Origin: Planctomycetaceae bacterium
Lineage (GTDB): Bacteria; Planctomycetota; Phycisphaerae; Phycisphaerales; SM1A02
Reading direction: 5' to 3'
DNA length: 64,000 bases
NCBI GenBank assembly: GCA_947490615.1
Contig: CANLHK010000002.1
Location: forward strand, 62,001-126,000
A program made the translations under genes and the position numbers. The notes below the pieces were generated by a model. It saw only the letters and a list, made by a program, of their open reading frames with translations. It made no database searches and was not told the origin of the DNA. Shown one piece after another: positions 1 through 64,000 of the stretch; position 1 is the stretch's first letter; every line of letters starts with the position of its first letter.

Positions 1-1562
1 CCGTTGTTACCCGAGACGATTTCGCCAAGGGTTGCGGTGCCGTGTTGCGGAGCGTTGTTGGCGCCTTCGATCAGCAGGATCGTCTGGCCTGGCTCCTGAA
101 TGACCTTGGGCTGCAAGAGCAGATTGCCCGCGGCATCCTTGGTGAACTCTTCGTGGTTCACGAACGCGGAGAACTCGATGACGGCCACGCGGATGGTGTC
201 GCCGCGGAAGAGCGGTGCAACACCGTTTTGATAGGCGACCGAGACTTCGGTCTGAAGCGCCTCGAAGCCAGCGAGGTCAAGACCTTCGCCGCCAAAGAAG
301 GGGCTGCCGCCGAAGCCACCTGGATTGAGAGGGTTCACGCGGTTCCGCTGCAGATAGAGCTGCTGTCCAGCCACCGCAAAGGGATTTGGAGTGATGCCGT
401 TGCCTGGAAGCACAGGCTCCGAGAAGGGCAGGTAGTCTGGGGTCGGACCGGGGTCGGGGTTCGCGGCGCAGCTGGTCGCGAGGTTGGGGCTGAACGCGAG
501 GTTCACGCACTCCTGATCCCACTCTTCATTGCAGCAGAAGGGATCGAAGGTGCAGACCGCGAAGCAGCAGGCGGGCTTGTTGCAGCCACGGCCAGAATGC
601 GGATCGAGGCAGCCAGCTTGGATGCCCGACACAAAGTCCTCAAAGATCGGGTTGACCGCGGGTGGATTGTTCGGATCGGTGAAGCAGGGGTCGTAGCGCG
701 CTTGCAGCGGCGGATTCACATCGTCATAGATCGTGCCGTCGCAGAGGATGTTCGCGTAGGCAGCGCAGATGACATCCCAACCGTTTGGAAGTTCACCATC
801 GTTGCAGTAAGGAATGCGCGTGGCGACAAGGTCGCAGCAGGTGGCGTCCTTGCAGCCGAACTCCGCTGCATCTCCACCTGGATCGGGATTGCAGGCGAAG
901 CCCGCGGGGTCGGCGCAATTGGGCGAGGGCGCGTTGCAGAAAGCAGGCGCATCGGGTCCGCAACCTTGGTGAAGGATTGCAACGCGCTCGATGTCAGCGA
1001 ACTCGATTTCGGGAAGCGCGTTGATTGCCAGCGCGACGCTCGAGAGGCGAGCCGTCTCGACGCCTTCAATGATCATCATGCCCGCGAGGTCAGGTTGCGC
1101 ATGGCCTGAGTGCACGCGAGCGCGCTCCTCAAGAGTCGCGAGCTCGCCTGGCGTCTTGTTGATCCACTGTCGAACCGTGAGCTTCTGATCCGCGAGGATC
1201 TGGTTGAAGCCCGCGATGCTCGCGCCCGTCATGCTGTAGGGAGCAGGCGAGTCGGTCATCGCTGCGCGCGCACCAACAGCATCGTTGAACTTCAGGATGA
1301 TGTTGCCAGTGAACCAAGGCTCACCAGTCGTGGGGTCGTAGGGAAGAATGAAGGCTTCGTCGGCGGGCTTGCGCACCAAGCGGCGCGACAGGAGCGCGCC
1401 TTGATTGGACGAGCTGCCGCTCCCGACTCCCACCGATGGGGCAGTCGACAAAGTGGCCACAGGAAGGGCCGCATCAGCGAACGCGTTCTCCTTGCTCTCG
1501 AGGACAAATCCGATGCAGGTGATGGCGCTGAGAACTGCTGCGACGAGGGCACGCGACTTCAT
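1..1562 (-). CDS. Secreted S8-like (subtilase) peptidase, 3' part outside window
   Basis: The frame is open from an ATG at 1562 to the window edge (at least 520 codons), so the C-terminus is missing. A GGAG site lies 8 nt before the ATG. Residues 1 to about 30 form a signal peptide (KSR followed by a hydrophobic stretch). The middle is rich in cysteine, with two CC-containing clusters (for example CCFAVCTFDPFCC), a pattern common in secreted Phycisphaerae proteins. Near residue 460 the segment VAVIEFSAFVNHEEF resembles the subtilase Asp region, and near residue 505 QHGTATLGEIVSG resembles the His region. The usual catalytic Asp of the first motif is a Glu here. The Ser region lies beyond the window. 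It is probably an exported protease or a protease-derived protein. The family call rests mainly on the HGT motif. Confidence 0.6.
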   Translation of the reverse strand, partial: MKSRALVAAVLSAITCIGFVLESKENAFADAALPVATLSTAPSVGVGSGSSSNQGALLSRRLVRKPADEAFILPYDPTTGEPWFTGNIILKFNDAVGARAAMTDSPAPYSMTGASIAGFNQILADQKLTVRQWINKTPGELATLEERARVHSGHAQPDLAGMMIIEGVETARLSSVALAINALPEIEFADIERVAILHQGCGPDAPAFCNAPSPNCADPAGFACNPDPGGDAAEFGCKDATCCDLVATRIPYCNDGELPNGWDVICAAYANILCDGTIYDDVNPPLQARYDPCFTDPNNPPAVNPIFEDFVSGIQAGCLDPHSGRGCNKPACCFAVCTFDPFCCNEEWDQECVNLAFSPNLATSCAANPDPGPTPDYLPFSEPVLPGNGITPNPFAVAGQQLYLQRNRVNPLNPGGFGGSPFFGGEGLDLAGFEALQTEVSVAYQNGVAPLFRGDTIRVAVIEFSAFVNHEEFTKDAAGNLLLQPKVIQEPGQTILLIEGANNAPQHGTATLGEIVSGNN

Positions 1563-1986
1563 GTGTCAGGACTCCAAGATTGCTGACTCAGCACTTGCTG
1601 AGCGGCGTTGCAGGCGAGGGACGCGGCCCGAGATAGGGCTTCGTCCCGCAGGTCGTGTTCAGGATTTCGATGAGCTGAAAAGTACTGCTGTCATGTTCTG
1701 AGATGCATCACGCGATCTTTCGCGCGATGCCTCATGCGATGCCCCACATTCGGGCTCGGCATGCCGAGTCCGAGTATGAGTGCCGCTGTCCGAGCGAAGC
1801 ACAATCCACGACGCGGCCGCATCGCAGGTGGATCCGTTGGAATATACGCGAACTCTTGCGAGGGATGCGGTCACGGGTCGAGGTTGGAAGAAAAACTCGG
1901 ACCTCAGCGGCAGCCTTGCACGGCGAGCCAACAGGTGTCCAAACCGAGCCCTGTGCCTCCGCGTTCGGGCAGCGCGAGTGGAGGGA
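1563..1986. other. Gene-free interval with two inverted repeats
   Basis: This 424-bp gap separates purD from the protease gene, both on the minus strand. I see no convincing gene. It holds an imperfect hairpin at 1705-1730 (GCATCACGCG with CGCGCGATGC, 6-nt loop) and an almost perfect palindrome at 1751-1772 centred on CTCGGCATGCCGAG. Neither is followed by a clear T run, so the purD terminator is not certain. A GGAG site close to 1562 serves the downstream protease gene. Confidence 0.4.
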
Positions 1987-3300
1987 TCAGGCGAGTTGGC
2001 GGCCGATGTCTTTGCGGTAGAACGCGCCGTCGAACTCGATGCAGGCAGCGGCATTTCGCGCCAATTCCGCAGCACGCGCGCCGGTCGAAGCGAGCGCTGT
2101 GACTCCAAGGACGCGACCGCCCGCGGTGACGAGTGAGCCGTTGCGTCGGGCCGTACCCGAGTGGAAGATCTCGATCTCCTCGCCTTGTCCTCGCGGAACT
2201 GCTCTTGCGGCTTCGAGACCCTTGATCTCGACGCCCTTGGCGTAGTTTCCTGGATAGCCCTTCGAGCAGACCATCACGCAACAGGCTGCGCGCGAGTCAA
2301 AACGGAGATCCACGGCGGAAAGCTGCTTGGTGGCAGTCGCCCAACAGAGTTCGACGAGGTCTCCTTGCAGGCGCGCGAGGATCGGCTGCGTTTCAGGATC
2401 GCCAAAGCGCGTGTTGAACTCGAGCACCTTGGGGCCCGCGGGCGTGAGCATGATGCCTGCGTAGAGCACGCCGCGAAAGGGGATGTCCATGCGCTTCAAC
2501 GCATCGATCGTCGGCACGAGCACATCGCGCTCCACGATCCGCAGCAACTCTTCGGTCGCTTTTGGAGTTGGACTGAACGCGCCCATGCCGCCCGTGTTTG
2601 GTCCAGTGTCGCCTTCACCAACGCGCTTGTGATCTTGCGCAGCGTCGAGAATCCAGAAGTCGGAGCCATCACAGAGTGCGAGCACGCTCACTTCGGGGCC
2701 TTCGAGAAGGTCTTCGATGAGGATCGTCTTTCCCTCGTCGCCGAAGCTCTTTTTCACGAGGCACTCTTCGACGGCGCGCTGCGCTTCGGCCACGGTTCGA
2801 CAGACCATGACGCCCTTGCCCGCGCAGAGTCCCGTTGCCTTCACCACGCAGCCATCGACGCGGGTTTCGACATACGCCAGCGCCTGCTCCACATCGTGAA
2901 AAACGCGACTGTCGGCGGTGGGCACGCTCGCTGCGCGCATCACTTGCTTGGCGAACGCCTTGTCCCATTCGAGTTGTGCTGCGGCTTTGGTTGGTCCAAA
3001 GACCACGCGCTTGGGATAGTCCTCAAGTTTCGTCGCGTAGTCGGCGGCGAGCGGACCTTCGGGTCCGATGACGACAAGCGCGATGTTCTCGCGCTCACAC
3101 CAGCGCGTCATGCGAAAGAGATCGTTGAGCGGCTCGGGGCAGACTTGGCCAAGTTCCAAGATCCCCGCGTTGGCGCCTGGCTCGACCCAGAGTTTCCCGA
3201 GACGCTTGCTCTTCTTGAGCTTCCACGCGAGGGCATGCTCGCGGCCGCCAGTACCAAGGAGGAGAACATTGACTGTGTCGGGGCAGCGAAGTTTGGCCAT
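1987..3300 (-). CDS. purD: Phosphoribosylamine-glycine ligase (GARS)
   Basis: Catalyses ATP-dependent joining of glycine to 5-phosphoribosylamine in cytosolic de novo purine synthesis. The 437-aa protein has the normal family length. It starts with the typical N-domain motif LLLGTGGREHALAWKL, followed by the ATP-grasp region with GLCAGKGV, the GGMGAFSP loop, and LEFNTRFGDPETQ near the metal/ATP site. It stands alone, without other pur genes nearby. The start is ATG at 3300. There is no Shine-Dalgarno site, but a TACAGT hexamer (3312-3317) lies 11 nt upstream, suggesting a very short leader. The gene is divergent from the secreted unknown gene at 3377. Confidence 0.95.
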   Translation of the reverse strand: MAKLRCPDTVNVLLLGTGGREHALAWKLKKSKRLGKLWVEPGANAGILELGQVCPEPLNDLFRMTRWCERENIALVVIGPEGPLAADYATKLEDYPKRVVFGPTKAAAQLEWDKAFAKQVMRAASVPTADSRVFHDVEQALAYVETRVDGCVVKATGLCAGKGVMVCRTVAEAQRAVEECLVKKSFGDEGKTILIEDLLEGPEVSVLALCDGSDFWILDAAQDHKRVGEGDTGPNTGGMGAFSPTPKATEELLRIVERDVLVPTIDALKRMDIPFRGVLYAGIMLTPAGPKVLEFNTRFGDPETQPILARLQGDLVELCWATATKQLSAVDLRFDSRAACCVMVCSKGYPGNYAKGVEIKGLEAARAVPRGQGEEIEIFHSGTARRNGSLVTAGGRVLGVTALASTGARAAELARNAAACIEFDGAFYRKDIGRQLA

Positions 3301-3311
3301 GGGGGATCGAC

Positions 3312-3317
3312 ACTGTA
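3312..3317 (-). promoter_or_regulatory. Putative -10 box (TACAGT) of purD
   Basis: TANNNT hexamer on the minus strand ending 11 nt before the purD ATG. No clear -35 is visible. It is one of thirteen such cases in the window. Confidence 0.35.
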
Positions 3318-3376
3318 ACGGGGAGTCGTGCTAGATTGCGCGGCCCGCCTTTTCGCGGCATCCGGACCTTTGCCTC

Positions 3377-4861
3377 ATGCACACGAATCGCCTTTCTGTC
3401 CTCCGCTTGATTTCCCGGCCGCTGTTCCTTGTGGCGCCTGCGGTGCTCGGCGTGCTCGCTGTGACCGCTCCCAACGCGTCGGCGCAGAGCCCTGAGCTCC
3501 TCAAGAAGCTCAATGCACCCGCTGTGCGCGTGGCGGAGGGCTCAAAGAGTGCGACCCGCGTCTTTACGGCGTACCTCGACCTGACCAAGTCGCCCAAGCC
3601 CATTGGTCCTGAGTTCAACCAGACCACGATCTGGCCTGGCATGGATGGATTTGCGGAAGTCACCAAGTGGGCGGAAGCCAACTCCGTCATCTCGAAGGCG
3701 CTTCTCGAAGTGCAGAATTGCCAGATCTTCGGCGTGACCTACGGCACCACAGGTGTCGACCCGAAGTTCGTTGAGCGCGGCCTCATCGCCGAAATCGGCG
3801 TCGGCGGCGACCTCACCAAACTGCGCTTCCCCTACATGAGGGCGCTTGAGAGCATCAGCGCGTATGTGGTGGCCGAGATGTACCGTCTCTGTGAGGCGGG
3901 CAGCTACGACGACGCGTTCAAGGTCGGCATCGCGCACCTCCGCGTGCTGCGGCAAGCCTGTGACGGGCAGATGTTCGAAGAGAAGCTCGCAGCCATGTCG
4001 CTGCTCTCTGACGCTTTCTCATTGCATCGCGACATGCTCGCGATCTACGGCGACAAGATGGCGGTGGAGTCGGTGCGCAATCTCGCGCTCAAGGAGTACC
4101 CATTCCTTCGCGCCTCGGAGAATGAGCGCCTCAAGCGCCTTGCGCTGCCTGAGGGCGATCTCGCGGTGGCCGACGAGCTCATTCACTCGGTGTTTACCAG
4201 TGATGGCGCGGTCTCGGACGAAAAGTTCGCTGCGACTTTCTCAGGCATGCAGTCGGTTGATCAGCCGCTGACTTCTTTCGGTGCCACAAAGCGCTGGGCG
4301 AAGATCGCTGGAGTGCACGGCAGCCTTGAGGCGAGCACCCTGAAGCTCAACGCGATCTACGACGATTGGTGGCGACGCTGGCGGCTGCCCGCTTACGGTC
4401 CGATGATCTCGATGCCGACGGTCCTCTCGCGCACCAATCCCGTGAAGTACGCGGCGGTGGTCCTTGCGGTGAAGGATGTCGATCGGCTCTTCGAGGCGCG
4501 TCGTCGACTTGTCGCTGAATACGACGGCACGGTCTGCTCGGCTGGTCTCGTGGCCTATCACCGCGAGTTCAACAAGTGGCCTGACCTCATCCTCAAGGCC
4601 TACACCTCGGACTTCCCCAAGCGCTTCAACTTCGATCCGTACGACAAGAACTACGGGCCGATGGAGTTTGAATCGCTTGGCAGCAAGTCGCGTGGTATCG
4701 ACACCGAGTACGGCCGCGTCACGGTGACGGGCTGCATTCTCTACGCGCGCAACGATGACCACACGGGCAACGGCGCCTCGCGTCACGCCTCGGGTGGCAA
4801 GACCGACGACTTCGTGTTGTGGCCTGCCTTGCGCGCGATCTCGCGCGGCCAAGTGAAGTGA
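3377..4861 (+). CDS. Secreted protein of unknown function
   Basis: 494 aa. I do not recognise the family. An N-terminal signal peptide is clear: a basic start, a hydrophobic core LFLVAPAVLGVLAVTA, and a likely cleavage after ASAQ near residue 37. The mature part is a soluble, mixed alpha/beta sequence without repeats, extra membrane segments or a recognisable catalytic motif. Near the C-terminus the chain is rich in Tyr, Asp and Gly (RFNFDPYDKNYGPMEF), followed by a segment that looks like a single beta domain. A TAGATT hexamer about 40 nt upstream (3331-3336) could be its -10 box. It lies 37 bp before trxB on the same strand, but trxB has its own ribosome site. Probably periplasmic. Confidence 0.75.
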   Translation: MHTNRLSVLRLISRPLFLVAPAVLGVLAVTAPNASAQSPELLKKLNAPAVRVAEGSKSATRVFTAYLDLTKSPKPIGPEFNQTTIWPGMDGFAEVTKWAEANSVISKALLEVQNCQIFGVTYGTTGVDPKFVERGLIAEIGVGGDLTKLRFPYMRALESISAYVVAEMYRLCEAGSYDDAFKVGIAHLRVLRQACDGQMFEEKLAAMSLLSDAFSLHRDMLAIYGDKMAVESVRNLALKEYPFLRASENERLKRLALPEGDLAVADELIHSVFTSDGAVSDEKFAATFSGMQSVDQPLTSFGATKRWAKIAGVHGSLEASTLKLNAIYDDWWRRWRLPAYGPMISMPTVLSRTNPVKYAAVVLAVKDVDRLFEARRRLVAEYDGTVCSAGLVAYHREFNKWPDLILKAYTSDFPKRFNFDPYDKNYGPMEFESLGSKSRGIDTEYGRVTVTGCILYARNDDHTGNGASRHASGGKTDDFVLWPALRAISRGQVK

Positions 4862-4898
4862 TTCCCCAACTGGCCTGAACTAGGTCTACTGGAGCCGC

Positions 4899-5882
4899 AT
4901 GTCCGCGCAGCAACAGGTTGAGAAGCTCGTGGTGATTGGGTCGGGACCCGCAGGGTGGACCGCCTGCATTTACGCAGCGCGCGCCAACCTTGCGCCCTTG
5001 GCGATCATCGGAGTCCCCGCGGCCAATCCAGCGCCAGTCCTTCCAGGTGGGCAGCTCATGCTCACGACGGAAGTGGAGAACTATCCAGGCTTCCCTCATG
5101 GCGTCTCGGGCCCCGAGATGATGGCGCTCTTCCAGCAGCAAGCCGAGCGCTTTGGAACGCGCGTCGAACACGCCGATGTGGTGCGTTGCGATTTCTCGCA
5201 GCGGCCGTTTGTCCTCGAGACCAGTGAAGGCACCACCGTGCGTGCGCATGCTGTGGTCATCGCCACAGGTGCCACCGCCAACTGGGTTGGTCTTCCCAAT
5301 GAATTGCGCCTGGCCACGACTGGTGGCGGCGTGAGTGCGTGCGCGGTCTGCGATGGCGCGCTGCCCTGTTACCGCGATCAACCGTTGGCCGTCGTCGGCG
5401 GCGGCGATACGGCGATGGAAGAGGCGAGCTACCTCACCAAGTTCGCGTCAAAGGTCTTCATCATTCATCGCCGCGACAGCTTCCGCGCGTCCAAGGCGAT
5501 GCAGTCGCGCTTGCTCGATCATCCCAAGGCGCAGCCAGTGTGGGATTCGGTCGTCGTGGATGTGCTCGGCGACACCTTCATCGAAGGCGTCGTTCTGCAG
5601 AACCTCAAGACCAACGCGCGCACCACGCTTCCTGTGAAGGGCCTCTTCATCGCCATCGGCCACTCGCCAGCGACGAAGTTCCTTGCGGGCTCAGGCGTCG
5701 AGCTTGATGACAAGGGCTATGTGCAACTGCGCACGCGCTCGAGTCGGACCAACATCGACGGCGTGTTTGCGGCGGGTGATGTGGCGGATTCGAACTATCG
5801 CCAGGCGATCACCGCCAGCGGCATGGGTTGCCAAGCAGCGATCGACGCCGAGCGTTGGCTCGCCGATCACGGCGTGCACTGA
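4899..5882 (+). CDS. trxB: Thioredoxin-disulfide reductase
   Basis: NADPH-dependent FAD flavoenzyme that reduces thioredoxin. 327 aa, the usual length. It has the FAD-binding GSGPAGWTACIYAAR near the N-terminus, the redox-active pair C148-A-V-C151 in CAVCDG, the NADPH-domain glycine motif VVGGGDTAMEEASYL, and HRRDSFRA, whose HRR/R residues mark NADPH rather than NADH use. The C-terminal GVFAAGDVAD motif closes the FAD domain. A GGAG site at 4891-4894 sits 4 nt before the ATG. The next gene converges on it with a 6-bp gap. Confidence 0.95.
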   Translation: MSAQQQVEKLVVIGSGPAGWTACIYAARANLAPLAIIGVPAANPAPVLPGGQLMLTTEVENYPGFPHGVSGPEMMALFQQQAERFGTRVEHADVVRCDFSQRPFVLETSEGTTVRAHAVVIATGATANWVGLPNELRLATTGGGVSACAVCDGALPCYRDQPLAVVGGGDTAMEEASYLTKFASKVFIIHRRDSFRASKAMQSRLLDHPKAQPVWDSVVVDVLGDTFIEGVVLQNLKTNARTTLPVKGLFIAIGHSPATKFLAGSGVELDDKGYVQLRTRSSRTNIDGVFAAGDVADSNYRQAITASGMGCQAAIDAERWLADHGVH

Positions 5883-5888
5883 CTTCCA

Positions 5889-7232
5889 TCAGATCGCTGG
5901 TGCATCATCGGGCGCGAGTCGCGTCACGATCTTGGCGCCCACGCAATCGCCCCAGACATTGACCATCGTGCGGGCCATGTCGATCAATCGATCGACGCCG
6001 ATGATGATGCCAATGGCCGAGAGCGGAATCTTCTCAACGCCGCGCCCAGCGAGACTGGTGTTCACGGCGGCCACGACGATGACCAGCGTGACGAGTCCTG
6101 CTGAAGGAATGCCCGCTGCGCCGATGGCGGCGAGGGTCGCGGTGAGGACCGCAATCACCAAGTCGCCCGTGGTGAGATCGACGCCGCAGAGTTGGAAGAG
6201 AAAGAGCGCAGCGACTGCTTCGTAGAGCGCCGTGCCGTCAAGATTCAGCGTCGCCCCGAGCGGGATCACGAAGTTGGTGGCGCGTTGCGAACAACCACCA
6301 TGCGTGGTGCATTCACGCACGGTGACGGGCAAGGTCGCATTCGAACTGCTCGTCGCAAAGCCCGTGATGAGCGCGCGGCGAACCGACCACATGAAGCTCC
6401 AGCCGTTGGTGCGGGCAAAGATGCTCGCTAGCAGCGGCAACACGAGGAATCCGTGGATGAACAGGCCCAAGAGCACCGTGAGCATGTAGCTCCCGACGGG
6501 TCCCGCGATACTCCCAAGTCCGATTCGCCCGACGATTCCGACAAGGAAACAGAAGAGTCCAATCGGCATGAGCCAAAGGATCCATTGGATCACGGTCAGC
6601 AGCGCGTGGAAGAGTCCATCGACGACTTCTCGTGCGCGCGTCGTGCGTTCACCACCCACGGCAAGCCCGAGGCCGAGGACGATCGAGAAGACGATCACGC
6701 CAATGGTGTTGCCAGCGGCTGCCTCACCAAGCGGCGACTTTGGCAGCAGCTGCTGCACAATCGACTGCCACGCGCCGCCGATGCCCATCGTTTCGCCGCT
6801 GACCAATCGGTCCATGCGCGCGCCATCCGCACGAAACGCGTTCTCGCCAAGGGCGAGGAGACGCGAACTTTCTTCGGCAGAGAGACCAGCGCCAGGACGC
6901 ATCGTCTCGACGAGCACGGTGCCGATCGTCGCGGCGCAGAGCATGCAGCCGAGGTAGAACGCGGCCACCAAGACTCCGAGCATGCCGAGTCGTTTGGGAT
7001 CGCCGATCGACGCGATGCCGTGGACCACCGCCACCACCACCAGCGGAATCACGATCATCTGCAGTGGACGAAGCAGGAAGAGCTCACCCGCGAGCAGCCA
7101 TCCCGCGCCGACGCTCTGCGAGTCCAACGGATCGTGCAGCTGTTGCCCCACGAACACGCCTGCGATCAACGCCACGAAGATCGCCAGAGTCTGAATTCTT
7201 CCGCGCCTCGAAGCCGAACCGTGTTGCGACAT
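5889..7232 (-). CDS. Dicarboxylate/amino acid:cation symporter (DAACS family)
   Basis: 447-aa integral membrane protein of the GltP/DctA/SLC1 family, which imports C4-dicarboxylates, glutamate/aspartate or neutral amino acids with Na+ or H+. Eight or more hydrophobic stretches are visible. The family re-entrant serine-rich motif appears as TGFATSSSNATLPVT, and the TM7 signature as NLDGTALYEAVAALFLFQL, where NLDGTALYE matches NMDGTxxY. Substrate cannot be read from the sequence. No Shine-Dalgarno site; a TAGCAT hexamer (7239-7244) ends 6 nt before the ATG, consistent with leaderless expression. Convergent with trxB. Confidence 0.9.
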   Translation of the reverse strand: MSQHGSASRRGRIQTLAIFVALIAGVFVGQQLHDPLDSQSVGAGWLLAGELFLLRPLQMIVIPLVVVAVVHGIASIGDPKRLGMLGVLVAAFYLGCMLCAATIGTVLVETMRPGAGLSAEESSRLLALGENAFRADGARMDRLVSGETMGIGGAWQSIVQQLLPKSPLGEAAAGNTIGVIVFSIVLGLGLAVGGERTTRAREVVDGLFHALLTVIQWILWLMPIGLFCFLVGIVGRIGLGSIAGPVGSYMLTVLLGLFIHGFLVLPLLASIFARTNGWSFMWSVRRALITGFATSSSNATLPVTVRECTTHGGCSQRATNFVIPLGATLNLDGTALYEAVAALFLFQLCGVDLTTGDLVIAVLTATLAAIGAAGIPSAGLVTLVIVVAAVNTSLAGRGVEKIPLSAIGIIIGVDRLIDMARTMVNVWGDCVGAKIVTRLAPDDAPAI

Positions 7233-7238
7233 TCCTCG

Positions 7239-7244
7239 ATGCTA
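7239..7244 (-). promoter_or_regulatory. Putative -10 box (TAGCAT) of the symporter gene
   Basis: TANNNT hexamer ending 6 nt before the start codon of the DAACS gene. Transcription about 7 nt downstream would begin at the ATG itself. Confidence 0.4.
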
Positions 7245-7338
7245 CTCCAGTAGGGCAACACGCGGCGGCGCATCACAACGCGCGCGCGGCGGTCATGCGC
7301 GCGACTGGGGAAAACTGCCTGCGGTCTGCCGACTTCGA

Positions 7339-9141
7339 TCAGACCTTGGCGGGTTGCTCAGGCACCGTGCTGCGCACATGCGTCTCGACGAGTTGCTCAG
7401 GATCGACTGGACCAGGAGCCTCGCTCATGAGATCCATGCCCGACTGCGTCTTGGGGAAGGCAATGACATCGCGGATGTTGTCGGTTCCGACGATGTGCAT
7501 GACCAAGCGGTCCAAGCCGAAGGCGATCCCACCGTGTGGTGGCGCGCCATACTTGAGCGCGTCAAGCAGGAAGCCGAACTTCATGCGCGCATCTGCCTCG
7601 GTGAGACCGATGAGCCCAAAGACTTTCTCCTGCACCTTCGTATTGTGGATTCGGATCGATCCGCCAGCGATCTCGCTGCCGTTGAGCACGAGGTCGTAGC
7701 CTGCCGAGAGGCAGCCGCCTGGATTGGATTCAAGGATTCCAAACTGATCGGGATTGGGGCTGGTGAAGGGATGATGCAGCGCGACCCAACGCTTGCCGTT
7801 GTCGTCCCATTCAAACATCGGGAAGTCGACGACCCAGAGGAAGTTCCACTTGCCCTCAGGAACGATCTGCAAATCGCGAGCGATGCGCTGGCGAAGCTCG
7901 CCGAGCGTCTTGGTGGCGATGTCGTAGTCGTCCGCGGCAAAGACGATGATGTCGCCTTGCTTGAGACCAAGTTTCTCGATGAGTTCAGCCTTCACGGGCT
8001 CGCAGAACTTCGCGATGCCCGTCTCAAAACCGTTCGCACCGAGCTTGGTGTAGGGGATGCCGCCAGCCTTGTAGGTCTTGGCGAAATCGCTGTAGCCATC
8101 GAGAAGTTTGCGGGTGATCTTCTCGTTGGGAGTCGGCACACGAATGGCCTTCACCACGCCGCCGCGTCCTGCCTTGGACTTCGCGAGCGCTTCCTTGAAC
8201 ACGCCGAACTCGGTCTTGGCCGCGATCGCGGAGATGTCACAAGTTTCGAGACCGTAGCGGTTGTCGGGACGGTCGATGCCGTAGCGCTCCATCGCATCCC
8301 AGTAGGTGATGCGCTCGACGGTGCCGATGTCGTAGTTGAAGAGCTCGCTCCACAGCCCGCGCACGAAGCCCGTCATCATCTCCATGACATCTTCGCGCTG
8401 GACGAAGCTCATCTCCAAGTCGATCTGCGTGAACTCCGCCTGGCGATCGGCGCGCGGATCTTCGTCGCGCATGCACTTGCAGATTTGCAGGTAGCGATCG
8501 CAGCCCGCGACCATGAGGATCTGCTTGAAGAGCTGCGGGCTTTGCGGCAGCGCGTACCACTTTCCTGGGTGCAAACGCGCTGGAACGATGAAGTCACGCG
8601 CGCCTTCAGGAGTGGTCTTGATGAGGAGCGGCGTTTCGATCTCGAGGAAGCCGTTCTGGCTGAAGTAGTCGCGTGCAAACTTGGTCACGCGCGAGCGCGT
8701 GCGAAGGATGTGCTGCATGCGCGGACGGCGCAGATCGATGTAGCGGTACTTGAGGCGGGTCTCTTCGCCGATCTTTTCAGCGTCGTGTTCGTCAGGCAGA
8801 ATCGGCGGCGGCTCTGCGGCGTTGAGGAGTTCCAACTTCTCCGCGACGATCTCGACTTCGCCCGACGCGAGTTTGGGATTCGCTCCACCCGCGCGCACGC
8901 GCACGGTGCCCGTCACGGCGAGGACGAATTCGCGGCGCAGCGTCTTGGCCAAGGCGACGAGATCCGCAGGCGACTGCTCGAGGTCAAAGACGACCTGGCA
9001 AAGACCTTCTCGATCACGAACATCGGTGAAGATCAGACCCTTCCCTTGATCGCGGTAGGTGTTGATCCATCCGCAGACGGTCACCGTCTGCCCGACATGA
9101 CTCGCGCGAAGCGAGCCGCACATGTGTGAGCGCTTGAGCAT
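7339..9141 (-). CDS. aspS: Aspartate-tRNA ligase
   Basis: Charges tRNA-Asp (and possibly tRNA-Asn; specificity cannot be read here). 600 aa from ATG 9141, matching bacterial AspRS of about 590 aa. It has an N-terminal OB-fold anticodon domain (VTVCGWINTYRDQGKGLIF), motif 2 with CMRDEDPRADRQAEFTQID, the bacterial insertion (GAD) domain in the middle, and motif 3 GLDRLVMHIVG near the C-terminus. The frame extends 22 codons upstream, but that extension (PSSTAQARQSARAR) is unlike the family, and MLKRSHMCG is the typical beginning. TACCAT at 9152-9157 lies 10 nt before the start. Divergent from lpxB. Confidence 0.95.
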   Translation of the reverse strand: MLKRSHMCGSLRASHVGQTVTVCGWINTYRDQGKGLIFTDVRDREGLCQVVFDLEQSPADLVALAKTLRREFVLAVTGTVRVRAGGANPKLASGEVEIVAEKLELLNAAEPPPILPDEHDAEKIGEETRLKYRYIDLRRPRMQHILRTRSRVTKFARDYFSQNGFLEIETPLLIKTTPEGARDFIVPARLHPGKWYALPQSPQLFKQILMVAGCDRYLQICKCMRDEDPRADRQAEFTQIDLEMSFVQREDVMEMMTGFVRGLWSELFNYDIGTVERITYWDAMERYGIDRPDNRYGLETCDISAIAAKTEFGVFKEALAKSKAGRGGVVKAIRVPTPNEKITRKLLDGYSDFAKTYKAGGIPYTKLGANGFETGIAKFCEPVKAELIEKLGLKQGDIIVFAADDYDIATKTLGELRQRIARDLQIVPEGKWNFLWVVDFPMFEWDDNGKRWVALHHPFTSPNPDQFGILESNPGGCLSAGYDLVLNGSEIAGGSIRIHNTKVQEKVFGLIGLTEADARMKFGFLLDALKYGAPPHGGIAFGLDRLVMHIVGTDNIRDVIAFPKTQSGMDLMSEAPGPVDPEQLVETHVRSTVPEQPAKV

Positions 9142-9151
9142 TGAGGGCGAG

Positions 9152-9157
9152 ATGGTA
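9152..9157 (-). promoter_or_regulatory. Putative -10 box (TACCAT) of aspS
   Basis: TANNNT hexamer on the minus strand ending 10 nt before the chosen aspS ATG. It supports that start over the longer frame, which would begin upstream of this box. Confidence 0.35.
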
Positions 9158-9211
9158 CCGAGTCTCGCGCGCGCAGATTGGCGTGCTTGCGCGGTGGAAG
9201 AGGGCATTGAG

Positions 9212-9217
9212 TAGACT
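9212..9217 (+). promoter_or_regulatory. Putative -10 box (TAGACT) of lpxB
   Basis: TAGACT ends 7 nt before the lpxB ATG at 9225. A weak -35-like TTGCGC lies 19 bp upstream. No Shine-Dalgarno site is present, so a leaderless transcript is likely. Confidence 0.4.
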
Positions 9218-9224
9218 TCCCACC

Positions 9225-10430
9225 ATGGAAACCCGTTCGTCGGGCTCGGCGCGAAAGCGTGTGCTCTTCACCGCTATGGAGCCGTCGGGCGATGCCCACG
9301 CGGCTCCCGTCATCGCGCAGTTGCGCGCGGAGTTTCCCGACATCGAACCCGTGGCCTACGGCGGGCCTCGGATGGAAGCTGCGGGCGCCACCATGCTCGG
9401 CCGAACCGCCGACGACGGTGTGATGGGACTGGCGGGCTTCACGAAGATCGCCTCGGTGCGGGCGTTTCACAATCGCGTTGTGGAGTGGGTTGATTCGAAC
9501 CCAGTGGCCGTGCACATGCCTGTCGACAGTCCCAGCGCGAACTACCCGTTGTGCGCGCGGCTCAAACCCAAGGGTGTGAAGGTGGTGAACCTCGTGGCGC
9601 CGCAACTCTGGGCGTGGGCACCGTGGCGCATCGGCAAGGTGCGCCGTCTCAGCGACGCGTTGCTCTGTCTGCTGCCGTTCGAAGAGGAGTGGTTTCGGAG
9701 TCGCGGTGTCGTGGCGAAATTCGTCGGGCATCCCGTGCTCTCGACTCCGTTGGATGAAGCCAAGCTCGCGGACGAGGCCTCGCATCTGCCTTCAGGTGCG
9801 CCGCGGATCTTGTTGCTTCCTGGATCGCGTTCAAGCGAAGTGCGCAGGAACGCGAAGTTGCTGGCGGACGCTTTCACCATCATCCGCACGAGCATGCCGA
9901 AGGCGACCGCGCTTGTCGTGGGCTCGAACGAGAGCAACGCGAACCTGTTCCGCGATCTTCTTGGCGGGACGCTTCCGTATGGCGTGCATCGAAATGTCGG
10001 CGGTATCGACGCGGGCGTCGCGTGGTGCGATCTTGCCATTGCTGTCTCTGGAACTGTGAGCCTTGACTGCGCGCGACAAGCCAAGCCTGTCATCGGCGTC
10101 TATCGCACCAGCGCCATCGAGGCGTGGGGCGCGAAGTTGATCCTCAACGCGCCGCACTTGCTGCTGCCCAACATCATCGCGGGGCGACGCATTGTTCCTG
10201 AGTTTGTCCCCTATGCAGGTGGCGCAGCTCCCATCGGCCTCGCCGCGCTGGAACTTCTGAACAACGGCGTAAGAATGCAGCGCACGCGAGATGAGCTCAA
10301 GTCGGTCGCTGCCTCGTTCGGGACGCGCGATTCAGCGCGTATCGGAGCAGCCGTCGTCGCGCGAGCGGCTCGTGGCGAGCGCCTCGACAATGCCATGCTT
10401 GACTCGGTCGTCGATTCCTGTGGCGGCTAA
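9225..10430 (+). CDS. lpxB: Lipid-A-disaccharide synthase
   Basis: Glycosyltransferase (GT19) that joins UDP-diacylglucosamine and lipid X to make the lipid A disaccharide at the inner face of the cytoplasmic membrane. 401 aa from ATG 9225. It begins with the typical EPSGDAHAAPVI motif, continues with YGGPRMEAAGA, and has APQLWAWAPWR and the LPGSRSSEVRRNAKLLADAF motif. The C-terminal half has AVSGTVSLDCA. An upstream extension of the frame to 9141 has no family character. The gene stands apart from lpxA/lpxD/fabZ. Its presence argues for a lipid A outer membrane. Confidence 0.93.
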   Translation: METRSSGSARKRVLFTAMEPSGDAHAAPVIAQLRAEFPDIEPVAYGGPRMEAAGATMLGRTADDGVMGLAGFTKIASVRAFHNRVVEWVDSNPVAVHMPVDSPSANYPLCARLKPKGVKVVNLVAPQLWAWAPWRIGKVRRLSDALLCLLPFEEEWFRSRGVVAKFVGHPVLSTPLDEAKLADEASHLPSGAPRILLLPGSRSSEVRRNAKLLADAFTIIRTSMPKATALVVGSNESNANLFRDLLGGTLPYGVHRNVGGIDAGVAWCDLAIAVSGTVSLDCARQAKPVIGVYRTSAIEAWGAKLILNAPHLLLPNIIAGRRIVPEFVPYAGGAAPIGLAALELLNNGVRMQRTRDELKSVAASFGTRDSARIGAAVVARAARGERLDNAMLDSVVDSCGG

Positions 10431-10559
10431 GGAATGCCGAAGTGATCACGAAAGTCTGCCGTGGCTGCGCGCGTTCGTCGCGCGCGACCTCTGCGCTTTC
10501 CTGTATCCTTCGGCACTTTCGCACACCCACCGTTTGGTCCCGTTCCGAGGCCTGCCACC

Positions 10560-11780
10560 ATGATCTCCACGCTTACTTCGACGCTTGCCAACTTCGCCTT
10601 GCTTTGCACCCTGACGGTTTCGGCGCACGCGGCTGACACGATCAAGATCGTCTCGAGTTTGCCGCGGACAGGCAGTGCCAACGCGCAGACCACCAGCATG
10701 GTCAACGGCATCAAGATGGCCATCGCCGAGCTCGGCGCCAAGATCGGCGAGTCGACGCTGGTGTACGAAGATTGGGATGACGCCAGCCCGCAGAAGGGCA
10801 ATTGGGATCCCACCGTCGAAGCGCAGAACGCTGACAAGGCGATCGCCGACGCAGAGGTCATGGCGTACATCGGAACTTACAACTCGGGCGCGGCCAAGAT
10901 TTCGATGCCGAAGCTCAACGCGGCTGGCCTGGTGATGGTGAGCCCCGCGAACACCGCGCCGAACCTGACCAAGACTGGTTTCGGCGAGCCCAACGAGCCA
11001 GCGGTCTACCGACCCAGCGGCAAGATCAATTACTTCCGCGTGGTTCCCACCGACGATGTGCAGGGCGCGGTCGCAGCCGACTACGCCAAGGAACTCGGCG
11101 CCACCAAGGTCTTCGTGCTGAATGACCGCGAGGTCTACGGCATGGGCGTCGCGGCAGTCTTTGAGAAGCGCGCCAAGGAGATCGGTCTGACGGTCGTCGG
11201 CACCGATGGCATCGACTACAAGGCAGCGAACTTCAAGAGTCTCGTCACCAAGATGAAGCAGGCGGGCGCAGACCTCGTCTACTTCGGCGGCACCACCCAA
11301 ACCAACGCGGGACAGATCGCTAAGGACATCGTCTCGGGCGGCCTCAAGGCGAAGCTCATTGTCCCCGATGGCTGCTATGAAAAGGCCTTCATTGAGTCCG
11401 CGGGCGCCAAGGCGCTCGAGGGTCGTTGCTTCATCACCTTTGGCGGCGTCGAGGCGAAGGCCTTGAAGGGCAAGGGCGCGGAGTTCTACGCCAACTACAA
11501 GAAGACCTACGGCGGCGAGCCTGAGGGCTACGCGGTCTACGGCTACGAGTCGGCGAAGGTCGTCCTCAGTGCGATGCAGAAGTTGCACGCCGCAGGCACC
11601 GCGATCACCCGTGCTGGTGTGCTGGCTGAAGTGAGCAAGACCAAGGGATTCACGGGCGCGCTGGGTACCTGGAGCTTTGACGAGAACGGCGACACCACGA
11701 ATCGCGTGATGAGCGTGAACACGGTCGTCGCGGGCGAGTTCGCCACGGTGAAGGTCAGCGGGCTTGACGCTGGTCAATGA
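10560..11780 (+). CDS. livK: Branched-chain amino acid ABC transporter, periplasmic binding protein
   Basis: 406 aa from ATG 10560, with a signal peptide (hydrophobic stretch TLANFALLCTLTVSAHA, cleavage after AHA). The mature protein is a type I periplasmic binding fold (Peripla_BP_6): DTIKIVSSLPRTGS at the start, the first-lobe segment VMAYIGTYNSGAAK, then YFRVVPTDDVQG and VFVLNDREVYGMGVA, which are typical of LivK/LivJ. It delivers leucine/isoleucine/valine or related hydrophobic ligands to LivHMGF; exact ligand is inferred from family only. A TATCCT hexamer about 50 nt upstream (10504) may be the -10 box. It is the first gene of the liv cluster, followed by a possible attenuating hairpin. 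Confidence 0.9.
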   Translation: MISTLTSTLANFALLCTLTVSAHAADTIKIVSSLPRTGSANAQTTSMVNGIKMAIAELGAKIGESTLVYEDWDDASPQKGNWDPTVEAQNADKAIADAEVMAYIGTYNSGAAKISMPKLNAAGLVMVSPANTAPNLTKTGFGEPNEPAVYRPSGKINYFRVVPTDDVQGAVAADYAKELGATKVFVLNDREVYGMGVAAVFEKRAKEIGLTVVGTDGIDYKAANFKSLVTKMKQAGADLVYFGGTTQTNAGQIAKDIVSGGLKAKLIVPDGCYEKAFIESAGAKALEGRCFITFGGVEAKALKGKGAEFYANYKKTYGGEPEGYAVYGYESAKVVLSAMQKLHAAGTAITRAGVLAEVSKTKGFTGALGTWSFDENGDTTNRVMSVNTVVAGEFATVKVSGLDAGQ

Positions 11781-11781
11781 G

Positions 11782-11816
11782 GCAGCGTCGCTGCGCTGCG
11801 AGGAACCGATTTTTTT
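11782..11816 (+). terminator. Possible intra-operon terminator between livK and livH
   Basis: Directly after the livK stop, GCAGCG/CGCTGC (11782-11787 with 11794-11799) forms a short stem. A run of seven T at 11810-11816 follows 10 nt later. The spacing is long for a standard intrinsic terminator, so it may act only as a partial stop that favours livK over the permease genes. Confidence 0.35.
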
Positions 11817-11880
11817 CTCGCGGATCCGATGTTGATCCACGCCTCAACGAAGTCTGACGAAACAGCATGAGCCCTTACGC

Positions 11881-12858
11881 ATGACCGCGACCGAAGTCTT
11901 CCTGCAGCAGGTCATTTATGGCCTGTCCAATGGCATGATCATCGCGCTCGTGGCATTGGGCTACACGATGGTCTACGGCATCGTGGAGCTCATCAACTTT
12001 GCGCACGGTGATGTCTTCACGCTTGGCGGATTTCTGGCGCTGACCATCGTCGGTGCGCTTGGTGCGGCGGCAGTCCTCAACCCTGACACGCTCGGAGACA
12101 GTTCGCACTGGCTGCTTCTGGCCACGCTCGTCATCGGAGCAGGGCTCTTCTGCGGCGGACTCAATGTGCTGATTGATCGTGTGGTCTACAAGCCACTGCG
12201 AAGCGCGCCGAAGCTCACGCAACTGGTCGCAGCCATCGGAGTGTCCTTCATCCTCGTGAACATCGCGCTGTTCTGGGGCGGGGCACCGATGAAGATTCTC
12301 GGCAACGGCAACGCCGCGGCGGCGAGTAAGAATTTCCCCGAGATCCTCGAGGGGTCGAACCTCCTCGGTGAAGAGTCGAATGTCGTGCTGCGACTCGAAG
12401 ACCTCGCGATCTTCGCGGTGACGATCCCGCTCATGATCGGCCTCACCCTCTTCGTGAAGCACACGCGACTCGGGCGAGGCATGCGCGCGACGGCGCAGAA
12501 TCCCATCGCAGCCAAGCTCATGGGGATCGACACCGATCGCGTCATCAGCGCGACCTTTCTCATTGGCGGATTCCTCGCGGGTGCTGCGAGTGTCATGTGG
12601 TCGGTCTACAACAACTCGATCTCGTTTCAGATGGGCTTTCGCGCTGGCATGGACGCGTTTACCGCGGCAGTCCTTGGTGGCATCGGCAGCCTGCCTGGCG
12701 CGATGATCGGTGGCGTCCTCATCGGACTCATCCGCTCCTTGAGCGACGGCTACATCGAGACGCGTTGGACCAATGTGGTGGTGTTCGGCGTGCTCATTCT
12801 GATTCTCGTCTTTCGTCCGAGCGGATTGCTCGGACTCAAGCAGCGGGAGAAAGTCTGA
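11881..12858 (+). CDS. livH: Branched-chain amino acid ABC transporter, permease LivH
   Basis: 325-aa inner membrane permease with about eight hydrophobic segments. It opens with the characteristic FLQQVIYGLSNGMIIALVAL and GYTMVYGIVELINFAHGD (family: GxTMVYGIxxxINFAHG). The C-terminal half has the cytoplasmic loop RLGRGMRATAQNP, which contacts the ATPase, then AAVLGGIGSLPGAMIGG. A stretch between about residues 60 and 85, and GNGNAAAASKNFPEILEG near residue 145, lengthen the periplasmic loops. It overlaps livM by the TGATG junction (1 nt shared), indicating translational coupling. Confidence 0.92.
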   Translation: MTATEVFLQQVIYGLSNGMIIALVALGYTMVYGIVELINFAHGDVFTLGGFLALTIVGALGAAAVLNPDTLGDSSHWLLLATLVIGAGLFCGGLNVLIDRVVYKPLRSAPKLTQLVAAIGVSFILVNIALFWGGAPMKILGNGNAAAASKNFPEILEGSNLLGEESNVVLRLEDLAIFAVTIPLMIGLTLFVKHTRLGRGMRATAQNPIAAKLMGIDTDRVISATFLIGGFLAGAASVMWSVYNNSISFQMGFRAGMDAFTAAVLGGIGSLPGAMIGGVLIGLIRSLSDGYIETRWTNVVVFGVLILILVFRPSGLLGLKQREKV

Positions 12859-13889
12859 TGTCGGCTGCAGCGCCGCGCTTCACGCTCTTCTCGCGCAGCC
12901 AGCTCATCGTGCTGGGGTTGCTGGCGGCGACGCCGCTCCTTGACCTTGCGATGCCGTCACTGCAACTTTCCGCGCCGATGCGCACCATCGTGACCTCGGC
13001 GATCCTGGCGCTGGGACTGAACATCGTCGTCGGTTGGACGGGTCTCTTGAATCTCGGCATCGCTGCGTTTGCAGCGCTGGGCGCCTACGCGTTTGCCATC
13101 CTCACCTGCGAGATCTATCCGTTTCAGGTGGGCTTCTGGTGGGGCGTTCTGCTTGCGGGTGCGTTTGGCGCGCTCGCGGGTTGGCTCCTCGGCGCACCGA
13201 CGCTGCGATTGCGCGGCGACTATCTCGCCATCGTGACGCTCGGGTTTGGCGAGATCGTGCAGGACGCGCTCAAGAACCTTCCAGCGGTCACCAAGGGAAC
13301 GCAAGGGATCAACCCGCTTCCCGCGCCGACGCTGGGCATGATGGAGTTTTCCAGCGAGACTCCCGTGCGCTGGTTCTATCTCTACCTCGCGATTCTTGCC
13401 GTGATCGTCTTCTTGTGTCGGAACCTCGAGTTCAGTCGGCTCGGTCGACAGTGGTTTGCCGTGCGCGAAGATGAACTCGCGGCGCGCTGCATGGCGATCG
13501 ATCCCGACAAGGTGAAACTCAAGGCCTTCGCGATGGGAGCGGCGCTTGCTGCGGTGGCGGGCGCGTTGATCGCGAGCCAACTCTCCTCGACGGGTGAGCC
13601 GTCGAACTACGACTTCCAGATGTCGATCCTCGCGTTGTGCATCGTGATCGTCGGCGGCATCGGCTCGATCACGGGTGTGCTCGTCGGATCGATCGTGATG
13701 GTGGGGCTGAACAATGTGCTCTTACCCATCGCCACGCAATCGCTGCAGCGCGCGGGCATCGGGTCAACGGGCAATGTCCTGACCTCGCCCGACAACTACA
13801 AGTTCCTCTTCTTCGGACTCGCCTTGGTCTTGATGATGCGCTACCGACCCGACGGCATCGTCCACTCAGCCAAGGCGGTGAAGAAGTGA
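12858..13889 (+). CDS. livM: Branched-chain amino acid ABC transporter, permease LivM
   Basis: 343-aa second permease subunit. The motif LNIVVGWTGLLNLGIAAFAALGAYAF matches the LivM family N-terminal region (GxxGLLxLGxAAFxAxGAY). LRGDYLAIVTLGFGEIV and FQMSILALCIVIVGGIGSITG are also family hallmarks. About nine membrane segments are visible. The ATG at 12858 overlaps the livH stop. The reading frame is open further upstream, but only as an alternative frame of livH. Its stop overlaps the livG GTG start by 3 nt (13887-13889). Confidence 0.92.
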   Translation: MSAAAPRFTLFSRSQLIVLGLLAATPLLDLAMPSLQLSAPMRTIVTSAILALGLNIVVGWTGLLNLGIAAFAALGAYAFAILTCEIYPFQVGFWWGVLLAGAFGALAGWLLGAPTLRLRGDYLAIVTLGFGEIVQDALKNLPAVTKGTQGINPLPAPTLGMMEFSSETPVRWFYLYLAILAVIVFLCRNLEFSRLGRQWFAVREDELAARCMAIDPDKVKLKAFAMGAALAAVAGALIASQLSSTGEPSNYDFQMSILALCIVIVGGIGSITGVLVGSIVMVGLNNVLLPIATQSLQRAGIGSTGNVLTSPDNYKFLFFGLALVLMMRYRPDGIVHSAKAVKK

Positions 13890-14926
13890 GCGCGCCGATT
13901 CTTGGCATCGATCAAGTGACGGTGCGCTTTGGCGGACTCACGGCGGTGAAGGATGTCTCCCTCGAAGTCGTGCGCGGTTCGATCACTGCGGTCATCGGCC
14001 CGAACGGCGCAGGAAAGACCACGCTCTTCAATGCGATCACGGGAGTCTTCGAGGCCACCGAAGGCAGCGTGCTGGTGTCGGGGAGTGATCCGCGTGAGCC
14101 ATGGACCCGCCGAGTCTTTCTTGGCGCAGCACTCACGGGCGTCGCGACGGCACTGCTCCTCACCGTGTTACTGCGGATCGAAGTGTTGTGGACTGCCTCG
14201 GTCATCGAGCTCTACGAGTACCAAAAGCCATTTCCGTGGATGAAGGCGATTGGCGCGTTTTTCGCCTCGTTTGCAGCAGGTGGTGTTGGCTGGACTTGGT
14301 TCCCGCTGGCGATTGGCTTCGCGCTTGGCGCGGCGGGTCGTCTCGTCATTTGGTCGCGCACTCGTCGCACGCCCGATGTCGTGGCGCGCGCGGGTGTGGC
14401 GCGGACCTTCCAGAACATTCGCCTCTTTTCTGATCTCTCGCTTACCGAGAATGTCATGGTCGGGATGGACCGCCGATTGAGTACGGGATTTCTTGCTGCA
14501 CTCTTCGCGTTACCAAGTGCGCTTCGTGAGCGTGCAGCTGCGCGACGCGATGCGCTCAAGCTTCTGGAGTTTGTCGGTCTCAGTGAGCGTGCCGAGAGCA
14601 GCGCAGGAAATCTTCCCTACGGACACCAGCGCCGACTCGAGATCGCCCGCGCCCTCGCGTCGCGCCCCGAAGTGATCTTGCTCGACGAGCCTGCTGCGGG
14701 CATGAATCCCGCCGAGACCGTCGAACTCATGCGCTTGATCAAGTCGATTCGAGATGCAGGAACGACCGTCGTGCTCATCGAGCACCACATGCGTGTGGTC
14801 ATGGGGATCTCGGATCGGATCGCGGTGCTTCAGTACGGCGAGAAGATCGCTGAGGGAACTCCCAGCGAAATTCGCAACGATCCGCGCTGCATCGAGGCGT
14901 ATTTGGGCAAGGAGGATCACGGTTGA
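13886..14926 (+). CDS. livG: Branched-chain amino acid ABC transporter ATPase LivG with hydrophobic insertion
   Basis: 346 aa from GTG 13886, overlapping the livM stop by 4 nt. Walker A GPNGAGKTTLF is at residues 38-48, Q-loop TFQN near 174-177, signature region NLPYGHQRRLEIARAL (canonical Ser/Gly-Gln replaced by Pro/Gly-His), Walker B VILLDEPAAGMNP and H-loop VVLIEHHM. LivG is normally about 255 aa. Here roughly 95 extra residues (about 68-165) sit between Walker A and the Q-loop. They contain two or three hydrophobic stretches (RVFLGAALTGVATALLLTVL, then AIGAFFASFAAGGVGWTWF and PLAIGFALGAAGRLVIW). The ATPase motifs on both sides are intact and in one frame, so this looks like a true insertion and not a frameshift. 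It energises LivHM import. Confidence 0.9.
   Translation: MSAPILGIDQVTVRFGGLTAVKDVSLEVVRGSITAVIGPNGAGKTTLFNAITGVFEATEGSVLVSGSDPREPWTRRVFLGAALTGVATALLLTVLLRIEVLWTASVIELYEYQKPFPWMKAIGAFFASFAAGGVGWTWFPLAIGFALGAAGRLVIWSRTRRTPDVVARAGVARTFQNIRLFSDLSLTENVMVGMDRRLSTGFLAALFALPSALRERAAARRDALKLLEFVGLSERAESSAGNLPYGHQRRLEIARALASRPEVILLDEPAAGMNPAETVELMRLIKSIRDAGTTVVLIEHHMRVVMGISDRIAVLQYGEKIAEGTPSEIRNDPRCIEAYLGKEDHG
14911..14915 (+). promoter_or_regulatory. Shine-Dalgarno site selecting a TTG start for livF
   Basis: A GGAGG core lies inside the livG 3' end, 7 nt before the TTG at 14923. It decides the unusual TTG start, which overlaps the livG TGA. Confidence 0.75.
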
Positions 14927-15666
14927 GCACGAGCTCCTCGCGTCCACTTCTTGAGGTTCGCGGCATCGTCGCGGGCTATGGCTCCGTTGAAGTGCTTCAC
15001 CAAGTTTCGGTCGAAGTGCCTGAGGGCGAGATCGTCACGCTCATCGGTGGCAACGGCGCGGGCAAGTCCACGACACTCATGTGCATCTCAGGCATCGTGC
15101 CAGTGCGCGCGGGAGAGATCCACTTTGCAGGTGAGTGCATCAGCAGTGCGACCTCGCGGGTGCGAGCCGACAAGCTCGTGGGCCGCGGACTCGTGCAAGT
15201 CCCTGAAGGTCGTCGCATCTTTCCGCGCATGACGGTGCTTGAGAATCTCATGATGGGCGCGTTCAGTCGCAACGACAAAGCGGGCGTCGCGCACGATCTT
15301 GAGCGCGTCTACTCGCTCTTTGACATCCTCAAGTCGCGCTCAGGACAACTCGGCGGCACGCTCAGTGGTGGCGAGCAGCAGATGCTGGCCATCGGCCGCG
15401 CGATTCTCTCGAAGCCGCGCCTGTTGATGATGGACGAGCCCTCGATGGGTATCGCGCCGCTCATCGTCACGCGGATCTTTGACGCGGTGCGCGAACTCAA
15501 TCGCGAGGGACTCACCATCCTGCTCGTGGAACAGAACGCGCGTGCAGCACTTCGGCTCGCACACCACGGTTCGGTGCTTGAGACGGGTCGGGTGACGCTC
15601 ACGGACAAAGCCTCGCGTTTGCTCGACGATCCGCGGGTTCGCGAGGCCTATCTTGGCGAGGGTTGA
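14923..15666 (+). CDS. livF: Branched-chain amino acid ABC transporter ATPase LivF
   Basis: 247 aa, normal LivF length. The start is TTG at 14923 behind a perfect GGAGG, overlapping the livG stop (TTGA). Motifs: Walker A GGNGAGKSTTLMCISG, Q-loop QVPEGRRIFPRMTVLENL (typical LivF), signature TLSGGEQQMLAIGRAI, Walker B LLMMDEPSMGIAP, H-loop LLVEQNAR. It pairs with LivG as the nucleotide-binding dimer of the transporter and shows no insertion. It is the last gene of the liv operon. Confidence 0.95.
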   Translation: MSTSSSRPLLEVRGIVAGYGSVEVLHQVSVEVPEGEIVTLIGGNGAGKSTTLMCISGIVPVRAGEIHFAGECISSATSRVRADKLVGRGLVQVPEGRRIFPRMTVLENLMMGAFSRNDKAGVAHDLERVYSLFDILKSRSGQLGGTLSGGEQQMLAIGRAILSKPRLLMMDEPSMGIAPLIVTRIFDAVRELNREGLTILLVEQNARAALRLAHHGSVLETGRVTLTDKASRLLDDPRVREAYLGEG

Positions 15667-15714
15667 CCGCGCGCGCGTTTCTGCGTGATCGCTGCGGGAG
15701 CCACCACGGTCGGT

Positions 15715-15720
15715 TAGGAT
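15715..15720 (+). promoter_or_regulatory. Putative -10 box (TAGGAT) before the 15727 gene
   Basis: TAGGAT ends 6 nt before the ATG at 15727. It contains AGGA, so it could alternatively serve as a Shine-Dalgarno core; the two readings cannot be separated from sequence. Confidence 0.3.
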
Positions 15721-15726
15721 GAAGCG

Positions 15727-16806
15727 ATGCCCGACGAGTTTCGCATCCGCCAGGATCTGAAGCGGCTTGTCCTTGGTGACTACCAGCTGCCGCTGGGAGT
15801 TCGCGAGACCAACCTCGCGCCGCCCGCCCAAGGTTTCACCGTGCGCTTTCAAGAGGGGAAGGGCGATGACCCCGACACCTACTTGTTCCATGTCGTGGTT
15901 GGGCACGATCGCCTTCGCGCGCTCATCGACGCTGCGTTCAATCTGCTTCCCAAAGAAGTCACGCCTGTCGTCGAGATCGGTTCGCGTGATGCCTACCGCA
16001 TGGTGGATGTCTACCTCGGCGAAGAGCCGATGCCGCTCGTGGAGTTCCTTCGCACCTGGTACGAGTTCGAAGAGATCCTGCTTGAGGATGTCACCATCGG
16101 AGTCGGTGCCAACGCCGAAGAGCCATGGGTCGATGTCTTCATCGATACTTGGAAGGGCGTGGTGATTTCGATTCCCGTCGAGTTGCGCGACGAGGTCGAG
16201 GCGATGCTGGCAGGACTCGGCCTCACCGAAGTTGAAGCTACTTGGAACGAGCTCGAAGACTCGATCGATGACGAGGATCTGGTGTCGGACACCGTGCTCG
16301 ACACCGAAGAGAATCGTCCCGATCTCGAAGAGCTGCTTCTCGAGTTGCGCGAGCGCTGGATGCTCGAACTCAACATCGACCGCGAGACGAATGTCGACGA
16401 GGCTGGCAAACATCTCGGCATGACGCTCTGGCACGCGGTGGTCTTTGCGACCAACTCGGACGGCGAAGAGGGCCGCGGCGCAAACATTGTGTTGTGGATG
16501 ACTGCGGGAAGTCTCGCGCAAGCCGAGGGGCTTATCGAAGACGCACTGCTCGACCATCCCGAACTCGTCTTCGAGTCGATCTACACCATGGACCGCGTCG
16601 CCTACGACGACCGCCCCAACAGCCTTGGCTCGCTTCCACCGACGCGTCGCCGCGCAGGAATGCACGAGCTCACGATTGAGCCTTGGGGCTCGGTCACCGA
16701 TGGGCCGCCGTCCGACCTTCCGCAGCTCCCACCTGGACAATCGCCTGCGACGGGCTCTCCTCCACAGCTCCCTGGAAGCTCGGGAGGCCAGGTTGGCGAC
16801 AACTGA
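15727..16806 (+). CDS. Conserved-looking hypothetical protein with Pro/Gly-rich tail
   Basis: 359 aa. I do not recognise a named family. It is a soluble, strongly acidic protein with no signal peptide or membrane segment. Residues 1-180 and 200-300 look like two alpha/beta domains. An acidic linker (residues about 176-200, rich in Asp and Glu) separates them. The last 40 residues are low-complexity Pro/Gly/Ser/Gln (PQLPPGQSPATG), probably disordered. The 3' end overlaps the next gene by 14 nt, so the two are likely co-translated. Cytosolic; role unknown. Confidence 0.75.
   Translation: MPDEFRIRQDLKRLVLGDYQLPLGVRETNLAPPAQGFTVRFQEGKGDDPDTYLFHVVVGHDRLRALIDAAFNLLPKEVTPVVEIGSRDAYRMVDVYLGEEPMPLVEFLRTWYEFEEILLEDVTIGVGANAEEPWVDVFIDTWKGVVISIPVELRDEVEAMLAGLGLTEVEATWNELEDSIDDEDLVSDTVLDTEENRPDLEELLLELRERWMLELNIDRETNVDEAGKHLGMTLWHAVVFATNSDGEEGRGANIVLWMTAGSLAQAEGLIEDALLDHPELVFESIYTMDRVAYDDRPNSLGSLPPTRRRAGMHELTIEPWGSVTDGPPSDLPQLPPGQSPATGSPPQLPGSSGGQVGDN
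16782..16787 (+). promoter_or_regulatory. Shine-Dalgarno site selecting a TTG start
   Basis: GGGAGG lies 5 nt before TTG 16793, inside the end of the preceding gene. It fixes the start of the cysteine-cluster protein, whose frame is open much further upstream. Confidence 0.6.
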
Positions 16807-17248
16807 GGGCGACGCAGCCCCGTGGTACGCCAATGGTCTGCGTTTCGAATGCACTCAATGTGGGAACTGCTGCTCGGGCGAGCCAGGCGCGGTGTGGTTT
16901 ACGCCCGAAGAAGCTGAGGGGATGGCGCGCGCCGTCGGTGTGACGCTCGAACTGTTTCTTGAGCGGTACACCCGACGACTCGGCGCGCGTCGAAGTCTCA
17001 AGGAACTGGTTCGCAACGGGAAACACGACTGCGTCTTTCTCGACCGCGAATCGCGGCCAGGAAAGGCACTCTGCCAGCTCTATCGGGCGCGCCCAAGCCA
17101 ATGCCGTACCTGGCCGTGGTGGCCAGAGAACCTCGAGAGCGAAGCAGCGTGGAAGGACACCAAGCAGCGAACGCCCTGTCCTGGGATGGACACGGGAAAG
17201 ACGCATGATCTCGTCACCATCACGATCGGACTCACGAGCGGCGGCTGA
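16793..17248 (+). CDS. YkgJ-type cysteine cluster protein
   Basis: 151 aa from TTG 16793, chosen for the GGGAGG site 5 nt upstream. It has the family's CxxCxxCC cluster (ECTQCGNCCSG, residues 20-27), a downstream Cys in KHDCVFLD, then CQLYRARPSQCRTWPWWP and PCPGMD. These cysteines are thought to bind a Zn or Fe-S centre in the UPF0153/YkgJ (CxxCxxCC) family, whose biochemical role is not established. No membrane segment. It overlaps the upstream acidic gene and is followed 53 bp later by the AIM24 gene. A second paralogue-like member lies at 20736. Confidence 0.85.
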   Translation: MATTEGDAAPWYANGLRFECTQCGNCCSGEPGAVWFTPEEAEGMARAVGVTLELFLERYTRRLGARRSLKELVRNGKHDCVFLDRESRPGKALCQLYRARPSQCRTWPWWPENLESEAAWKDTKQRTPCPGMDTGKTHDLVTITIGLTSGG

Positions 17249-17301
17249 ACGGTAGAACGGAACCGTGGAATCCCTCGCCAAGAAGCCCGAAGGAGCGCGC
17301 C

Positions 17302-18003
17302 ATGTCACGCCACTCACTTACCGAGTTCATTCACAATGCCACCCAGCAAGATCGAGGACATGGACTCTTTGAGCTCGAAAGCGATCGAGTCCTCGAGGTC
17401 AACCTCGCGGGTCAGATCTGGACCAAGACTGGTTCGATGATCGCGCATGTTGGGTCCATGCGCTTCACGCGCGAGGGGATGCTCGAGCATGGGCTCGGCA
17501 GAATGCTCAAGCGCGCCGTGAGCGGCGAGGGAACGCCGCTCACCAAGGTCGACGGCAACGGCAAGCTCTATCTCGCCGACGATGGCAAGCGCATCACCAT
17601 CCTGGCGTTGCGACAAGAAGCCATCTTCGTGAACGGGAACGATGTGCTCGCGTTCGAGCCGTCGTTGGTCTGGGATGTCAAGATGATGCGCCGCATCGCG
17701 GGGATGTTCGCGGGCGGACTCTTCAACATGCGCTTTGAGGGAACGGGGCTGTTGGCGATCTCCACGCACTTCGACCCTCTCGCGCTCGAGGTCAAGCCCG
17801 GCCAACCAGTCTTCACCGACCCCAACGCGACGGTCGCCTGGAGCGCGTCCTTGGAACCAGCCATCCACACCGACATGAGCCTGAAGACCTTCCTCGGACG
17901 CGGCAGCGGCGAATCGATCCAACTTAAATTCGAAGGCAGCGGATTTGTGGTCGTGCAGCCCAAGGAAGAATCGTATGGAAGAGAGTCCTCCTCGAGTGGA
18001 TGA
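17302..18003 (+). CDS. AIM24 family protein
   Basis: 233 aa. The sequence follows the AIM24/TIGR00266 pattern: an N-terminal FELESDRVLEVNLAGQIWTKTGSMIAH, a middle LADDGKRITILAL, and a C-terminal QLKFEGSGFVVVQP. The fold in this family is a double-stranded beta structure similar to a tubby-type roll. The name derives from a yeast mitochondrial inner membrane protein; the bacterial role is unknown. No signal peptide. A GGAG lies 6 nt before the ATG, and a TAGAAC hexamer at 17252 may be an upstream -10. Cytosolic or membrane-associated. Confidence 0.8.
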   Translation: MSRHSLTEFIHNATQQDRGHGLFELESDRVLEVNLAGQIWTKTGSMIAHVGSMRFTREGMLEHGLGRMLKRAVSGEGTPLTKVDGNGKLYLADDGKRITILALRQEAIFVNGNDVLAFEPSLVWDVKMMRRIAGMFAGGLFNMRFEGTGLLAISTHFDPLALEVKPGQPVFTDPNATVAWSASLEPAIHTDMSLKTFLGRGSGESIQLKFEGSGFVVVQPKEESYGRESSSSG

Positions 18004-18051
18004 GCGTGCGGCATCGGCGATCGGCCTGCGGCGCTTTCGAGTCCGCAGCCA

Positions 18052-18735
18052 ATGCCCAGCATCGATCACTTTCCCTCAACGCACCAAACTTGGATCCTCG
18101 ATCGGTTAGGCGAGGGGGATCGCGGCGCCTCCACACTGCGTGAGCACCTGATGGAGCGGTATCGGGAGCCGCTTCTGGTGTATGTGCGTGGCTCCACGCT
18201 GCGAACGCTCGGCGAGTCTGATGAGCTGGTGCACGGCTTCTTTGTGCACTTTCTCTCTCGCGAAGACTCGCTCACCCGCTGGGCCGAAAGCGGAACCCGT
18301 CTGCGCCGCTGGATGATGAACGGCCTCGTGCTCCACGCCCGAGGGGTCCGAAGCGATGCTGGCCGAAATCGGGAGACTCGCTCACTCGAAGCCGCGTCGG
18401 GACGCGCAAGCCATGAGCCGACCGCCGAAGAGGCCTATGAGTCGGCGTGGGCGCGCTCGTTGCTGTCTGACGCAGCGACTGCGGTTCAAGCCGAACTCGT
18501 CGCCGAGGGACGCGCGGCGGCCTGGGAAGTCTTTTCGAGACACATCATCGACGGGCACGCCTACGCCGAGTGCTGCACACCCCTAGGACTTTCAACCGAC
18601 GAAGGCCGAACGATCACCCGCATGGTGTCGATTCGTATCCGCCGCACGCTCCGAGAGTTGCTGCTCCAAGAAGGCACACCTGAAGGGAGCGCCAACGAGG
18701 AGTTGCGACAGCTCGAAGGGTTGCTCGAGCGATGA
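18052..18735 (+). CDS. Planctomycete-type ECF sigma-70 family factor
   Basis: 227 aa. The N-terminal HFPSTHQTWILDRLGEGD, then a region-2-like LREHLMERYREPLLVYVR and DELVHGFFVHFLSRE, are characteristic of the ECF-like sigma factors abundant in planctomycetes. The C-terminal part (WEVFSRHIIDGHAYAECC ... EGRTITRMVSIRIRRTLRELL) corresponds to region 4 and its helix-turn-helix. No anti-sigma gene is adjacent. Its stop overlaps an ATG (ATGA, 18732-18735) in frame with the next gene, though a better start for that gene is at 18969. It probably directs RNA polymerase to a small regulon; targets unknown. Confidence 0.8.
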   Translation: MPSIDHFPSTHQTWILDRLGEGDRGASTLREHLMERYREPLLVYVRGSTLRTLGESDELVHGFFVHFLSREDSLTRWAESGTRLRRWMMNGLVLHARGVRSDAGRNRETRSLEAASGRASHEPTAEEAYESAWARSLLSDAATAVQAELVAEGRAAAWEVFSRHIIDGHAYAECCTPLGLSTDEGRTITRMVSIRIRRTLRELLLQEGTPEGSANEELRQLEGLLER

Positions 18736-18955
18736 AGCGGGTGGGGTTTGATGCGGAGGCGATCGCTCGGCTGCGGCCGCACCTTCTTGAAGACAAACAC
18801 TCAGTACGGGGAAAGCACCTACGGGGCGTCGCAATTGGCATCGTGTTCTTCTTGCTCCTCGCGCACGGAGCGCGAGTGAGCGGCTCTTTCAGTCGCGGTG
18901 GTGCGCAAGCTGGCCGGAACGTTCGGATGGCAGCGCATCGCGAGGTCAGCCTAAC

Positions 18956-18961
18956 GGAGAG
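18956..18961 (+). promoter_or_regulatory. Shine-Dalgarno site of the beta-helix gene
   Basis: GGAGAG lies 7 nt before ATG 18969. It supports a start directly at the signal peptide over the longer frame that begins at 18732. Confidence 0.6.
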
Positions 18962-18968
18962 CTCACAG

Positions 18969-20726
18969 ATGAACCCGATTCGAGGTGCGGTGGTGGTGGC
19001 GGGGATGTTGGCAATGTCGGAGGCGCGCGGCGCGGATCTGCTGGTGCCAGAGCAGTTTCAGACAATTGTGCAAGCACTGACTGCTGCGCAAGCTGGCGAT
19101 GTCGTCTCGATTGCTCCTGGGACCTACGACGTTGGCATGTTGCTTCTCCCAAACCTTTCGATCACGCTTCGCGGTCGAGCGAGCAGCGGAGAGACGGTGC
19201 TCACAGGAGTCGATGTTCAAGTCCAAGGAGGAGCGTCGGTCAGGACCTTGGCGAACCTCACGATGCGAGGCTTCACTGGGTACGGAGCGTTCCATGTGAA
19301 CGGCGCAACGGCAACACTTGATGGAGTGCGCATTGAATTCAATGGTGTTCACGGGGTCTTTCTCGACCACAGCGCCACGCTGAACACGACGAACTGCACG
19401 ATTGCGAACAACCCGCGCGGCGCCTTCGCCTATGTCGGTTGCATGTGGAATGCCACCGACTGCAGGTTTGAGTCCAACGGCTACACCGATGCCTACGGCG
19501 GCGCAGTCGGGTTCCACATCGGCTCAGGCTGCAACTTCACTCGTTGCTCATTCATCGGAAACACCGCGGCGCTCGGAGGCGCGATCGGCCTGAGCTTCTC
19601 AGGATCGCGGATATTCGACGACTGTTACTTCGAGGGCAACGAGAGTCCCGATGGCGCGGTGTGGTGGACGGAGTTTGGTGCGACGGGCACACTGCGAAAC
19701 AGTGTGCTGTGCGGCGACTCCACGGCTGACCTTCATGGCAGTTGGGTGGACGGGGGAGGAAATCAGTTCTACCCCAAGGGTTGCGACGCGGAGCTGCGGG
19801 TCCCCGAGCGGTATCCGACGATCGCGCAGGCTCTATCCGCCGCAACGGACGGCGATGTCGTTTCGATTCGCGCTGGCACCTACGACGTTGGCTCTCTGTT
19901 GCTTCCCGATGTGCCCGTGACGCTCCGAGGTCGGTCGGGGATTTCCGAGACGGTGCTGACAGGGGTCGATGTTCAGGTTCAAGGCGGCGCGTCGGTCAGG
20001 ACGGTGGCGAACCTCACGATGCGAGGGTTCACTGGATACGGCGCGTTCCACCTGAACGGGGCGACTGCGACCCTTGACGGAGTGCGCGTTGAGTTCAATG
20101 AGCTTCACGGGATTTTCCTCGATCACAGCGCCACTCTGAACACGACCAACTGCACGATCGCCGACAACGAACGCGGCGCCTTCGCGTATGTCGGATGCAT
20201 GTGGAACGCGACCGACTGCAGGTTCGAATCGAACGGCTACACCGTTGCCTACGGCGGCGCAGTCGGATTCCACATCGGCTCAGGCTGCAACTTCACTCGC
20301 TGCTCATTCATCGGGAACACGGCAGCGCTTGGCGGCGCGATCGGTCTGAGTTTCTCGGGATCACGGATCTTCGACGACTGCTATTTCGAGGGGAACGAGA
20401 GTCCTGTCGGTGCGGTGTGGTGGACGGAGTTTGGTGCGACGGGCACCTTGCGAAACAGCATGCTGTGCGGTCACTCCCAGGCTGACATGCAAGGGAGTTG
20501 GATCGATGGGGGCGGCAACACCTTTGTGCCGCAGGGCTGCGGCGCACCTTGCCCGGCCGATCTCATCGCCGACTCGACCGTCAATGGTGCCGACATGGCC
20601 ATCGTCCTCAATTTCTGGGGCACCGATGGCTCGCAGTTCGCTGGCGTCGATCTCGATGGTGATGGAGTCGTCGGCGGAGCGGATCTCGCGCTGATCCTCA
20701 ACGCGTGGGGGCCATGTCCGCAGTGA
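18969..20726 (+). CDS. Secreted right-handed beta-helix protein with dockerin-like tail
   Basis: 585 aa from ATG 18969 (signal peptide NPIRGAVVVAGMLAMSEARGA). The mature protein has two nearly identical 252-residue blocks. Each begins with a (D/E)L(L/R)VP..(F/Y).TI.QAL motif and carries beta-helix rungs such as TLANLTMRGF, NTTNCTIANN and NFTRCSFIGNTAALGGAIGL. After the second block comes CPADLIADSTVNGADMAIVL and DLDGDGVVGGADLALIL, a pair of dockerin-like calcium loops typical of Phycisphaerae secreted proteins. The function could be polysaccharide binding or lysis, but no catalytic residues are evident. The frame is open back to 18732, overlapping the sigma gene; that 79-codon extension has one hydrophobic stretch and may not be translated. 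Confidence 0.85.
   Translation: MNPIRGAVVVAGMLAMSEARGADLLVPEQFQTIVQALTAAQAGDVVSIAPGTYDVGMLLLPNLSITLRGRASSGETVLTGVDVQVQGGASVRTLANLTMRGFTGYGAFHVNGATATLDGVRIEFNGVHGVFLDHSATLNTTNCTIANNPRGAFAYVGCMWNATDCRFESNGYTDAYGGAVGFHIGSGCNFTRCSFIGNTAALGGAIGLSFSGSRIFDDCYFEGNESPDGAVWWTEFGATGTLRNSVLCGDSTADLHGSWVDGGGNQFYPKGCDAELRVPERYPTIAQALSAATDGDVVSIRAGTYDVGSLLLPDVPVTLRGRSGISETVLTGVDVQVQGGASVRTVANLTMRGFTGYGAFHLNGATATLDGVRVEFNELHGIFLDHSATLNTTNCTIADNERGAFAYVGCMWNATDCRFESNGYTVAYGGAVGFHIGSGCNFTRCSFIGNTAALGGAIGLSFSGSRIFDDCYFEGNESPVGAVWWTEFGATGTLRNSMLCGHSQADMQGSWIDGGGNTFVPQGCGAPCPADLIADSTVNGADMAIVLNFWGTDGSQFAGVDLDGDGVVGGADLALILNAWGPCPQ
19035..19790 (+). repeat. 756-bp tandem duplication, unit 1
   Basis: First copy of an in-frame 252-codon block within the beta-helix gene. 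It shares long runs of identical residues with unit 2, especially in its second half. The DNA still differs at many third positions, so the copies are not brand new. Confidence 0.9.
19791..20546 (+). repeat. 756-bp tandem duplication, unit 2
   Basis: Second copy, directly abutting unit 1 and followed by the dockerin-like tail. The N-terminal 60 residues are more diverged than the rest. Confidence 0.9.
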
Positions 20727-20735
20727 GGTCAGCAC

Positions 20736-21242
20736 TCACCCCGCGAGCAACCCCAACGCGTCTCGCCATTCGAGGTAGCGGTACGGCACGCCGAGTTGTT
20801 CGTGGAGCTTGAGCGTGGCGCGGTGGAGCTCTTCGTAGAGTTCGCTTTGCCATTCGGCGCCGCGTCCGTCGGAGCCTTGGTCGCAGTAGTAGATACGGCA
20901 TCCGAGCGGACGCTCTTCATGCTCGCCGCACTGGCCCGCGCGCAGGTACGGGCAATCGCCGCGAGACTTCGCGTCGTGGACTTCGAACTGTCGCAGTGGG
21001 TTGGCTTGGCGTCGCGCGCGCGCGGCGTCGATGCGCGCAAGGACAAACGCAGCTTCGAGTCCTGAGAGGTACATGCGATGGCCGTAGGCCTCGAAGCGAC
21101 AGCAGGCACCTGAGGCGAGGCAGAGTGGGCGCTTCGCTTGGACAACGCGAGCGATCTTGGCGCGGCAGGAGTCGAAGAACGCGGCGCACGCAGGGTGCGT
21201 TGCAGCGCCACGCCATGCAGCGATGTCCGAGAGATCACTCAC
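20736..21242 (-). CDS. YkgJ-like cysteine cluster protein
   Basis: 168 aa from a GTG at 21242. The motif ASGACCRFEAYGHRMYLSGLE is the CxxxxxxCC-type variant seen in planctomycetes. DCPYLRAGQCGEHEERPLGCRIYYCD supplies the remaining cysteines and is typical of the family. Role unknown; probably binds a metal through the cysteines. The frame reaches ATG 21311, but that start lies inside the rpoC terminator stem, so the GTG is more plausible; there is no strong ribosome site. It lies downstream of rpoC on the same strand, and 9 bp from the convergent beta-helix gene. Confidence 0.75.
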   Translation of the reverse strand: MSDLSDIAAWRGAATHPACAAFFDSCRAKIARVVQAKRPLCLASGACCRFEAYGHRMYLSGLEAAFVLARIDAARARRQANPLRQFEVHDAKSRGDCPYLRAGQCGEHEERPLGCRIYYCDQGSDGRGAEWQSELYEELHRATLKLHEQLGVPYRYLEWRDALGLLAG

Positions 21243-21292
21243 GCAGGCACAGTACCGCGGCGGACTGAGGGAGTCGGCATCTGCCTCGCGCC

Positions 21293-21327
21293 AAAGAAAC
21301 GGGTCCGACACTGCTGCCGGACCCGTT
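21293..21327 (-). terminator. Intrinsic terminator of the rpl-rpoBC operon
   Basis: Perfect 10-bp stem AACGGGTCCG/CGGACCCGTT (21298-21307 with 21318-21327), 10-nt loop. On the minus strand it is followed by TTTCTTT. It lies 44 bp after the rpoC stop. Confidence 0.85.
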
Positions 21328-21370
21328 GATCGTGTTGAGTTGTCTGCCGTCGACGAAATCAGTCGCTTGC

Positions 21371-25795
<4,425 letters not shown>

Positions 25796-25886
25796 CGCAG
25801 TGGCCTTCCAAATGGACCCGCAGTGGCGGGGGGATTTCAAGTCGTTCAGCAAGACGGAGATTGCGCGGGCTGCAGCGGTGCTGCAG

Positions 25887-29723
<3,837 letters not shown>

Positions 29724-29751
29724 GGACGAGTCCCTAACGAAAGAAACGCCT

Positions 29752-29770
29752 TGCCGGACGCTCTCCGGCA
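29752..29770 (-). promoter_or_regulatory. Hairpin upstream of rpoB (possible attenuator)
   Basis: TGCCGGA/TCCGGCA stem, 5-nt loop. On the minus strand a T-rich run (TTTCTTT) follows 5 nt later, within 30 nt of the rpoB ATG. It resembles a weak terminator and may lower rpoBC relative to the ribosomal proteins. Confidence 0.4.
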
Positions 29771-29885
29771 TTGGCGAAGTTATTCAGAGTGTGATCGAGA
29801 TTGGATCAGCAAGCGCAGCCGAGCCCAAAATGAGGTTGATCACGAATGGCGACACGGTCCCAACTGCTCACACACCGCGCACTCG

Positions 29886-29908
29886 GGCCGCATGGGATGA
29901 ATGCGGCC
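29886..29908. promoter_or_regulatory. Intercistronic inverted repeat, rplL-rpoB
   Basis: Perfect 8-bp stem GGCCGCAT/ATGCGGCC with a 7-nt loop. No T run, so an RNA processing or stability element is as likely as termination. A further odd palindrome, TGCCAAA-G-TTTGGCA, lies at 29951-29965. Confidence 0.4.
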
Positions 29909-30014
29909 TTTGCGGAGTCGCGGGTCGGACGCTCGAGAAGAGGCAGTGAGTGCCAAAGTTTGGCATTGCCTGTCGTTCGAGCGCCCGAACCCGCGTGAAC
30001 TCATCCATCAGCGA

Positions 30015-30401
30015 TCACTCGGCAGCGGCGTCTGCGCCGGCAGCCTTGAGTGCGTCGACGACCTTGGTCGCGTCTTCCTTGCTGACATTTTCCTTGACCA
30101 GCTTGGGCGCGGAGTCGACGAGAGCCTTGGCCTCGGCGAGTCCGAGGCCCGTAGCCTCGCGGACGGCCTTGATGACATTGATCTTGTTCGGACCAACGGC
30201 CTTGAGCATGACATTGAACTCGGTCTTCTCGACGACGGCGGCCGCAGCGGGCGCGGCGACGACGACGGCGCCAGCAGCTGGCTCGATGCCATAGGTCACC
30301 TTCATGTACTCAGCGAGGCCCACGGCCTCCTTGATGGTGAGGCTGGCGATCGAATCGCCGAGGGTGCTGATCTTCGCGTCAAAGGTCTTTGTGTCAGACA
30401 T
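30015..30401 (-). CDS. rplL: 50S ribosomal protein L7/L12
   Basis: 128 aa from ATG 30401, behind a GGAGAA site. N-terminal dimerisation domain ([18 protein letters not shown]), Ala-rich hinge ([16 protein letters not shown]), and the C-terminal factor-binding domain [35 protein letters not shown]. It forms the flexible stalk that recruits translation GTPases. The frame runs further upstream without family likeness. It follows rplJ after 162 bp, and a small hairpin TGCCGC/GCGGCA (30444-30460) lies between them. Confidence 0.97.
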
Positions 30402-30563
30402 AGTGTTCTCCGTGGCTTGCGCCACTGTCGTGCCACCGAGAGGTGCCGCAACGCGCGGCATTTCATCCCAACGGGACCAGTCGATGGCGGACTGGATGCG
30501 GGTGGATACTTGGTTGTGCAATCGAACAGGCATCGCACTCTGGAGCGCGAAGTCTGTCGGGTG

Positions 30564-31076
30564 TTAGGCGACTCGTGCGATGGTTTCGCCTGCTTCGAGC
30601 TTCTCTTCGATCGTCTTGACGATGCCGAGGATGTTTCGTGCTGGCGACAGCAGGATGGAGACGACCTTGGCTTGGCCTTCTTCGCGGGTTGGGAAGGCGC
30701 CGAGCATCTTCACGCCCGCGTCGCCGTCGAAATACTCGCCGTCGAAGATGGCGCCCTTGAGCACGATCTTCTTCTCCGTCTCGGCCGCTTTGACGATCTC
30801 GCGCGCGACGAGCACAGCGCTCTCAGGACCTGTCAGCAGCGCTGATGGACCTTGGAGGGCGGTGTGCAGTGCGGAGAGTGGTCCGCCCTTGAAGGTGCGA
30901 CGGGCCAGGGCGTTCTTGACGACCGTGACGCGAATGCCCTTGGATCCGAGCGAACTGCGCATCGAGGTGGTTGCGCGCGCATCGAGGCCGCGGATTTCCA
31001 CGACGACGGCGCCGGTGACGCCCTTGAAGCGTGACTCGTACTCCGACGCAATCATGTTCTTGACTGGCTTGCTCAT
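30564..31076 (-). CDS. rplJ: 50S ribosomal protein L10
   Basis: 170 aa, normal length. It starts MSKPVKNMIASEYESRF with the L10 core VVVEIRGLDARATTSMRSSL and the typical RVTVVKNALARRTF. The C-terminal helix (NILGIVKTIEEKLEAGE) is the L7/L12 docking site. The protein anchors the stalk on 23S rRNA. There are only 24 bp between rplA and rplJ, so the usual L10-binding leader is absent at this point. Confidence 0.97.
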   Translation of the reverse strand: MSKPVKNMIASEYESRFKGVTGAVVVEIRGLDARATTSMRSSLGSKGIRVTVVKNALARRTFKGGPLSALHTALQGPSALLTGPESAVLVAREIVKAAETEKKIVLKGAIFDGEYFDGDAGVKMLGAFPTREEGQAKVVSILLSPARNILGIVKTIEEKLEAGETIARVA

Positions 31077-31100
31077 GGTGTTTCCTTGCCGAGTGCGGAC

Positions 31101-31808
31101 TCAGACGGCGATATGAACGCTTGGGCTCATGCACGCGCAGATCACGCACTTCTTGATGTAGGTGCCCTTGGAGGCAGCGGGCTTGATCTTGTTGATGTTG
31201 GCGATGAACGCTTCGAGGTTCTCAACGAGGTTCGCATCGGCGAACGAGAGCTTGCCGATGACGCCGTGGACATTTCCACCGTCGTCGTTGCGGTACTCCT
31301 GCTTACCGTTGGAATACTCCTTGACCGCGGTGACGACATCAGCCGCGACGGTGCCAGCCTTGGGCGAGGGCATCAGACCCTTAGGGCCGAGGACCTTGCC
31401 GAGCTTGGAGACGACGCGCATCATGTCGGGGCTTGCGACCGCGACATCAAAGTCCATCCAACCGCCTTCAATCTTGGCGACGAGGTCTTCTGCGCCTGCT
31501 TCGACGGCGCCCGCAGCCTTCGCTGCAGGAGCCTTGTCAGAGTTGCAGAAGCAGATCACGCGCGCGGTCTTACCCGTGCCGTGAGGCAGGCCGATCGAAC
31601 CACGAATGATCTGGTCAGCTTGCTTGGGATCGATGCCGAGATGCAGCACCACATTGATGGTCTGGTCAAACTTCGGGCTCTTGAACTTGCGCAGCGCAGC
31701 GATGGCCGCCGCAGGAGAAACCGCTTCCTTCGAGAAGGCAGCGACATTGGCCTTGCGGCGCTTGGAGAAGCCGCGGGTGGACTTCGTGGTGGTCGTGGTA
31801 GTTGCCAT
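31101..31808 (-). CDS. rplA: 50S ribosomal protein L1
   Basis: 235 aa. An N-terminal Thr-rich extension (ATTTTTTKSTRGF) precedes the core. The family block FDQTINVVLHLGIDPKQADQ is present, with GSIGLPHGTGKT, MRVVSKLGKVLGPKGLMPSPK and the C-terminal NLVENLEAFIANINKIKP. It binds the L1 stalk of 23S rRNA. Its ATG lies 3 bp after the rplK stop, with a GAGGG site overlapping the end of rplK. Confidence 0.97.
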   Translation of the reverse strand: MATTTTTTKSTRGFSKRRKANVAAFSKEAVSPAAAIAALRKFKSPKFDQTINVVLHLGIDPKQADQIIRGSIGLPHGTGKTARVICFCNSDKAPAAKAAGAVEAGAEDLVAKIEGGWMDFDVAVASPDMMRVVSKLGKVLGPKGLMPSPKAGTVAADVVTAVKEYSNGKQEYRNDDGGNVHGVIGKLSFADANLVENLEAFIANINKIKPAASKGTYIKKCVICACMSPSVHIAV

Positions 31809-31811
31809 GAG

Positions 31812-32240
31812 TTAGCCCTCCACCGTCACGCCCATCGAGCGCGCAGTGCCGGCGACGACTCGCATCGCGGCGTCGATGTTGCTGGTGTTGAGATCCTTGA
31901 GCTTCTCTTGCGCGATCGCCTTGACCTGCGCCTTGCTGATCTTGCCGACCTTCTCGGTGTTCGGGCGGCCCGAACCCTTTTCGATCTTCACCGCCGCAGC
32001 GATGAGCACCGAAGTCGGCGAGCTCTTGATCTCGAAGTCGAACGAACGGTCGGAGTAGACCGTGATGACGCAGCCGACCACGCGACCGTTGAGTGCGCGC
32101 GTCGCGTCGTTGAACTTCGTAATGAATTGACCGGGATTGACGCCGTTGGCGCCGAGCACAGGACCGATTGGCGGAGCGGGAGTGGCTTTCCCACCCGGCG
32201 CCATGATCTTGAATTGCTTCGTGACTTTCTTTGCTGCCAT
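31812..32240 (-). CDS. rplK: 50S ribosomal protein L11
   Basis: 142 aa from ATG 32240, chosen over a 10-codon extension because MAAKKVTKQFKIMAPGGKATPAPPIG is the L11 beginning and GGAGGT lies 9 nt upstream. The proline-rich KATPAPPIGPVLGANGVN and the C-terminal domain with KISKAQVKAIAQEKLKDLN and ARSMGVTVEG are typical. It is the first gene of the operon; nusG and secE are not upstream. Confidence 0.97.
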   Translation of the reverse strand: MAAKKVTKQFKIMAPGGKATPAPPIGPVLGANGVNPGQFITKFNDATRALNGRVVGCVITVYSDRSFDFEIKSSPTSVLIAAAVKIEKGSGRPNTEKVGKISKAQVKAIAQEKLKDLNTSNIDAAMRVVAGTARSMGVTVEG

Positions 32241-32356
32241 GATCCGTGACCTCCCACCGGACTCACTCACACAGGCACACGCGGCCCATGTTGGTGCGGA
32301 CCCAGCATCGCTGCGGGGGCCCGGTAGTTCGAGCGGTTTGAAATGTCGAGTCGCGC

Positions 32357-32385
32357 ACTCTAGCGAGGAGGCAAGAATGACGCAA
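32357..32385 (-). promoter_or_regulatory. Putative promoter of the rplK operon
   Basis: Minus strand TTGCGT (32380-32385), 17-bp spacer, TAGAGT (32357-32362). Transcription would give a leader of about 110 nt before rplK. The -35 box is weak. Confidence 0.35.
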
Positions 32386-32447
32386 GCCCGTCAACGCGGG
32401 AAGGTTTGCGTCGAGTCGTCGCTCCTCGGCTCTGGGTTGTCGCGGCG

Positions 32448-34640
32448 TTATGAACCCCAGTTCGAGAGGAGCACCGCGAGGTCGCTCGCCCCAACTGATC
32501 CATTGCGATCGAAGTCCGCAGGCGTGTTGACGGGGACGGGTCCCCACGAGCCGAGAATCGTCGCAAGGTCAATGGCGCCAACAGTTCCGTCACCGTTGAG
32601 GTCGAGCTGCATGACGAGGCCGTTCTTGATGAAGGCCGCCGCAGGAATCACCGCGCGCGCCGTCGACGGGCCCTGCCAACGAACGATTTCGCCCGCGCCG
32701 CCGAAGTTCTCAAAGAACTCGACGCGGTAGCGATGGAAGCCCGCCTCGAGGGCGATTTGCCCCGAGCGGTCGACCATGCCGTGCAGGCCGTCGTTGGTCA
32801 CCACGAGCTGACTGTCGACGAGGAGCCGCGAGCCGTCATCGGACTCGGTCGAGAAGGTCCACAGTCCCGTAGTCGGAATCGAGATGTACCCCTCAAAGAC
32901 AGCCGCAACAGAATCAGTGCGACCGCTCGTGCTGAAGAGATCGCCCGTCGAAGGGATATCGATGTTGGCCAGCACGCTGCCGCCGTAACTCGTGAGCGTC
33001 GTGAAATCAGGCAGGTTCGCGGTGTCTCCCGCTAGCGCGTACCACGAAGCAGGAACGCCTGGTGCCGTTGCGGTGAGATAGGTCTGGTCGTAGATCGGTG
33101 CGACCGTGACATAGATCCGCGCCGTCGAGACGACGCCGCTCGGGTCCATCGCCTTGTAGTTGAACGAATCCACTCCGCTGAAAGCACTGGGTGCTGTGTA
33201 GCGCAGCACTGGCGGTTCACCCGCGAGCAGCGTGACGGTTCCGCCTGCACCACTCGTGGAATCGAAGCTCTGCAGCGTGAGTGTCGAGCAGTTCACAAAC
33301 GCGTCGTTGGTGAACGGCGCGATATCGACGGTGCCACCTTCGAGTGTCGAGGCGGCATCATCGACCGCAAACGCACCTTGGTTGTTGCAGCTCACGCCCG
33401 CAAGATGACCAGCAATCGAGTTCAGCGAGAAGGGATGGAAGAGCAGCGAGATGTTCGCCATGCCTCCGGGACAACCATGGCAGTAGGACATGATCGTGCC
33501 CGTCGACGCGAGCGTGCAATCATTGAGACCGCAACCGTCCGCAGGTGGCGTGTGATCGTGCGTGTGCGGCGCGCCGAAGTTGTGGCCGATCTCGTGAGAG
33601 ACGACCATCGGTTCCCAGTTGCCGTTGTCGTGATCAATGAGCGGATAGGGAAAACCGTAGCCAATCCCCGAGGAAAGCCCGTATCCGTACTGCTGGTTCG
33701 AACAGACCACTGAGAGCCACGCGACGCCGCCACCGAGTCCGCGACCCGCGAGGTAATGGCCGAGATCGCGCTGCACCGATCCCATGTTGGCGTTCCAGTA
33801 GCCTTGATACTCAGTGAGTTGCGCGCCCATCTCCGTTTGAATCCAAGGATCGTCGCCCGTCCAGAGTCGAAGGTAGGAAATGGGGATGCGCGCGTTCATG
33901 TCGCGCGCGTAGACCTGGCTCGTGGCGCCAAGCAGGAGGATCGCGTACTGCGCAGCAGCAACGGTGTTCCCGCCGAAGGCAGACATGGTGAACTCGGTGT
34001 CGGTCTCGACGGCGATGCGAAACTCGCGACATCCTGCGCCACCGGCGACGCCGCCTTCACCACCTCCGTTCGAGCCCGCGTTCCACGCCTCTGCGTTTTC
34101 CTTGAGATCCATCGCGCCGCACATCATGCCATCGAGTGGTTGACCAGCGAGCGCCGACTCGTGGGCAATCATCGCGGGGAAGCCAGCGCGCCGCGCAGCA
34201 TCGCTGCCGCTCGAGAGCCACCAGGACTCTTCGCCGATTTCGATCACACCTGCAACGAGTCCTGCGGCGGCACCTGAACCAAAGCCGACATAGACCCGCG
34301 CGTCCTCCATGCCAGCGATCGTTCCCGTGTATGCGTACGGAAGCGCACTCGTGAGCGCGTTGGGCATGGAGGTGCTCACGACGCGGTTCTTCACGACGCG
34401 TGCGAGATCCACGGTGAAGTCACTGCTCACCAGTTGCGCGCGCACGAAGTCAACCTGCACGCAGCCATGCCTCGGGAGATCAATGCTGAGGCTCGCAGCA
34501 GGGGCGCCAGCGCGCAGCGTGGCAAACTCGTGGGCGTCGAGCGGACGGGCGGCGGAGGTCGTCACTTCCTGCGGAAGTGCTGGGGGAGCGAGGAAGGACA
34601 GCGCGGTGCAGGCAAGATGGGCGATGGCGTAGGACGGCAT
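32448..34640 (-). CDS. Secreted reprolysin-like metzincin peptidase with PA14 and dockerin-like domains
   Basis: 730 aa from ATG 34640, with a signal peptide (SYAIAHLACTALSFLAPPALP). A pro-region is followed by the zinc peptidase domain with HEIGHNFGAPH (about residues 345-355), the HExxHxxGxxH metzincin site, as in M12B/adamalysin-like proteases; the methionine turn is probably TIMSYCHGC. Next comes a cadherin-like/Ig-like segment (DDAASTLEGGTVDIAP), then a PA14-like domain (about 530-665, with GLWTFSTESDDGSRLLVDSQ), and finally two dockerin-like loops (DLNGDGTVGAIDLATILG, DFDRNGSVGASDLAVLL). Probably an exported protease acting on extracellular protein. It lies upstream of the rplK promoter on the same strand. 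Confidence 0.9.
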   Translation of the reverse strand: MPSYAIAHLACTALSFLAPPALPQEVTTSAARPLDAHEFATLRAGAPAASLSIDLPRHGCVQVDFVRAQLVSSDFTVDLARVVKNRVVSTSMPNALTSALPYAYTGTIAGMEDARVYVGFGSGAAAGLVAGVIEIGEESWWLSSGSDAARRAGFPAMIAHESALAGQPLDGMMCGAMDLKENAEAWNAGSNGGGEGGVAGGAGCREFRIAVETDTEFTMSAFGGNTVAAAQYAILLLGATSQVYARDMNARIPISYLRLWTGDDPWIQTEMGAQLTEYQGYWNANMGSVQRDLGHYLAGRGLGGGVAWLSVVCSNQQYGYGLSSGIGYGFPYPLIDHDNGNWEPMVVSHEIGHNFGAPHTHDHTPPADGCGLNDCTLASTGTIMSYCHGCPGGMANISLLFHPFSLNSIAGHLAGVSCNNQGAFAVDDAASTLEGGTVDIAPFTNDAFVNCSTLTLQSFDSTSGAGGTVTLLAGEPPVLRYTAPSAFSGVDSFNYKAMDPSGVVSTARIYVTVAPIYDQTYLTATAPGVPASWYALAGDTANLPDFTTLTSYGGSVLANIDIPSTGDLFSTSGRTDSVAAVFEGYISIPTTGLWTFSTESDDGSRLLVDSQLVVTNDGLHGMVDRSGQIALEAGFHRYRVEFFENFGGAGEIVRWQGPSTARAVIPAAAFIKNGLVMQLDLNGDGTVGAIDLATILGSWGPVPVNTPADFDRNGSVGASDLAVLLSNWGS

Positions 34641-34726
34641 TGGTGAGTGACTTTCCGTTGAGCGCGAGTATGCGTCCAACCACGGCCGATGGTTGCGCGC
34701 CTCATGAAAACAATTGAATTCGCCCT

Positions 34727-35953
34727 TCAGGCGCCCGAATCAGAGCGATCATCGATCGCGAGCATCGCCATGGCTTCGATGCCGTGGACCAGCGCAGCGT
34801 CGTTGAAGTCAAAGGTCGGCTGATGGAGGTGAGCGCTTCGCCAGCAGCCATCTTCCACACCTAGGAGGAAGAAGCACGCGGGAATCACTTCGGCGTAGTA
34901 CGCGAAGTCTTCGCCGCCCATCACGGGAACTTCCATGTGGGCAAGATGCTGCGACGGCAACGCCTCACGAACGATCCGCTCAAACTCGCGCACGCTCGCA
35001 TCATCGTTGCGGGTGACGGGATAGCCGCGGTGATAGCGGGCCGTTGTGGTGCAGCGGTGGGCGCGGGCGATGTCGGCAGCGATCTCGCAGAGTCGCGACT
35101 CGATGTGGCCGCGCGTGGACTCCACCAACGCCCGCGCCGTTCCTTGCAGCGTGGCGGTGGAGCCGATCTGGTTGGTGGCAGTTCCAGCATGGAACATCGT
35201 GGTGCTGATCACGCCAGAATCGAGCGGATCGATCTCGCGTGCCACGATGGTCTGCAGCGCAAGCACAATCGCACTCGCAGCCACGATCGGGTCACGCGCC
35301 TGATGCGGCCACGCTGCGTGTGCGGCTTGTCCGTGCACGAGGATCTCGTAGCGATCGCTTGAGGCGAAGAGCGCGCCGCGTCGTGTCGAGAGTGTTCCGA
35401 GCGCAAGTCCAGGAAAATTGTGCAGTCCATAGATGCGTCGAGCAGCAGGTCCAGCGCGGTGCGCCTTCAACGCACCATCGTCGACCATGCGCTTACCACC
35501 TGCGCCACCTTCTTCGGCGGGTTGGAAGAGAAATCGCACGGCGTTGGGAAGCGCGCGCTCCTGCGAGAGCCGCTTGAGCACGCGTGCAGCGCCGAGGAGA
35601 ATCGCGGTGTGTCCATCGTGTCCGCAGGCGTGCATGCGTCCGACCGTGCGCGATCGCCAGGCGCAGTCGTTCTCTTCGACGATGGGAAGTCCATCGATGT
35701 CGGCGCGCAACGCGACACAATCCGCACTGTCGCCATCAAGGAATGCCAGAGTTCCAGTTCCGCCGGCGAGTCCGTCGGCGTGCGCGATGCCTGCATCGTC
35801 GAGTTCGGCGCGGATGCGTGCGGAAGTCTTGAGCTCTTCGTAGCAGACCTCAGGATGCGTGTGCAGATCGCGCCGCACGGCACGCGCACGCGTGGCCTCT
35901 TCGGCTGCGAGTGCGCCGATGCGCTTGGAGAGGTCTGCAGATTGTGTCGTCAT
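34727..35953 (-). CDS. M20D family amidohydrolase (N-acyl-amino-acid hydrolase type)
   Basis: 408 aa from ATG 35953. The frame also has a TTG two codons upstream, but the ATG has the TACCAT box 9 nt before it. The metal-site motifs of the M20D family are visible: RADIDGLPIVEEND, MHACGHDGHTAILLGAA, FQPAEEGGAGGKRMVDDGAL, YGLHNFPGLALG, and the C-terminal MGGEDFAYYAE. Members hydrolyse N-acyl, N-benzoyl (hippurate) or indole-acyl amino acids, or N-acetyl-diaminopimelate. Specific substrate unknown. Cytosolic. It is 42 bp upstream of a release-factor-like gene's stop, on the same strand. Confidence 0.88.
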   Translation of the reverse strand: MTTQSADLSKRIGALAAEEATRARAVRRDLHTHPEVCYEELKTSARIRAELDDAGIAHADGLAGGTGTLAFLDGDSADCVALRADIDGLPIVEENDCAWRSRTVGRMHACGHDGHTAILLGAARVLKRLSQERALPNAVRFLFQPAEEGGAGGKRMVDDGALKAHRAGPAARRIYGLHNFPGLALGTLSTRRGALFASSDRYEILVHGQAAHAAWPHQARDPIVAASAIVLALQTIVAREIDPLDSGVISTTMFHAGTATNQIGSTATLQGTARALVESTRGHIESRLCEIAADIARAHRCTTTARYHRGYPVTRNDDASVREFERIVREALPSQHLAHMEVPVMGGEDFAYYAEVIPACFFLLGVEDGCWRSAHLHQPTFDFNDAALVHGIEAMAMLAIDDRSDSGA

Positions 35954-35962
35954 GCGCAAGCG

Positions 35963-35968
35963 ATGGTA
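35963..35968 (-). promoter_or_regulatory. Putative -10 box (TACCAT) of the M20D gene
   Basis: TANNNT hexamer on the minus strand ending 9 nt before ATG 35953, with no Shine-Dalgarno site. Confidence 0.35.
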
Positions 35969-35995
35969 ACGGCTCGGCGCGAGGCTGAAGGGCGC

Positions 35996-36553
35996 CTACT
36001 TGCGCAGTTGCGCGAGGCCTGTGGACTCACGCCCTGCGTTCACTAAGGCAAATGCATGTCGCTCATGACGGATGAGTCGAGTCAATTGGCTCATGGTGAT
36101 GCCGAGAATCCCCGCAGCGCCCGCCACGTCGTAGCGACGCGCCGTCACCACATCCATCGCTTCCGCCAACAGCGCGGGATAGTCGGGGTTCTCAGGATTG
36201 ACGGGGAGTTTCTCCCCTTGTCGACGCTGCTTCCAGAGTTCGCTTGGCTTGTGTCCATCGCGGCTCGTGACGGTGCGCACCTTGCAGGCGAGCTTCAAGC
36301 GAAGACGAAAGACCGCGACATGTCGATTCTGTGATTGACTCCGTCGCTCGGTCGCGTGGGTCTCGATCTCGGTTGGAACATGTTGGATCCACACCGCGGT
36401 ATCGACCCTGTTTCGATGCTGTCCGCCAGGTCCTGACACGCGGCCGGTCTCGAAGACGCATTGGGCAAGAAACTCCGAATCCTCAAGGGTCGAGGGATGC
36501 GGTCCCTTGATCATGATCGCGCGCTCGTCGATGTGTGGGGGCTTGTAGGCCAT
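35996..36553 (-). CDS. Release-factor-like protein (GGQ domain only)
   Basis: 185 aa from ATG 36553. It contains the class I release factor catalytic motif in GRVSGPGGQHRNRVDTAVW, where the GGQ glutamine triggers peptidyl-tRNA hydrolysis, but lacks the codon-recognition domain of RF1/RF2. The remainder is unlike the basic tail of ArfB/YaeJ: it has RLRLKLACKVRT and a C-terminal helical segment (DVAGAAGILGITMSQLTRLI) resembling a helix-turn-helix. It may rescue stalled ribosomes or act on another ester, but this is inference. The frame extends 17 codons upstream to 36604, overlapping tsaD; the ATG at 36553 avoids that overlap. Confidence 0.8.
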   Translation of the reverse strand: MAYKPPHIDERAIMIKGPHPSTLEDSEFLAQCVFETGRVSGPGGQHRNRVDTAVWIQHVPTEIETHATERRSQSQNRHVAVFRLRLKLACKVRTVTSRDGHKPSELWKQRRQGEKLPVNPENPDYPALLAEAMDVVTARRYDVAGAAGILGITMSQLTRLIRHERHAFALVNAGRESTGLAQLRK

Positions 36554-36570
36554 GGGTCGGTGGCACTCTC

Positions 36571-36576
36571 TACCAT
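36571..36576 (+). promoter_or_regulatory. Putative -10 box (TACCAT) of tsaD
   Basis: TANNNT hexamer ending 8 nt before the tsaD ATG, in the 31-bp divergent gap with the release-factor-like gene. No Shine-Dalgarno site is visible. Confidence 0.35.
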
Positions 36577-36584
36577 GACCAACG

Positions 36585-37694
36585 ATGAAATGCATCCTCG
36601 GCATCGAAAGTTCCTGCGATGAGACGGCCGCGTCCGTCGTCGACGATCGATTGCGGGTGCGCTCGAGCGTGGTGGCCTCCCAGGACGAGTTGCACGCAGC
36701 CTATGGAGGCGTCGTCCCCGAAATTGCCAGCCGCGCGCATCTTGAGCGGATCGTCCCTGTGATGCAGAAGGCGGTCGACGACGCGGGATTGCGGCTCGAT
36801 GATCTTGCCGCGATTGCGGTCGGAGTGCGTCCAGGACTCATCGGCAGTCTCTTGGTCGGCGTGAGCGCCGCCAAGGGACTGGCGTGGGCTCGCATGCTGC
36901 CGTTCTACGGTGTGGATCATGTCGCGGCGCATCTCTTTGCGGGGTTGCTCAGGACGAGTGATGCGGCGGATGAGCCAATGCGACCAGAGTTTCCCGCGCT
37001 TGGGCTTGTCGTGAGCGGGGGACACACGAGTCTCTTTCAGATCGAAGGTGTGTTGGAATGTGCACTCTTAGGGCGCACCATCGACGACGCGGTTGGTGAA
37101 GCGCTCGACAAGGCGGCACATCTCCTTGGACTTCCGCACCCAGGAGGTCCAAACCTCGAGCGTTGTGCGATGGGCGGCGACGCACAGGCGTTGCGCTTCA
37201 CCAGTCCGCGATTGCCCAGCGCGCTTGATTTCTCGCTCTCGGGGCTCAAGACGAAACTGCTGTACGAGGTTCGAGGCGTGCCGCAGGGTCGCGGCGCGCA
37301 GTCGGTCTTTCCGCGCGCATCGAGCGATCTCGATGAGTCGCGTCGTCGCGATCTCGCCGCGAGCTTTCAACACGCCGCATTTGCGCAGGTCCTCGAGCGA
37401 CTCACGACAGCCCACGACGCGATGAGCGAGAAATCTGCACCCGCACGCACGCTGTTTGTCGGCGGAGGCGTCGTGGCCAACGCAACACTTCGAGCACTGC
37501 TGACGCAGTGGTGTAGTTCGCGCGGGCTTTCGCTCGTCGTTCCTGAGCAACGCTACTGCGTCGACAACGCCGCGATGATCGCGGGGCTCGCGCAACTGCG
37601 ACGGCTCGCAGGTGATCAGGGTGACGACCTTTCGACCCCCACGGAGCCCGTCTCTCTCTTCGCCCGCGGTCGCAAGCCAACGCGCGTACAGTGA
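36585..37694 (+). CDS. tsaD: tRNA N6-threonylcarbamoyladenosine transferase
   Basis: Transfers the threonylcarbamoyl group from its adenylate to A37 of ANN-decoding tRNAs, together with TsaB/TsaE. 369 aa. Opening GIESSCDETAASVV is the nucleotide-site signature. The iron-binding pair H112/H116 is in VDHVAAHLF. Further blocks are PALGLVVSGGHTSLF, DDAVGEALDKAAHLLGLPHPGG, and the C-terminal LFVGGGVVANATLR with YCVDNAAMIAGLA. It is followed 6 bp later by hflX. Confidence 0.95.
   Translation: MKCILGIESSCDETAASVVDDRLRVRSSVVASQDELHAAYGGVVPEIASRAHLERIVPVMQKAVDDAGLRLDDLAAIAVGVRPGLIGSLLVGVSAAKGLAWARMLPFYGVDHVAAHLFAGLLRTSDAADEPMRPEFPALGLVVSGGHTSLFQIEGVLECALLGRTIDDAVGEALDKAAHLLGLPHPGGPNLERCAMGGDAQALRFTSPRLPSALDFSLSGLKTKLLYEVRGVPQGRGAQSVFPRASSDLDESRRRDLAASFQHAAFAQVLERLTTAHDAMSEKSAPARTLFVGGGVVANATLRALLTQWCSSRGLSLVVPEQRYCVDNAAMIAGLAQLRRLAGDQGDDLSTPTEPVSLFARGRKPTRVQ
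37687..37692 (+). promoter_or_regulatory. Putative -10 box (TACAGT) of hflX
   Basis: Spans the last codons of tsaD and ends 8 nt before the hflX ATG. hflX may therefore be made from its own transcript as well as by read-through from tsaD. Confidence 0.3.
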
Positions 37695-37700
37695 CGACTC

Positions 37701-39137
37701 ATGAACACCAACACGCGCGAAGGCATCGGTGTGCAGGCGGAACCCGCGATTCTCGTGGGTGTTCGACTGCCGCGATCGCGCATGGATCACGAGGCGCCGC
37801 TCGGCGAACTTGCGGCGTTGGCTGAAACCGCTGGTGCGAAGGTCGTCGGAGAACTCCTGCAGAATCGCGTGGCTCCTGAGGGCAGGACCTACATCGGCAA
37901 AGGCAAGGTCACAGAGCTTGTCGCGATGACCGCGGAACTTGGCGCGCGCGTGGTCATCTTTGACAACGAACTCTCGCCGTCGCAGATCCGAGCGCTCGAA
38001 GAAGAGCTCAAGGTCAAAGTCATTGATCGCAGCGAACTGATCCTCGACATCTTTGCCAATCGTGCCACGACCCGCGAGGCGCAGTTGCAGGTGGAGATCG
38101 CGCAATTGCAGTACACCGCGCCAAGACTTCGTGCCATGTGGTCGCACCTCGGGCAGGTCACGGGCGGAGCTCCCGTCGGCGTTGGAACCCGCGGGCCTGG
38201 CGAGCAGCAACTCGAAGTCGATCGCCGCATCGTGGCGCGCAAGCTCGTCTCGCTGCGTCGTGAGCTCGATGAAGTGCAGGTGCGCAAGGCACGCGAAGTC
38301 GAGGTGCGCCGCGCCGAGCACTTCACGGTGGGAATCGTTGGCTACACCAACGCGGGCAAGAGCACACTGTTCAACGCGCTGACTTCGGGTGGCGCCTATG
38401 TCGCGGACAAGCTCTTCGCGACGCTGATGACCCGCGTCGAACGCTGGAGCATTGGCGGCGCGAATGGGGTGTTGCTCTCGGACACGGTTGGATTCGTGCG
38501 CGATCTTCCGCACCATTTGGTCGCGAGCTTTCGCGCGACCTTAGAAGATGCGATTCACGCACACGCGTTGGTGATCGTGCTCGACGCGAGTGATCGCGAG
38601 GCGCCGAGCCAGCTCGAGACGGTGCGCGGCGTGCTCGAGGAAGTCGGTGCCAACACGCAGCCGCATCTGTTGCTCCTGAACAAGATCGACCGCATTGCCT
38701 CACTGCCATTCGATGCGCGACAGTCGCTGCGCACGCTTGCCGAGTGGGAAGAGCGCGAGCCTGGTGCCATTCCCATCAGCGCCGTCACTGGCGAAGGTCT
38801 TGAGGCGTTGCGCGAGCGCGTTCGCGCCTTGGTGACGGGTGGCCCGCGTCGGCGTTCCATCCGAATTCCCATCTCCAACGCGCGCCTCATCGATGCCATC
38901 GAGAAGCGTTGCGCGGTGCTTGACCGTCGATACACCGAAGACGAGGCCGAGCTCATCGTTGAGATCGGCGACAAGCAGATCGAAGCGCTGCTTCCGCTTG
39001 GTGAACGCTTCCTCGTTGACGGCGCGGATCCGCGTCCTCAGCGCGCAGCGTGGGGCGTGTCGGGAATCCGTCGGCGCGCGCCGCATTTGCAGGACAGTGA
39101 TGCTGCGCGTGTCGAAACCGACGACTCTGACGAGTGA
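37701..39137 (+). CDS. hflX: Ribosome-associated GTPase HflX
   Basis: 478 aa. The N-terminal HflX domain has the RTYIGKGKV motif and DNELSPSQIRALEE; the linker TREAQLQVEIAQLQYTAPRL precedes a glycine-rich loop (GTRGPGEQQLEVDRR). The GTPase domain has G1 GYTNAGKSTLFNAL, G3 DTVGFVRDLPHHLV and G4 LNKID. HflX splits stalled 70S/100S ribosomes in other bacteria. The C-terminal extension past the G-domain is longer than in E. coli. Convergent with the next gene, 20 bp away. A strong hairpin at 39179-39202 lies inside that gene's 3' end. Confidence 0.95.
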   Translation: MNTNTREGIGVQAEPAILVGVRLPRSRMDHEAPLGELAALAETAGAKVVGELLQNRVAPEGRTYIGKGKVTELVAMTAELGARVVIFDNELSPSQIRALEEELKVKVIDRSELILDIFANRATTREAQLQVEIAQLQYTAPRLRAMWSHLGQVTGGAPVGVGTRGPGEQQLEVDRRIVARKLVSLRRELDEVQVRKAREVEVRRAEHFTVGIVGYTNAGKSTLFNALTSGGAYVADKLFATLMTRVERWSIGGANGVLLSDTVGFVRDLPHHLVASFRATLEDAIHAHALVIVLDASDREAPSQLETVRGVLEEVGANTQPHLLLLNKIDRIASLPFDARQSLRTLAEWEEREPGAIPISAVTGEGLEALRERVRALVTGGPRRRSIRIPISNARLIDAIEKRCAVLDRRYTEDEAELIVEIGDKQIEALLPLGERFLVDGADPRPQRAAWGVSGIRRRAPHLQDSDAARVETDDSDE

Positions 39138-39157
39138 CGGATAGCAGTCAGGATGGA

Positions 39158-40141
39158 TTAGGCGAAGATCTCGCGCGCCAAGTGCACCGCGCGAGGTGCA
39201 CTTGATCTTGCAGTCGATTCGCGCAGGAACAAGAGCGGTCCGCTGCCCGCCGCGAGCGTCCAGTAGACCGCGAGTCTCGATTGATTGCGCTTGGTGCCCG
39301 CCCAGAAACCGTCGCCACCGCGTCCGTAGGCAACGAGCGCACCCGAGCGAGGTCGCTTGTCCCACCGTTCGATGTGCGAACCGAGGAGCGCCGTGGCAAA
39401 CGGCTCGAAGCCACCAGAGGTCCCGCAGACCACGATGAGGTTCTCGTTGCGCGGCATGAACTGTGCGAAGGCTTTGCGAAGCGTTGCTTGGAAGCGCGGC
39501 ACATGATCGTCGAAGCTCGCCGAGAGATCCGCCACGACTTCGACGCGCGACGCGGTTGAGGGCGCTACGACCCGCACTCGAGCCAGCGCACGCTCATCTT
39601 GATCGCGCAGCGTCAGTTCATCTCCGACCGACGCTTGACCGACAAACTCCGCTGCTTCGTCAAGCGCGGTGTGCAGCGACTTCCCGCGCAGCGTCGTCGC
39701 GCACGAGAGCGCCACCACCAAGCCGCGTTCGATTTGCTCGAGCGCACGCCATGCTGTGGGGATGACAGCGGGCGCATCCCGAAGCGTCATCTGTGGTGCG
39801 CGCTTCACATGCACGCAAAGCGTCACGCCATGGCGTTGCGCACGGAAGTCCACATGCCGACCCGACGGCGTGCGCACTTCATGTTCGATGGTGCATCCCG
39901 CGTCGAGGAGGCGCGCCGCGACGAGGACCTCCGCCGCGAGACAGCGCGCGCGATCGAGTTCACTGGCCGTACATCCGCGCAGGCCAAGGCGTGCGCGGTG
40001 CTCCGAGAGGTCGCGGCGAAATCGCTTCCACAGTCGCGCGTCTGCGCGTGCTCCCCAACGCTCTTGTCCACGGGTGGCCTGGCGCGCGAGCTCTGCCAAG
40101 AGCGTCCTGAGAAGGGTTCGGTCATCGACGCGGCGAAGCAT
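39158..40141 (-). CDS. Uncharacterised protein with a possible PD-(D/E)xK-like core
   Basis: 327 aa from ATG 40141. The frame is open a further 141 codons, but that part runs antisense to the 40308 gene and has a low-complexity Ser/Arg composition. I do not know the family. A segment ARCLAAEVLVAARLLDAGCTIEHEV ends in VDFRAQRHGVTLCVHVKR, an alpha-beta-beta pattern reminiscent of restriction-endonuclease-like cores, where the acidic residue before the xK is His. The C-terminal half (ALSCATTLRGKSLHTAL ... LIVVCGTSGGFEPFATALL) looks like an alpha/beta domain. No signal peptide. No neighbour suggests a function. Confidence 0.65.
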   Translation of the reverse strand: MLRRVDDRTLLRTLLAELARQATRGQERWGARADARLWKRFRRDLSEHRARLGLRGCTASELDRARCLAAEVLVAARLLDAGCTIEHEVRTPSGRHVDFRAQRHGVTLCVHVKRAPQMTLRDAPAVIPTAWRALEQIERGLVVALSCATTLRGKSLHTALDEAAEFVGQASVGDELTLRDQDERALARVRVVAPSTASRVEVVADLSASFDDHVPRFQATLRKAFAQFMPRNENLIVVCGTSGGFEPFATALLGSHIERWDKRPRSGALVAYGRGGDGFWAGTKRNQSRLAVYWTLAAGSGPLLFLRESTARSSAPRAVHLAREIFA

Positions 40142-40307
40142 CCTTGGTTTATCGGCTTTCCGTCCGCGCCCTGCAAGCGCGTGCATGCCGCATGGCGCGT
40201 GTCCTGCGGGTTGCGCGGGGACCGCTGCAGAGGGATCTCGATTTTCCAACGCCTCCGCGAACACGCGGCGCGGGTCTCGTCGACACACCCTTGCAAGGAG
40301 ACACGCA

Positions 40308-40796
40308 ATGCGTATTGGCGAGATGCTCATCCGAATGGGAGTCCTAGACCGCGCGCAAGTCGAGTGCATTCTCGATGAGCAGCAGTCCAACAACGAGGCA
40401 TTCGGTGCGATCGCCGAGCGCATGTACGGCATTGCTCCTGACACGATCGAGCGCGCTTGGATCGAGCAGACCCAAGAACGCGCGACCATCTTTGATCCTG
40501 AGCGGGGCGTCGATGACGACGCTCGGGAACTGGTCATCCGACGACAGGCGTGGCAGTTCGGCATCGTGCCTCTGCGGCTCGATGACGGCTATCTGATCGC
40601 AGCGACGAGCCGGAAGCAGCTCCCGCGCGCGGTCCGATTTGCCACGCGTGTCCTCGGAATGCCCGTGCAGTTTGAGATCGCCGACGACACCGAGTTGTCC
40701 CAGCTGCTCGCGCACCAGTATCCGATTCGCGGAATGGACAAGAGCATCTTTGATGGCACAGCGTTCGCGACGCTCTTCTCGCGGAAAGCAGCGTGA
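40308..40796 (+). CDS. Stand-alone MshEN/GspE N-terminal-like domain protein
   Basis: 162 aa from ATG 40308, preceded by GGAG 7 nt upstream. It resembles the N-terminal domain of type II secretion/type IV pilus ATPases (GspE/PilB/MshE): RIGEMLIRMGVLDRAQVECILDEQQ, then a WQFGIVPLRLDDGYLIAATSR segment and RFATRVLGMPVQF. There is no Walker motif and no ATPase part. Such domains bind cyclic di-GMP in MshE, which may apply here but is inference. The residues needed for c-di-GMP binding in MshEN (RLGxx repeats) are not clearly present. Downstream is tRNA-Phe. Confidence 0.65.
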   Translation: MRIGEMLIRMGVLDRAQVECILDEQQSNNEAFGAIAERMYGIAPDTIERAWIEQTQERATIFDPERGVDDDARELVIRRQAWQFGIVPLRLDDGYLIAATSRKQLPRAVRFATRVLGMPVQFEIADDTELSQLLAHQYPIRGMDKSIFDGTAFATLFSRKAA

Positions 40797-40854
40797 CGCC
40801 ACGCTCGAGGATGGCGCCTGTGGAGGTCCGCCTCACGGCGCGCTTGCGCGGCGC

Positions 40855-40882
40855 TTGACACCTTCACCCGTTGCGCTACTCT
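40855..40882 (+). promoter_or_regulatory. Promoter of tRNA-Phe
   Basis: TTGACA (40855-40860), 16-bp spacer, TACTCT (40877-40882). The tRNA begins 24 nt later. It is the best -35/-10 pair in the window and indicates the local housekeeping consensus: TTGACA with TANNNT. Confidence 0.65.
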
Positions 40883-40906
40883 TCCGCTCCCGCGTTGACG
40901 CGGTGA

Positions 40907-40979
40907 GCCAACTTAGCTCAGTTGGTAGAGCACCGCATTGAAAATGCGGCTGTCCCCGGTTCAAGTCCGGGAGTTGGCA
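40907..40979 (+). tRNA. tRNA-Phe (GAA)
   Basis: A 73-nt cloverleaf. The acceptor stem GCCAACT pairs with AGTTGGC. The D-arm contains AGCTCAGTTGGTAGAGC, the anticodon arm is CCGCA-TTGAAAA-TGCGG with anticodon GAA, and the T-arm has GGTTCAAGTCC. CCA is not encoded. Confidence 0.97.
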
Positions 40980-41034
40980 TGGTTTGCTGGTTCGACGCGC
41001 GTGATCTTCGCGCGAGCGAACACCGTCATCCTCG

Positions 41035-41060
41035 AGGCCCACCAATCAGATGGTGGGCCT
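41035..41060 (+). terminator. Hairpin terminator after tRNA-Phe
   Basis: AGGCCCACCA/TGGTGGGCCT, a perfect 10-bp stem with a 6-nt loop, followed by TGTCGTT. The T run is poor, so termination strength is uncertain. Confidence 0.55.
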
Positions 41061-41154
41061 TGTCGTTGGTGGGCTGTGCTTCTGGGCGTGTGAGAGCGTT
41101 GCACGCATCATCACGCGATGCGATCGACGGGTGCGGCAACCAAACAGCGGACAG

Positions 41155-41859
41155 TTACGCGAGTTGCTCACCGACGAGTCGAAGCGGAATTGGCCGGCCA
41201 AGGTGCTCGCGACGAATCTCGAGGCGACCTGCTGCGCGTTCGGACTCAAGGCGACTGAGCAACTGCTCGACAAGCCAAAGTCGAATCGGACGCGAGCCGT
41301 CGTAGGCGACGAGTCCGCCGCAACCCTCGCGGGACTCTCGCTCGAGTTGCATCCAGTACCGGCGCGTCCATGTGAGCGCGAGCGTCTCAGGAAGTCGAGA
41401 GAACGCGGCGCGAGTCATCGCTGGCTCGGCGAAGACCCAAAGTTCATTCCACGCGTTGGCGCGGCCGAGGCAGCACGCAGTGGCGACGGCAAGGTCGGCC
41501 ACGCACTGCACGGGCTTGAGCAAGTTCTGTCCGACGATGCGCGGCTGCGCATGCAGGTACGCGAGGTTGGCGATGTCCTCGCCGCTGACGCGATACCTCG
41601 CGGCGAGCGGACCTGCGTCGCGAAAGAACGAGCGCAAGAGGCGCGAGCGGTGTTCTTCCCACGAGCTCGAAAGTGATTCGTTCGCACGCAACTCAGCAGC
41701 GCGTCGTGCGAGAAGCTTGGCGGATGGTTTGGCGCATGGTTTGGCGCATGGTTTGGCGCATGGCTTCGGCGCGGAAGCCTTGTTTTGCGAGGATTGCGAA
41801 GGATCGACAGCAGCGCAGTGGTGTGGCGCGTGTGGCTCATCGTGTCCAAGGTCGCTCAT
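41155..41859 (-). CDS. Orphan protein with a KPCA tandem repeat
   Basis: 234 aa from ATG 41859. Residues about 16-45 include a His/Cys-rich stretch and the repeat AKPCAKPCAKPCAKPSAK, coded by a 12-bp tandem repeat. The rest is helical: LLRSFFRDAGPLAARYRVSGEDIANLAYLHA, then LTWTRRYWMQLERESRE and VAYDGSRPIRLWLVEQLL. The last segment and the overall helical spacing recall the core of ECF-like sigma factors of planctomycetes and myxobacteria, but no region-4 helix-turn-helix follows. I do not assign a function. An alternative longer frame to 41946 exists. The gene lies between tRNA-Phe and the nitrilase gene. Confidence 0.6.
   Translation of the reverse strand: MSDLGHDEPHAPHHCAAVDPSQSSQNKASAPKPCAKPCAKPCAKPSAKLLARRAAELRANESLSSSWEEHRSRLLRSFFRDAGPLAARYRVSGEDIANLAYLHAQPRIVGQNLLKPVQCVADLAVATACCLGRANAWNELWVFAEPAMTRAAFSRLPETLALTWTRRYWMQLERESREGCGGLVAYDGSRPIRLWLVEQLLSRLESERAAGRLEIRREHLGRPIPLRLVGEQLA
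41724..41771. repeat. 12-bp tandem repeat coding KPCA
   Basis: Three exact copies of ATGGTTTGGCGC and a fourth diverged copy, reading as repeated Ala-Lys-Pro-Cys on the minus strand. Such a unit can gain or lose copies without breaking the frame. Confidence 0.85.
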
Positions 41860-41964
41860 CAATCGTGTCCTCGTGCACCCATGCGGGTGGTCGTCGCAAT
41901 GTAGCGATGCACGAACCGACAGCGACCGACTCGCACGGAAAAACATTTTTTCCTCGCGACCTTC

Positions 41965-42750
41965 TCAGACCTCTTCGATCGCGATGGTTCCAAGAAGCGA
42001 AGGGCGCAAATCGCGGAGTGCTCCAAACTTTTCGCGCCACGCAGCAAGTGCTGAGCGATCAAACTGGAGCGTCACACATTGTTCGGTCGCTGTTGCTTCC
42101 GCAAGTCTCGCTCCCATCACATCGATCGCGACGGAGCCGCCTGCATATTCGTTCGATGGATCGCGTCCACAACGGTTCGCAGCGATAATGCAGGCTTGGT
42201 TTTCGATCGCACGCGCTACGAGCAGTGCTCGCCAGTGTTCATGCCGCGCCATGGGCCACGAGGAACTGACCGTGAAGAGTTCAGCACCCGCACGCACGGC
42301 GAGTCGCCACAACTCAGGGAAGCGCAAGTCGTAGCAGACGAGTGGACAGACCTTTGCGACTCCAACATCGATGATGCACAGTGCGTCGCCCGCGAGAAAG
42401 CTCGCCTGCTCACTCGGGAAGAGGAAGTTCTTTCTGTAGATCGACTTGACCGCTCCATCAGGAGCGATCACTGCAGCGCTGTTGGAGTATCGGCCGTCAC
42501 CACGCGGCTCCGCGATGCCCGCTTGCAGCCAAATGCGGCGCGCGCGGGCGATCGAACTGAGCCAATCGATAGAGTTCTCAGCCTTCGCCAACGCAGCGAG
42601 GTCGGTAGTCCAACCCGTGAGGCACATCTCAGGCAGCACGATGAAGTCGCCTGGCGCGAATCCGCTGGCATCGATGGCGCCCTCGATCCGCCGCTGATTC
42701 TCTTCCACATCGTGCCAAACTGGACTGAGCTGGATCGCATGAAAGCGCAT
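41965..42750 (-). CDS. Nitrilase-superfamily amidase (omega-amidase-like)
   Basis: 261 aa from ATG 42750 (a GTG one codon upstream is possible). The catalytic Glu-Lys-Cys triad of carbon-nitrogen hydrolases is visible as E41 in IVLPEMCLTGW, K107 in YRKNFLFPSE and C139 in CPLVCYDLRFPELWR. The YRKNxLFP sequence resembles that of omega-amidase (Nit2/YafV), which hydrolyses alpha-ketoglutaramate; this specific substrate is an inference. No signal peptide, so cytosolic. A TACGCT hexamer at 42757-42762 ends 6 nt before the ATG. Confidence 0.88.
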   Translation of the reverse strand: MRFHAIQLSPVWHDVEENQRRIEGAIDASGFAPGDFIVLPEMCLTGWTTDLAALAKAENSIDWLSSIARARRIWLQAGIAEPRGDGRYSNSAAVIAPDGAVKSIYRKNFLFPSEQASFLAGDALCIIDVGVAKVCPLVCYDLRFPELWRLAVRAGAELFTVSSSWPMARHEHWRALLVARAIENQACIIAANRCGRDPSNEYAGGSVAIDVMGARLAEATATEQCVTLQFDRSALAAWREKFGALRDLRPSLLGTIAIEEV

Positions 42751-42756
42751 CACGGC

Positions 42757-42762
42757 AGCGTA
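42757..42762 (-). promoter_or_regulatory. Putative -10 box (TACGCT) of the nitrilase gene
   Basis: TANNNT hexamer on the minus strand ending 6 nt before ATG 42750. No ribosome site is present between them. Confidence 0.35.
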
Positions 42763-42823
42763 ACGCCTTCATTTCTCCAAGGGTCGAACAAGTGAACTCG
42801 CGCGCATCGCGCCACACGGCGCC

Positions 42824-43012
42824 GCATCGCTCAAACACGGCGATGCGAAGAATGCAGCCGCTTCAGCGGCCGCACGACAGTCGCATCGCTCAAACACGGC
42901 GATGCGAAGAGTGCAGCCGCTTCAGCGGCCGCACGGCAGTCGCATCGCTCAAACACGGCGATGCGAAGAGTGCAGCCGCTTCAGCGGCCGCACGACAGTC
43001 GCATCGCTCAAA
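42824..43012. repeat. 59-bp tandem repeat, three copies plus a partial
   Basis: Units at 42824, 42883 and 42942, with 12 bp of a fourth at 43001. The copies differ at only one or two positions. Each unit holds two inverted repeats: GCATCG/CGATGC around an 11-nt loop, and GCCGCT/AGCGGC around a 2-nt loop. The array abuts the 3' end of tRNA-His on the minus strand. It codes for no plausible protein and has no unique spacers, so it is not a CRISPR array. Confidence 0.95.
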
Positions 43013-43017
43013 TCAAG

Positions 43018-43091
43018 GGAGACCAACGGGGATCGAACCCGCGACAGCCGAAACCACAATCCGGTGCTCTACCAACTGAGCTATGGCCTCC
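43018..43091 (-). tRNA. tRNA-His (GTG)
   Basis: A 74-nt cloverleaf on the minus strand. The encoded extra G at -1 pairs with C73, the hallmark of tRNA-His. Acceptor GAGGCCA pairs with TGGTCTC (one G-T), the anticodon arm is CCGGA-TTGTGGT-TTCGG with anticodon GTG, and the T-arm has GGTTCGATCC. CCA is not encoded. Confidence 0.97.
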
Positions 43092-43102
43092 GTGAAGCGC
43101 GG

Positions 43103-43132
43103 AATCTAGCAGAAGTGGGGGTGAATGGTCAA
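43103..43132 (-). promoter_or_regulatory. Promoter of tRNA-His
   Basis: On the minus strand TTGACC (43127-43132), an 18-bp spacer, TAGATT (43103-43108). The tRNA starts 12 nt downstream. It shares the TANNNT -10 form with the tRNA-Phe promoter. Confidence 0.65.
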
Positions 43133-43262
43133 CGCCTCGGATGCGCGGTGTAGCCAAAGGGTTTGCTACGATCCGCGTTTCCATTTGGCCTTGAGCGCGT
43201 CTGGTCCGTTGACCAGGAAGGCGCTCTCACCATTCGACTGCGTCACACGAGATTCCACCGTC

Positions 43263-44840
43263 ATGGCACTCACCACGCTCCCGGTTCAGTTCGGTTCTGC
43301 AAAGCTCCACGCAAACCTCTCCGTCGCCTCGCTTGTTGAACTCGCACTTGCGCGCAACGAAGGACAGCTCGCCGCCAACGGCGCTCTGCAATGCGACACA
43401 GGTGAGCGCACGGGTCGTAGCCCCGACGACAAGTTCCTCGAAGACACCGCGGGCATCCACGGCAACATCAATTGGGGCAAGGTCAACCAGCCTGTCTCTC
43501 CCGAGAACTTCGAGAAGCTCAAGGCTGCGGCGCTTGCGCACCTGAACTCGAAGTCCGATGTCTTCCGTTTCGACGGCTATGCAGGCGCCGATCCGAAGTT
43601 CCGCCTCAAGGTCAGCGTCTTCACCGAGAAGGCGTGGCACTCGCTCTTTGCCAAGACGCTCTTCATCAATGTTCCAGATGGGCAAATGGCTTCGTTCAAG
43701 GCGGACTGGACCATCATCAACGCCTGCGGCATGAAGATCACCAACCCCGCGGAGTTCGGCCTCAAGACTCACATCGGGATTGTCCAGAGCCTCGAGAAGA
43801 AGACCGTCGTCATCGTCGGCAGCGAGTACGCGGGCGAGATGAAGAAGTCGATCTTCTACGCCATGAACTACGACCTGCCTGACATGGGCGTCTTTCCCAT
43901 GCACTGCTCGTGCAATGTGGATCGCAAGGATCCCGCGTCGGTCGCGCTCTTCTTTGGACTTTCGGGAACAGGCAAGACCACGCTCTCGGCGGATCCGAAC
44001 CGCGACCTCGTCGGTGACGACGAGCACGGCTGGTCGGAGGCAGGCGTCTTCAACATCGAGGGTGGCTGCTACGCCAAGTGCATCAAGCTCTCGAAGGAAG
44101 GCGAGCCTGAGATTTGGAACGCGATCCGCTTCGGCTCAGTGCTTGAGAATGTCGTGATGGATCCTGTGACGCGCGTGCCCGACTACGACAGCGCCAAGAA
44201 GGCAGAGAACACCCGCGTCACATACCCCGTCCACTACATCGCCAACGCGAAGATCCCGTCCGTGGCGGGACATCCCAAGAATGTCGTCTTCCTCTCGGCC
44301 GACGCGTTTGGCGTCTTGCCGCCCGTCTCGAAGCTTTCGCCTGAACAGGCGATGTACTACTTCCTCAACGGCTACACCTCGAAGCTCGCGGGAACTGAAG
44401 CGGGCGTGAAGGAGCCGCAGCCGAACTTCTCGCCGTGCTTTGGCGGCCCGTTCCTTCCGCGTCCACCGATGGTCTACGCGGAGATGCTCGCGGATCGCAT
44501 TCGCAAGCATGGCGCGAATGTCTGGCTGTTGAACACTGGTTGGACGGGTGGACCGTACGGCGTCGGCCACCGCTTCAAACTTTCCTACACCCGCACTTTC
44601 GTGACCCGTATTCTCGACGGATCGCTCGCGAAGTGCGGGTTTGAAACGCATCCGATCTTCGGGCTCTCGATGCCGACGAGCGTTGAGGGAGTTCCGAGCG
44701 AGGTGCTCAATCCGCGCAACACTTGGGCTGACAAGAGTGCCTACGACAGCAAGGCCACCGATCTGGCCAAGAAGTTCCGCGAGAACGAGACCAAGTTCAA
44801 GATGACCGCCGCGGTCATCGCCGCTGGTCCCCGCGTGTGA
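43263..44840 (+). CDS. pckA: Phosphoenolpyruvate carboxykinase (ATP)
   Basis: Converts oxaloacetate and ATP to phosphoenolpyruvate and CO2, the first step of gluconeogenesis. 525 aa from ATG 43263, the usual ATP-PEPCK length. P-loop GLSGTGKTTLSADPNR (about 231-246), the family motif TGERTGRSPDDKFL near the N-terminus, FPMHCSCNVD, LVGDDEHGWSEAGVFNIEGGCYAKCI, and the adenine-site region NTGWTGGPYGVGHR identify the ATP enzyme. The frame is open upstream to 43125 without family likeness. A TACGAT hexamer at 43167-43172 may be the -10, giving a leader of about 85 nt. A co-directional glutamine amidotransferase-like gene follows after 45 bp. Confidence 0.96.
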   Translation: MALTTLPVQFGSAKLHANLSVASLVELALARNEGQLAANGALQCDTGERTGRSPDDKFLEDTAGIHGNINWGKVNQPVSPENFEKLKAAALAHLNSKSDVFRFDGYAGADPKFRLKVSVFTEKAWHSLFAKTLFINVPDGQMASFKADWTIINACGMKITNPAEFGLKTHIGIVQSLEKKTVVIVGSEYAGEMKKSIFYAMNYDLPDMGVFPMHCSCNVDRKDPASVALFFGLSGTGKTTLSADPNRDLVGDDEHGWSEAGVFNIEGGCYAKCIKLSKEGEPEIWNAIRFGSVLENVVMDPVTRVPDYDSAKKAENTRVTYPVHYIANAKIPSVAGHPKNVVFLSADAFGVLPPVSKLSPEQAMYYFLNGYTSKLAGTEAGVKEPQPNFSPCFGGPFLPRPPMVYAEMLADRIRKHGANVWLLNTGWTGGPYGVGHRFKLSYTRTFVTRILDGSLAKCGFETHPIFGLSMPTSVEGVPSEVLNPRNTWADKSAYDSKATDLAKKFRENETKFKMTAAVIAAGPRV

Positions 44841-44885
44841 ATCGCCGAGCGTGACGAAACGACGAGTGCGAGCAAGGACTTCACG

Positions 44886-45569
44886 ATGGCGATTCATTAC
44901 TTCCAACTTGATGCCCACGGCACTCCCTGCAATCTCGGGCGCACGCTTCGTGCGTTTGGTCAGGCAATCAAGTTGATCGATGTCCACGACGCGGCATCGC
45001 TTCCGCTTGACCTCGATGAAGTGCACGGCGTGATCGTGGATGGTGGGGGCGCGTCACTCACCGCCTCAAGTGGCACGGTTGAGGCGTTTGTTCGTGCAGC
45101 GGCCGCAGCGGAGATTCCCATCCTGGCCATTGGTTCGGGCGCGCGACTTGCGGCTCGCGCGCTTGGTGGCGAAGTGAGCCCGTGCTCCGAGCGCGGACTG
45201 GTCACGGCGACACTGAACGCGGTCGGTCGCGAAGAGCCGCTCTTTGCGGGTCAACGCTGGACGAGTGAGCAAGCGGTGTGGAACGATGAGTGCGTCAGCA
45301 AACTCCCTGACGGCGCCAAGGTCTTTGGCTCGACGCCTGGGGCGAAGTTCGCAGCGTGGGGGCTCGGACCTTGGGTCGTGGCGCTGGATTGGCACTTCGA
45401 GTGGGACGCGAAAGAGATCGCAGAATGTGCGCAAGGTCGCGGCGCGGTCTCTTCTTCGTCGGTCGTCTCGATTGAGCGCCTCGGTGCGCTGCTCGCGGAA
45501 CGCGTCAGCATGGTGCTCATGCCGGTTGATCGTGTCTGCACGGGTCGCGCGCGCGACATCCGACACTAA
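44886..45569 (+). CDS. Class I glutamine amidotransferase-like protein, probably inactive
   Basis: 227 aa with the fold order of GuaA-type class I amidotransferases: GVIVDGGGASLTASSG, then PILAIGSGARLAARALGGEVSP, then a C-terminal WHFEWDAKEIAECAQ. In active enzymes the second block reads GxCxGxQ, with the nucleophile Cys; here the aligned residue is Gly83 (AIGSGA). The His-Pro-Glu of the third block is WHFEWD, so the His and Glu are not in their normal spacing. It is therefore likely a pseudoenzyme. An AAGGA site lies 9 nt before the ATG. It may be co-transcribed with pckA. Role unknown. Confidence 0.75.
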   Translation: MAIHYFQLDAHGTPCNLGRTLRAFGQAIKLIDVHDAASLPLDLDEVHGVIVDGGGASLTASSGTVEAFVRAAAAAEIPILAIGSGARLAARALGGEVSPCSERGLVTATLNAVGREEPLFAGQRWTSEQAVWNDECVSKLPDGAKVFGSTPGAKFAAWGLGPWVVALDWHFEWDAKEIAECAQGRGAVSSSSVVSIERLGALLAERVSMVLMPVDRVCTGRARDIRH

Positions 45570-45605
45570 CTCGTCACGCGGACTTTCAGACCTTGATGCG
45601 TGCGC

Positions 45606-47603
45606 TCAGGCGTGTACGGTCGTGCGGCTTGGCTTGAGTGCCACGCTGCGCGCGGTCTGCACAATCGTTGCGACATCGATGCCCGCTTCGGCGAGCTGCT
45701 CTTTGCGCTCGCCTTGGTAAATCCACCGATCAGGCAAGGCGAGTCGGGTGATGCCGCGGGAGTCGACTTGGCGCTGGTTGCATGCCTCGAGCAAGCAGGC
45801 CCCGAAGCCGCCACGAATCGAGTGATCTTCAATGGTCACGATCGGCAGGCCGCGCGCCACGAGACTCTCGACGAGCTCGATATCGACGGGCTTGGCAAAT
45901 CGCGCGTCGTAGACCTCTGCCTCGATGCCTTCCAACTGGAGCAGTCGAGCTGCTTCCGCCGCGTCAATCGCGCTCGTGCCGTAGCCGAGCAACGCGACGC
46001 GCGCATCAGGATGCACCACCAGCGCCCGCGCCTTTCCAAGCACAAACGGTGGGCAGACGGTGTCGTGGAACAGCGCGCTCACGCCATCGCGCGGATAGCG
46101 CACCGCCGAAAGTCCCGCGTCGTAGCCCGCCATGAAGGTGACACTCGCTTGCAAACTCGCCTCATCCATCGGAGCGAGCAGGCAGGAGTTCGGCAGTGTC
46201 GCGAGCAAGGCGATGTCGCAGAAGCCGTGGTGCACCGCGCCGTCGCCACCAACGAGTCCCGCGCGGTCGAGGCAGAGACGCACGGGCAGTCCTTGGAGCG
46301 CCACTTCCTGGAAAGCCTGATCAAACGCGCGCTGCAGGAAGGTCGAGTAGACAACAAGGAACGGCTTCCAACCCGACTTGGCCATGCCCGCCATCATGTC
46401 GAGCGCGTGGCTCTCGCAAATACCTGTATCGAAAACGCGATCGGGGAACTTCGCCAGTGCTTTGGTGACGCCCGTACCGTCCGGCATCGCAGCGGTGCAC
46501 GCGACCACCTTGGGGTCACTCGACATCAGGTCAAACAGCGCATCGCCGAAGGCACTCGTGAAACTCCGCGCACCCTTCTTGAGCTCGACGCGACATCCTT
46601 CGCTAATCAGCTCTTCACCTTCGTCGTTCATCATCGAGGTCGGCGCACTGGTCACCACCTTGAACGGGCTTGGTGAGTGAAAGGTGGTCGAATCGCCCTC
46701 GGCGAACTTGAACCCCTTGCCCTTCACCGTCTTGACATGAAGCACCATCGGGCGATCGAAGTGCTTCGCTTCGTTCAGCACATCGATGAGCGTCGGGAGA
46801 TCGTGCCCATCAATGGGGCCAACGGTGACAAGGCCGAAGTGCTCGAACCACGCGCCTTCGCTCACGCAAGTCTTCGACATCTCGCCGAGCTTGTGATAGA
46901 CCTCGGCCATCGTCTTACCGCCTGGCATGACCTTCGAGAGTCCTTTGGCGGCCTTCTTGAACTCGCCGTAGGTGTGGGAGAGGCGCAAGCGATCGAAGTA
47001 GGCCGCCATCGCGCCTTGAGGCTTGGCGATCGACATGCCGTTGTCGTTGAGGATCACGAGGAACTGACGCTTCAGCGTTCCAGCGTTGTTGAGGCCTTCC
47101 ATCGCGACGCCGTTCACGATCGACGCATCACCGATGATGGAAACCACGCGACGACCTTCTTGAGTGGTCTCGCTGTAGCCCTCGCCGTTCAGCGTGTCGC
47201 CACGCGCCATGCCAACGGCGGTCGAGATCGCGGTGCCAGCGTGGCCAACCGAAAAGAGGTCGTAGGGGCTCTCGCGTGGTTCAGGAAAGCCCGACATCCC
47301 GCCGCGCTGGCGCAACTTGGCCAGGAGCGGATAGCGACCCGTGAGCAACTTGTGCGGATAGCACTGATGACCGACATCAAAGAGCAGTCGATCGTGGGAG
47401 AAATCAAACACGCGATGCATCGCGATGGTGAGTTCCACGACACCGAGGTTTGGAGCAAGGTGCCCACCTGACCGCGCGACCTGCTCACAGATCGCGGCGC
47501 GCATTTCTGCGGCGAGCTCCGCAAGTCCCTCCATCGAGAGGTGGCGAACGAGGTCGGGCGAGGAGAGGGTCGGCAGGATCTTCTGGGTCACATTCGAATC
47601 CAT
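45606..47603 (-). CDS. dxs: 1-deoxy-D-xylulose-5-phosphate synthase
   Basis: Thiamine-diphosphate enzyme that joins pyruvate and glyceraldehyde 3-phosphate at the entry to the MEP isoprenoid route. 665 aa from ATG 47603; an upstream extension of 24 codons lacks family character. Hallmarks: FDVGHQCYPHKLLTGR, the FSVGHAGTAISTAVGMA segment, the ThDP motif GDASIVNGVAMEGLNNAG, VGPIDGHDLPTLIDVL, and the transketolase pyrimidine and C-terminal domains with ATLPNSCLLAPMDE and IEDHSIRGGFGACL. It lies 135 bp downstream of ispA on the same strand. Confidence 0.95.
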   Translation of the reverse strand: MDSNVTQKILPTLSSPDLVRHLSMEGLAELAAEMRAAICEQVARSGGHLAPNLGVVELTIAMHRVFDFSHDRLLFDVGHQCYPHKLLTGRYPLLAKLRQRGGMSGFPEPRESPYDLFSVGHAGTAISTAVGMARGDTLNGEGYSETTQEGRRVVSIIGDASIVNGVAMEGLNNAGTLKRQFLVILNDNGMSIAKPQGAMAAYFDRLRLSHTYGEFKKAAKGLSKVMPGGKTMAEVYHKLGEMSKTCVSEGAWFEHFGLVTVGPIDGHDLPTLIDVLNEAKHFDRPMVLHVKTVKGKGFKFAEGDSTTFHSPSPFKVVTSAPTSMMNDEGEELISEGCRVELKKGARSFTSAFGDALFDLMSSDPKVVACTAAMPDGTGVTKALAKFPDRVFDTGICESHALDMMAGMAKSGWKPFLVVYSTFLQRAFDQAFQEVALQGLPVRLCLDRAGLVGGDGAVHHGFCDIALLATLPNSCLLAPMDEASLQASVTFMAGYDAGLSAVRYPRDGVSALFHDTVCPPFVLGKARALVVHPDARVALLGYGTSAIDAAEAARLLQLEGIEAEVYDARFAKPVDIELVESLVARGLPIVTIEDHSIRGGFGACLLEACNQRQVDSRGITRLALPDRWIYQGERKEQLAEAGIDVATIVQTARSVALKPSRTTVHA

Positions 47604-47738
47604 TGGCGCAACGCAGACGGAAGCGACAGCCTGCATGTTCGCGACAGCAACGGTGATGGTATCGACGCGCACCAAACATCCTGTCGTTGGCGGGAGCGAA
47701 TCGTGGTTTTCGGTCCTGCGAGCGCGAGCGCGTTTTGG

Positions 47739-48632
47739 TTACGAGGTCCGTGTCGAGAGGAATTCGACGAGCCCGCTGAGGCGATCACCCCTTGGACCAA
47801 GCGGAGCGAGGAGTTCGAGCGCGCGCGAGCGAAGCCGTTCGACTTCGCGACGGCTCCCCTCAAGGCCGTGGATGGCGGGGTAGGTCATCTTGCCCGCCTC
47901 ACGGTCCTTCCCTGTGGCTTTTCCTGCGGTTTCGGCGGTTTGGGTCGCGTCGATGAGGTCGTCGACAATCTGGAACATCAACCCAATCGTGGCGCCAAAC
48001 TCGGAGAGCTCTTCGACCACGATCTCGTTGGCGTCCGCAGCCAATGCGCCCATCGTGCAGCAGCATTCCAAGAGCGCGCCCGTCTTGTTCTGGTGGACCA
48101 ACGCTACGCGCGCGGCGTCGTCGAGCTGTGCAGGGAACTCCCGCACGGTGTCGTACACCTGCCCAGCGATCATGCGCACGGTGGCGCCGAGGAGAGAGCG
48201 TTGAATCAGCGGTGCGTTGCGCGCGCACTGTCCGGCACTCAACGGCGCCAACGCGAGGAGGCAATCTCCAGCAAGAATCGCCATGGCCTCTCCAAACGCG
48301 ACATGACAGGTCGGTTGTCCGCGTCGCAGCGCGTCGTTGTCGAGCGCGGGTAGATCATCGTGGACCAAACTAAACGCGTGCACGAGTTCAATCGCCACGG
48401 CTGCAGGCATCGCGTCGGTTTCCGTGCCTCCAGCGGCGTGGGCGCTCTCGAGCACGAGGAGTGGCCTGAGCCGCTTCCCGCCCGCCATCACGGCGTGGGT
48501 ACAGGCTGCGCGAAGATTCTCTGGAAGCGGCTGGGCCTCGAGGAAGGCAGCGAGCGCCCGCTCAACGGCTGCGTGGAGCCGCGCATCAAGTGGAACGGTC
48601 GGGGAGTTTGGCTTCGCGGGAGTCGCGCCCAT
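47739..48632 (-). CDS. ispA: Farnesyl/geranyl diphosphate synthase (polyprenyl synthetase)
   Basis: 297 aa from ATG 48632. The first Asp-rich motif is LVHDDLPALDNDALRRGQPTCH (DDxxxxD), the second MFQIVDDLIDATQTAETAGKATGKD. KRLRPLLVLESAHAAGG, upstream of the first motif, and the position five residues before it suggest a short-chain product. Exact chain length is not readable from the sequence. Divergent from the ExbB-like gene, with a TACATT box 9 nt before the ATG and no Shine-Dalgarno site. Followed by dxs. Confidence 0.9.
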   Translation of the reverse strand: MGATPAKPNSPTVPLDARLHAAVERALAAFLEAQPLPENLRAACTHAVMAGGKRLRPLLVLESAHAAGGTETDAMPAAVAIELVHAFSLVHDDLPALDNDALRRGQPTCHVAFGEAMAILAGDCLLALAPLSAGQCARNAPLIQRSLLGATVRMIAGQVYDTVREFPAQLDDAARVALVHQNKTGALLECCCTMGALAADANEIVVEELSEFGATIGLMFQIVDDLIDATQTAETAGKATGKDREAGKMTYPAIHGLEGSRREVERLRSRALELLAPLGPRGDRLSGLVEFLSTRTS

Positions 48633-48641
48633 CACGCGCCG

Positions 48642-48647
48642 AATGTA
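48642..48647 (-). promoter_or_regulatory. Putative -10 box (TACATT) of ispA
   Basis: TANNNT hexamer on the minus strand ending 9 nt before the ispA ATG, in a 56-bp divergent gap. Confidence 0.35.
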
Positions 48648-48675
48648 CCGCAATCACGGCAACGGCCCGCTGGGG

Positions 48676-48681
48676 TAGGAT
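48676..48681 (+). promoter_or_regulatory. Putative -10 box (TAGGAT) of the ExbB-like gene
   Basis: TAGGAT ends 7 nt before ATG 48689. It contains AGGA, so it might be a ribosome site instead. A second in-frame ATG at 48680 overlaps the hexamer, which argues for 48689 as the start. Confidence 0.3.
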
Positions 48682-48688
48682 GAATCGA

Positions 48689-49321
48689 ATGCAGGGCATC
48701 TGGGACTTCTTCACGGTCATGGAACGCGGCGGGCCAATCATGTGGCCGCTCTTGGGTATCAGTGTCGTGGCGGTTGCCGTCACGCTCGAGCGCACCTGGT
48801 TCTGGTTCAATCTGCACTCGGCACGAGAGACGCTGCGCTACCGGCAATTGCTTGCGGCTTTTCGCAACGGCGATCGCTCCAAGGCCGAGAGTCTGCTGCG
48901 CAATCCTGGTGGTGTGTACGACCAACTGGCGCGCCGCATGTTGGAAGATGGACCCGACGACGCGACGGCGCTTGAGCAGGTCGAAGAACTTCGTGCGCAG
49001 ACCGAGCGGTTCTCCACTGTGCTGTCGACCATCGTCACAGCCTGCCCGATGCTTGGCATCTTGGGAACGGTGAGCGGAATCATCCAATCGTTTGAGTTGC
49101 TCGGCGGGAAGCAGACCATCATCGACCCCAATGATGTTTCGGGCGGCATCGGTGAAGCGCTCATCTCCACCGCGGGCGGACTCGTCATCGCACTCGCCGC
49201 GCTCTTCCCCTACATGGTGTTTCGAGTGCAATCCGAGCGCGCGCTCGGCAGATTTGAAGCCATGGTCAGCGCCGCCAAGCAGGGGCTTGGGCCTACGCGC
49301 AACTGGTCGGTTCGAAAATGA
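48689..49321 (+). CDS. MotA/TolQ/ExbB proton channel family protein
   Basis: 210 aa, about the size of ExbB. Three membrane segments are visible: GGPIMWPLLGISVVAVAVTL near the N-terminus, then VLSTIVTACPMLGILGTVSGIIQSF and GEALISTAGGLVIALAALFPY. The last two contain the family motifs (LGxLGTVxGxxxxF, and the ALxxTAxGLxxAxP helix as ALISTAGGLVIALAA). The protein would energise a TonB- or Tol-like transporter with ExbD/TolR, but no partner is next to it. Its stop overlaps the next ATG by 4 nt (49318-49321). Confidence 0.88.
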   Translation: MQGIWDFFTVMERGGPIMWPLLGISVVAVAVTLERTWFWFNLHSARETLRYRQLLAAFRNGDRSKAESLLRNPGGVYDQLARRMLEDGPDDATALEQVEELRAQTERFSTVLSTIVTACPMLGILGTVSGIIQSFELLGGKQTIIDPNDVSGGIGEALISTAGGLVIALAALFPYMVFRVQSERALGRFEAMVSAAKQGLGPTRNWSVRK

Positions 49322-50715
49322 GCCGCGCGTGCGGCGCACTGCTCACTGCTGCGGCAGTTCTCTTGGGCGCCAGTCTCTTGGGCGCCAGCGCGCGCGCTTC
49401 ATCGGTTGAAGATCGGCCGTCCCCGTTCGTGCGGAGCTCATCGCGCGACGGCTTCACAAGCCTCGAGACGCGCTCGTTGACCTATCGGCGAAGCGACGGA
49501 ACAGGAGCGTTGGTCACACTCGTTGGAGTTGTCCACATCGGCGACGAGTCGTACTACGACCAGCTGGTATCGCTGCTCGACACACATGAACTCGTGCTCT
49601 ACGAGAGCGTGCTTCCGCGCGGCGCGTTCGGCGCTTCTGGTGTCGACGACGCTGCGCGACAACGCAGCACGCAGGACTCGATGCTCTTTGTGCGCAGTGT
49701 GCTGGCGAATCATGTTCGAGTCACCGGTGCGCTTCCTGAGTCGTTGGGAGCGCTTCGCGCTTTTTCGGCGAGCAAGGACTCGCGCACCGCGCGCTCGCTG
49801 GACCTTGCCTCGGTCGATGGTTGGGGTGCGTCGCTTGCGTATGAACGCGCGGGTCCGATGGCGTATCGCTTGGTGTCGCTCGGTTCCGACGGGAGGAGCG
49901 GAGGTCGAGATCACGCGATGGACCTTGTCCTTCAGAGCTTCCCCGCGTCGGATGAACTCGAGTTTGGCGAGCCGAAGGATTCCGCGGCGAAGGACCGTCG
50001 ACGCGATCTGTACAGCGAACTCGCTGAGGCTCTCGACACAGGATTGCAGGTGCGCACCATCAACTACGACCGTGCCACATGGGTTCCTGCGGATCTTCCG
50101 ATCGAAGAGTTGCTCGATCGACTCTGGGCGCGCGGCGAGCGAAGTTCCACGCTCGAGTTCCTTTCGCGTGAAGATGGATTCCAACAGGGGATGATCCGAT
50201 TCCTCCTCTCGTTGGTCTCGAAGTCTCCCTCGTTCAAGAAACTGGTGATTGAAGCGCTCGGGAGTAGCGGTGCAGCGTCTGGTCGCGGCGGCAAGTCGAT
50301 GGGTCTTGGCTCGGTTGATCAGCGCTTGATTCTCACCGAGCGCAACGACGCGGTGCTCGACCAACTTCGCATGCGTTTGCAGGCGCCCAACGCGCCACAC
50401 TCCATTGCCATCTTCTACGGCGCGGCGCACATGGCGGAGTTCGAAGCGTCACTGCGCGCCGAGCTCAAGCTCATCCCTGGCGCGGCGGCGACGGACTCGC
50501 ACTGGTTCTGTGCGATGGCGGCCGAAGAATGGAGTGCCAAGAAGATCCGCGCGCGCATCACGGCGCTCGAAGCGGAGCGCGCCAAGGGCATCGCTGCCGA
50601 TCCACTCGGTGCGTATCCCGCGTGTGAACGGATCGAGTCGCTTATCGCGCAGCTGCAGGCGCGGCTTGCGCGGTTGGATTCCCCGCCGCCACATCCTCAG
50701 GGTGGGAAAAGTTGA
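49318..50715 (+). CDS. TraB/TIKI-like exported protein with GspG-like insert
   Basis: 465 aa, ATG overlapping the previous stop (ATGA). N-terminal hydrophobic signal (CGALLTAAAVLLGASLLGASARA). The TraB/GumN/TIKI fold motifs are VTLVGVVHIGDESYYD (GxxH at 70-73) with LYES (Glu96), ERNDAVLDQL at about 341 and IAIFYGAAHM (367-372), which place it near the metal-dependent putative hydrolase family. Between residues about 105 and 215 is a segment with VDGWGASLAY and LVSLGSDGRSGG, a motif otherwise typical of pseudopilin GspG C-termini. Function unknown. The 3' 74 bp overlap the convergent prepilin gene. Confidence 0.75.
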   Translation: MSRACGALLTAAAVLLGASLLGASARASSVEDRPSPFVRSSSRDGFTSLETRSLTYRRSDGTGALVTLVGVVHIGDESYYDQLVSLLDTHELVLYESVLPRGAFGASGVDDAARQRSTQDSMLFVRSVLANHVRVTGALPESLGALRAFSASKDSRTARSLDLASVDGWGASLAYERAGPMAYRLVSLGSDGRSGGRDHAMDLVLQSFPASDELEFGEPKDSAAKDRRRDLYSELAEALDTGLQVRTINYDRATWVPADLPIEELLDRLWARGERSSTLEFLSREDGFQQGMIRFLLSLVSKSPSFKKLVIEALGSSGAASGRGGKSMGLGSVDQRLILTERNDAVLDQLRMRLQAPNAPHSIAIFYGAAHMAEFEASLRAELKLIPGAAATDSHWFCAMAAEEWSAKKIRARITALEAERAKGIAADPLGAYPACERIESLIAQLQARLARLDSPPPHPQGGKS

Positions 50716-51787
50716 TCGTGTCGGAGGAGTAGCTGGCGTTGTTCATCCAGCGCGTTTGATCCATCAGGTCGCGCAGTCCCAACGAAGAGGTCGCGAGGTC
50801 CGCGCGAACAGTCGGCACGGTGTTCTTGATGCGCCGAAGCGGAACGCACTCGCTCACGAACACATCCATGCCTGCACCACCTTGGGTGAGGAACGCACCC
50901 GTCGCAGTGCGCGGTTGTTCGGTGCGCACAGTCGAGGCGAACAACTGGCCAAGATGCGCAGTCCACGGGGCGTCGTTCGATGAAGCTGCAGACGCGGTGG
51001 TCATGAGCTCCATGTTCGCGCCGTCGCTCGAGGACCAGATCGCGGTCATGCCAAGACGATGGGGAACGATCCACGCTGCGCCGCGCGCGAGCTCATCGGG
51101 ATTCTTGCTGAAGCCCGGCTGCGCAGCGAAACTCGACGCAAACACGATCATGTCGCTCGGGCGCTGGATTTGTCCGAGCGAGCGCGCGACCATTTCCTGG
51201 TTCGGCACCAGCGTTCCGGACGAGCTGTAGTAGCCCGTCGCGCGGAAGCGCATTCGTGGCGCGCCGCCCACCGTGGTCCACCAGCCGCCGAGGTAATTCG
51301 CGTTGTAGCCAAAGGCGGGATTCGCGGCGATCTCTGCGTTGGGGATCAGGCTCGTCTGCTCATAGTCCGCGAGGTAGTCGTACATGATCGATCGATCATG
51401 ATCGAGAAACGGCAGCAGACGGAATGGATAGGTGCGCGCAAACTCAGGCGCAACGCGATCGCCGGAGCGATCGCGAGTCTTGATCTTGAGCGAGGCCTGC
51501 GCGTCGTCATCGACATAGCCGAGCATGACACAATCGTCGTTCTGATTCGCGTATTGGGTCCATGCGGTGGCGACCTGCTTGAGATTGCTCAAGGCCTTGG
51601 TCTGTCGTGCGGTCTTACCCGCTTGGACGATGCCCACGGCGACGACCGACAGCAAGATCCCGATGATGCTGATCACCACGAGCAACTCGACGATGGTGAA
51701 GCCGCGTCGCCGACCCTGAAGGATCGCTTCAGGCGCGGCAGAGCGAGCGATGGTGGGGCGGAATGCAGGGAAGCGCCGACGAAGCAT
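50642..51787 (-). CDS. Type IV pilin-like/pseudopilin protein
   Basis: 381 aa from ATG 51787 (GGAG 8 nt upstream). A long positively charged leader (29 residues) ends in RRRG-FTIVELLVV, the prepilin peptidase site: Gly29, Phe30, and Glu34 at +5. A single membrane helix of about 20 residues follows. The rest is a long exported domain with an N-terminal helix (AVGIVQAGKTARQTKALSNLKQ) and a C-terminal part rich in Ser and Ala. It resembles the large family of planctomycete prepilins, but its H-x9-DG motif is not clear. It probably joins a type II secretion/pilus assembly in the inner membrane. The upstream frame to 51877 has no leader character. Its 3' end overlaps the convergent TraB-like gene by 74 bp. 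Confidence 0.85.
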   Translation of the reverse strand: MLRRRFPAFRPTIARSAAPEAILQGRRRGFTIVELLVVISIIGILLSVVAVGIVQAGKTARQTKALSNLKQVATAWTQYANQNDDCVMLGYVDDDAQASLKIKTRDRSGDRVAPEFARTYPFRLLPFLDHDRSIMYDYLADYEQTSLIPNAEIAANPAFGYNANYLGGWWTTVGGAPRMRFRATGYYSSSGTLVPNQEMVARSLGQIQRPSDMIVFASSFAAQPGFSKNPDELARGAAWIVPHRLGMTAIWSSSDGANMELMTTASAASSNDAPWTAHLGQLFASTVRTEQPRTATGAFLTQGGAGMDVFVSECVPLRRIKNTVPTVRADLATSSLGLRDLMDQTRWMNNASYSSDTINFSHPEDVAAGNPTAQAAPAAAR

Positions 51788-51976
51788 GCGGAATCTCCAG
51801 GTCCCGCGGGGCGGGTCAGTCGCACTATACGGACTCGACCGCACGCTGGAGGCAATCGGCTGCCGCGCGCCGACCAAAGCGTTTGGACAGTTGCGAGGTC
51901 GCGTGGAGTCGGCGGAAGTTCCGCTGCCCGTCGCGTGCAGGACTGGTCTTCAGAAATGCCTCGGAAGCCCGCGAGT

Positions 51977-52762
51977 TCAGACGGGAAGCGGTGTCGGCGG
52001 CAAGGTCGAGTAGGGAGCTTCGCCGCGGAGACGACGAGCGATGTCGGCCATGAGGCGGACATCTTCAAATGCGTGGAGGTGCGCCCATTCGCCGTTGGGT
52101 GTGGGAAGCCACCAAAGCGGCGCGTCATTGGGCGCAGCGAATTCTTCTCCCACGGTGATGTCGTCGAGACGCGTGTAGCAGCAGAGCTCGTAGTCGCGAG
52201 ACGCACTTCGGAGGCGATGCAGAAAATCGGAGGTTGGCTTCATCTCCTCGCTCTGCGGTGTGCCCAGAGGGATGCCCGCAAGCCGCGCGCCTTCGTGTGG
52301 CGTACAGATGGTGTAGAGGCGACGGATCGGAAGCCTCCGACCTGCCGCGTCGTATTCGGCAGCATCTCGCGCGACGAGTCCACCCATCGAGAACGCTACG
52401 ACGTCAACTTCAGGGAGATGATCAAGGTCGACGCCAAGCGTCTCGGCGGTGACTCGCAACATCTTCTGTCGCGCGCCTGGAAAGGTCGGCTCATCGAGGA
52501 AATCGAGAGGGATGATCACTCCGGCAACCGTTCCGCGGATCGCGCCGAGGATGGCATTGGTGGAGATCGACGGGTCGCCAATCCCGCCTGCGATGATCAG
52601 AGGACGCTCAAGCGTGACGGGAGCTGTTTCCATACGGCGCAAATCCGACACCGCTTGGGCATGGGTGACACCGAAGGATGGATTTGGTGTGCGGTACGGA
52701 AGCGCGCAGGCGCTGAGTGCGAGTGCCAGCGCAGACGCCGTGAGCAGGGCGAGCAGCCTCAC
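51977..52762 (-). CDS. Lipoprotein with alpha/beta-hydrolase (lipase-like) fold
   Basis: 261 aa from a GTG at 52762 that overlaps the ispG stop (GTGA). N-terminal lipobox ALALALSAC suggests a lipid-anchored protein, Cys about residue 19. A lipase-like nucleophile elbow VVAFSMGGLVARD follows (G/A-x-S-x-G form), with a putative oxyanion strand LIIAGGIGD upstream. Catalytic Asp and His cannot be placed with confidence; HLHAFED near the C-terminus is a candidate. Located at the membrane face of the periplasm by the lipobox. Likely transcribed with ispG; the functional link is unclear. Confidence 0.75.
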   Translation of the reverse strand: MRLLALLTASALALALSACALPYRTPNPSFGVTHAQAVSDLRRMETAPVTLERPLIIAGGIGDPSISTNAILGAIRGTVAGVIIPLDFLDEPTFPGARQKMLRVTAETLGVDLDHLPEVDVVAFSMGGLVARDAAEYDAAGRRLPIRRLYTICTPHEGARLAGIPLGTPQSEEMKPTSDFLHRLRSASRDYELCCYTRLDDITVGEEFAAPNDAPLWWLPTPNGEWAHLHAFEDVRLMADIARRLRGEAPYSTLPPTPLPV

Positions 52763-54015
52763 GAAGACTTTCCGATGGTGACCTGTTCGACAAGACCGGC
52801 GTGGATCTTCGCGGCGCCAGAACCCAATTCGCCAAGCGGATCTGGCGGAATGATCTCGACGACTTTCTCGCCAAGCTTCGCTTCGCCTCGACGAACCTTC
52901 TCCTCAAATGCGCGACACTCGAGCAACAGTCGATCCAGAATCTCAGGCTCTGGAACATTCGCCACGCGCTGGCCCTGCACATAGATGATGCCGCGTCGGT
53001 CGCCTGCGAACACCGCGACATCCGCACCTTCGGCTTCTCCTGGTCCATTCACCACGCAGCCCATGACCGCGACCTTCATGGGAAGTTCGAGCTCAGGCAT
53101 GAGCTTGCGTTCGACTTCTTTCACAAGGCTAAAGAGGTCCACTTGGATGCGACCGCAGGTGGGGCACGCAATGAGTTCCACGCCCTTGCGCGGACGCTTG
53201 CCGAGGCAGTAGAGCAGCTCGAGGCCGTCCTTCACCTCATCGATGTGATCGCTCGCATACGAGATCCGCAAGGTGTCGCCGATGCCATTGGCCACGAGTG
53301 TGGAAAGCGCCGCGATCGATCGGATCGCGCCGGTATCGCGCGGTCCTGCGTGGGTAACGCCGAGATGAAGCGGATAGTCGAATCGCTTGGAAATCTCGGT
53401 GTAGACATCGATCACCATGGAGGCGTCCATCGACTTGGCACTGATGGCCAGATCGTGGAATCCGCGCGCGTCGAAGATCTCGAGGTACTCCTCGAGCTTC
53501 GCGATCATGAGCGCGATCATGTGGCCCGACTTGTGCCCCGCGAAGAACTTGCCAAGTTCTTCGGCGCGCTTGAGCTTGTCCTTGCGCTCGATGATCGAGC
53601 CTTCGTTCACGCCAATTCGAATGGGGACGCCGCGCTCTTTGCAGGCATCGATCACCATGTTGACCTGGTCGCGATCGCTGATGTTCCCCGGGTTGAGGCG
53701 GATCTTGTGCACGCCCGCCTCCACGGCCTCAAGCGCGCGTTGGAAGTGGAAGTGCACATCCGCCACGATCGGGACCGTCACTTGTTTGAGGATCTCGCGC
53801 AGCGCGTCGGTGTCTTTGCGTTCAGGAACAGCCACGCGCACGATGTCGACACCCGCTGCGGCGTAGCGCTGGATCTCTTGCACGCAGGCATCGATGTCGT
53901 GGGTGTACCCCGCGGTCATGGTCTGCACAGAAATCGGCGCGTCGCCGCCAATGCGTACGCGCCCAACGCGGTCATCACCAACGGTCAACGAGCGCGTCTT
54001 GCGGCGAGGCGACAT
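52759..54015 (-). CDS. ispG: 4-hydroxy-3-methylbut-2-enyl diphosphate synthase
   Basis: [4Fe-4S] enzyme of the MEP pathway, using a flavodoxin or ferredoxin donor. 418 aa from ATG 54015. The N-terminal TIM barrel begins with ISVQTMTAGYTHD and VRVAVPERKDTDALREI. Cluster ligands lie in CPTCGR and in MGCVVNGPGEAEGAD, as in the bacterial (non-plant) form. A TATACT box (54024-54029) ends 8 nt before the ATG. It is the promoter-proximal gene of an operon with the lipoprotein hydrolase. Confidence 0.95.
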   Translation of the reverse strand: MSPRRKTRSLTVGDDRVGRVRIGGDAPISVQTMTAGYTHDIDACVQEIQRYAAAGVDIVRVAVPERKDTDALREILKQVTVPIVADVHFHFQRALEAVEAGVHKIRLNPGNISDRDQVNMVIDACKERGVPIRIGVNEGSIIERKDKLKRAEELGKFFAGHKSGHMIALMIAKLEEYLEIFDARGFHDLAISAKSMDASMVIDVYTEISKRFDYPLHLGVTHAGPRDTGAIRSIAALSTLVANGIGDTLRISYASDHIDEVKDGLELLYCLGKRPRKGVELIACPTCGRIQVDLFSLVKEVERKLMPELELPMKVAVMGCVVNGPGEAEGADVAVFAGDRRGIIYVQGQRVANVPEPEILDRLLLECRAFEEKVRRGEAKLGEKVVEIIPPDPLGELGSGAAKIHAGLVEQVTIGKSS

Positions 54016-54023
54016 AGGCGACG

Positions 54024-54029
54024 AGTATA
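54024..54029 (-). promoter_or_regulatory. Putative -10 box (TATACT) of ispG
   Basis: The best -10-like hexamer among the leaderless candidates; it ends 8 nt before ATG 54015 with no Shine-Dalgarno site between. Confidence 0.45.
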
Positions 54030-54113
54030 AGGCGAGTCACGGACGGGTCGGTCGGAGTTCTTGTAGAGTGCCGCGGTCCCTGACTGACCGAGACCGACAC
54101 GGAGATGCCATCC

Positions 54114-55427
54114 ATGCAGACCGCGCCTGCGCCCTACGTCCGATTTCGCCTCTCGATCATGATGTTTCTGCAGTACGCGATTTGGGGCGCGTGGCTCCCG
54201 ATCCTGTTCTCGTACCTCTCGGGTCACCTGCACTTCACGGGTGAGCAGATCGGATATTGCTTCTCGGCTGGCGCTGTGGGCGCGATCCTTGGGCCGTTTC
54301 TCGCGGGTCAGCTCGCAGACCGAACTTTCGCAACGCAGAAGATCCTTGGCGTGAGCCACATTCTCGGCGCGGTCCTCGTCTACGCGATGGGGATGACGGG
54401 CGACTACACCTACTTCGTCGCGCTTTCCGCGTTGTACGGACTGGTCTACGCACCGACGATGGCGCTGACGAACTCCTTGGCGTTTACGCATCTTCCCAAC
54501 CGCGACTCGGACTTTGGACCCGTCCGCGTCTGGGGAACCATCGGCTGGATCGTTGTGGGAATCACCGTTGGGCAGCTGCTCTTCCGCTTCCACACTCCAG
54601 AAGGCGGCAGCACTGAGGCCATCACCGCAGCGCAAAACGCGGGTCGCGCGGTCGCCTTCCAAATCAGCGCAGGTCTTGGTGTGTTGATGGGGCTCTACTG
54701 CTTCACGCTACCGAACACTCCGCCAGCCAAAAACGCTGTCCAGAACACCGCATGGCTCGAAGCACTCGGTGAGATCTTCAAGCAACCGCTCCTGATGCTG
54801 TTCTTCATCGCGGTTCCTGTGAGCATGATCCACCAGTTTTACTTCGTGCAGGCCGATGGCTTCATCGGTGGCGTGCAGGCGTCGATCGGCGAGAAGACTT
54901 GGTTTGACACCACGATCAGTCAGGTCTTTGGTGTCGGTGGCGGACTCATGACCATCGGCCAGATGACCGAGATTCTCGTGCTGGCGATGATGCCGTTCCT
55001 CACCGGTTGGTTCTCGCGCAAGCAGCTGCTGCTCATCGGCCTGGTCGCCTACGCAAGCCGTATGGCACTCTGGGCCTACGCTCCTGAACTCGCGTCAATG
55101 ACGGGGCTTTCGCAGCTTCCGTTTGTGATCACGGGCATTGCGCTCCACGGCTTCTGCTTCGGCTGCTTCATCTTCGTGGCGTTCATGATCGTCGATGAGA
55201 ACACGACCGCCGACATCCGCGCCACGGCGCAGAATCTCTTCAACCTCGTCATCGTCGGCATCGGCACCATCGTGGGCAGCATCTTCGCGGCCAACATCGT
55301 TGGCTCCTGGGCCAAGGAAGGCGATGTGACCAACTACCAGAAGCTCTTCAGCGTGCCGATGTACATGGCACTTGGCTGCTTCGTGCTGATGCTCCTGCTC
55401 TATCCATCCAAGAGGAAGGCTGCCTGA
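54114..55427 (+). CDS. MFS nucleoside transporter (NupG/XapB-like)
   Basis: 437 aa from the second in-frame ATG (54114). An earlier ATG at 54105 abuts GGAG directly, whereas 54114 has it 9 nt upstream, so the later start is favoured. About twelve membrane segments are visible. The opening FRLSIMMFLQYAIWGAWLPILFSYL and GYCFSAGAVGAILGPFLAGQLADR match the nucleoside:H+ symporter group, and the C-terminal half ends in RKAA after the last helix. Imports nucleosides; exact substrate is inferred. A TAGAGT hexamer near 54064 may be the promoter. The next gene starts 5 bp after its stop. Confidence 0.85.
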   Translation: MQTAPAPYVRFRLSIMMFLQYAIWGAWLPILFSYLSGHLHFTGEQIGYCFSAGAVGAILGPFLAGQLADRTFATQKILGVSHILGAVLVYAMGMTGDYTYFVALSALYGLVYAPTMALTNSLAFTHLPNRDSDFGPVRVWGTIGWIVVGITVGQLLFRFHTPEGGSTEAITAAQNAGRAVAFQISAGLGVLMGLYCFTLPNTPPAKNAVQNTAWLEALGEIFKQPLLMLFFIAVPVSMIHQFYFVQADGFIGGVQASIGEKTWFDTTISQVFGVGGGLMTIGQMTEILVLAMMPFLTGWFSRKQLLLIGLVAYASRMALWAYAPELASMTGLSQLPFVITGIALHGFCFGCFIFVAFMIVDENTTADIRATAQNLFNLVIVGIGTIVGSIFAANIVGSWAKEGDVTNYQKLFSVPMYMALGCFVLMLLLYPSKRKAA

Positions 55428-55431
55428 CACG

Positions 55432-56109
55432 ATGTCGGGTGAGGCGCACATCTCGAATGTCGCAGCGCTGGAGGAGTTCCGACGCGCGCTCATTCGATTC
55501 CGTGAGGACATGGGTATTGCCATGTCCGAAGCGGACAGCGAGATCAAGTCGACCTTCATTTGGCTCGAGCGAGATCGCGCGTTGCATTGGCGGCGTGCGG
55601 TACCGCGTTGCGAAGAAGAGCTGACCTCTGCGAAGCTCGCGGTGTTGCGCAAAGAGATGCAAACGATGGGCACGGGTCAACGCCCGTCGACGATCGACGA
55701 GCGCAAGCAGGTTGATCGCATGAAGAAGCGCGTGGAGTCTGCGCGTGAACGCATGGATCGCACCAAGCGGTGGATTGGCACGCTGCAGCGGGACATCTCG
55801 CTGTTCAAGGGCGCGATGGCGCCCGCGTCGTCGCTGGTCGATCGCGATCTGCCCGACGCGATTCTTCGTCTGCGCAACATGTCGCTGGCACTCGAGGCGT
55901 ATTTGGCGACGCCAACGCTTGGGCTCGCTGAGCAAGTTGAGCGCGCCAAAGCGAAGTTTGCCTCGATGCGTCGCGCCGGTGAGCAACGCACGGACGCCGA
56001 GGTCGCCTCGGATGAGCGCGAACAGGCGGAACTTGAAGCCGACGAGGCGGCGCTCGCGACGCTGCGCGATGCGGCGATCACAGCGTTGCGTGAAGGGGGC
56101 AGGCCGTGA
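55432..56109 (+). CDS. Coiled-coil protein of the small-helical-protein cluster
   Basis: 225 aa, almost entirely helical and charged. No signal peptide, membrane segment or catalytic motif. It opens NVAALEEFRRALIRFREDMGIAMSEADSEIK, followed by a Trp-containing segment (WLERDRALHW) and long heptad-type helices (DERKQVDRMKKRVESARERM). I know this arrangement only as a recurrent planctomycete hypothetical, found near small WXG100-like proteins. The stop overlaps the GTG start of the next gene by 4 nt. Probably an assembly or partner protein; role not known. Confidence 0.7.
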   Translation: MSGEAHISNVAALEEFRRALIRFREDMGIAMSEADSEIKSTFIWLERDRALHWRRAVPRCEEELTSAKLAVLRKEMQTMGTGQRPSTIDERKQVDRMKKRVESARERMDRTKRWIGTLQRDISLFKGAMAPASSLVDRDLPDAILRLRNMSLALEAYLATPTLGLAEQVERAKAKFASMRRAGEQRTDAEVASDEREQAELEADEAALATLRDAAITALREGGRP

Positions 56110-56330
56110 GCCTCTCCGATTCCAAGGCCCGCATGATGTCCGCCCATCGCGACCTCATGAACGCGTGGTACCGCGTGAGCGAGGCGTGGCACGACGACAC
56201 GGCGCGTCACTTTCGCGAGCGTTCGATCGAGCCCATCGAACGATCGTTGCGCAGCGCGATGAATGCCCTCGATGCGATGGACGAGACGCTCCGCAGAGTC
56301 CGCAGCGAGTGTGGCGACGACGCTCCATGA
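56106..56330 (+). CDS. Small helical protein with W-x-D-x5-F motif
   Basis: 74 aa from GTG 56106, overlapping the previous stop (GTGA). Two predicted helices are joined by a short turn containing W28-H-D30 ... F36, the same W-x-D-x5-F spacing as in the 90-aa protein downstream. In WXG100 (EsxA-like) proteins a W-x-G turn followed by a Phe eight residues after the Trp joins two helices. The length and composition fit this family, but with Asp in place of Gly. No secretion signal is visible apart from this fold. Confidence 0.65.
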   Translation: MSLSDSKARMMSAHRDLMNAWYRVSEAWHDDTARHFRERSIEPIERSLRSAMNALDAMDETLRRVRSECGDDAP

Positions 56331-56349
56331 TGCGAAGAGCGGGTCTGGT

Positions 56350-56355
56350 TAGACT
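56350..56355 (+). promoter_or_regulatory. Putative -10 box (TAGACT) of the 90-aa gene
   Basis: TAGACT ends 6 nt before ATG 56362. It lies 20 bp after the previous stop, so the 90-aa gene may have its own leaderless transcript. Confidence 0.35.
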
Positions 56356-56361
56356 GCGCGC

Positions 56362-56634
56362 ATGGCCAAGGCAATCGCAGACCCCGCTGAACTCAGGCGC
56401 TTTGCGCAGGATCTCCACCGATTCAACAGCGAGTTGCAGGGACAAGTCTCTGCGATGAACGCCAAAATGGGTGCGCTGCAAGGGACTTGGAAAGACCAGG
56501 AACAGCAGAAGTTTGCCGAAGAGTTCGACCAGACCACCAAGGTCTTGGTGAAGTTCCTGCGCGTCTCGGAGCAGCATGTTCCCTTCCTTGTCCGCAAGGC
56601 TGAGCGCCTTGAGGAATATCTGAAGCAGCGCTGA
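56362..56634 (+). CDS. WXG100-like small helical protein
   Basis: 90 aa, close to the roughly 100-aa length of the type VII secretion substrate/partner family. N-terminal helix (AIADPAELRRFAQDLHRFNSEL), then a turn at W43-K-D45 with F51, and a C-terminal helix (TTKVLVKFLRVSEQHVPFLVRKAERLEEYL). The overall helix-turn-helix hairpin resembles EsxA/B. The Gly of W-x-G is Asp. Planctomycetes lack a recognised full ESX system in this window: no FtsK/SpoIIIE ATPase is seen nearby. Ends 2 bp before the dehydrogenase gene. Confidence 0.7.
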   Translation: MAKAIADPAELRRFAQDLHRFNSELQGQVSAMNAKMGALQGTWKDQEQQKFAEEFDQTTKVLVKFLRVSEQHVPFLVRKAERLEEYLKQR

Positions 56635-56636
56635 TC

Positions 56637-58106
56637 ATGGCGCATCCTTCGGTGTTGCAGACCTCGTGCTATCTCGAAGGCGACTTCGTGCGTGGAGATT
56701 CGGCGCCTGTTGTCGTCATCGATCCGTCGCGCGATGTCCTGCTGGCCGAAGTCCCTGGCGTCAGCGCCGAGCTCACCAGACGCGCCGCAGAGTCCAACGC
56801 GCAAGGAGCGAAGGCGATGCGCGCCTTGCCACTCCTCACGCGTGTGGAACTGGTCCGCCGCCTCGGTGCAGCGCTGCGCGCACAGTCCGAGGCACTGGCT
56901 CGACTGCTGACCCTTGAAAGTGGCAAGCCCATCGTCGAGAGTCGCGGCGAAGTCGAGTACGCGGCGTCGTTCTTCGATCACGCTGCGTCGGCAGCGGAAT
57001 TGGCAGCAGGAGAGATTCCTGCTTCACGCGTTGCCGACCGCAGAGTGCTCGTGCTGCGTGAACCCGTGGGTGCCACGGTCGCGATTACGCCGTGGAACTT
57101 CCCGCTCGCGATGATCGCACGCAAACTCGCGCCCGCGCTTGCGGCGGGTTGCTCGCAAGTCCTCAAGCCTGCGGAGCAAACTCCACTCACGGCATTGGCC
57201 TTCGCGGAGATCTTTGCCAAGGAAGCCGCGGCTTGTGGCGCGCCGCGAAATGCGGTGAGCGTGGTCGTTGGCGATGCTCCATTGATCGCCCGCGTGCTGC
57301 TTGAACACCCATCGACACGCAAACTCACCTTTACGGGATCGACGGAAGTCGGCCGTATCCTTGCAGGACAGTGCGCGGCGCGACTGATTCGTCCTGCGTT
57401 GGAACTTGGCGGGAACGCGCCGTTCCTTGTCTTCGCCGATGCGGATCTTGATCGGGCGGTTGAACAGGCGATGCTCACCAAGTTCCGCTTCATGGGACAG
57501 ACCTGCATCTCTGCGAACCGCTTTCTGCTTGCGGAGTCGATCCAAGAGGAGTTCCTCCGCAGACTCGAGTCGCGCATGCGGCTTCTGACGGTTGGCGATC
57601 CAATGGAAGAAGCGACGCGTGTCGGACCGCTGATCAACGACGCGGGGCTGGCGAAGGTCCAGCGGCATGTCGCACAAGCAGTCGACCATGGCGCACGAGT
57701 TCGACTCGGCGGTGGCATCGTTGCAATGACGGGACTCTCCCGTCGGTTCTTCGCCCCGACCATCCTGGACGGATGTGCTCCGAGCATGCAGTGCGCCTGC
57801 GAAGAAACCTTCGGCCCAGTCGTGGCTGCGATGTCGTTTCAAACCGAGGAGGCGGCACTGCTCATGGCCAACGCCACTCCCTCAGGGCTCGCTGCGTATG
57901 TCATGACCCAGGACATCGATCGCCTGATGCGCGTGGCTGAAGCGCTTGATTGTGGCGTGGTGGGGGCCAACGACGGCGCGCCGAGCACCGCCGAGGCGCC
58001 GTTTGGTGGGCGGAAAGACTCAGGGTTTGGCCGCGAAGGCGGACACCACGGGCTCGACGCCTACACCGAGCTCAAGTATGTGAGCCTGCGGCTGCGCGCG
58101 AAGTGA
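56637..58106 (+). CDS. Aldehyde dehydrogenase, succinate-semialdehyde type
   Basis: 489 aa NAD(P)-dependent aldehyde dehydrogenase. Catalytic Glu in PALELGGNAPFLVF (about residue 256) and Cys in MGQTCISANRF (about 290). The cofactor site TPWNFPLAMIARKLAPAL, the KPAEQTPLTALAFAEIF block and FTGSTEVGRIL are typical of the succinate/glutarate-semialdehyde group (GabD-like). The C-terminal GGRKDSGFGREGGHHGLDAYTELKYV also fits. The exact aldehyde cannot be confirmed. It follows the 90-aa gene by 2 bp. Confidence 0.88.
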   Translation: MAHPSVLQTSCYLEGDFVRGDSAPVVVIDPSRDVLLAEVPGVSAELTRRAAESNAQGAKAMRALPLLTRVELVRRLGAALRAQSEALARLLTLESGKPIVESRGEVEYAASFFDHAASAAELAAGEIPASRVADRRVLVLREPVGATVAITPWNFPLAMIARKLAPALAAGCSQVLKPAEQTPLTALAFAEIFAKEAAACGAPRNAVSVVVGDAPLIARVLLEHPSTRKLTFTGSTEVGRILAGQCAARLIRPALELGGNAPFLVFADADLDRAVEQAMLTKFRFMGQTCISANRFLLAESIQEEFLRRLESRMRLLTVGDPMEEATRVGPLINDAGLAKVQRHVAQAVDHGARVRLGGGIVAMTGLSRRFFAPTILDGCAPSMQCACEETFGPVVAAMSFQTEEAALLMANATPSGLAAYVMTQDIDRLMRVAEALDCGVVGANDGAPSTAEAPFGGRKDSGFGREGGHHGLDAYTELKYVSLRLRAK

Positions 58107-58136
58107 CGATGGCCTCTTCACGCGGAATCATCTTGT

Positions 58137-58172
58137 AAAAAGCGACGCGGCGCAGAGTGCTGCGCCGCGTCG
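58137..58172 (-). terminator. Intrinsic terminator of dnaG-rpoD
   Basis: Perfect 13-bp stem CGACGCGGCGCAG/CTGCGCCGCGTCG with a 4-nt loop, followed on the minus strand by CTTTTTAC. It lies 62 bp after the rpoD stop. Strongest terminator in the window. Confidence 0.93.
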
Positions 58173-58233
58173 AAGGATTCACAGTGGGTTGTCGCTCAGG
58201 CTCCGAGCGCTGTTGAGGCGCCTCGAACGCGTC

Positions 58234-60180
58234 TCACTCGTCTGAACTGCTGAGCTCGCGCTCGGCTTCAGGCTCGCCTTCAAGATCGGCAAGATGCCCT
58301 GGAAGGAAGCTTGCAAGACGCTGTCGCCTGACGGGGTGTTGCAGCTTCCGAATCGCCTTCGACTCGACCTGACGCACGCGTTCACGCGTGACCTTGAAGA
58401 TGCGGCCGACTTCTTCGAGTGTGTAGGTGTAGCCATCACCGATGCCGTAGCGAAGCTTGAGGATCTCGCGCTCGCGATAGGTCAGCGTCTTGAGCACATC
58501 GTTGATGCGCTGCCGCAACATGTCGTTGGTCGCGGAGTCGGAGGGGCTCGCCTGTCGTTCGTCTTCGATGAAGTCGCCGAAGTGCGAGTCCTCGCTCTCA
58601 CCAACAGGACGATCGAGTGAGATCGGATGTCGCGAGATCTTCATCACGCGGCGCGTCTCTTCGATCGGCATCTTGGCCTTGATGGCGATCTCTTCGATCG
58701 TGGGCTCGCGGCCGAGCTCCTGCAGCAACGCCTTCTGGATGTTGCGCAGCTTCGACATGGTCTCGATCATGTGCACAGGCACACGAATCGTGCGGGCGTG
58801 ATCCGCGATGGCGCGGGTGATCGCCTGTCGAATCCACCAAGTCGCGTAGGTGGAGAACTTGTAGCCGCGCTTGTACTCGTACTTGTCGACGGCACGCATC
58901 AGGCCGGTGTTGCCTTCCTGAATGATGTCAAGGAAGGGCAGGCCACGGTTGCGGTACTTCTTGGCAATGGAAACCACGAGGCGGAGATTGCCGCCAGAGA
59001 GATCGCGCTTCGCTTGCTCGTACTCGCCAAAGACGCGCTGAATGTCGCGCATGCGGCGCTCAAACTCGTCCATGGGCTCGAGCACGAGGTTGCGGAGTCC
59101 GTCGAACTCCTCCTGCATGACATAGACATCTTCGGGGTCGTAGCGATCGGGGTGTCGCTCTGCCTTGGCGAGGTTGCGCTGCATCTCGCGCATCTTGGAG
59201 ATGATGCCAAGGAGCTTGCGATAGAGCGGAATGATGCGGCCCGTGCGCAGGCAGCACTCTTCAAGGAGCGTGCCGATGCGGCGACGGCGGAGAGTGATCT
59301 CCCGCTGCAGCTGGCTCTTCTGCGTGGCGGACAAACCGCCAGCTTCGAGCTGCTCCCACGCCTGGAGGTCGAGCTTCAAGAGCCGCTCGATCGTCGGGAG
59401 GTTCGCAGGAATGCGCTGCTCAATCTTCTGCTTCGCATGCGGCTCAGCCGTAGAGATGCGCATGGTGCGATCGAAGGGGAGCTTCTGCGCATGCACATCG
59501 CGAAGGATCTTGACCGCTTCGCCTGCTGCGTAATCGCTCTCGAGCACCTTGCGGCGGAAGATCATGCGCGTCGTCTCGATCTTCTTGGCAAGACGGATTT
59601 CTTCCTCACGGGTGAGCAGTGGGATGGTTCCCATCTGCGTGAGGTACATGCGGATCGGGTCGTCAATGCGCTTCGAACCCTGCTCGGCAAGCGCTTTCTC
59701 GACAGCCGCCTGCATTTCCGAATCGTCGAGGATGTCCTCCTCAACATCGAAATCGTCGGCCTCAGGGCCTTCCTCTTCGCCGCGCACTTCGCCTTCAGCG
59801 GCCTTCTTCTTGCGCTTGCTCTTCTTGATCTCAAGTTCCGCAGCGGCGAGGGCCGCGGCGGATGGCTGCGCAGGTCCACTCGAACCAGAATCCGAGCGGC
59901 TCGACTTCTTCGGGTCATCGCGCTGAAACTTCAGGTTGGTCTGAAGAGGCGCGTCGAAGCAGGAGTAGTTGTTGCGACGGATCTCGACTTCATCCACCAT
60001 CTCGATGGAGTGCTCGCTCATAAAGACAAGCAGCTCGTCGATCTTCTCGGGATCGACGAACTCGTCGGGGAGGCATGTGTTCAGCTCTTCGTAACTAATC
60101 CAGCGACGGCGAATGCCGTGCTCGACCAGCTCCCGAAGGACTGGTGATGCGAGATCAAGGGACTCGAGATTCATGCTCAC
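58234..60180 (-). CDS. rpoD: RNA polymerase primary sigma factor
   Basis: 648 aa from GTG 60180. GGAG at 60188-60191 is 7 nt before this GTG, which supports it over the ATG at 60174 (13 nt away). N-terminal sigma 1.1-like domain, then an acidic/Lys-rich linker, region 1.2 ([22 protein letters not shown]), a large non-conserved region, region 2 ([16 protein letters not shown], then [19 protein letters not shown]), region 3 and region 4 ([20 protein letters not shown]). It recognises housekeeping promoters. It overlaps the dnaG stop by 4 nt. Confidence 0.97.
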
Positions 60181-62285
60181 GGTTCTGCTCCATCAGACTT
60201 CGGTTGCTGGGACTGTTGGCTTCCGAAGTAGGTTCCTGAAGTGGTGGGGTCGTGTCCGCGTTCGCGCCTGCGCGCGAGGCGGTTCATGGCTTGTTCTGGA
60301 TCAAGGGCTTTCGATACTGAGGGCGATACTGAAGACGACACGACCTCCGCGCTGCGCGGTGTCCCGTCCACTGGGTCTCCATGTACCGTTGGTCTTCGGA
60401 GTGATTCTGCTTCCCGACTCTTCAAACGATCGCGTCGCTCTAAGGCTTCGAGATCCCGCCAACTCGCTACGAGTTCCTCCGATGCCGTTCGCGCCTGGCC
60501 CAGTGACGAACCGAGACTTGACGCAGATTGAAGCAACTCCTCACCGAAGGCATACAGGTTGGATGCTAGGCACTTCAGCCGTTCATCGCCTAGGTCGCCG
60601 AGCAAACTCGCAAAAGGAAGTGGGCGCGCGTTCTCGGAAGCGGAGCGAATTGGCGCAAAGATTGCCGCATGATCCGCGTCCGCAAACTCGTTTGGCGCGA
60701 GTACTTCGCACAACGGAAGCATGCAGCCACCTTCAACGAGGACGGGGTGTGACGCCAGTCCAGGTTCAAGGCAAAGGAAGGCCAAGAGCCTGCGTTCAGC
60801 CGCATTTCGCGCACGATTTCGAGAGAGTCCGGCCGGTTCGATCAGCGTGGACCGTGACGCAGCGGCGCTCGCGGGAGTCGGATCCGTCGCAACGGCGCCG
60901 CGGGGACGAAGGGCCATGCACAACCGATCGAGGTCCCGAACCGAGACATCGAACAGCTCCGACAAACTCTGCAACACGAGATGCCTACGAAGGCCGTTCA
61001 TGGTGTTGATGCCGAGATCGACGAACTTCGCGAGTGTCGTCTCGATTGCCTGTTGCTTGGCCGAAAGCCCATGACCCGCGATGCGTTGGCGAATGCGCGA
61101 GCTCATGTAGGTCAGCAAGTCCGAGGATGCATCGAGCGCGGTGCGGAATTGGGCGGCGCCGTCTTCCTGGCGAAGCAGATCATCGGGATCGAGTTGCCCG
61201 GGAAGGACGCAGATGCGGATGTCGATGGACTCCGAGAAGAACACTTCGAGCGCGCGGTCGGCGGCCTTCAGTCCCGCCTCGTCGGCGTCAAAGAGCAGGA
61301 CAACATTCTCGCAGAGTCGTCGGAGCACTCGCGCGTGTTCACGGGTGAGCGCGGTGCCGAGTGTGGCCACTGAGTTGGTAAATCCCGCGCGGTGGCAGGC
61401 GATCACATCGGTGTAGCCCTCGGTGATGATCGCCGTCTTCTTGTCCATGATCGAGCGCTTGGCAAGATCGATCCCATAGAGCGCCTTCCCCTTGTGAAAC
61501 ACAGGACTCTCGGGGCTGTTGAGATACTTCGGCTCCTGCTCAGGATCGAGCTTGCGCCCACCGAAGGCGATCGGGCGACCCATCTCATCGCGAATCGGAA
61601 ACACGAGGCGATCGCGCAACAGATCGATGTGGCCTGAACGCCCTGGTCGAATGACACCGGCTTCGACGAACGCGTCAAAGGGTGGGTAGTTGTTGTCTCG
61701 CGCGGTGAGTTTGTGGCGCACGAATGTCAGCAGGGCATCCGACGAGCTCGGCGCGGCGCCAATGCCAAATGTCTTCACGACATCGGTTTCAAATCCGCGT
61801 CGCGCCACCTCAGCCTGCGCGCGCGCGCCGCGTCGAGCATCGGCGTAGGTTTCGCGAAAAAACCCCTGCGCAATCGCGTTGGCTCGGACCACCTCGTCCC
61901 GAGTTGGTTTGCCATCTTGTCCTGCAGCTAGACCGCCACCCGAGCGCGATGGATTCCAGGGCGTGAGTTCGATTCCCGCGCGAGAAGCGAGGTACGCCAA
62001 GGCCTCTGGGAACTCGAACTTGTGGAAGCGCATCACGAAGTCGATGGCATTTCCGCCTGCACCGCACGCGAAGCACTTGAAGAAGCTGTCCGCGCCGTAC
62101 CCCGATTTGTGGGTGACGACGCTCATTGACGGACTCTTGTCGTCGTGGAAGGGGCAAATGCCCGCGTGCTCGCGACCCTTTGGGACAAGGCGAACGACCT
62201 CTCCAACGATCGACAGTAAGTCGGTCGCCGCAAGGACGCGGTCGCGATCATCGTTGTGATGGGTGCCAGCCACTGGTTGGATCAA
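60177..62285 (-). CDS. dnaG: DNA primase
   Basis: 702 aa, longer than the 581 aa of E. coli. The start is a TTG at 62285; a GTG at 62273 is an alternative, and neither has a ribosome site. N-terminal zinc finger ([11 protein letters not shown] ... [15 protein letters not shown]), then the catalytic TOPRIM domain with the [14 protein letters not shown] and [14 protein letters not shown] motifs (acidic metal ligands). The C-terminal half has a helicase-binding-like region with low-complexity insertions (for example [18 protein letters not shown]). It makes RNA primers for replication. Operon with rpoD. Confidence 0.96.
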
Positions 62286-63023
62286 TCAGATTGAAAGGTG
62301 AGTCAGATGCGACTCGAAGTTTCGGAGGTCGTCGTGGGTTCGTTGTCGTTCAGGGGTGCATCAGTCGTTGGTTCTTCAGTCACGGGCCATCGGTTCAATC
62401 GTCGTCGCTGCTCACACGAGCGCCCACGCGCGGCTCGCGCATGGCCGTTGCTCTGTTGACTCCTTCGATCGAAACAGATTCGTTCGCAGGCTCACTTCTC
62501 AGTCCAGGATTGCCCGTCGCGACGGACAACTTCGCAGGCCATCCGCTCAGGTCTGTGGGCGGATTCGAATCTTCGGTTGGCACACTCGGTGAACCGCCAT
62601 GCATCTCGGCACACCGCCGAGAACGCCCGCTTCGAAGGCACCCGAAGTTTCGAAGTGTCGAAGTGTCGAAGCGCGTAGGCGCTCGATCGATGAACAAAAA
62701 CGCCATCGCTCGGCGCGGCGGTACAGCAAGATGTCTGGCGGCATCGGAGAGTTTGTCCTGCCCGACAGTGCGGGTCGTGGGACGGAGTGAGCAGCCGAGG
62801 CAGACCATAGCCTGATTCGCGAAGCCGTCAACGAATCACCTAGTTTTTGCGGTCGAAATCGAGCGCTCACCAATGCGTGCACGAGGTGCATGCAGGGCTG
62901 GAAGAGGCGTCTCGGACCATGGAGCGCCTCCAGCGTGTTTGGGGCACCACAGCGTCCGTCGTTTGCGACGGGTGATCTCATCACTCCAAAATGGCCAAGA
63001 TGTCTCGCGCGTGGGCGGCGTGA
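62286..63023. other. 738-bp interval without a supported gene
   Basis: Between dnaG and rpmB, both on the minus strand. Frames of 137-230 codons are open on either strand, but their compositions are Arg/Ser-rich and none shows a domain, signal or ribosome site. A short direct repeat, GTGTCGAA, occurs at about 62654-62669. I see no tRNA, tmRNA or RNase P consensus, though an undescribed small RNA cannot be excluded. Confidence 0.4.
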
Positions 63024-63302
63024 TCAGACAGGCTGACCGAGCTTCAGTCGGCGCGTGTAGGCGTACTTGCGCTTGATCGGCTTGACGACGAGCCCTTCGC
63101 GGATCGCACGCACCGATGCCTTCACACGGCGCGGCGCGCCGTCTTCGACGATGGTGACCGTCTGGAGGTTGGGCTTGAACGTGCGCTTCTTGCGCGAGGT
63201 CGTCTTGATGCCGACGCCGCCAAGGTACTTCGCCTTGCCGCGATACTTGCAGACCCAGCCTGAGGAAGTGGAAGCACCGGTGAAGTGGCAGACGCGTGGC
63301 AT
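63024..63302 (-). CDS. rpmB: 50S ribosomal protein L28
   Basis: 92 aa, slightly longer than E. coli L28. It begins MPRVCHFTGASTSSG, with the family's RVC..TG motif, and has KTTSRKKRTFKPNLQTVTI in the middle and a basic RVKASVRAIREGLVVKPIKRK near the end. It binds 23S rRNA near the exit region. No rpmG is adjacent. Confidence 0.95.
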   Translation of the reverse strand: MPRVCHFTGASTSSGWVCKYRGKAKYLGGVGIKTTSRKKRTFKPNLQTVTIVEDGAPRRVKASVRAIREGLVVKPIKRKYAYTRRLKLGQPV

Positions 63303-63343
63303 GGAGGAACTCGATTCAAAGCGCCCAACGGGGCGAGCCGCGC

Positions 63344-63371
63344 ACTATAGCGAAGTGCCGATTCCTTGCAA
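63344..63371 (-). promoter_or_regulatory. Putative promoter of rpmB
   Basis: On the minus strand TTGCAA (63366-63371), 16-bp spacer, TATAGT (63344-63349). It lies about 45 nt before rpmB. A matching initiation with leader fits a ribosomal protein gene. Confidence 0.5.
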
Positions 63372-63373
63372 GC

Positions 63374-63898
63374 CTACGGCAGGCGGTCGCTACGGAGCGG
63401 CAAACGTCGATCGAGGAGTCCAGCCGCGGAAAGGATGGCGGACAGCCCTGACGAGTCGGCGTCGCTGAAGCACGCCAACGCATGGCTGTCGAGGTCAAGG
63501 ACTCCCCAGGGTTTCGATGGGTTGGTCTTCCGATAAATGGGCACCACGATCTCGGAGCGGTCTCGGGGATCACAAGCGATGTAGCTAGGCCCAAGGAGCG
63601 CCGTGTCCTCGACAAGGCGAATTGCCTCTTCCTGGAATGCCTGACCGCACACCCCGTGAAGGCCGATCGGCGAACAGGCAGGTTTGTCGCGGCGGGCCGC
63701 AAGCTCGAGTTGCAAGGCGTCCTCGTTGGAAGCGAGATAGAAGCCGACCCAACTCAGACCGCGTGACGCCAAGGCATCCCACAGAAGATCGCAGAGCGGC
63801 GAGAGTCGCTCGTTCGCGTCGGCGTGGCGCTCCCGAATGGTGCGTGCAGCACCTTCGAGTTCGTCGTAGAGCTCAACATCACCACATCCACGGCGCAT
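63374..63898 (-). CDS. msrC: GAF-domain free methionine-(R)-sulfoxide reductase
   Basis: 174 aa, the fRMsr length. The GAF fold motifs are LSWVGFYLASNED, LELAARRDKPACSPI, HGVCGQAFQEE and YIACDPRDRSEIVVPIYRK. The three cysteines C75, C84 and C109 occupy the positions of the catalytic and resolving cysteines of E. coli MsrC. It reduces free methionine-R-sulfoxide in the cytosol. It is 71 bp upstream of rpmB on the same strand. No thioredoxin gene is close, though trxB is elsewhere in the window. Confidence 0.85.
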   Translation of the reverse strand: MRRGCGDVELYDELEGAARTIRERHADANERLSPLCDLLWDALASRGLSWVGFYLASNEDALQLELAARRDKPACSPIGLHGVCGQAFQEEAIRLVEDTALLGPSYIACDPRDRSEIVVPIYRKTNPSKPWGVLDLDSHALACFSDADSSGLSAILSAAGLLDRRLPLRSDRLP

Positions 63899-63944
63899 CG
63901 GTCACCAGTCCATTCACGAGCGGATTCAGACTTCGAGCCCTCGC

Positions 63945-64000
63945 GTCACGCAGATTCTTTCGCCTCGTGGCGAACGATCTGTGCGAGTGCGACGCGGCGT
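63945..64000 (-). CDS. C-terminal tail of an unknown gene entering the window
   Basis: The last codons of a minus-strand frame end in the tail RRVALAQIVRHEAKESA, stop at 63945. It is too short to identify and could be a chance frame. The 46 bp between this stop and the msrC start hold nothing I can support. Confidence 0.25.

What the first reader, a model, noticed from the sequence alone, without database searches (positions are those of the whole stretch)
55432..56634. Three-gene cluster of small helical proteins with a W-x-D-x5-F turn
Seen directly: a 225-aa coiled-coil protein is translationally coupled to a 74-aa protein, followed 31 bp later by a 90-aa protein. Both small proteins have a W-x-D-x5-F turn between two helices. 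Established: WXG100 (EsxA-like) proteins have a helical hairpin with W-x-G and a Phe at the same spacing, and are substrates or partners of type VII secretion. Inference: this could be a diderm relative of WXG100 systems with a changed turn. No FtsK-type ATPase is in the window, so the machinery, if any, lies elsewhere. It is the best candidate here for an undescribed system.
Basis: partly seen in the sequence, partly recalled or inferred. Interest (0 to 1): 0.65.

Follow-up and report, generated by a model that had tools for sequence, protein, structure and literature searches.

The report
Minimal type VII-like secretion operon
Three small helical proteins, together with a motor ATPase encoded elsewhere in the same genome, form a compact four-gene relative of the type VII (ESAT-6) protein secretion system that is kept as a unit in many planctomycete bacteria, which have two membranes and are not where such systems are usually studied.

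Summary
The three ORFs are real and as described. The 90-aa protein is a WXG100 protein (Pfam PF06013, 43.3 bits, cut-off 27.3); its family profile best matches H. pylori HP0062, which also has W-x-D. The 74-aa protein is a divergent WXG100-type hairpin. The 225-aa protein is a long predicted helical hairpin.

The missing ATPase lies about 108 kb away: about 1300 aa, EccC/EssC-like, one Walker A, two hydrophobic segments. In relatives the usual order is WXG100, coiled coil, small hairpin, ATPase (73 of 80 named loci; 6 of the other 7 stop at a contig end). Over 294 planctomycete genomes, WXG100 and ATPase occur together in 38 of the 41 that hold either. No other gene family accompanies the operon in more than 15 of 116 loci. 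YukD was not found in the own genome.

The kind is not new: WXG plus a three-module, middle-active ATPase was noted for planctomycetes in 2012 and called a minimal T7SS in Helicobacter. Not in what I read: the constant four-gene chromosomal unit, the membrane hairpin, the split in the own lineage, and Imm33-like domains fused to the coiled coil in some relatives, which suggest a modular carrier. Export is inferred, not shown.

The parts
55432..56109 (+). 225-aa coiled-coil protein (P0001): predicted long helical hairpin (helices 10-76 and 88-159) plus helices 165-179 and 188-221; proposed carrier/cargo
   Evidence: ORF; AlphaFold2 mean pLDDT 91.2; 70 aligned rows with W53 and Y157 invariant and W44, W114 nearly so; homologues in 39 of 61 genomes, own included
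56106..56330 (+). 74-aa small hairpin protein (P0002), GTG start overlapping the P0001 stop by 4 bp; divergent WXG100-type
   Evidence: ORF; AlphaFold2 hairpin 3-27/31-69, pLDDT 91.6; 15 of 67 family members match TIGR03930 and 7 of 67 PF06013 at E<=0.01; W28 and D30 invariant
56187..56213 (+). W-x-D-x5-F turn of P0002 (residues 28-36)
   Evidence: sequence
56362..56634 (+). 90-aa WXG100 protein (P0003)
   Evidence: PF06013 43.3 bits, cut-off 27.3; profile best PDB match HP0062 3fx7 E 6.6e-12, single-sequence best match B. anthracis EsxB 4.4e-6; pN/pS 0.057 within genus
56488..56514 (+). W-x-D-x5-F turn of P0003 (residues 43-51)
   Evidence: sequence; D in 27 of 27 rows and 28 of 28 profile-found loci
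56637..58106 (+). Flanking gene, not counted as part of the system: aldehyde dehydrogenase starting 2 bp after the WXG100 gene
   Evidence: PF00171 491 bits; aldehyde dehydrogenase genes are in 12 of 116 loci, 5 of them outside the own genus

Best explanation
The three genes are the small-protein part of a stand-alone, chromosomal, minimal type VII-like (EccC/EssC plus WXG100) export operon of Planctomycetota; its motor is the roughly 1300-aa ATPase at contig C2:226434-230324 of the same genome. Proposed working: the ATPase sits in the inner membrane by its two hydrophobic segments and forms a ring (inferred from EccC). WXG100 protein P0003, as a homodimer or paired with P0002, docks on the ATPase through its helical hairpin and conserved C-terminal tail and switches it on. 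It delivers the long hairpin P0001, bare in this genome and carrying an Imm33-like domain in some relatives, for transport across the inner membrane. Shown: gene content, order, co-retention, family membership of P0003, predicted hairpins for P0002 and P0001, single Walker A ATPase. Inferred: ring assembly, docking, direction and fact of transport, and that P0001 is the cargo or carrier. The outer-membrane step, if any, is unknown.
For: P0003 is WXG100 by Pfam and matches HP0062, EsxB and EsxA structures by profile. P0002 is a predicted hairpin whose first Foldseek match is the EsxA:EsxB structure 4lws (TMq 0.77, but E 0.72), with weak WXG100 profile hits in relatives. P0004 matches EccCa (TIGR03924 4e-36, 125 bits, below its cut-off of 509), PDB 4nh0 1.3e-36 and EccC5 4.4e-28. 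Order WXG100 - P0001 - P0002 - ATPase in 73 of 80 loci. The four families are called in 77-90 of 116 loci, the next most frequent in 15, and outside the own genus none in more than 9. WXG100 and ATPase together in 38 of 294 genomes, WXG100 alone in 2, ATPase alone in 1, neither in 253. They are co-retained even where far apart on one contig (G000, G004; G083, G161, G207). One Walker A in 83 of 83 ATPase rows, at least two hydrophobic segments in 61 of 83. Imm33-like domain fused to P0001 over the Pfam cut-off in 6 of 9 scanned; in 61 genomes all 3 Imm33-like hits over cut-off are inside this operon's P0001. On a Helicobacter plasmid a WXG-like gene and this ATPase flank a coiled-coil WHH nuclease and a SUKH immunity gene.
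Against: No secretion data. YukD was not found in the own genome, EccB was not found over cut-off (but no control genome rang), and no membrane partner accompanies the operon widely, so no pore beyond the ATPase is known. Of 83 ATPase rows, 10 show no hydrophobic segment above threshold before Walker A and 12 show one. No C-terminal YxxxD/E export motif in P0001-P0003. Homologous operons in other phyla sit in Ter/TerY-P-type loci. P0001 resembles only generic coiled coils. The link of P0001 to the coiled-coil proteins of other phyla is weak: 16.6 bits for one, 9.6 for another, 0 convincing for the Helicobacter nuclease, where it rests on gene position and coiled coil only. [quoted passage not shown] One of 80 loci (L175) has the WXG100 gene without the others in 20 kb.
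Confidence: 0.6

Rival explanations
1. A cytoplasmic stress or conflict complex: the EssC-like ATPase remodels a WXG100/coiled-coil assembly inside the cell (as an anti-phage or damage-response module) and secretes nothing.
For: Relatives of the ATPase on plasmids lie beside TerD/DUF475 and VWA, PP2C, Ser/Thr kinase and CARF genes; PMC11090510 describes the same ATPase/WXG100 set inside CoCoNuT/TerY-P loci without transmembrane domains (passages); in planctomycetes two clades and one further row also lack clear hydrophobic segments.
Against: No other gene family accompanies the planctomycete operon in more than 15 of 116 loci (9 outside the own genus); of the ten frequent neighbours scanned, eight are ordinary genes (RpoD-type sigma factor, aldehyde dehydrogenase, primase-type Toprim, L28 and the like) and two match nothing. 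61 of 83 ATPase rows have a membrane hairpin. No PADLOC model hits P0001-P0003. The ATPase is in 36 of 37 genomes of family f1, unlike a patchy defence island, although it is in only 39 of 294 over the phylum.
Confidence: 0.27
2. A DNA-handling complex: the FtsK-type ATPase pumps DNA and the coiled-coil and hairpin proteins are accessory segregation factors.
For: FtsK/SpoIIIE fold; in G000, G004, G013 and G031 the ATPase gene lies beside topA.
Against: Best solved and curated matches are EccC/EssC, not FtsK translocase; a separate 926-aa ORF with a much stronger FtsK match exists; the topA adjacency was seen only in the own genus and G031; WXG100 partners point to type VII.
Confidence: 0.07
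3. A decayed remnant of an ordinary T7SSa/b whose other parts were lost or lie elsewhere.
For: EccC-like ATPase and WXG100 are the two parts shared by the T7SS types in PMC11217815.
Against: Purifying selection; the same four genes over several families; the ATPase has one Walker A and a coiled-coil-like N-terminus.
Confidence: 0.06

Closest known systems
Stand-alone WXG / YueA-like ATPase sets of diderms ('mobile versions of T7SS', PMC3482391 table footnote; [quoted passage not shown]
   Same: WXG100 protein with W-x-D (HP0062 has WRD) and a distinct EssC-like ATPase with three FtsK-type modules of which only the middle has a Walker A; planctomycetes are named in the footnote
   Different: Here chromosomal and in 36 of 37 genomes of family f1, with two further constant partners (P0001, P0002) that the passages I read do not mention
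[quoted passage not shown]
   Same: EssC-like ATPase with N-terminal coiled coil and one active module; two WXG100 proteins, one divergent; a separate coiled-coil protein (passages)
   Different: The paper says those ATPases lack transmembrane domains; 61 of 83 planctomycete rows have at least two hydrophobic segments. The coiled coil here carries no nuclease, and no CoCoNuT-type neighbour was seen among the ten frequent neighbours scanned
T7SSa/T7SSb (ESX, Ess/Yuk) and T7SSc-j (PMC11217815)
   Same: WXG100 protein plus membrane EccC/EssC-type ATPase
   Different: YukD not found in the own genome, EccB not found over cut-off; ATPase with one Walker A and a coiled-coil-like N-terminus; Planctomycetota rather than Actinomycetota/Bacillota

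Membership tests
WXG100 protein family (P0003) | Score above the Pfam PF06013 cut-off | tested here: met
   43.3 bits against 27.3; TIGR03930 38.8 bits, below its stricter 44.85
WXG100 protein family (P0003) | W-x-G in the turn | tested here: not met
   W-x-D in 27 of 27 and 28 of 28 rows; the variant is also in HP0062
WXG100 protein family (P0002) | Helical hairpin and profile match | tested here: inconclusive
   Hairpin predicted, first Foldseek match EsxA:EsxB at E 0.72; window protein 15.6 bits to TIGR03930, below cut-off; 15 of 67 relatives match TIGR03930 at E<=0.01; hhalign to P0003 probability 30
Type VII secretion system | EccC/EssC-type FtsK ATPase co-occurring with WXG100 | tested here: met
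   (homology to EccCa 125 bits, below the equivalog cut-off of 509)
Type VII secretion system | Predicted transmembrane segments in the ATPase | tested here: met
   Two hydrophobic segments at 240 and 268 of P0004 by Kyte-Doolittle; no dedicated topology predictor run; 22 of 83 family rows have fewer than two
Type VII secretion system | Ubiquitin-like YukD/EsaB (or EccD domain) | tested here: not met
   0 in own genome; over cut-off in 1 of 61 genomes (G007); B. subtilis control rings. PMC11217815 reports that T7SSd also lacks it
T7SSa | EccB | tested here: inconclusive
   0 of 61 over cut-off, one fragment at E 0.0087 in G011, and none of 14 control genomes rang
T7SSb | EssB, EsaA, EssA | not tested
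   No family search made; no neighbour family accompanies the operon widely
Type VII secretion system | WXG100 export dependent on the ATPase | not testable with these tools
   Needs experiment
Stand-alone WXG/FtsK 'mobile T7SS' of diderms | Three FtsK-type modules, only the middle one with Walker A | tested here: met
   One Walker A in 83 of 83 rows; conserved blocks without Walker A on both sides
Stand-alone WXG/FtsK 'mobile T7SS' of diderms | Mobility | tested here: inconclusive
   In 36 of 37 genomes of family f1; planctomycete ATPases group together in a quick tree (support 94, long outgroup branches, midpoint root); patchy over the phylum (39 of 294); no targeted search for mobile genes beside it

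The most novel reading that the evidence does not exclude
Planctomycetes use a membrane-anchored, four-gene core type VII-like export machine in which the long coiled-coil protein P0001 is a modular carrier, bare or fused to conflict-type domains (Imm33-like here, nucleases in other phyla), escorted by two W-x-D WXG100 hairpins: a diderm protein export route without the usual T7SS accessory membrane proteins.
Probability: 0.4. Interest if true: 0.75.

Novelty: new variant of a known kind. Interest (0 to 1): 0.52.

Why it matters
T7SS is taught as a Gram-positive and mycobacterial system. A four-gene set reduced to motor, two hairpins and one coiled coil, retained by environmental two-membraned bacteria, would show how few parts evolution keeps together and would make it directly testable whether WXG100 plus ATPase suffices for transport. 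It also offers a simple system for asking why WXG100 proteins and EccC-type ATPases travel together.

Tried and rejected
Helicobacter HP0062-HP0066 gene-by-gene comparison: the single genome-contig scan returned no Helicobacter, so the chromosomal H. pylori cluster was not compared; a Helicobacter plasmid locus was used instead. Profile-profile search for a WXG100 domain inside P0001: probabilities 3 and 1.6, rejected. Fold searches of P0001: 0 matches at E <= 0.001, only generic coiled coils (VIPP1/PspA, YscO, Smc arms); absence of a named family there excludes nothing. CorA, Fer4, pAB02 and other sub-threshold matches: treated as chance or coiled-coil composition. PADLOC SspH/mad8/HerA matches of P0004: they lie on the shared FtsK/HerA ATPase core. 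Promoter scan found none and one terminator-like site, as in shuffles.

Corrected: my first clustering of neighbours stopped too early in its loop and showed only the four families; the repeat finds nine other families in 8 to 15 of 116 loci, and I use that one. Those nine and one more were scanned.

Limits of the counts: W-x-D in 80 of 80 pattern-found loci is biased for P0003, because one scan pattern contained W[RK]D; searches are the unbiased counts. One search kept the best 80 of 99 confirmed loci. The 116 loci hold at least three pairs from one record (L133/L167, L128/L181, L139/L156), and the 83 ATPase rows hold four duplicates. Rows dropped: those four and L257 before the tree; from earlier loci, P0001 candidates over 280 aa left out of A4, and from later loci only the matched part used, so A4 does not show Imm33 fusions; of 81 and 82 non-redundant P0001 and P0002 sequences the first 70 were printed, and A4 used 70 and A5 67. 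E-values are for a list of a few dozen proteins, so I quote bits. In one search, 302 plasmid records matched and six neighbourhoods were read; many of the others are ordinary EccC. In some searches only 12 of 15, 13 and 47 places in the papers were shown.

Full report
Observation. The GTG of the 74-aa gene overlaps the stop of the 225-aa gene by 4 bp; the 90-aa gene follows after 31 bp and ends 2 bp before an aldehyde dehydrogenase gene. Both small proteins carry W-x-D-x5-F. In 50 genes called in the window this pattern occurs four times, twice here and twice in one 664-aa protein. All three genes look to be under purifying selection in the genus: median pN/pS 0.279 (15 sequences), 0.286 (13) and 0.057 (12) for the 225-, 74- and 90-aa genes; synonymous sites are far diverged (median pS 0.59-0.66), so these are rough.

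Identity of the 90-aa protein (P0003). It scores 43.3 bits to Pfam WXG100 against a cut-off of 27.3 and 38.8 to TIGR03930, below that model's 44.85. As a single sequence its best solved match is B. anthracis EsxB (4.4e-6), with HP0062 of H. pylori at 3.6e-5. With a 27-row family profile HP0062 comes first (3fx7, 6.6e-12), then B. anthracis EsxB (8e-9) and S. aureus EsxA (1.4e-4). HP0062 has WRD in the turn, and PMC3397514 notes both that and gene clustering with an FtsK/SpoIIIE protein (passages). W43, D45, Q46, E47, F51 and Y86 are invariant in the 27 rows, and the C-terminus is mostly Y-L-x-Q-R.

Identity of the 74-aa protein (P0002). AlphaFold2 predicts a hairpin, helices 3-27 and 31-69, mean pLDDT 91.6. 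The first Foldseek match is the EsxA:EsxB structure 4lws (TMq 0.77, E 0.72), none reaches E 0.001, and many of the 50 listed are WXG100 proteins; the VIA Z of 7.8 (rmsd 1.7, 70 aligned) to EsxB is not decisive for helical hairpins, as de novo bundles score nearly the same. Of 67 relatives, 15 match TIGR03930 and 7 match PF06013 at E<=0.01, best 4.3e-6 and 3.9e-6. The window protein itself gives only E 0.013, and hhalign against P0003 gives probability 30. I call it WXG100-type, divergent. Residue 69, a cysteine, is invariant in 31 rows but not in the wider 67.

Identity of the 225-aa protein (P0001). No convincing family match. Predicted helices 10-76, 88-159, 165-179 and 188-221, mean pLDDT 91.2; fold searches give only generic coiled coils. 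W53 and Y157 are invariant and W44 and W114 nearly so in 70 rows.

The missing motor. The genome has two strong FtsK_SpoIIIE loci: a 926-aa ORF, and a protein (P0004) at C2:226434-230324, about 108 kb from the cluster. I read P0004 as 1296 aa; the open frame allows 1307. It is EccC/EssC-like: TIGR03924 125 bits (cut-off 509), PDB 4nh0 1.3e-36, EccC5 4.4e-28, YukB 3.5e-17. In 83 aligned family rows there is exactly one Walker A each; conserved blocks flank it on both sides without a Walker A; the first ~465 residues are poorly conserved. Two hydrophobic segments (240, 268) precede it in P0004; 61 of 83 rows have at least two, 12 one, 10 none. The rows without them form two clades plus one single row on the ATPase tree.

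Operon. In 61 genomes, own included, the ATPase is in 41, P0001 in 39 and P0003 in 36. Every genome with a P0003 match has P0001, and every genome with P0001 has the ATPase. P0003 and P0001 are on one contig in 35 of 36; the other, G012, has them on two contigs. Outside the own genus and G031 the usual order is WXG100, P0001, P0002, ATPase. The scan of named genomes kept the best 80 of 99 loci: 73 have all four in that order, six of the other seven stop at the contig end, and one (L175) has the WXG100 gene alone. That list includes Adhaeretor mobilis HG15A2 and Planctomycetales bacterium 10988. In 116 loci with 1348 called proteins the four families are called in 77-90 loci each; the next family is in 15, and outside the own genus none is in more than 9. 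Ten frequent neighbours were scanned: sigma-70, aldehyde dehydrogenase, Toprim, UDP-glucose dehydrogenase, L28, ClpB-type, OPT transporter and GAF families, and two without a match, as expected of shared synteny. Over 294 genomes of the phylum: WXG100 40, ATPase 39, both 38, neither 253. In G000, G004, G083, G161 and G207 WXG100 and ATPase are from 108 kb to 3.4 Mb apart on one contig and still both present. In G000, G004, G013 and G031 the ATPase gene adjoins topA, and these rows group together in the ATPase tree, so the split probably predates the genus (inference).

Wider relatives. tblastn of P0004 against plasmids matches 302 records, among them Rhodococcus, Caballeronia, Deinococcus and Helicobacter. 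Six neighbourhoods were read. Four hold a WXG100-like protein that the P0003 profile finds (79.7, 54.3, 48.2 and 30.0 bits), all with W-x-D. In Rhodococcus AH-ZY2 the order is ATPase, 314 aa, 73 aa, WXG100, then TerD; the 314-aa protein is the best P0001-profile match, at only 16.6 bits. On the Helicobacter plasmid the WXG gene (24.0 bits to PF06013, below cut-off) is followed by a 340-aa protein with a WHH nuclease domain, a SUKH-family immunity gene, a 77-aa gene and the ATPase. The Deinococcus ATPase shows no Walker A pattern. The two remaining neighbourhoods (R. pseudokoreensis, Sinorhizobium) have no clear P0003 relative.

Imm33-like domain. In 11 loci (10 distinct records, as L133 and L167 are one) P0001 is about 330-390 aa long and ends in a stretch with a DSGW motif. 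Nine were scanned: six exceed the Pfam Imm33-like cut-off (32.1-54.6 bits; cut-off 27), one scores 12.7, two match Imm33 weakly. In the 61 genomes, all three Imm33-like matches over cut-off lie inside this operon's P0001; a fourth below cut-off is in G058, which lacks the operon; none is in the own genome. On the ATPase tree these loci need at least three changes (shuffled mean 6.8), so one origin with losses is not excluded. Imm33 is a predicted immunity domain of polymorphic toxin systems (PMC3482391 passages). With the nuclease in the equivalent gene position elsewhere, this suggests that P0001 is a carrier with exchangeable C-terminal domains; the window's P0001 is bare. [quoted passage not shown]

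Missing T7SS parts. YukD is not found in the own genome and is over cut-off in 1 of 61 genomes, while the B. subtilis control rings. EccB is not found over cut-off, but without a positive control. EssB and EsaA were not searched. P0001-P0003 have no hydrophobic segment and no C-terminal YxxxD/E; P0002 has one such string in its first helix.

What is known. PMC11217815 (passages and Discussion) describes T7SSa-j in Actinomycetota and Bacillota. PMC3935865 (one passage) finds its WXG100 set almost only in Actinobacteria and Firmicutes, with a few from Chloroflexi. [quoted passage not shown] PMC4978471 calls WxG plus FtsK in H. pylori a minimal set of T7SS (section 17). PMC11090510 describes such ATPases with N-terminal coiled coils, no transmembrane domains, two WXG100 proteins and a coiled-coil nuclease in CoCoNuT loci, and cites Anantharaman 2012, which I did not see, for a stand-alone version (passages). 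Apart from these, no title listed in my searches (only the first 15-25 of longer lists shown) is about a planctomycete T7SS operon; two that held both words were opened and are not (PMC4631099, PMC12419801; passages). So the kind is known; the constant four-gene chromosomal unit, the membrane hairpin and the Imm33-fused coiled coil were not in what I read.

Verdict. Best reading: a stand-alone, minimal type VII-like export operon (0.6), chiefly against a cytoplasmic conflict complex (0.27). The parts list is well supported; transport is inference.

Noticed in passing
L117, L129, L133, L147, L160, L164, L166, L167, L168, L195, L215 (P0001 gene): C-terminal DSGW / Imm33-like domain fused to the coiled-coil protein in several lineages; the equivalent gene position carries a nuclease on a Helicobacter plasmid.
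   Followed up: partly
L256:6728-11130: Helicobacter sp. NHP19-012 plasmid: WXG100-like gene, WHH nuclease gene, SUKH immunity gene, 77-aa gene and EssC-like ATPase in a row, looking like a toxin-immunity pair inside a minimal type VII-like locus in a Gram-negative.
   Followed up: partly
L172 and L189: MAG contigs titled Chitinophaga pinensis and Alphaproteobacteria carry the planctomycete operon with ATPases nested among planctomycete rows: probably mislabelled or contaminated MAGs.
   Followed up: no
window 56362-58106: In the own genus the WXG100 gene lies downstream of the small hairpin gene, here 2 bp before an aldehyde dehydrogenase gene, so the two may share a transcript.
   Followed up: no
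L165, L177, L191, L162, L179, L209; L150, L159, L196, L201; L210: Two clades of the ATPase and one further row lack clear hydrophobic segments, so anchoring may have been lost or gained more than once.
   Followed up: partly
G134 C126 and C138: One planctomycete genome has two long ATPase matches on different contigs, apparently two copies.
   Followed up: no
window 18732-20726: 664-aa protein with two W-x-D-G-G-G-N-x-F strings, found by the pattern scan only.
   Followed up: no
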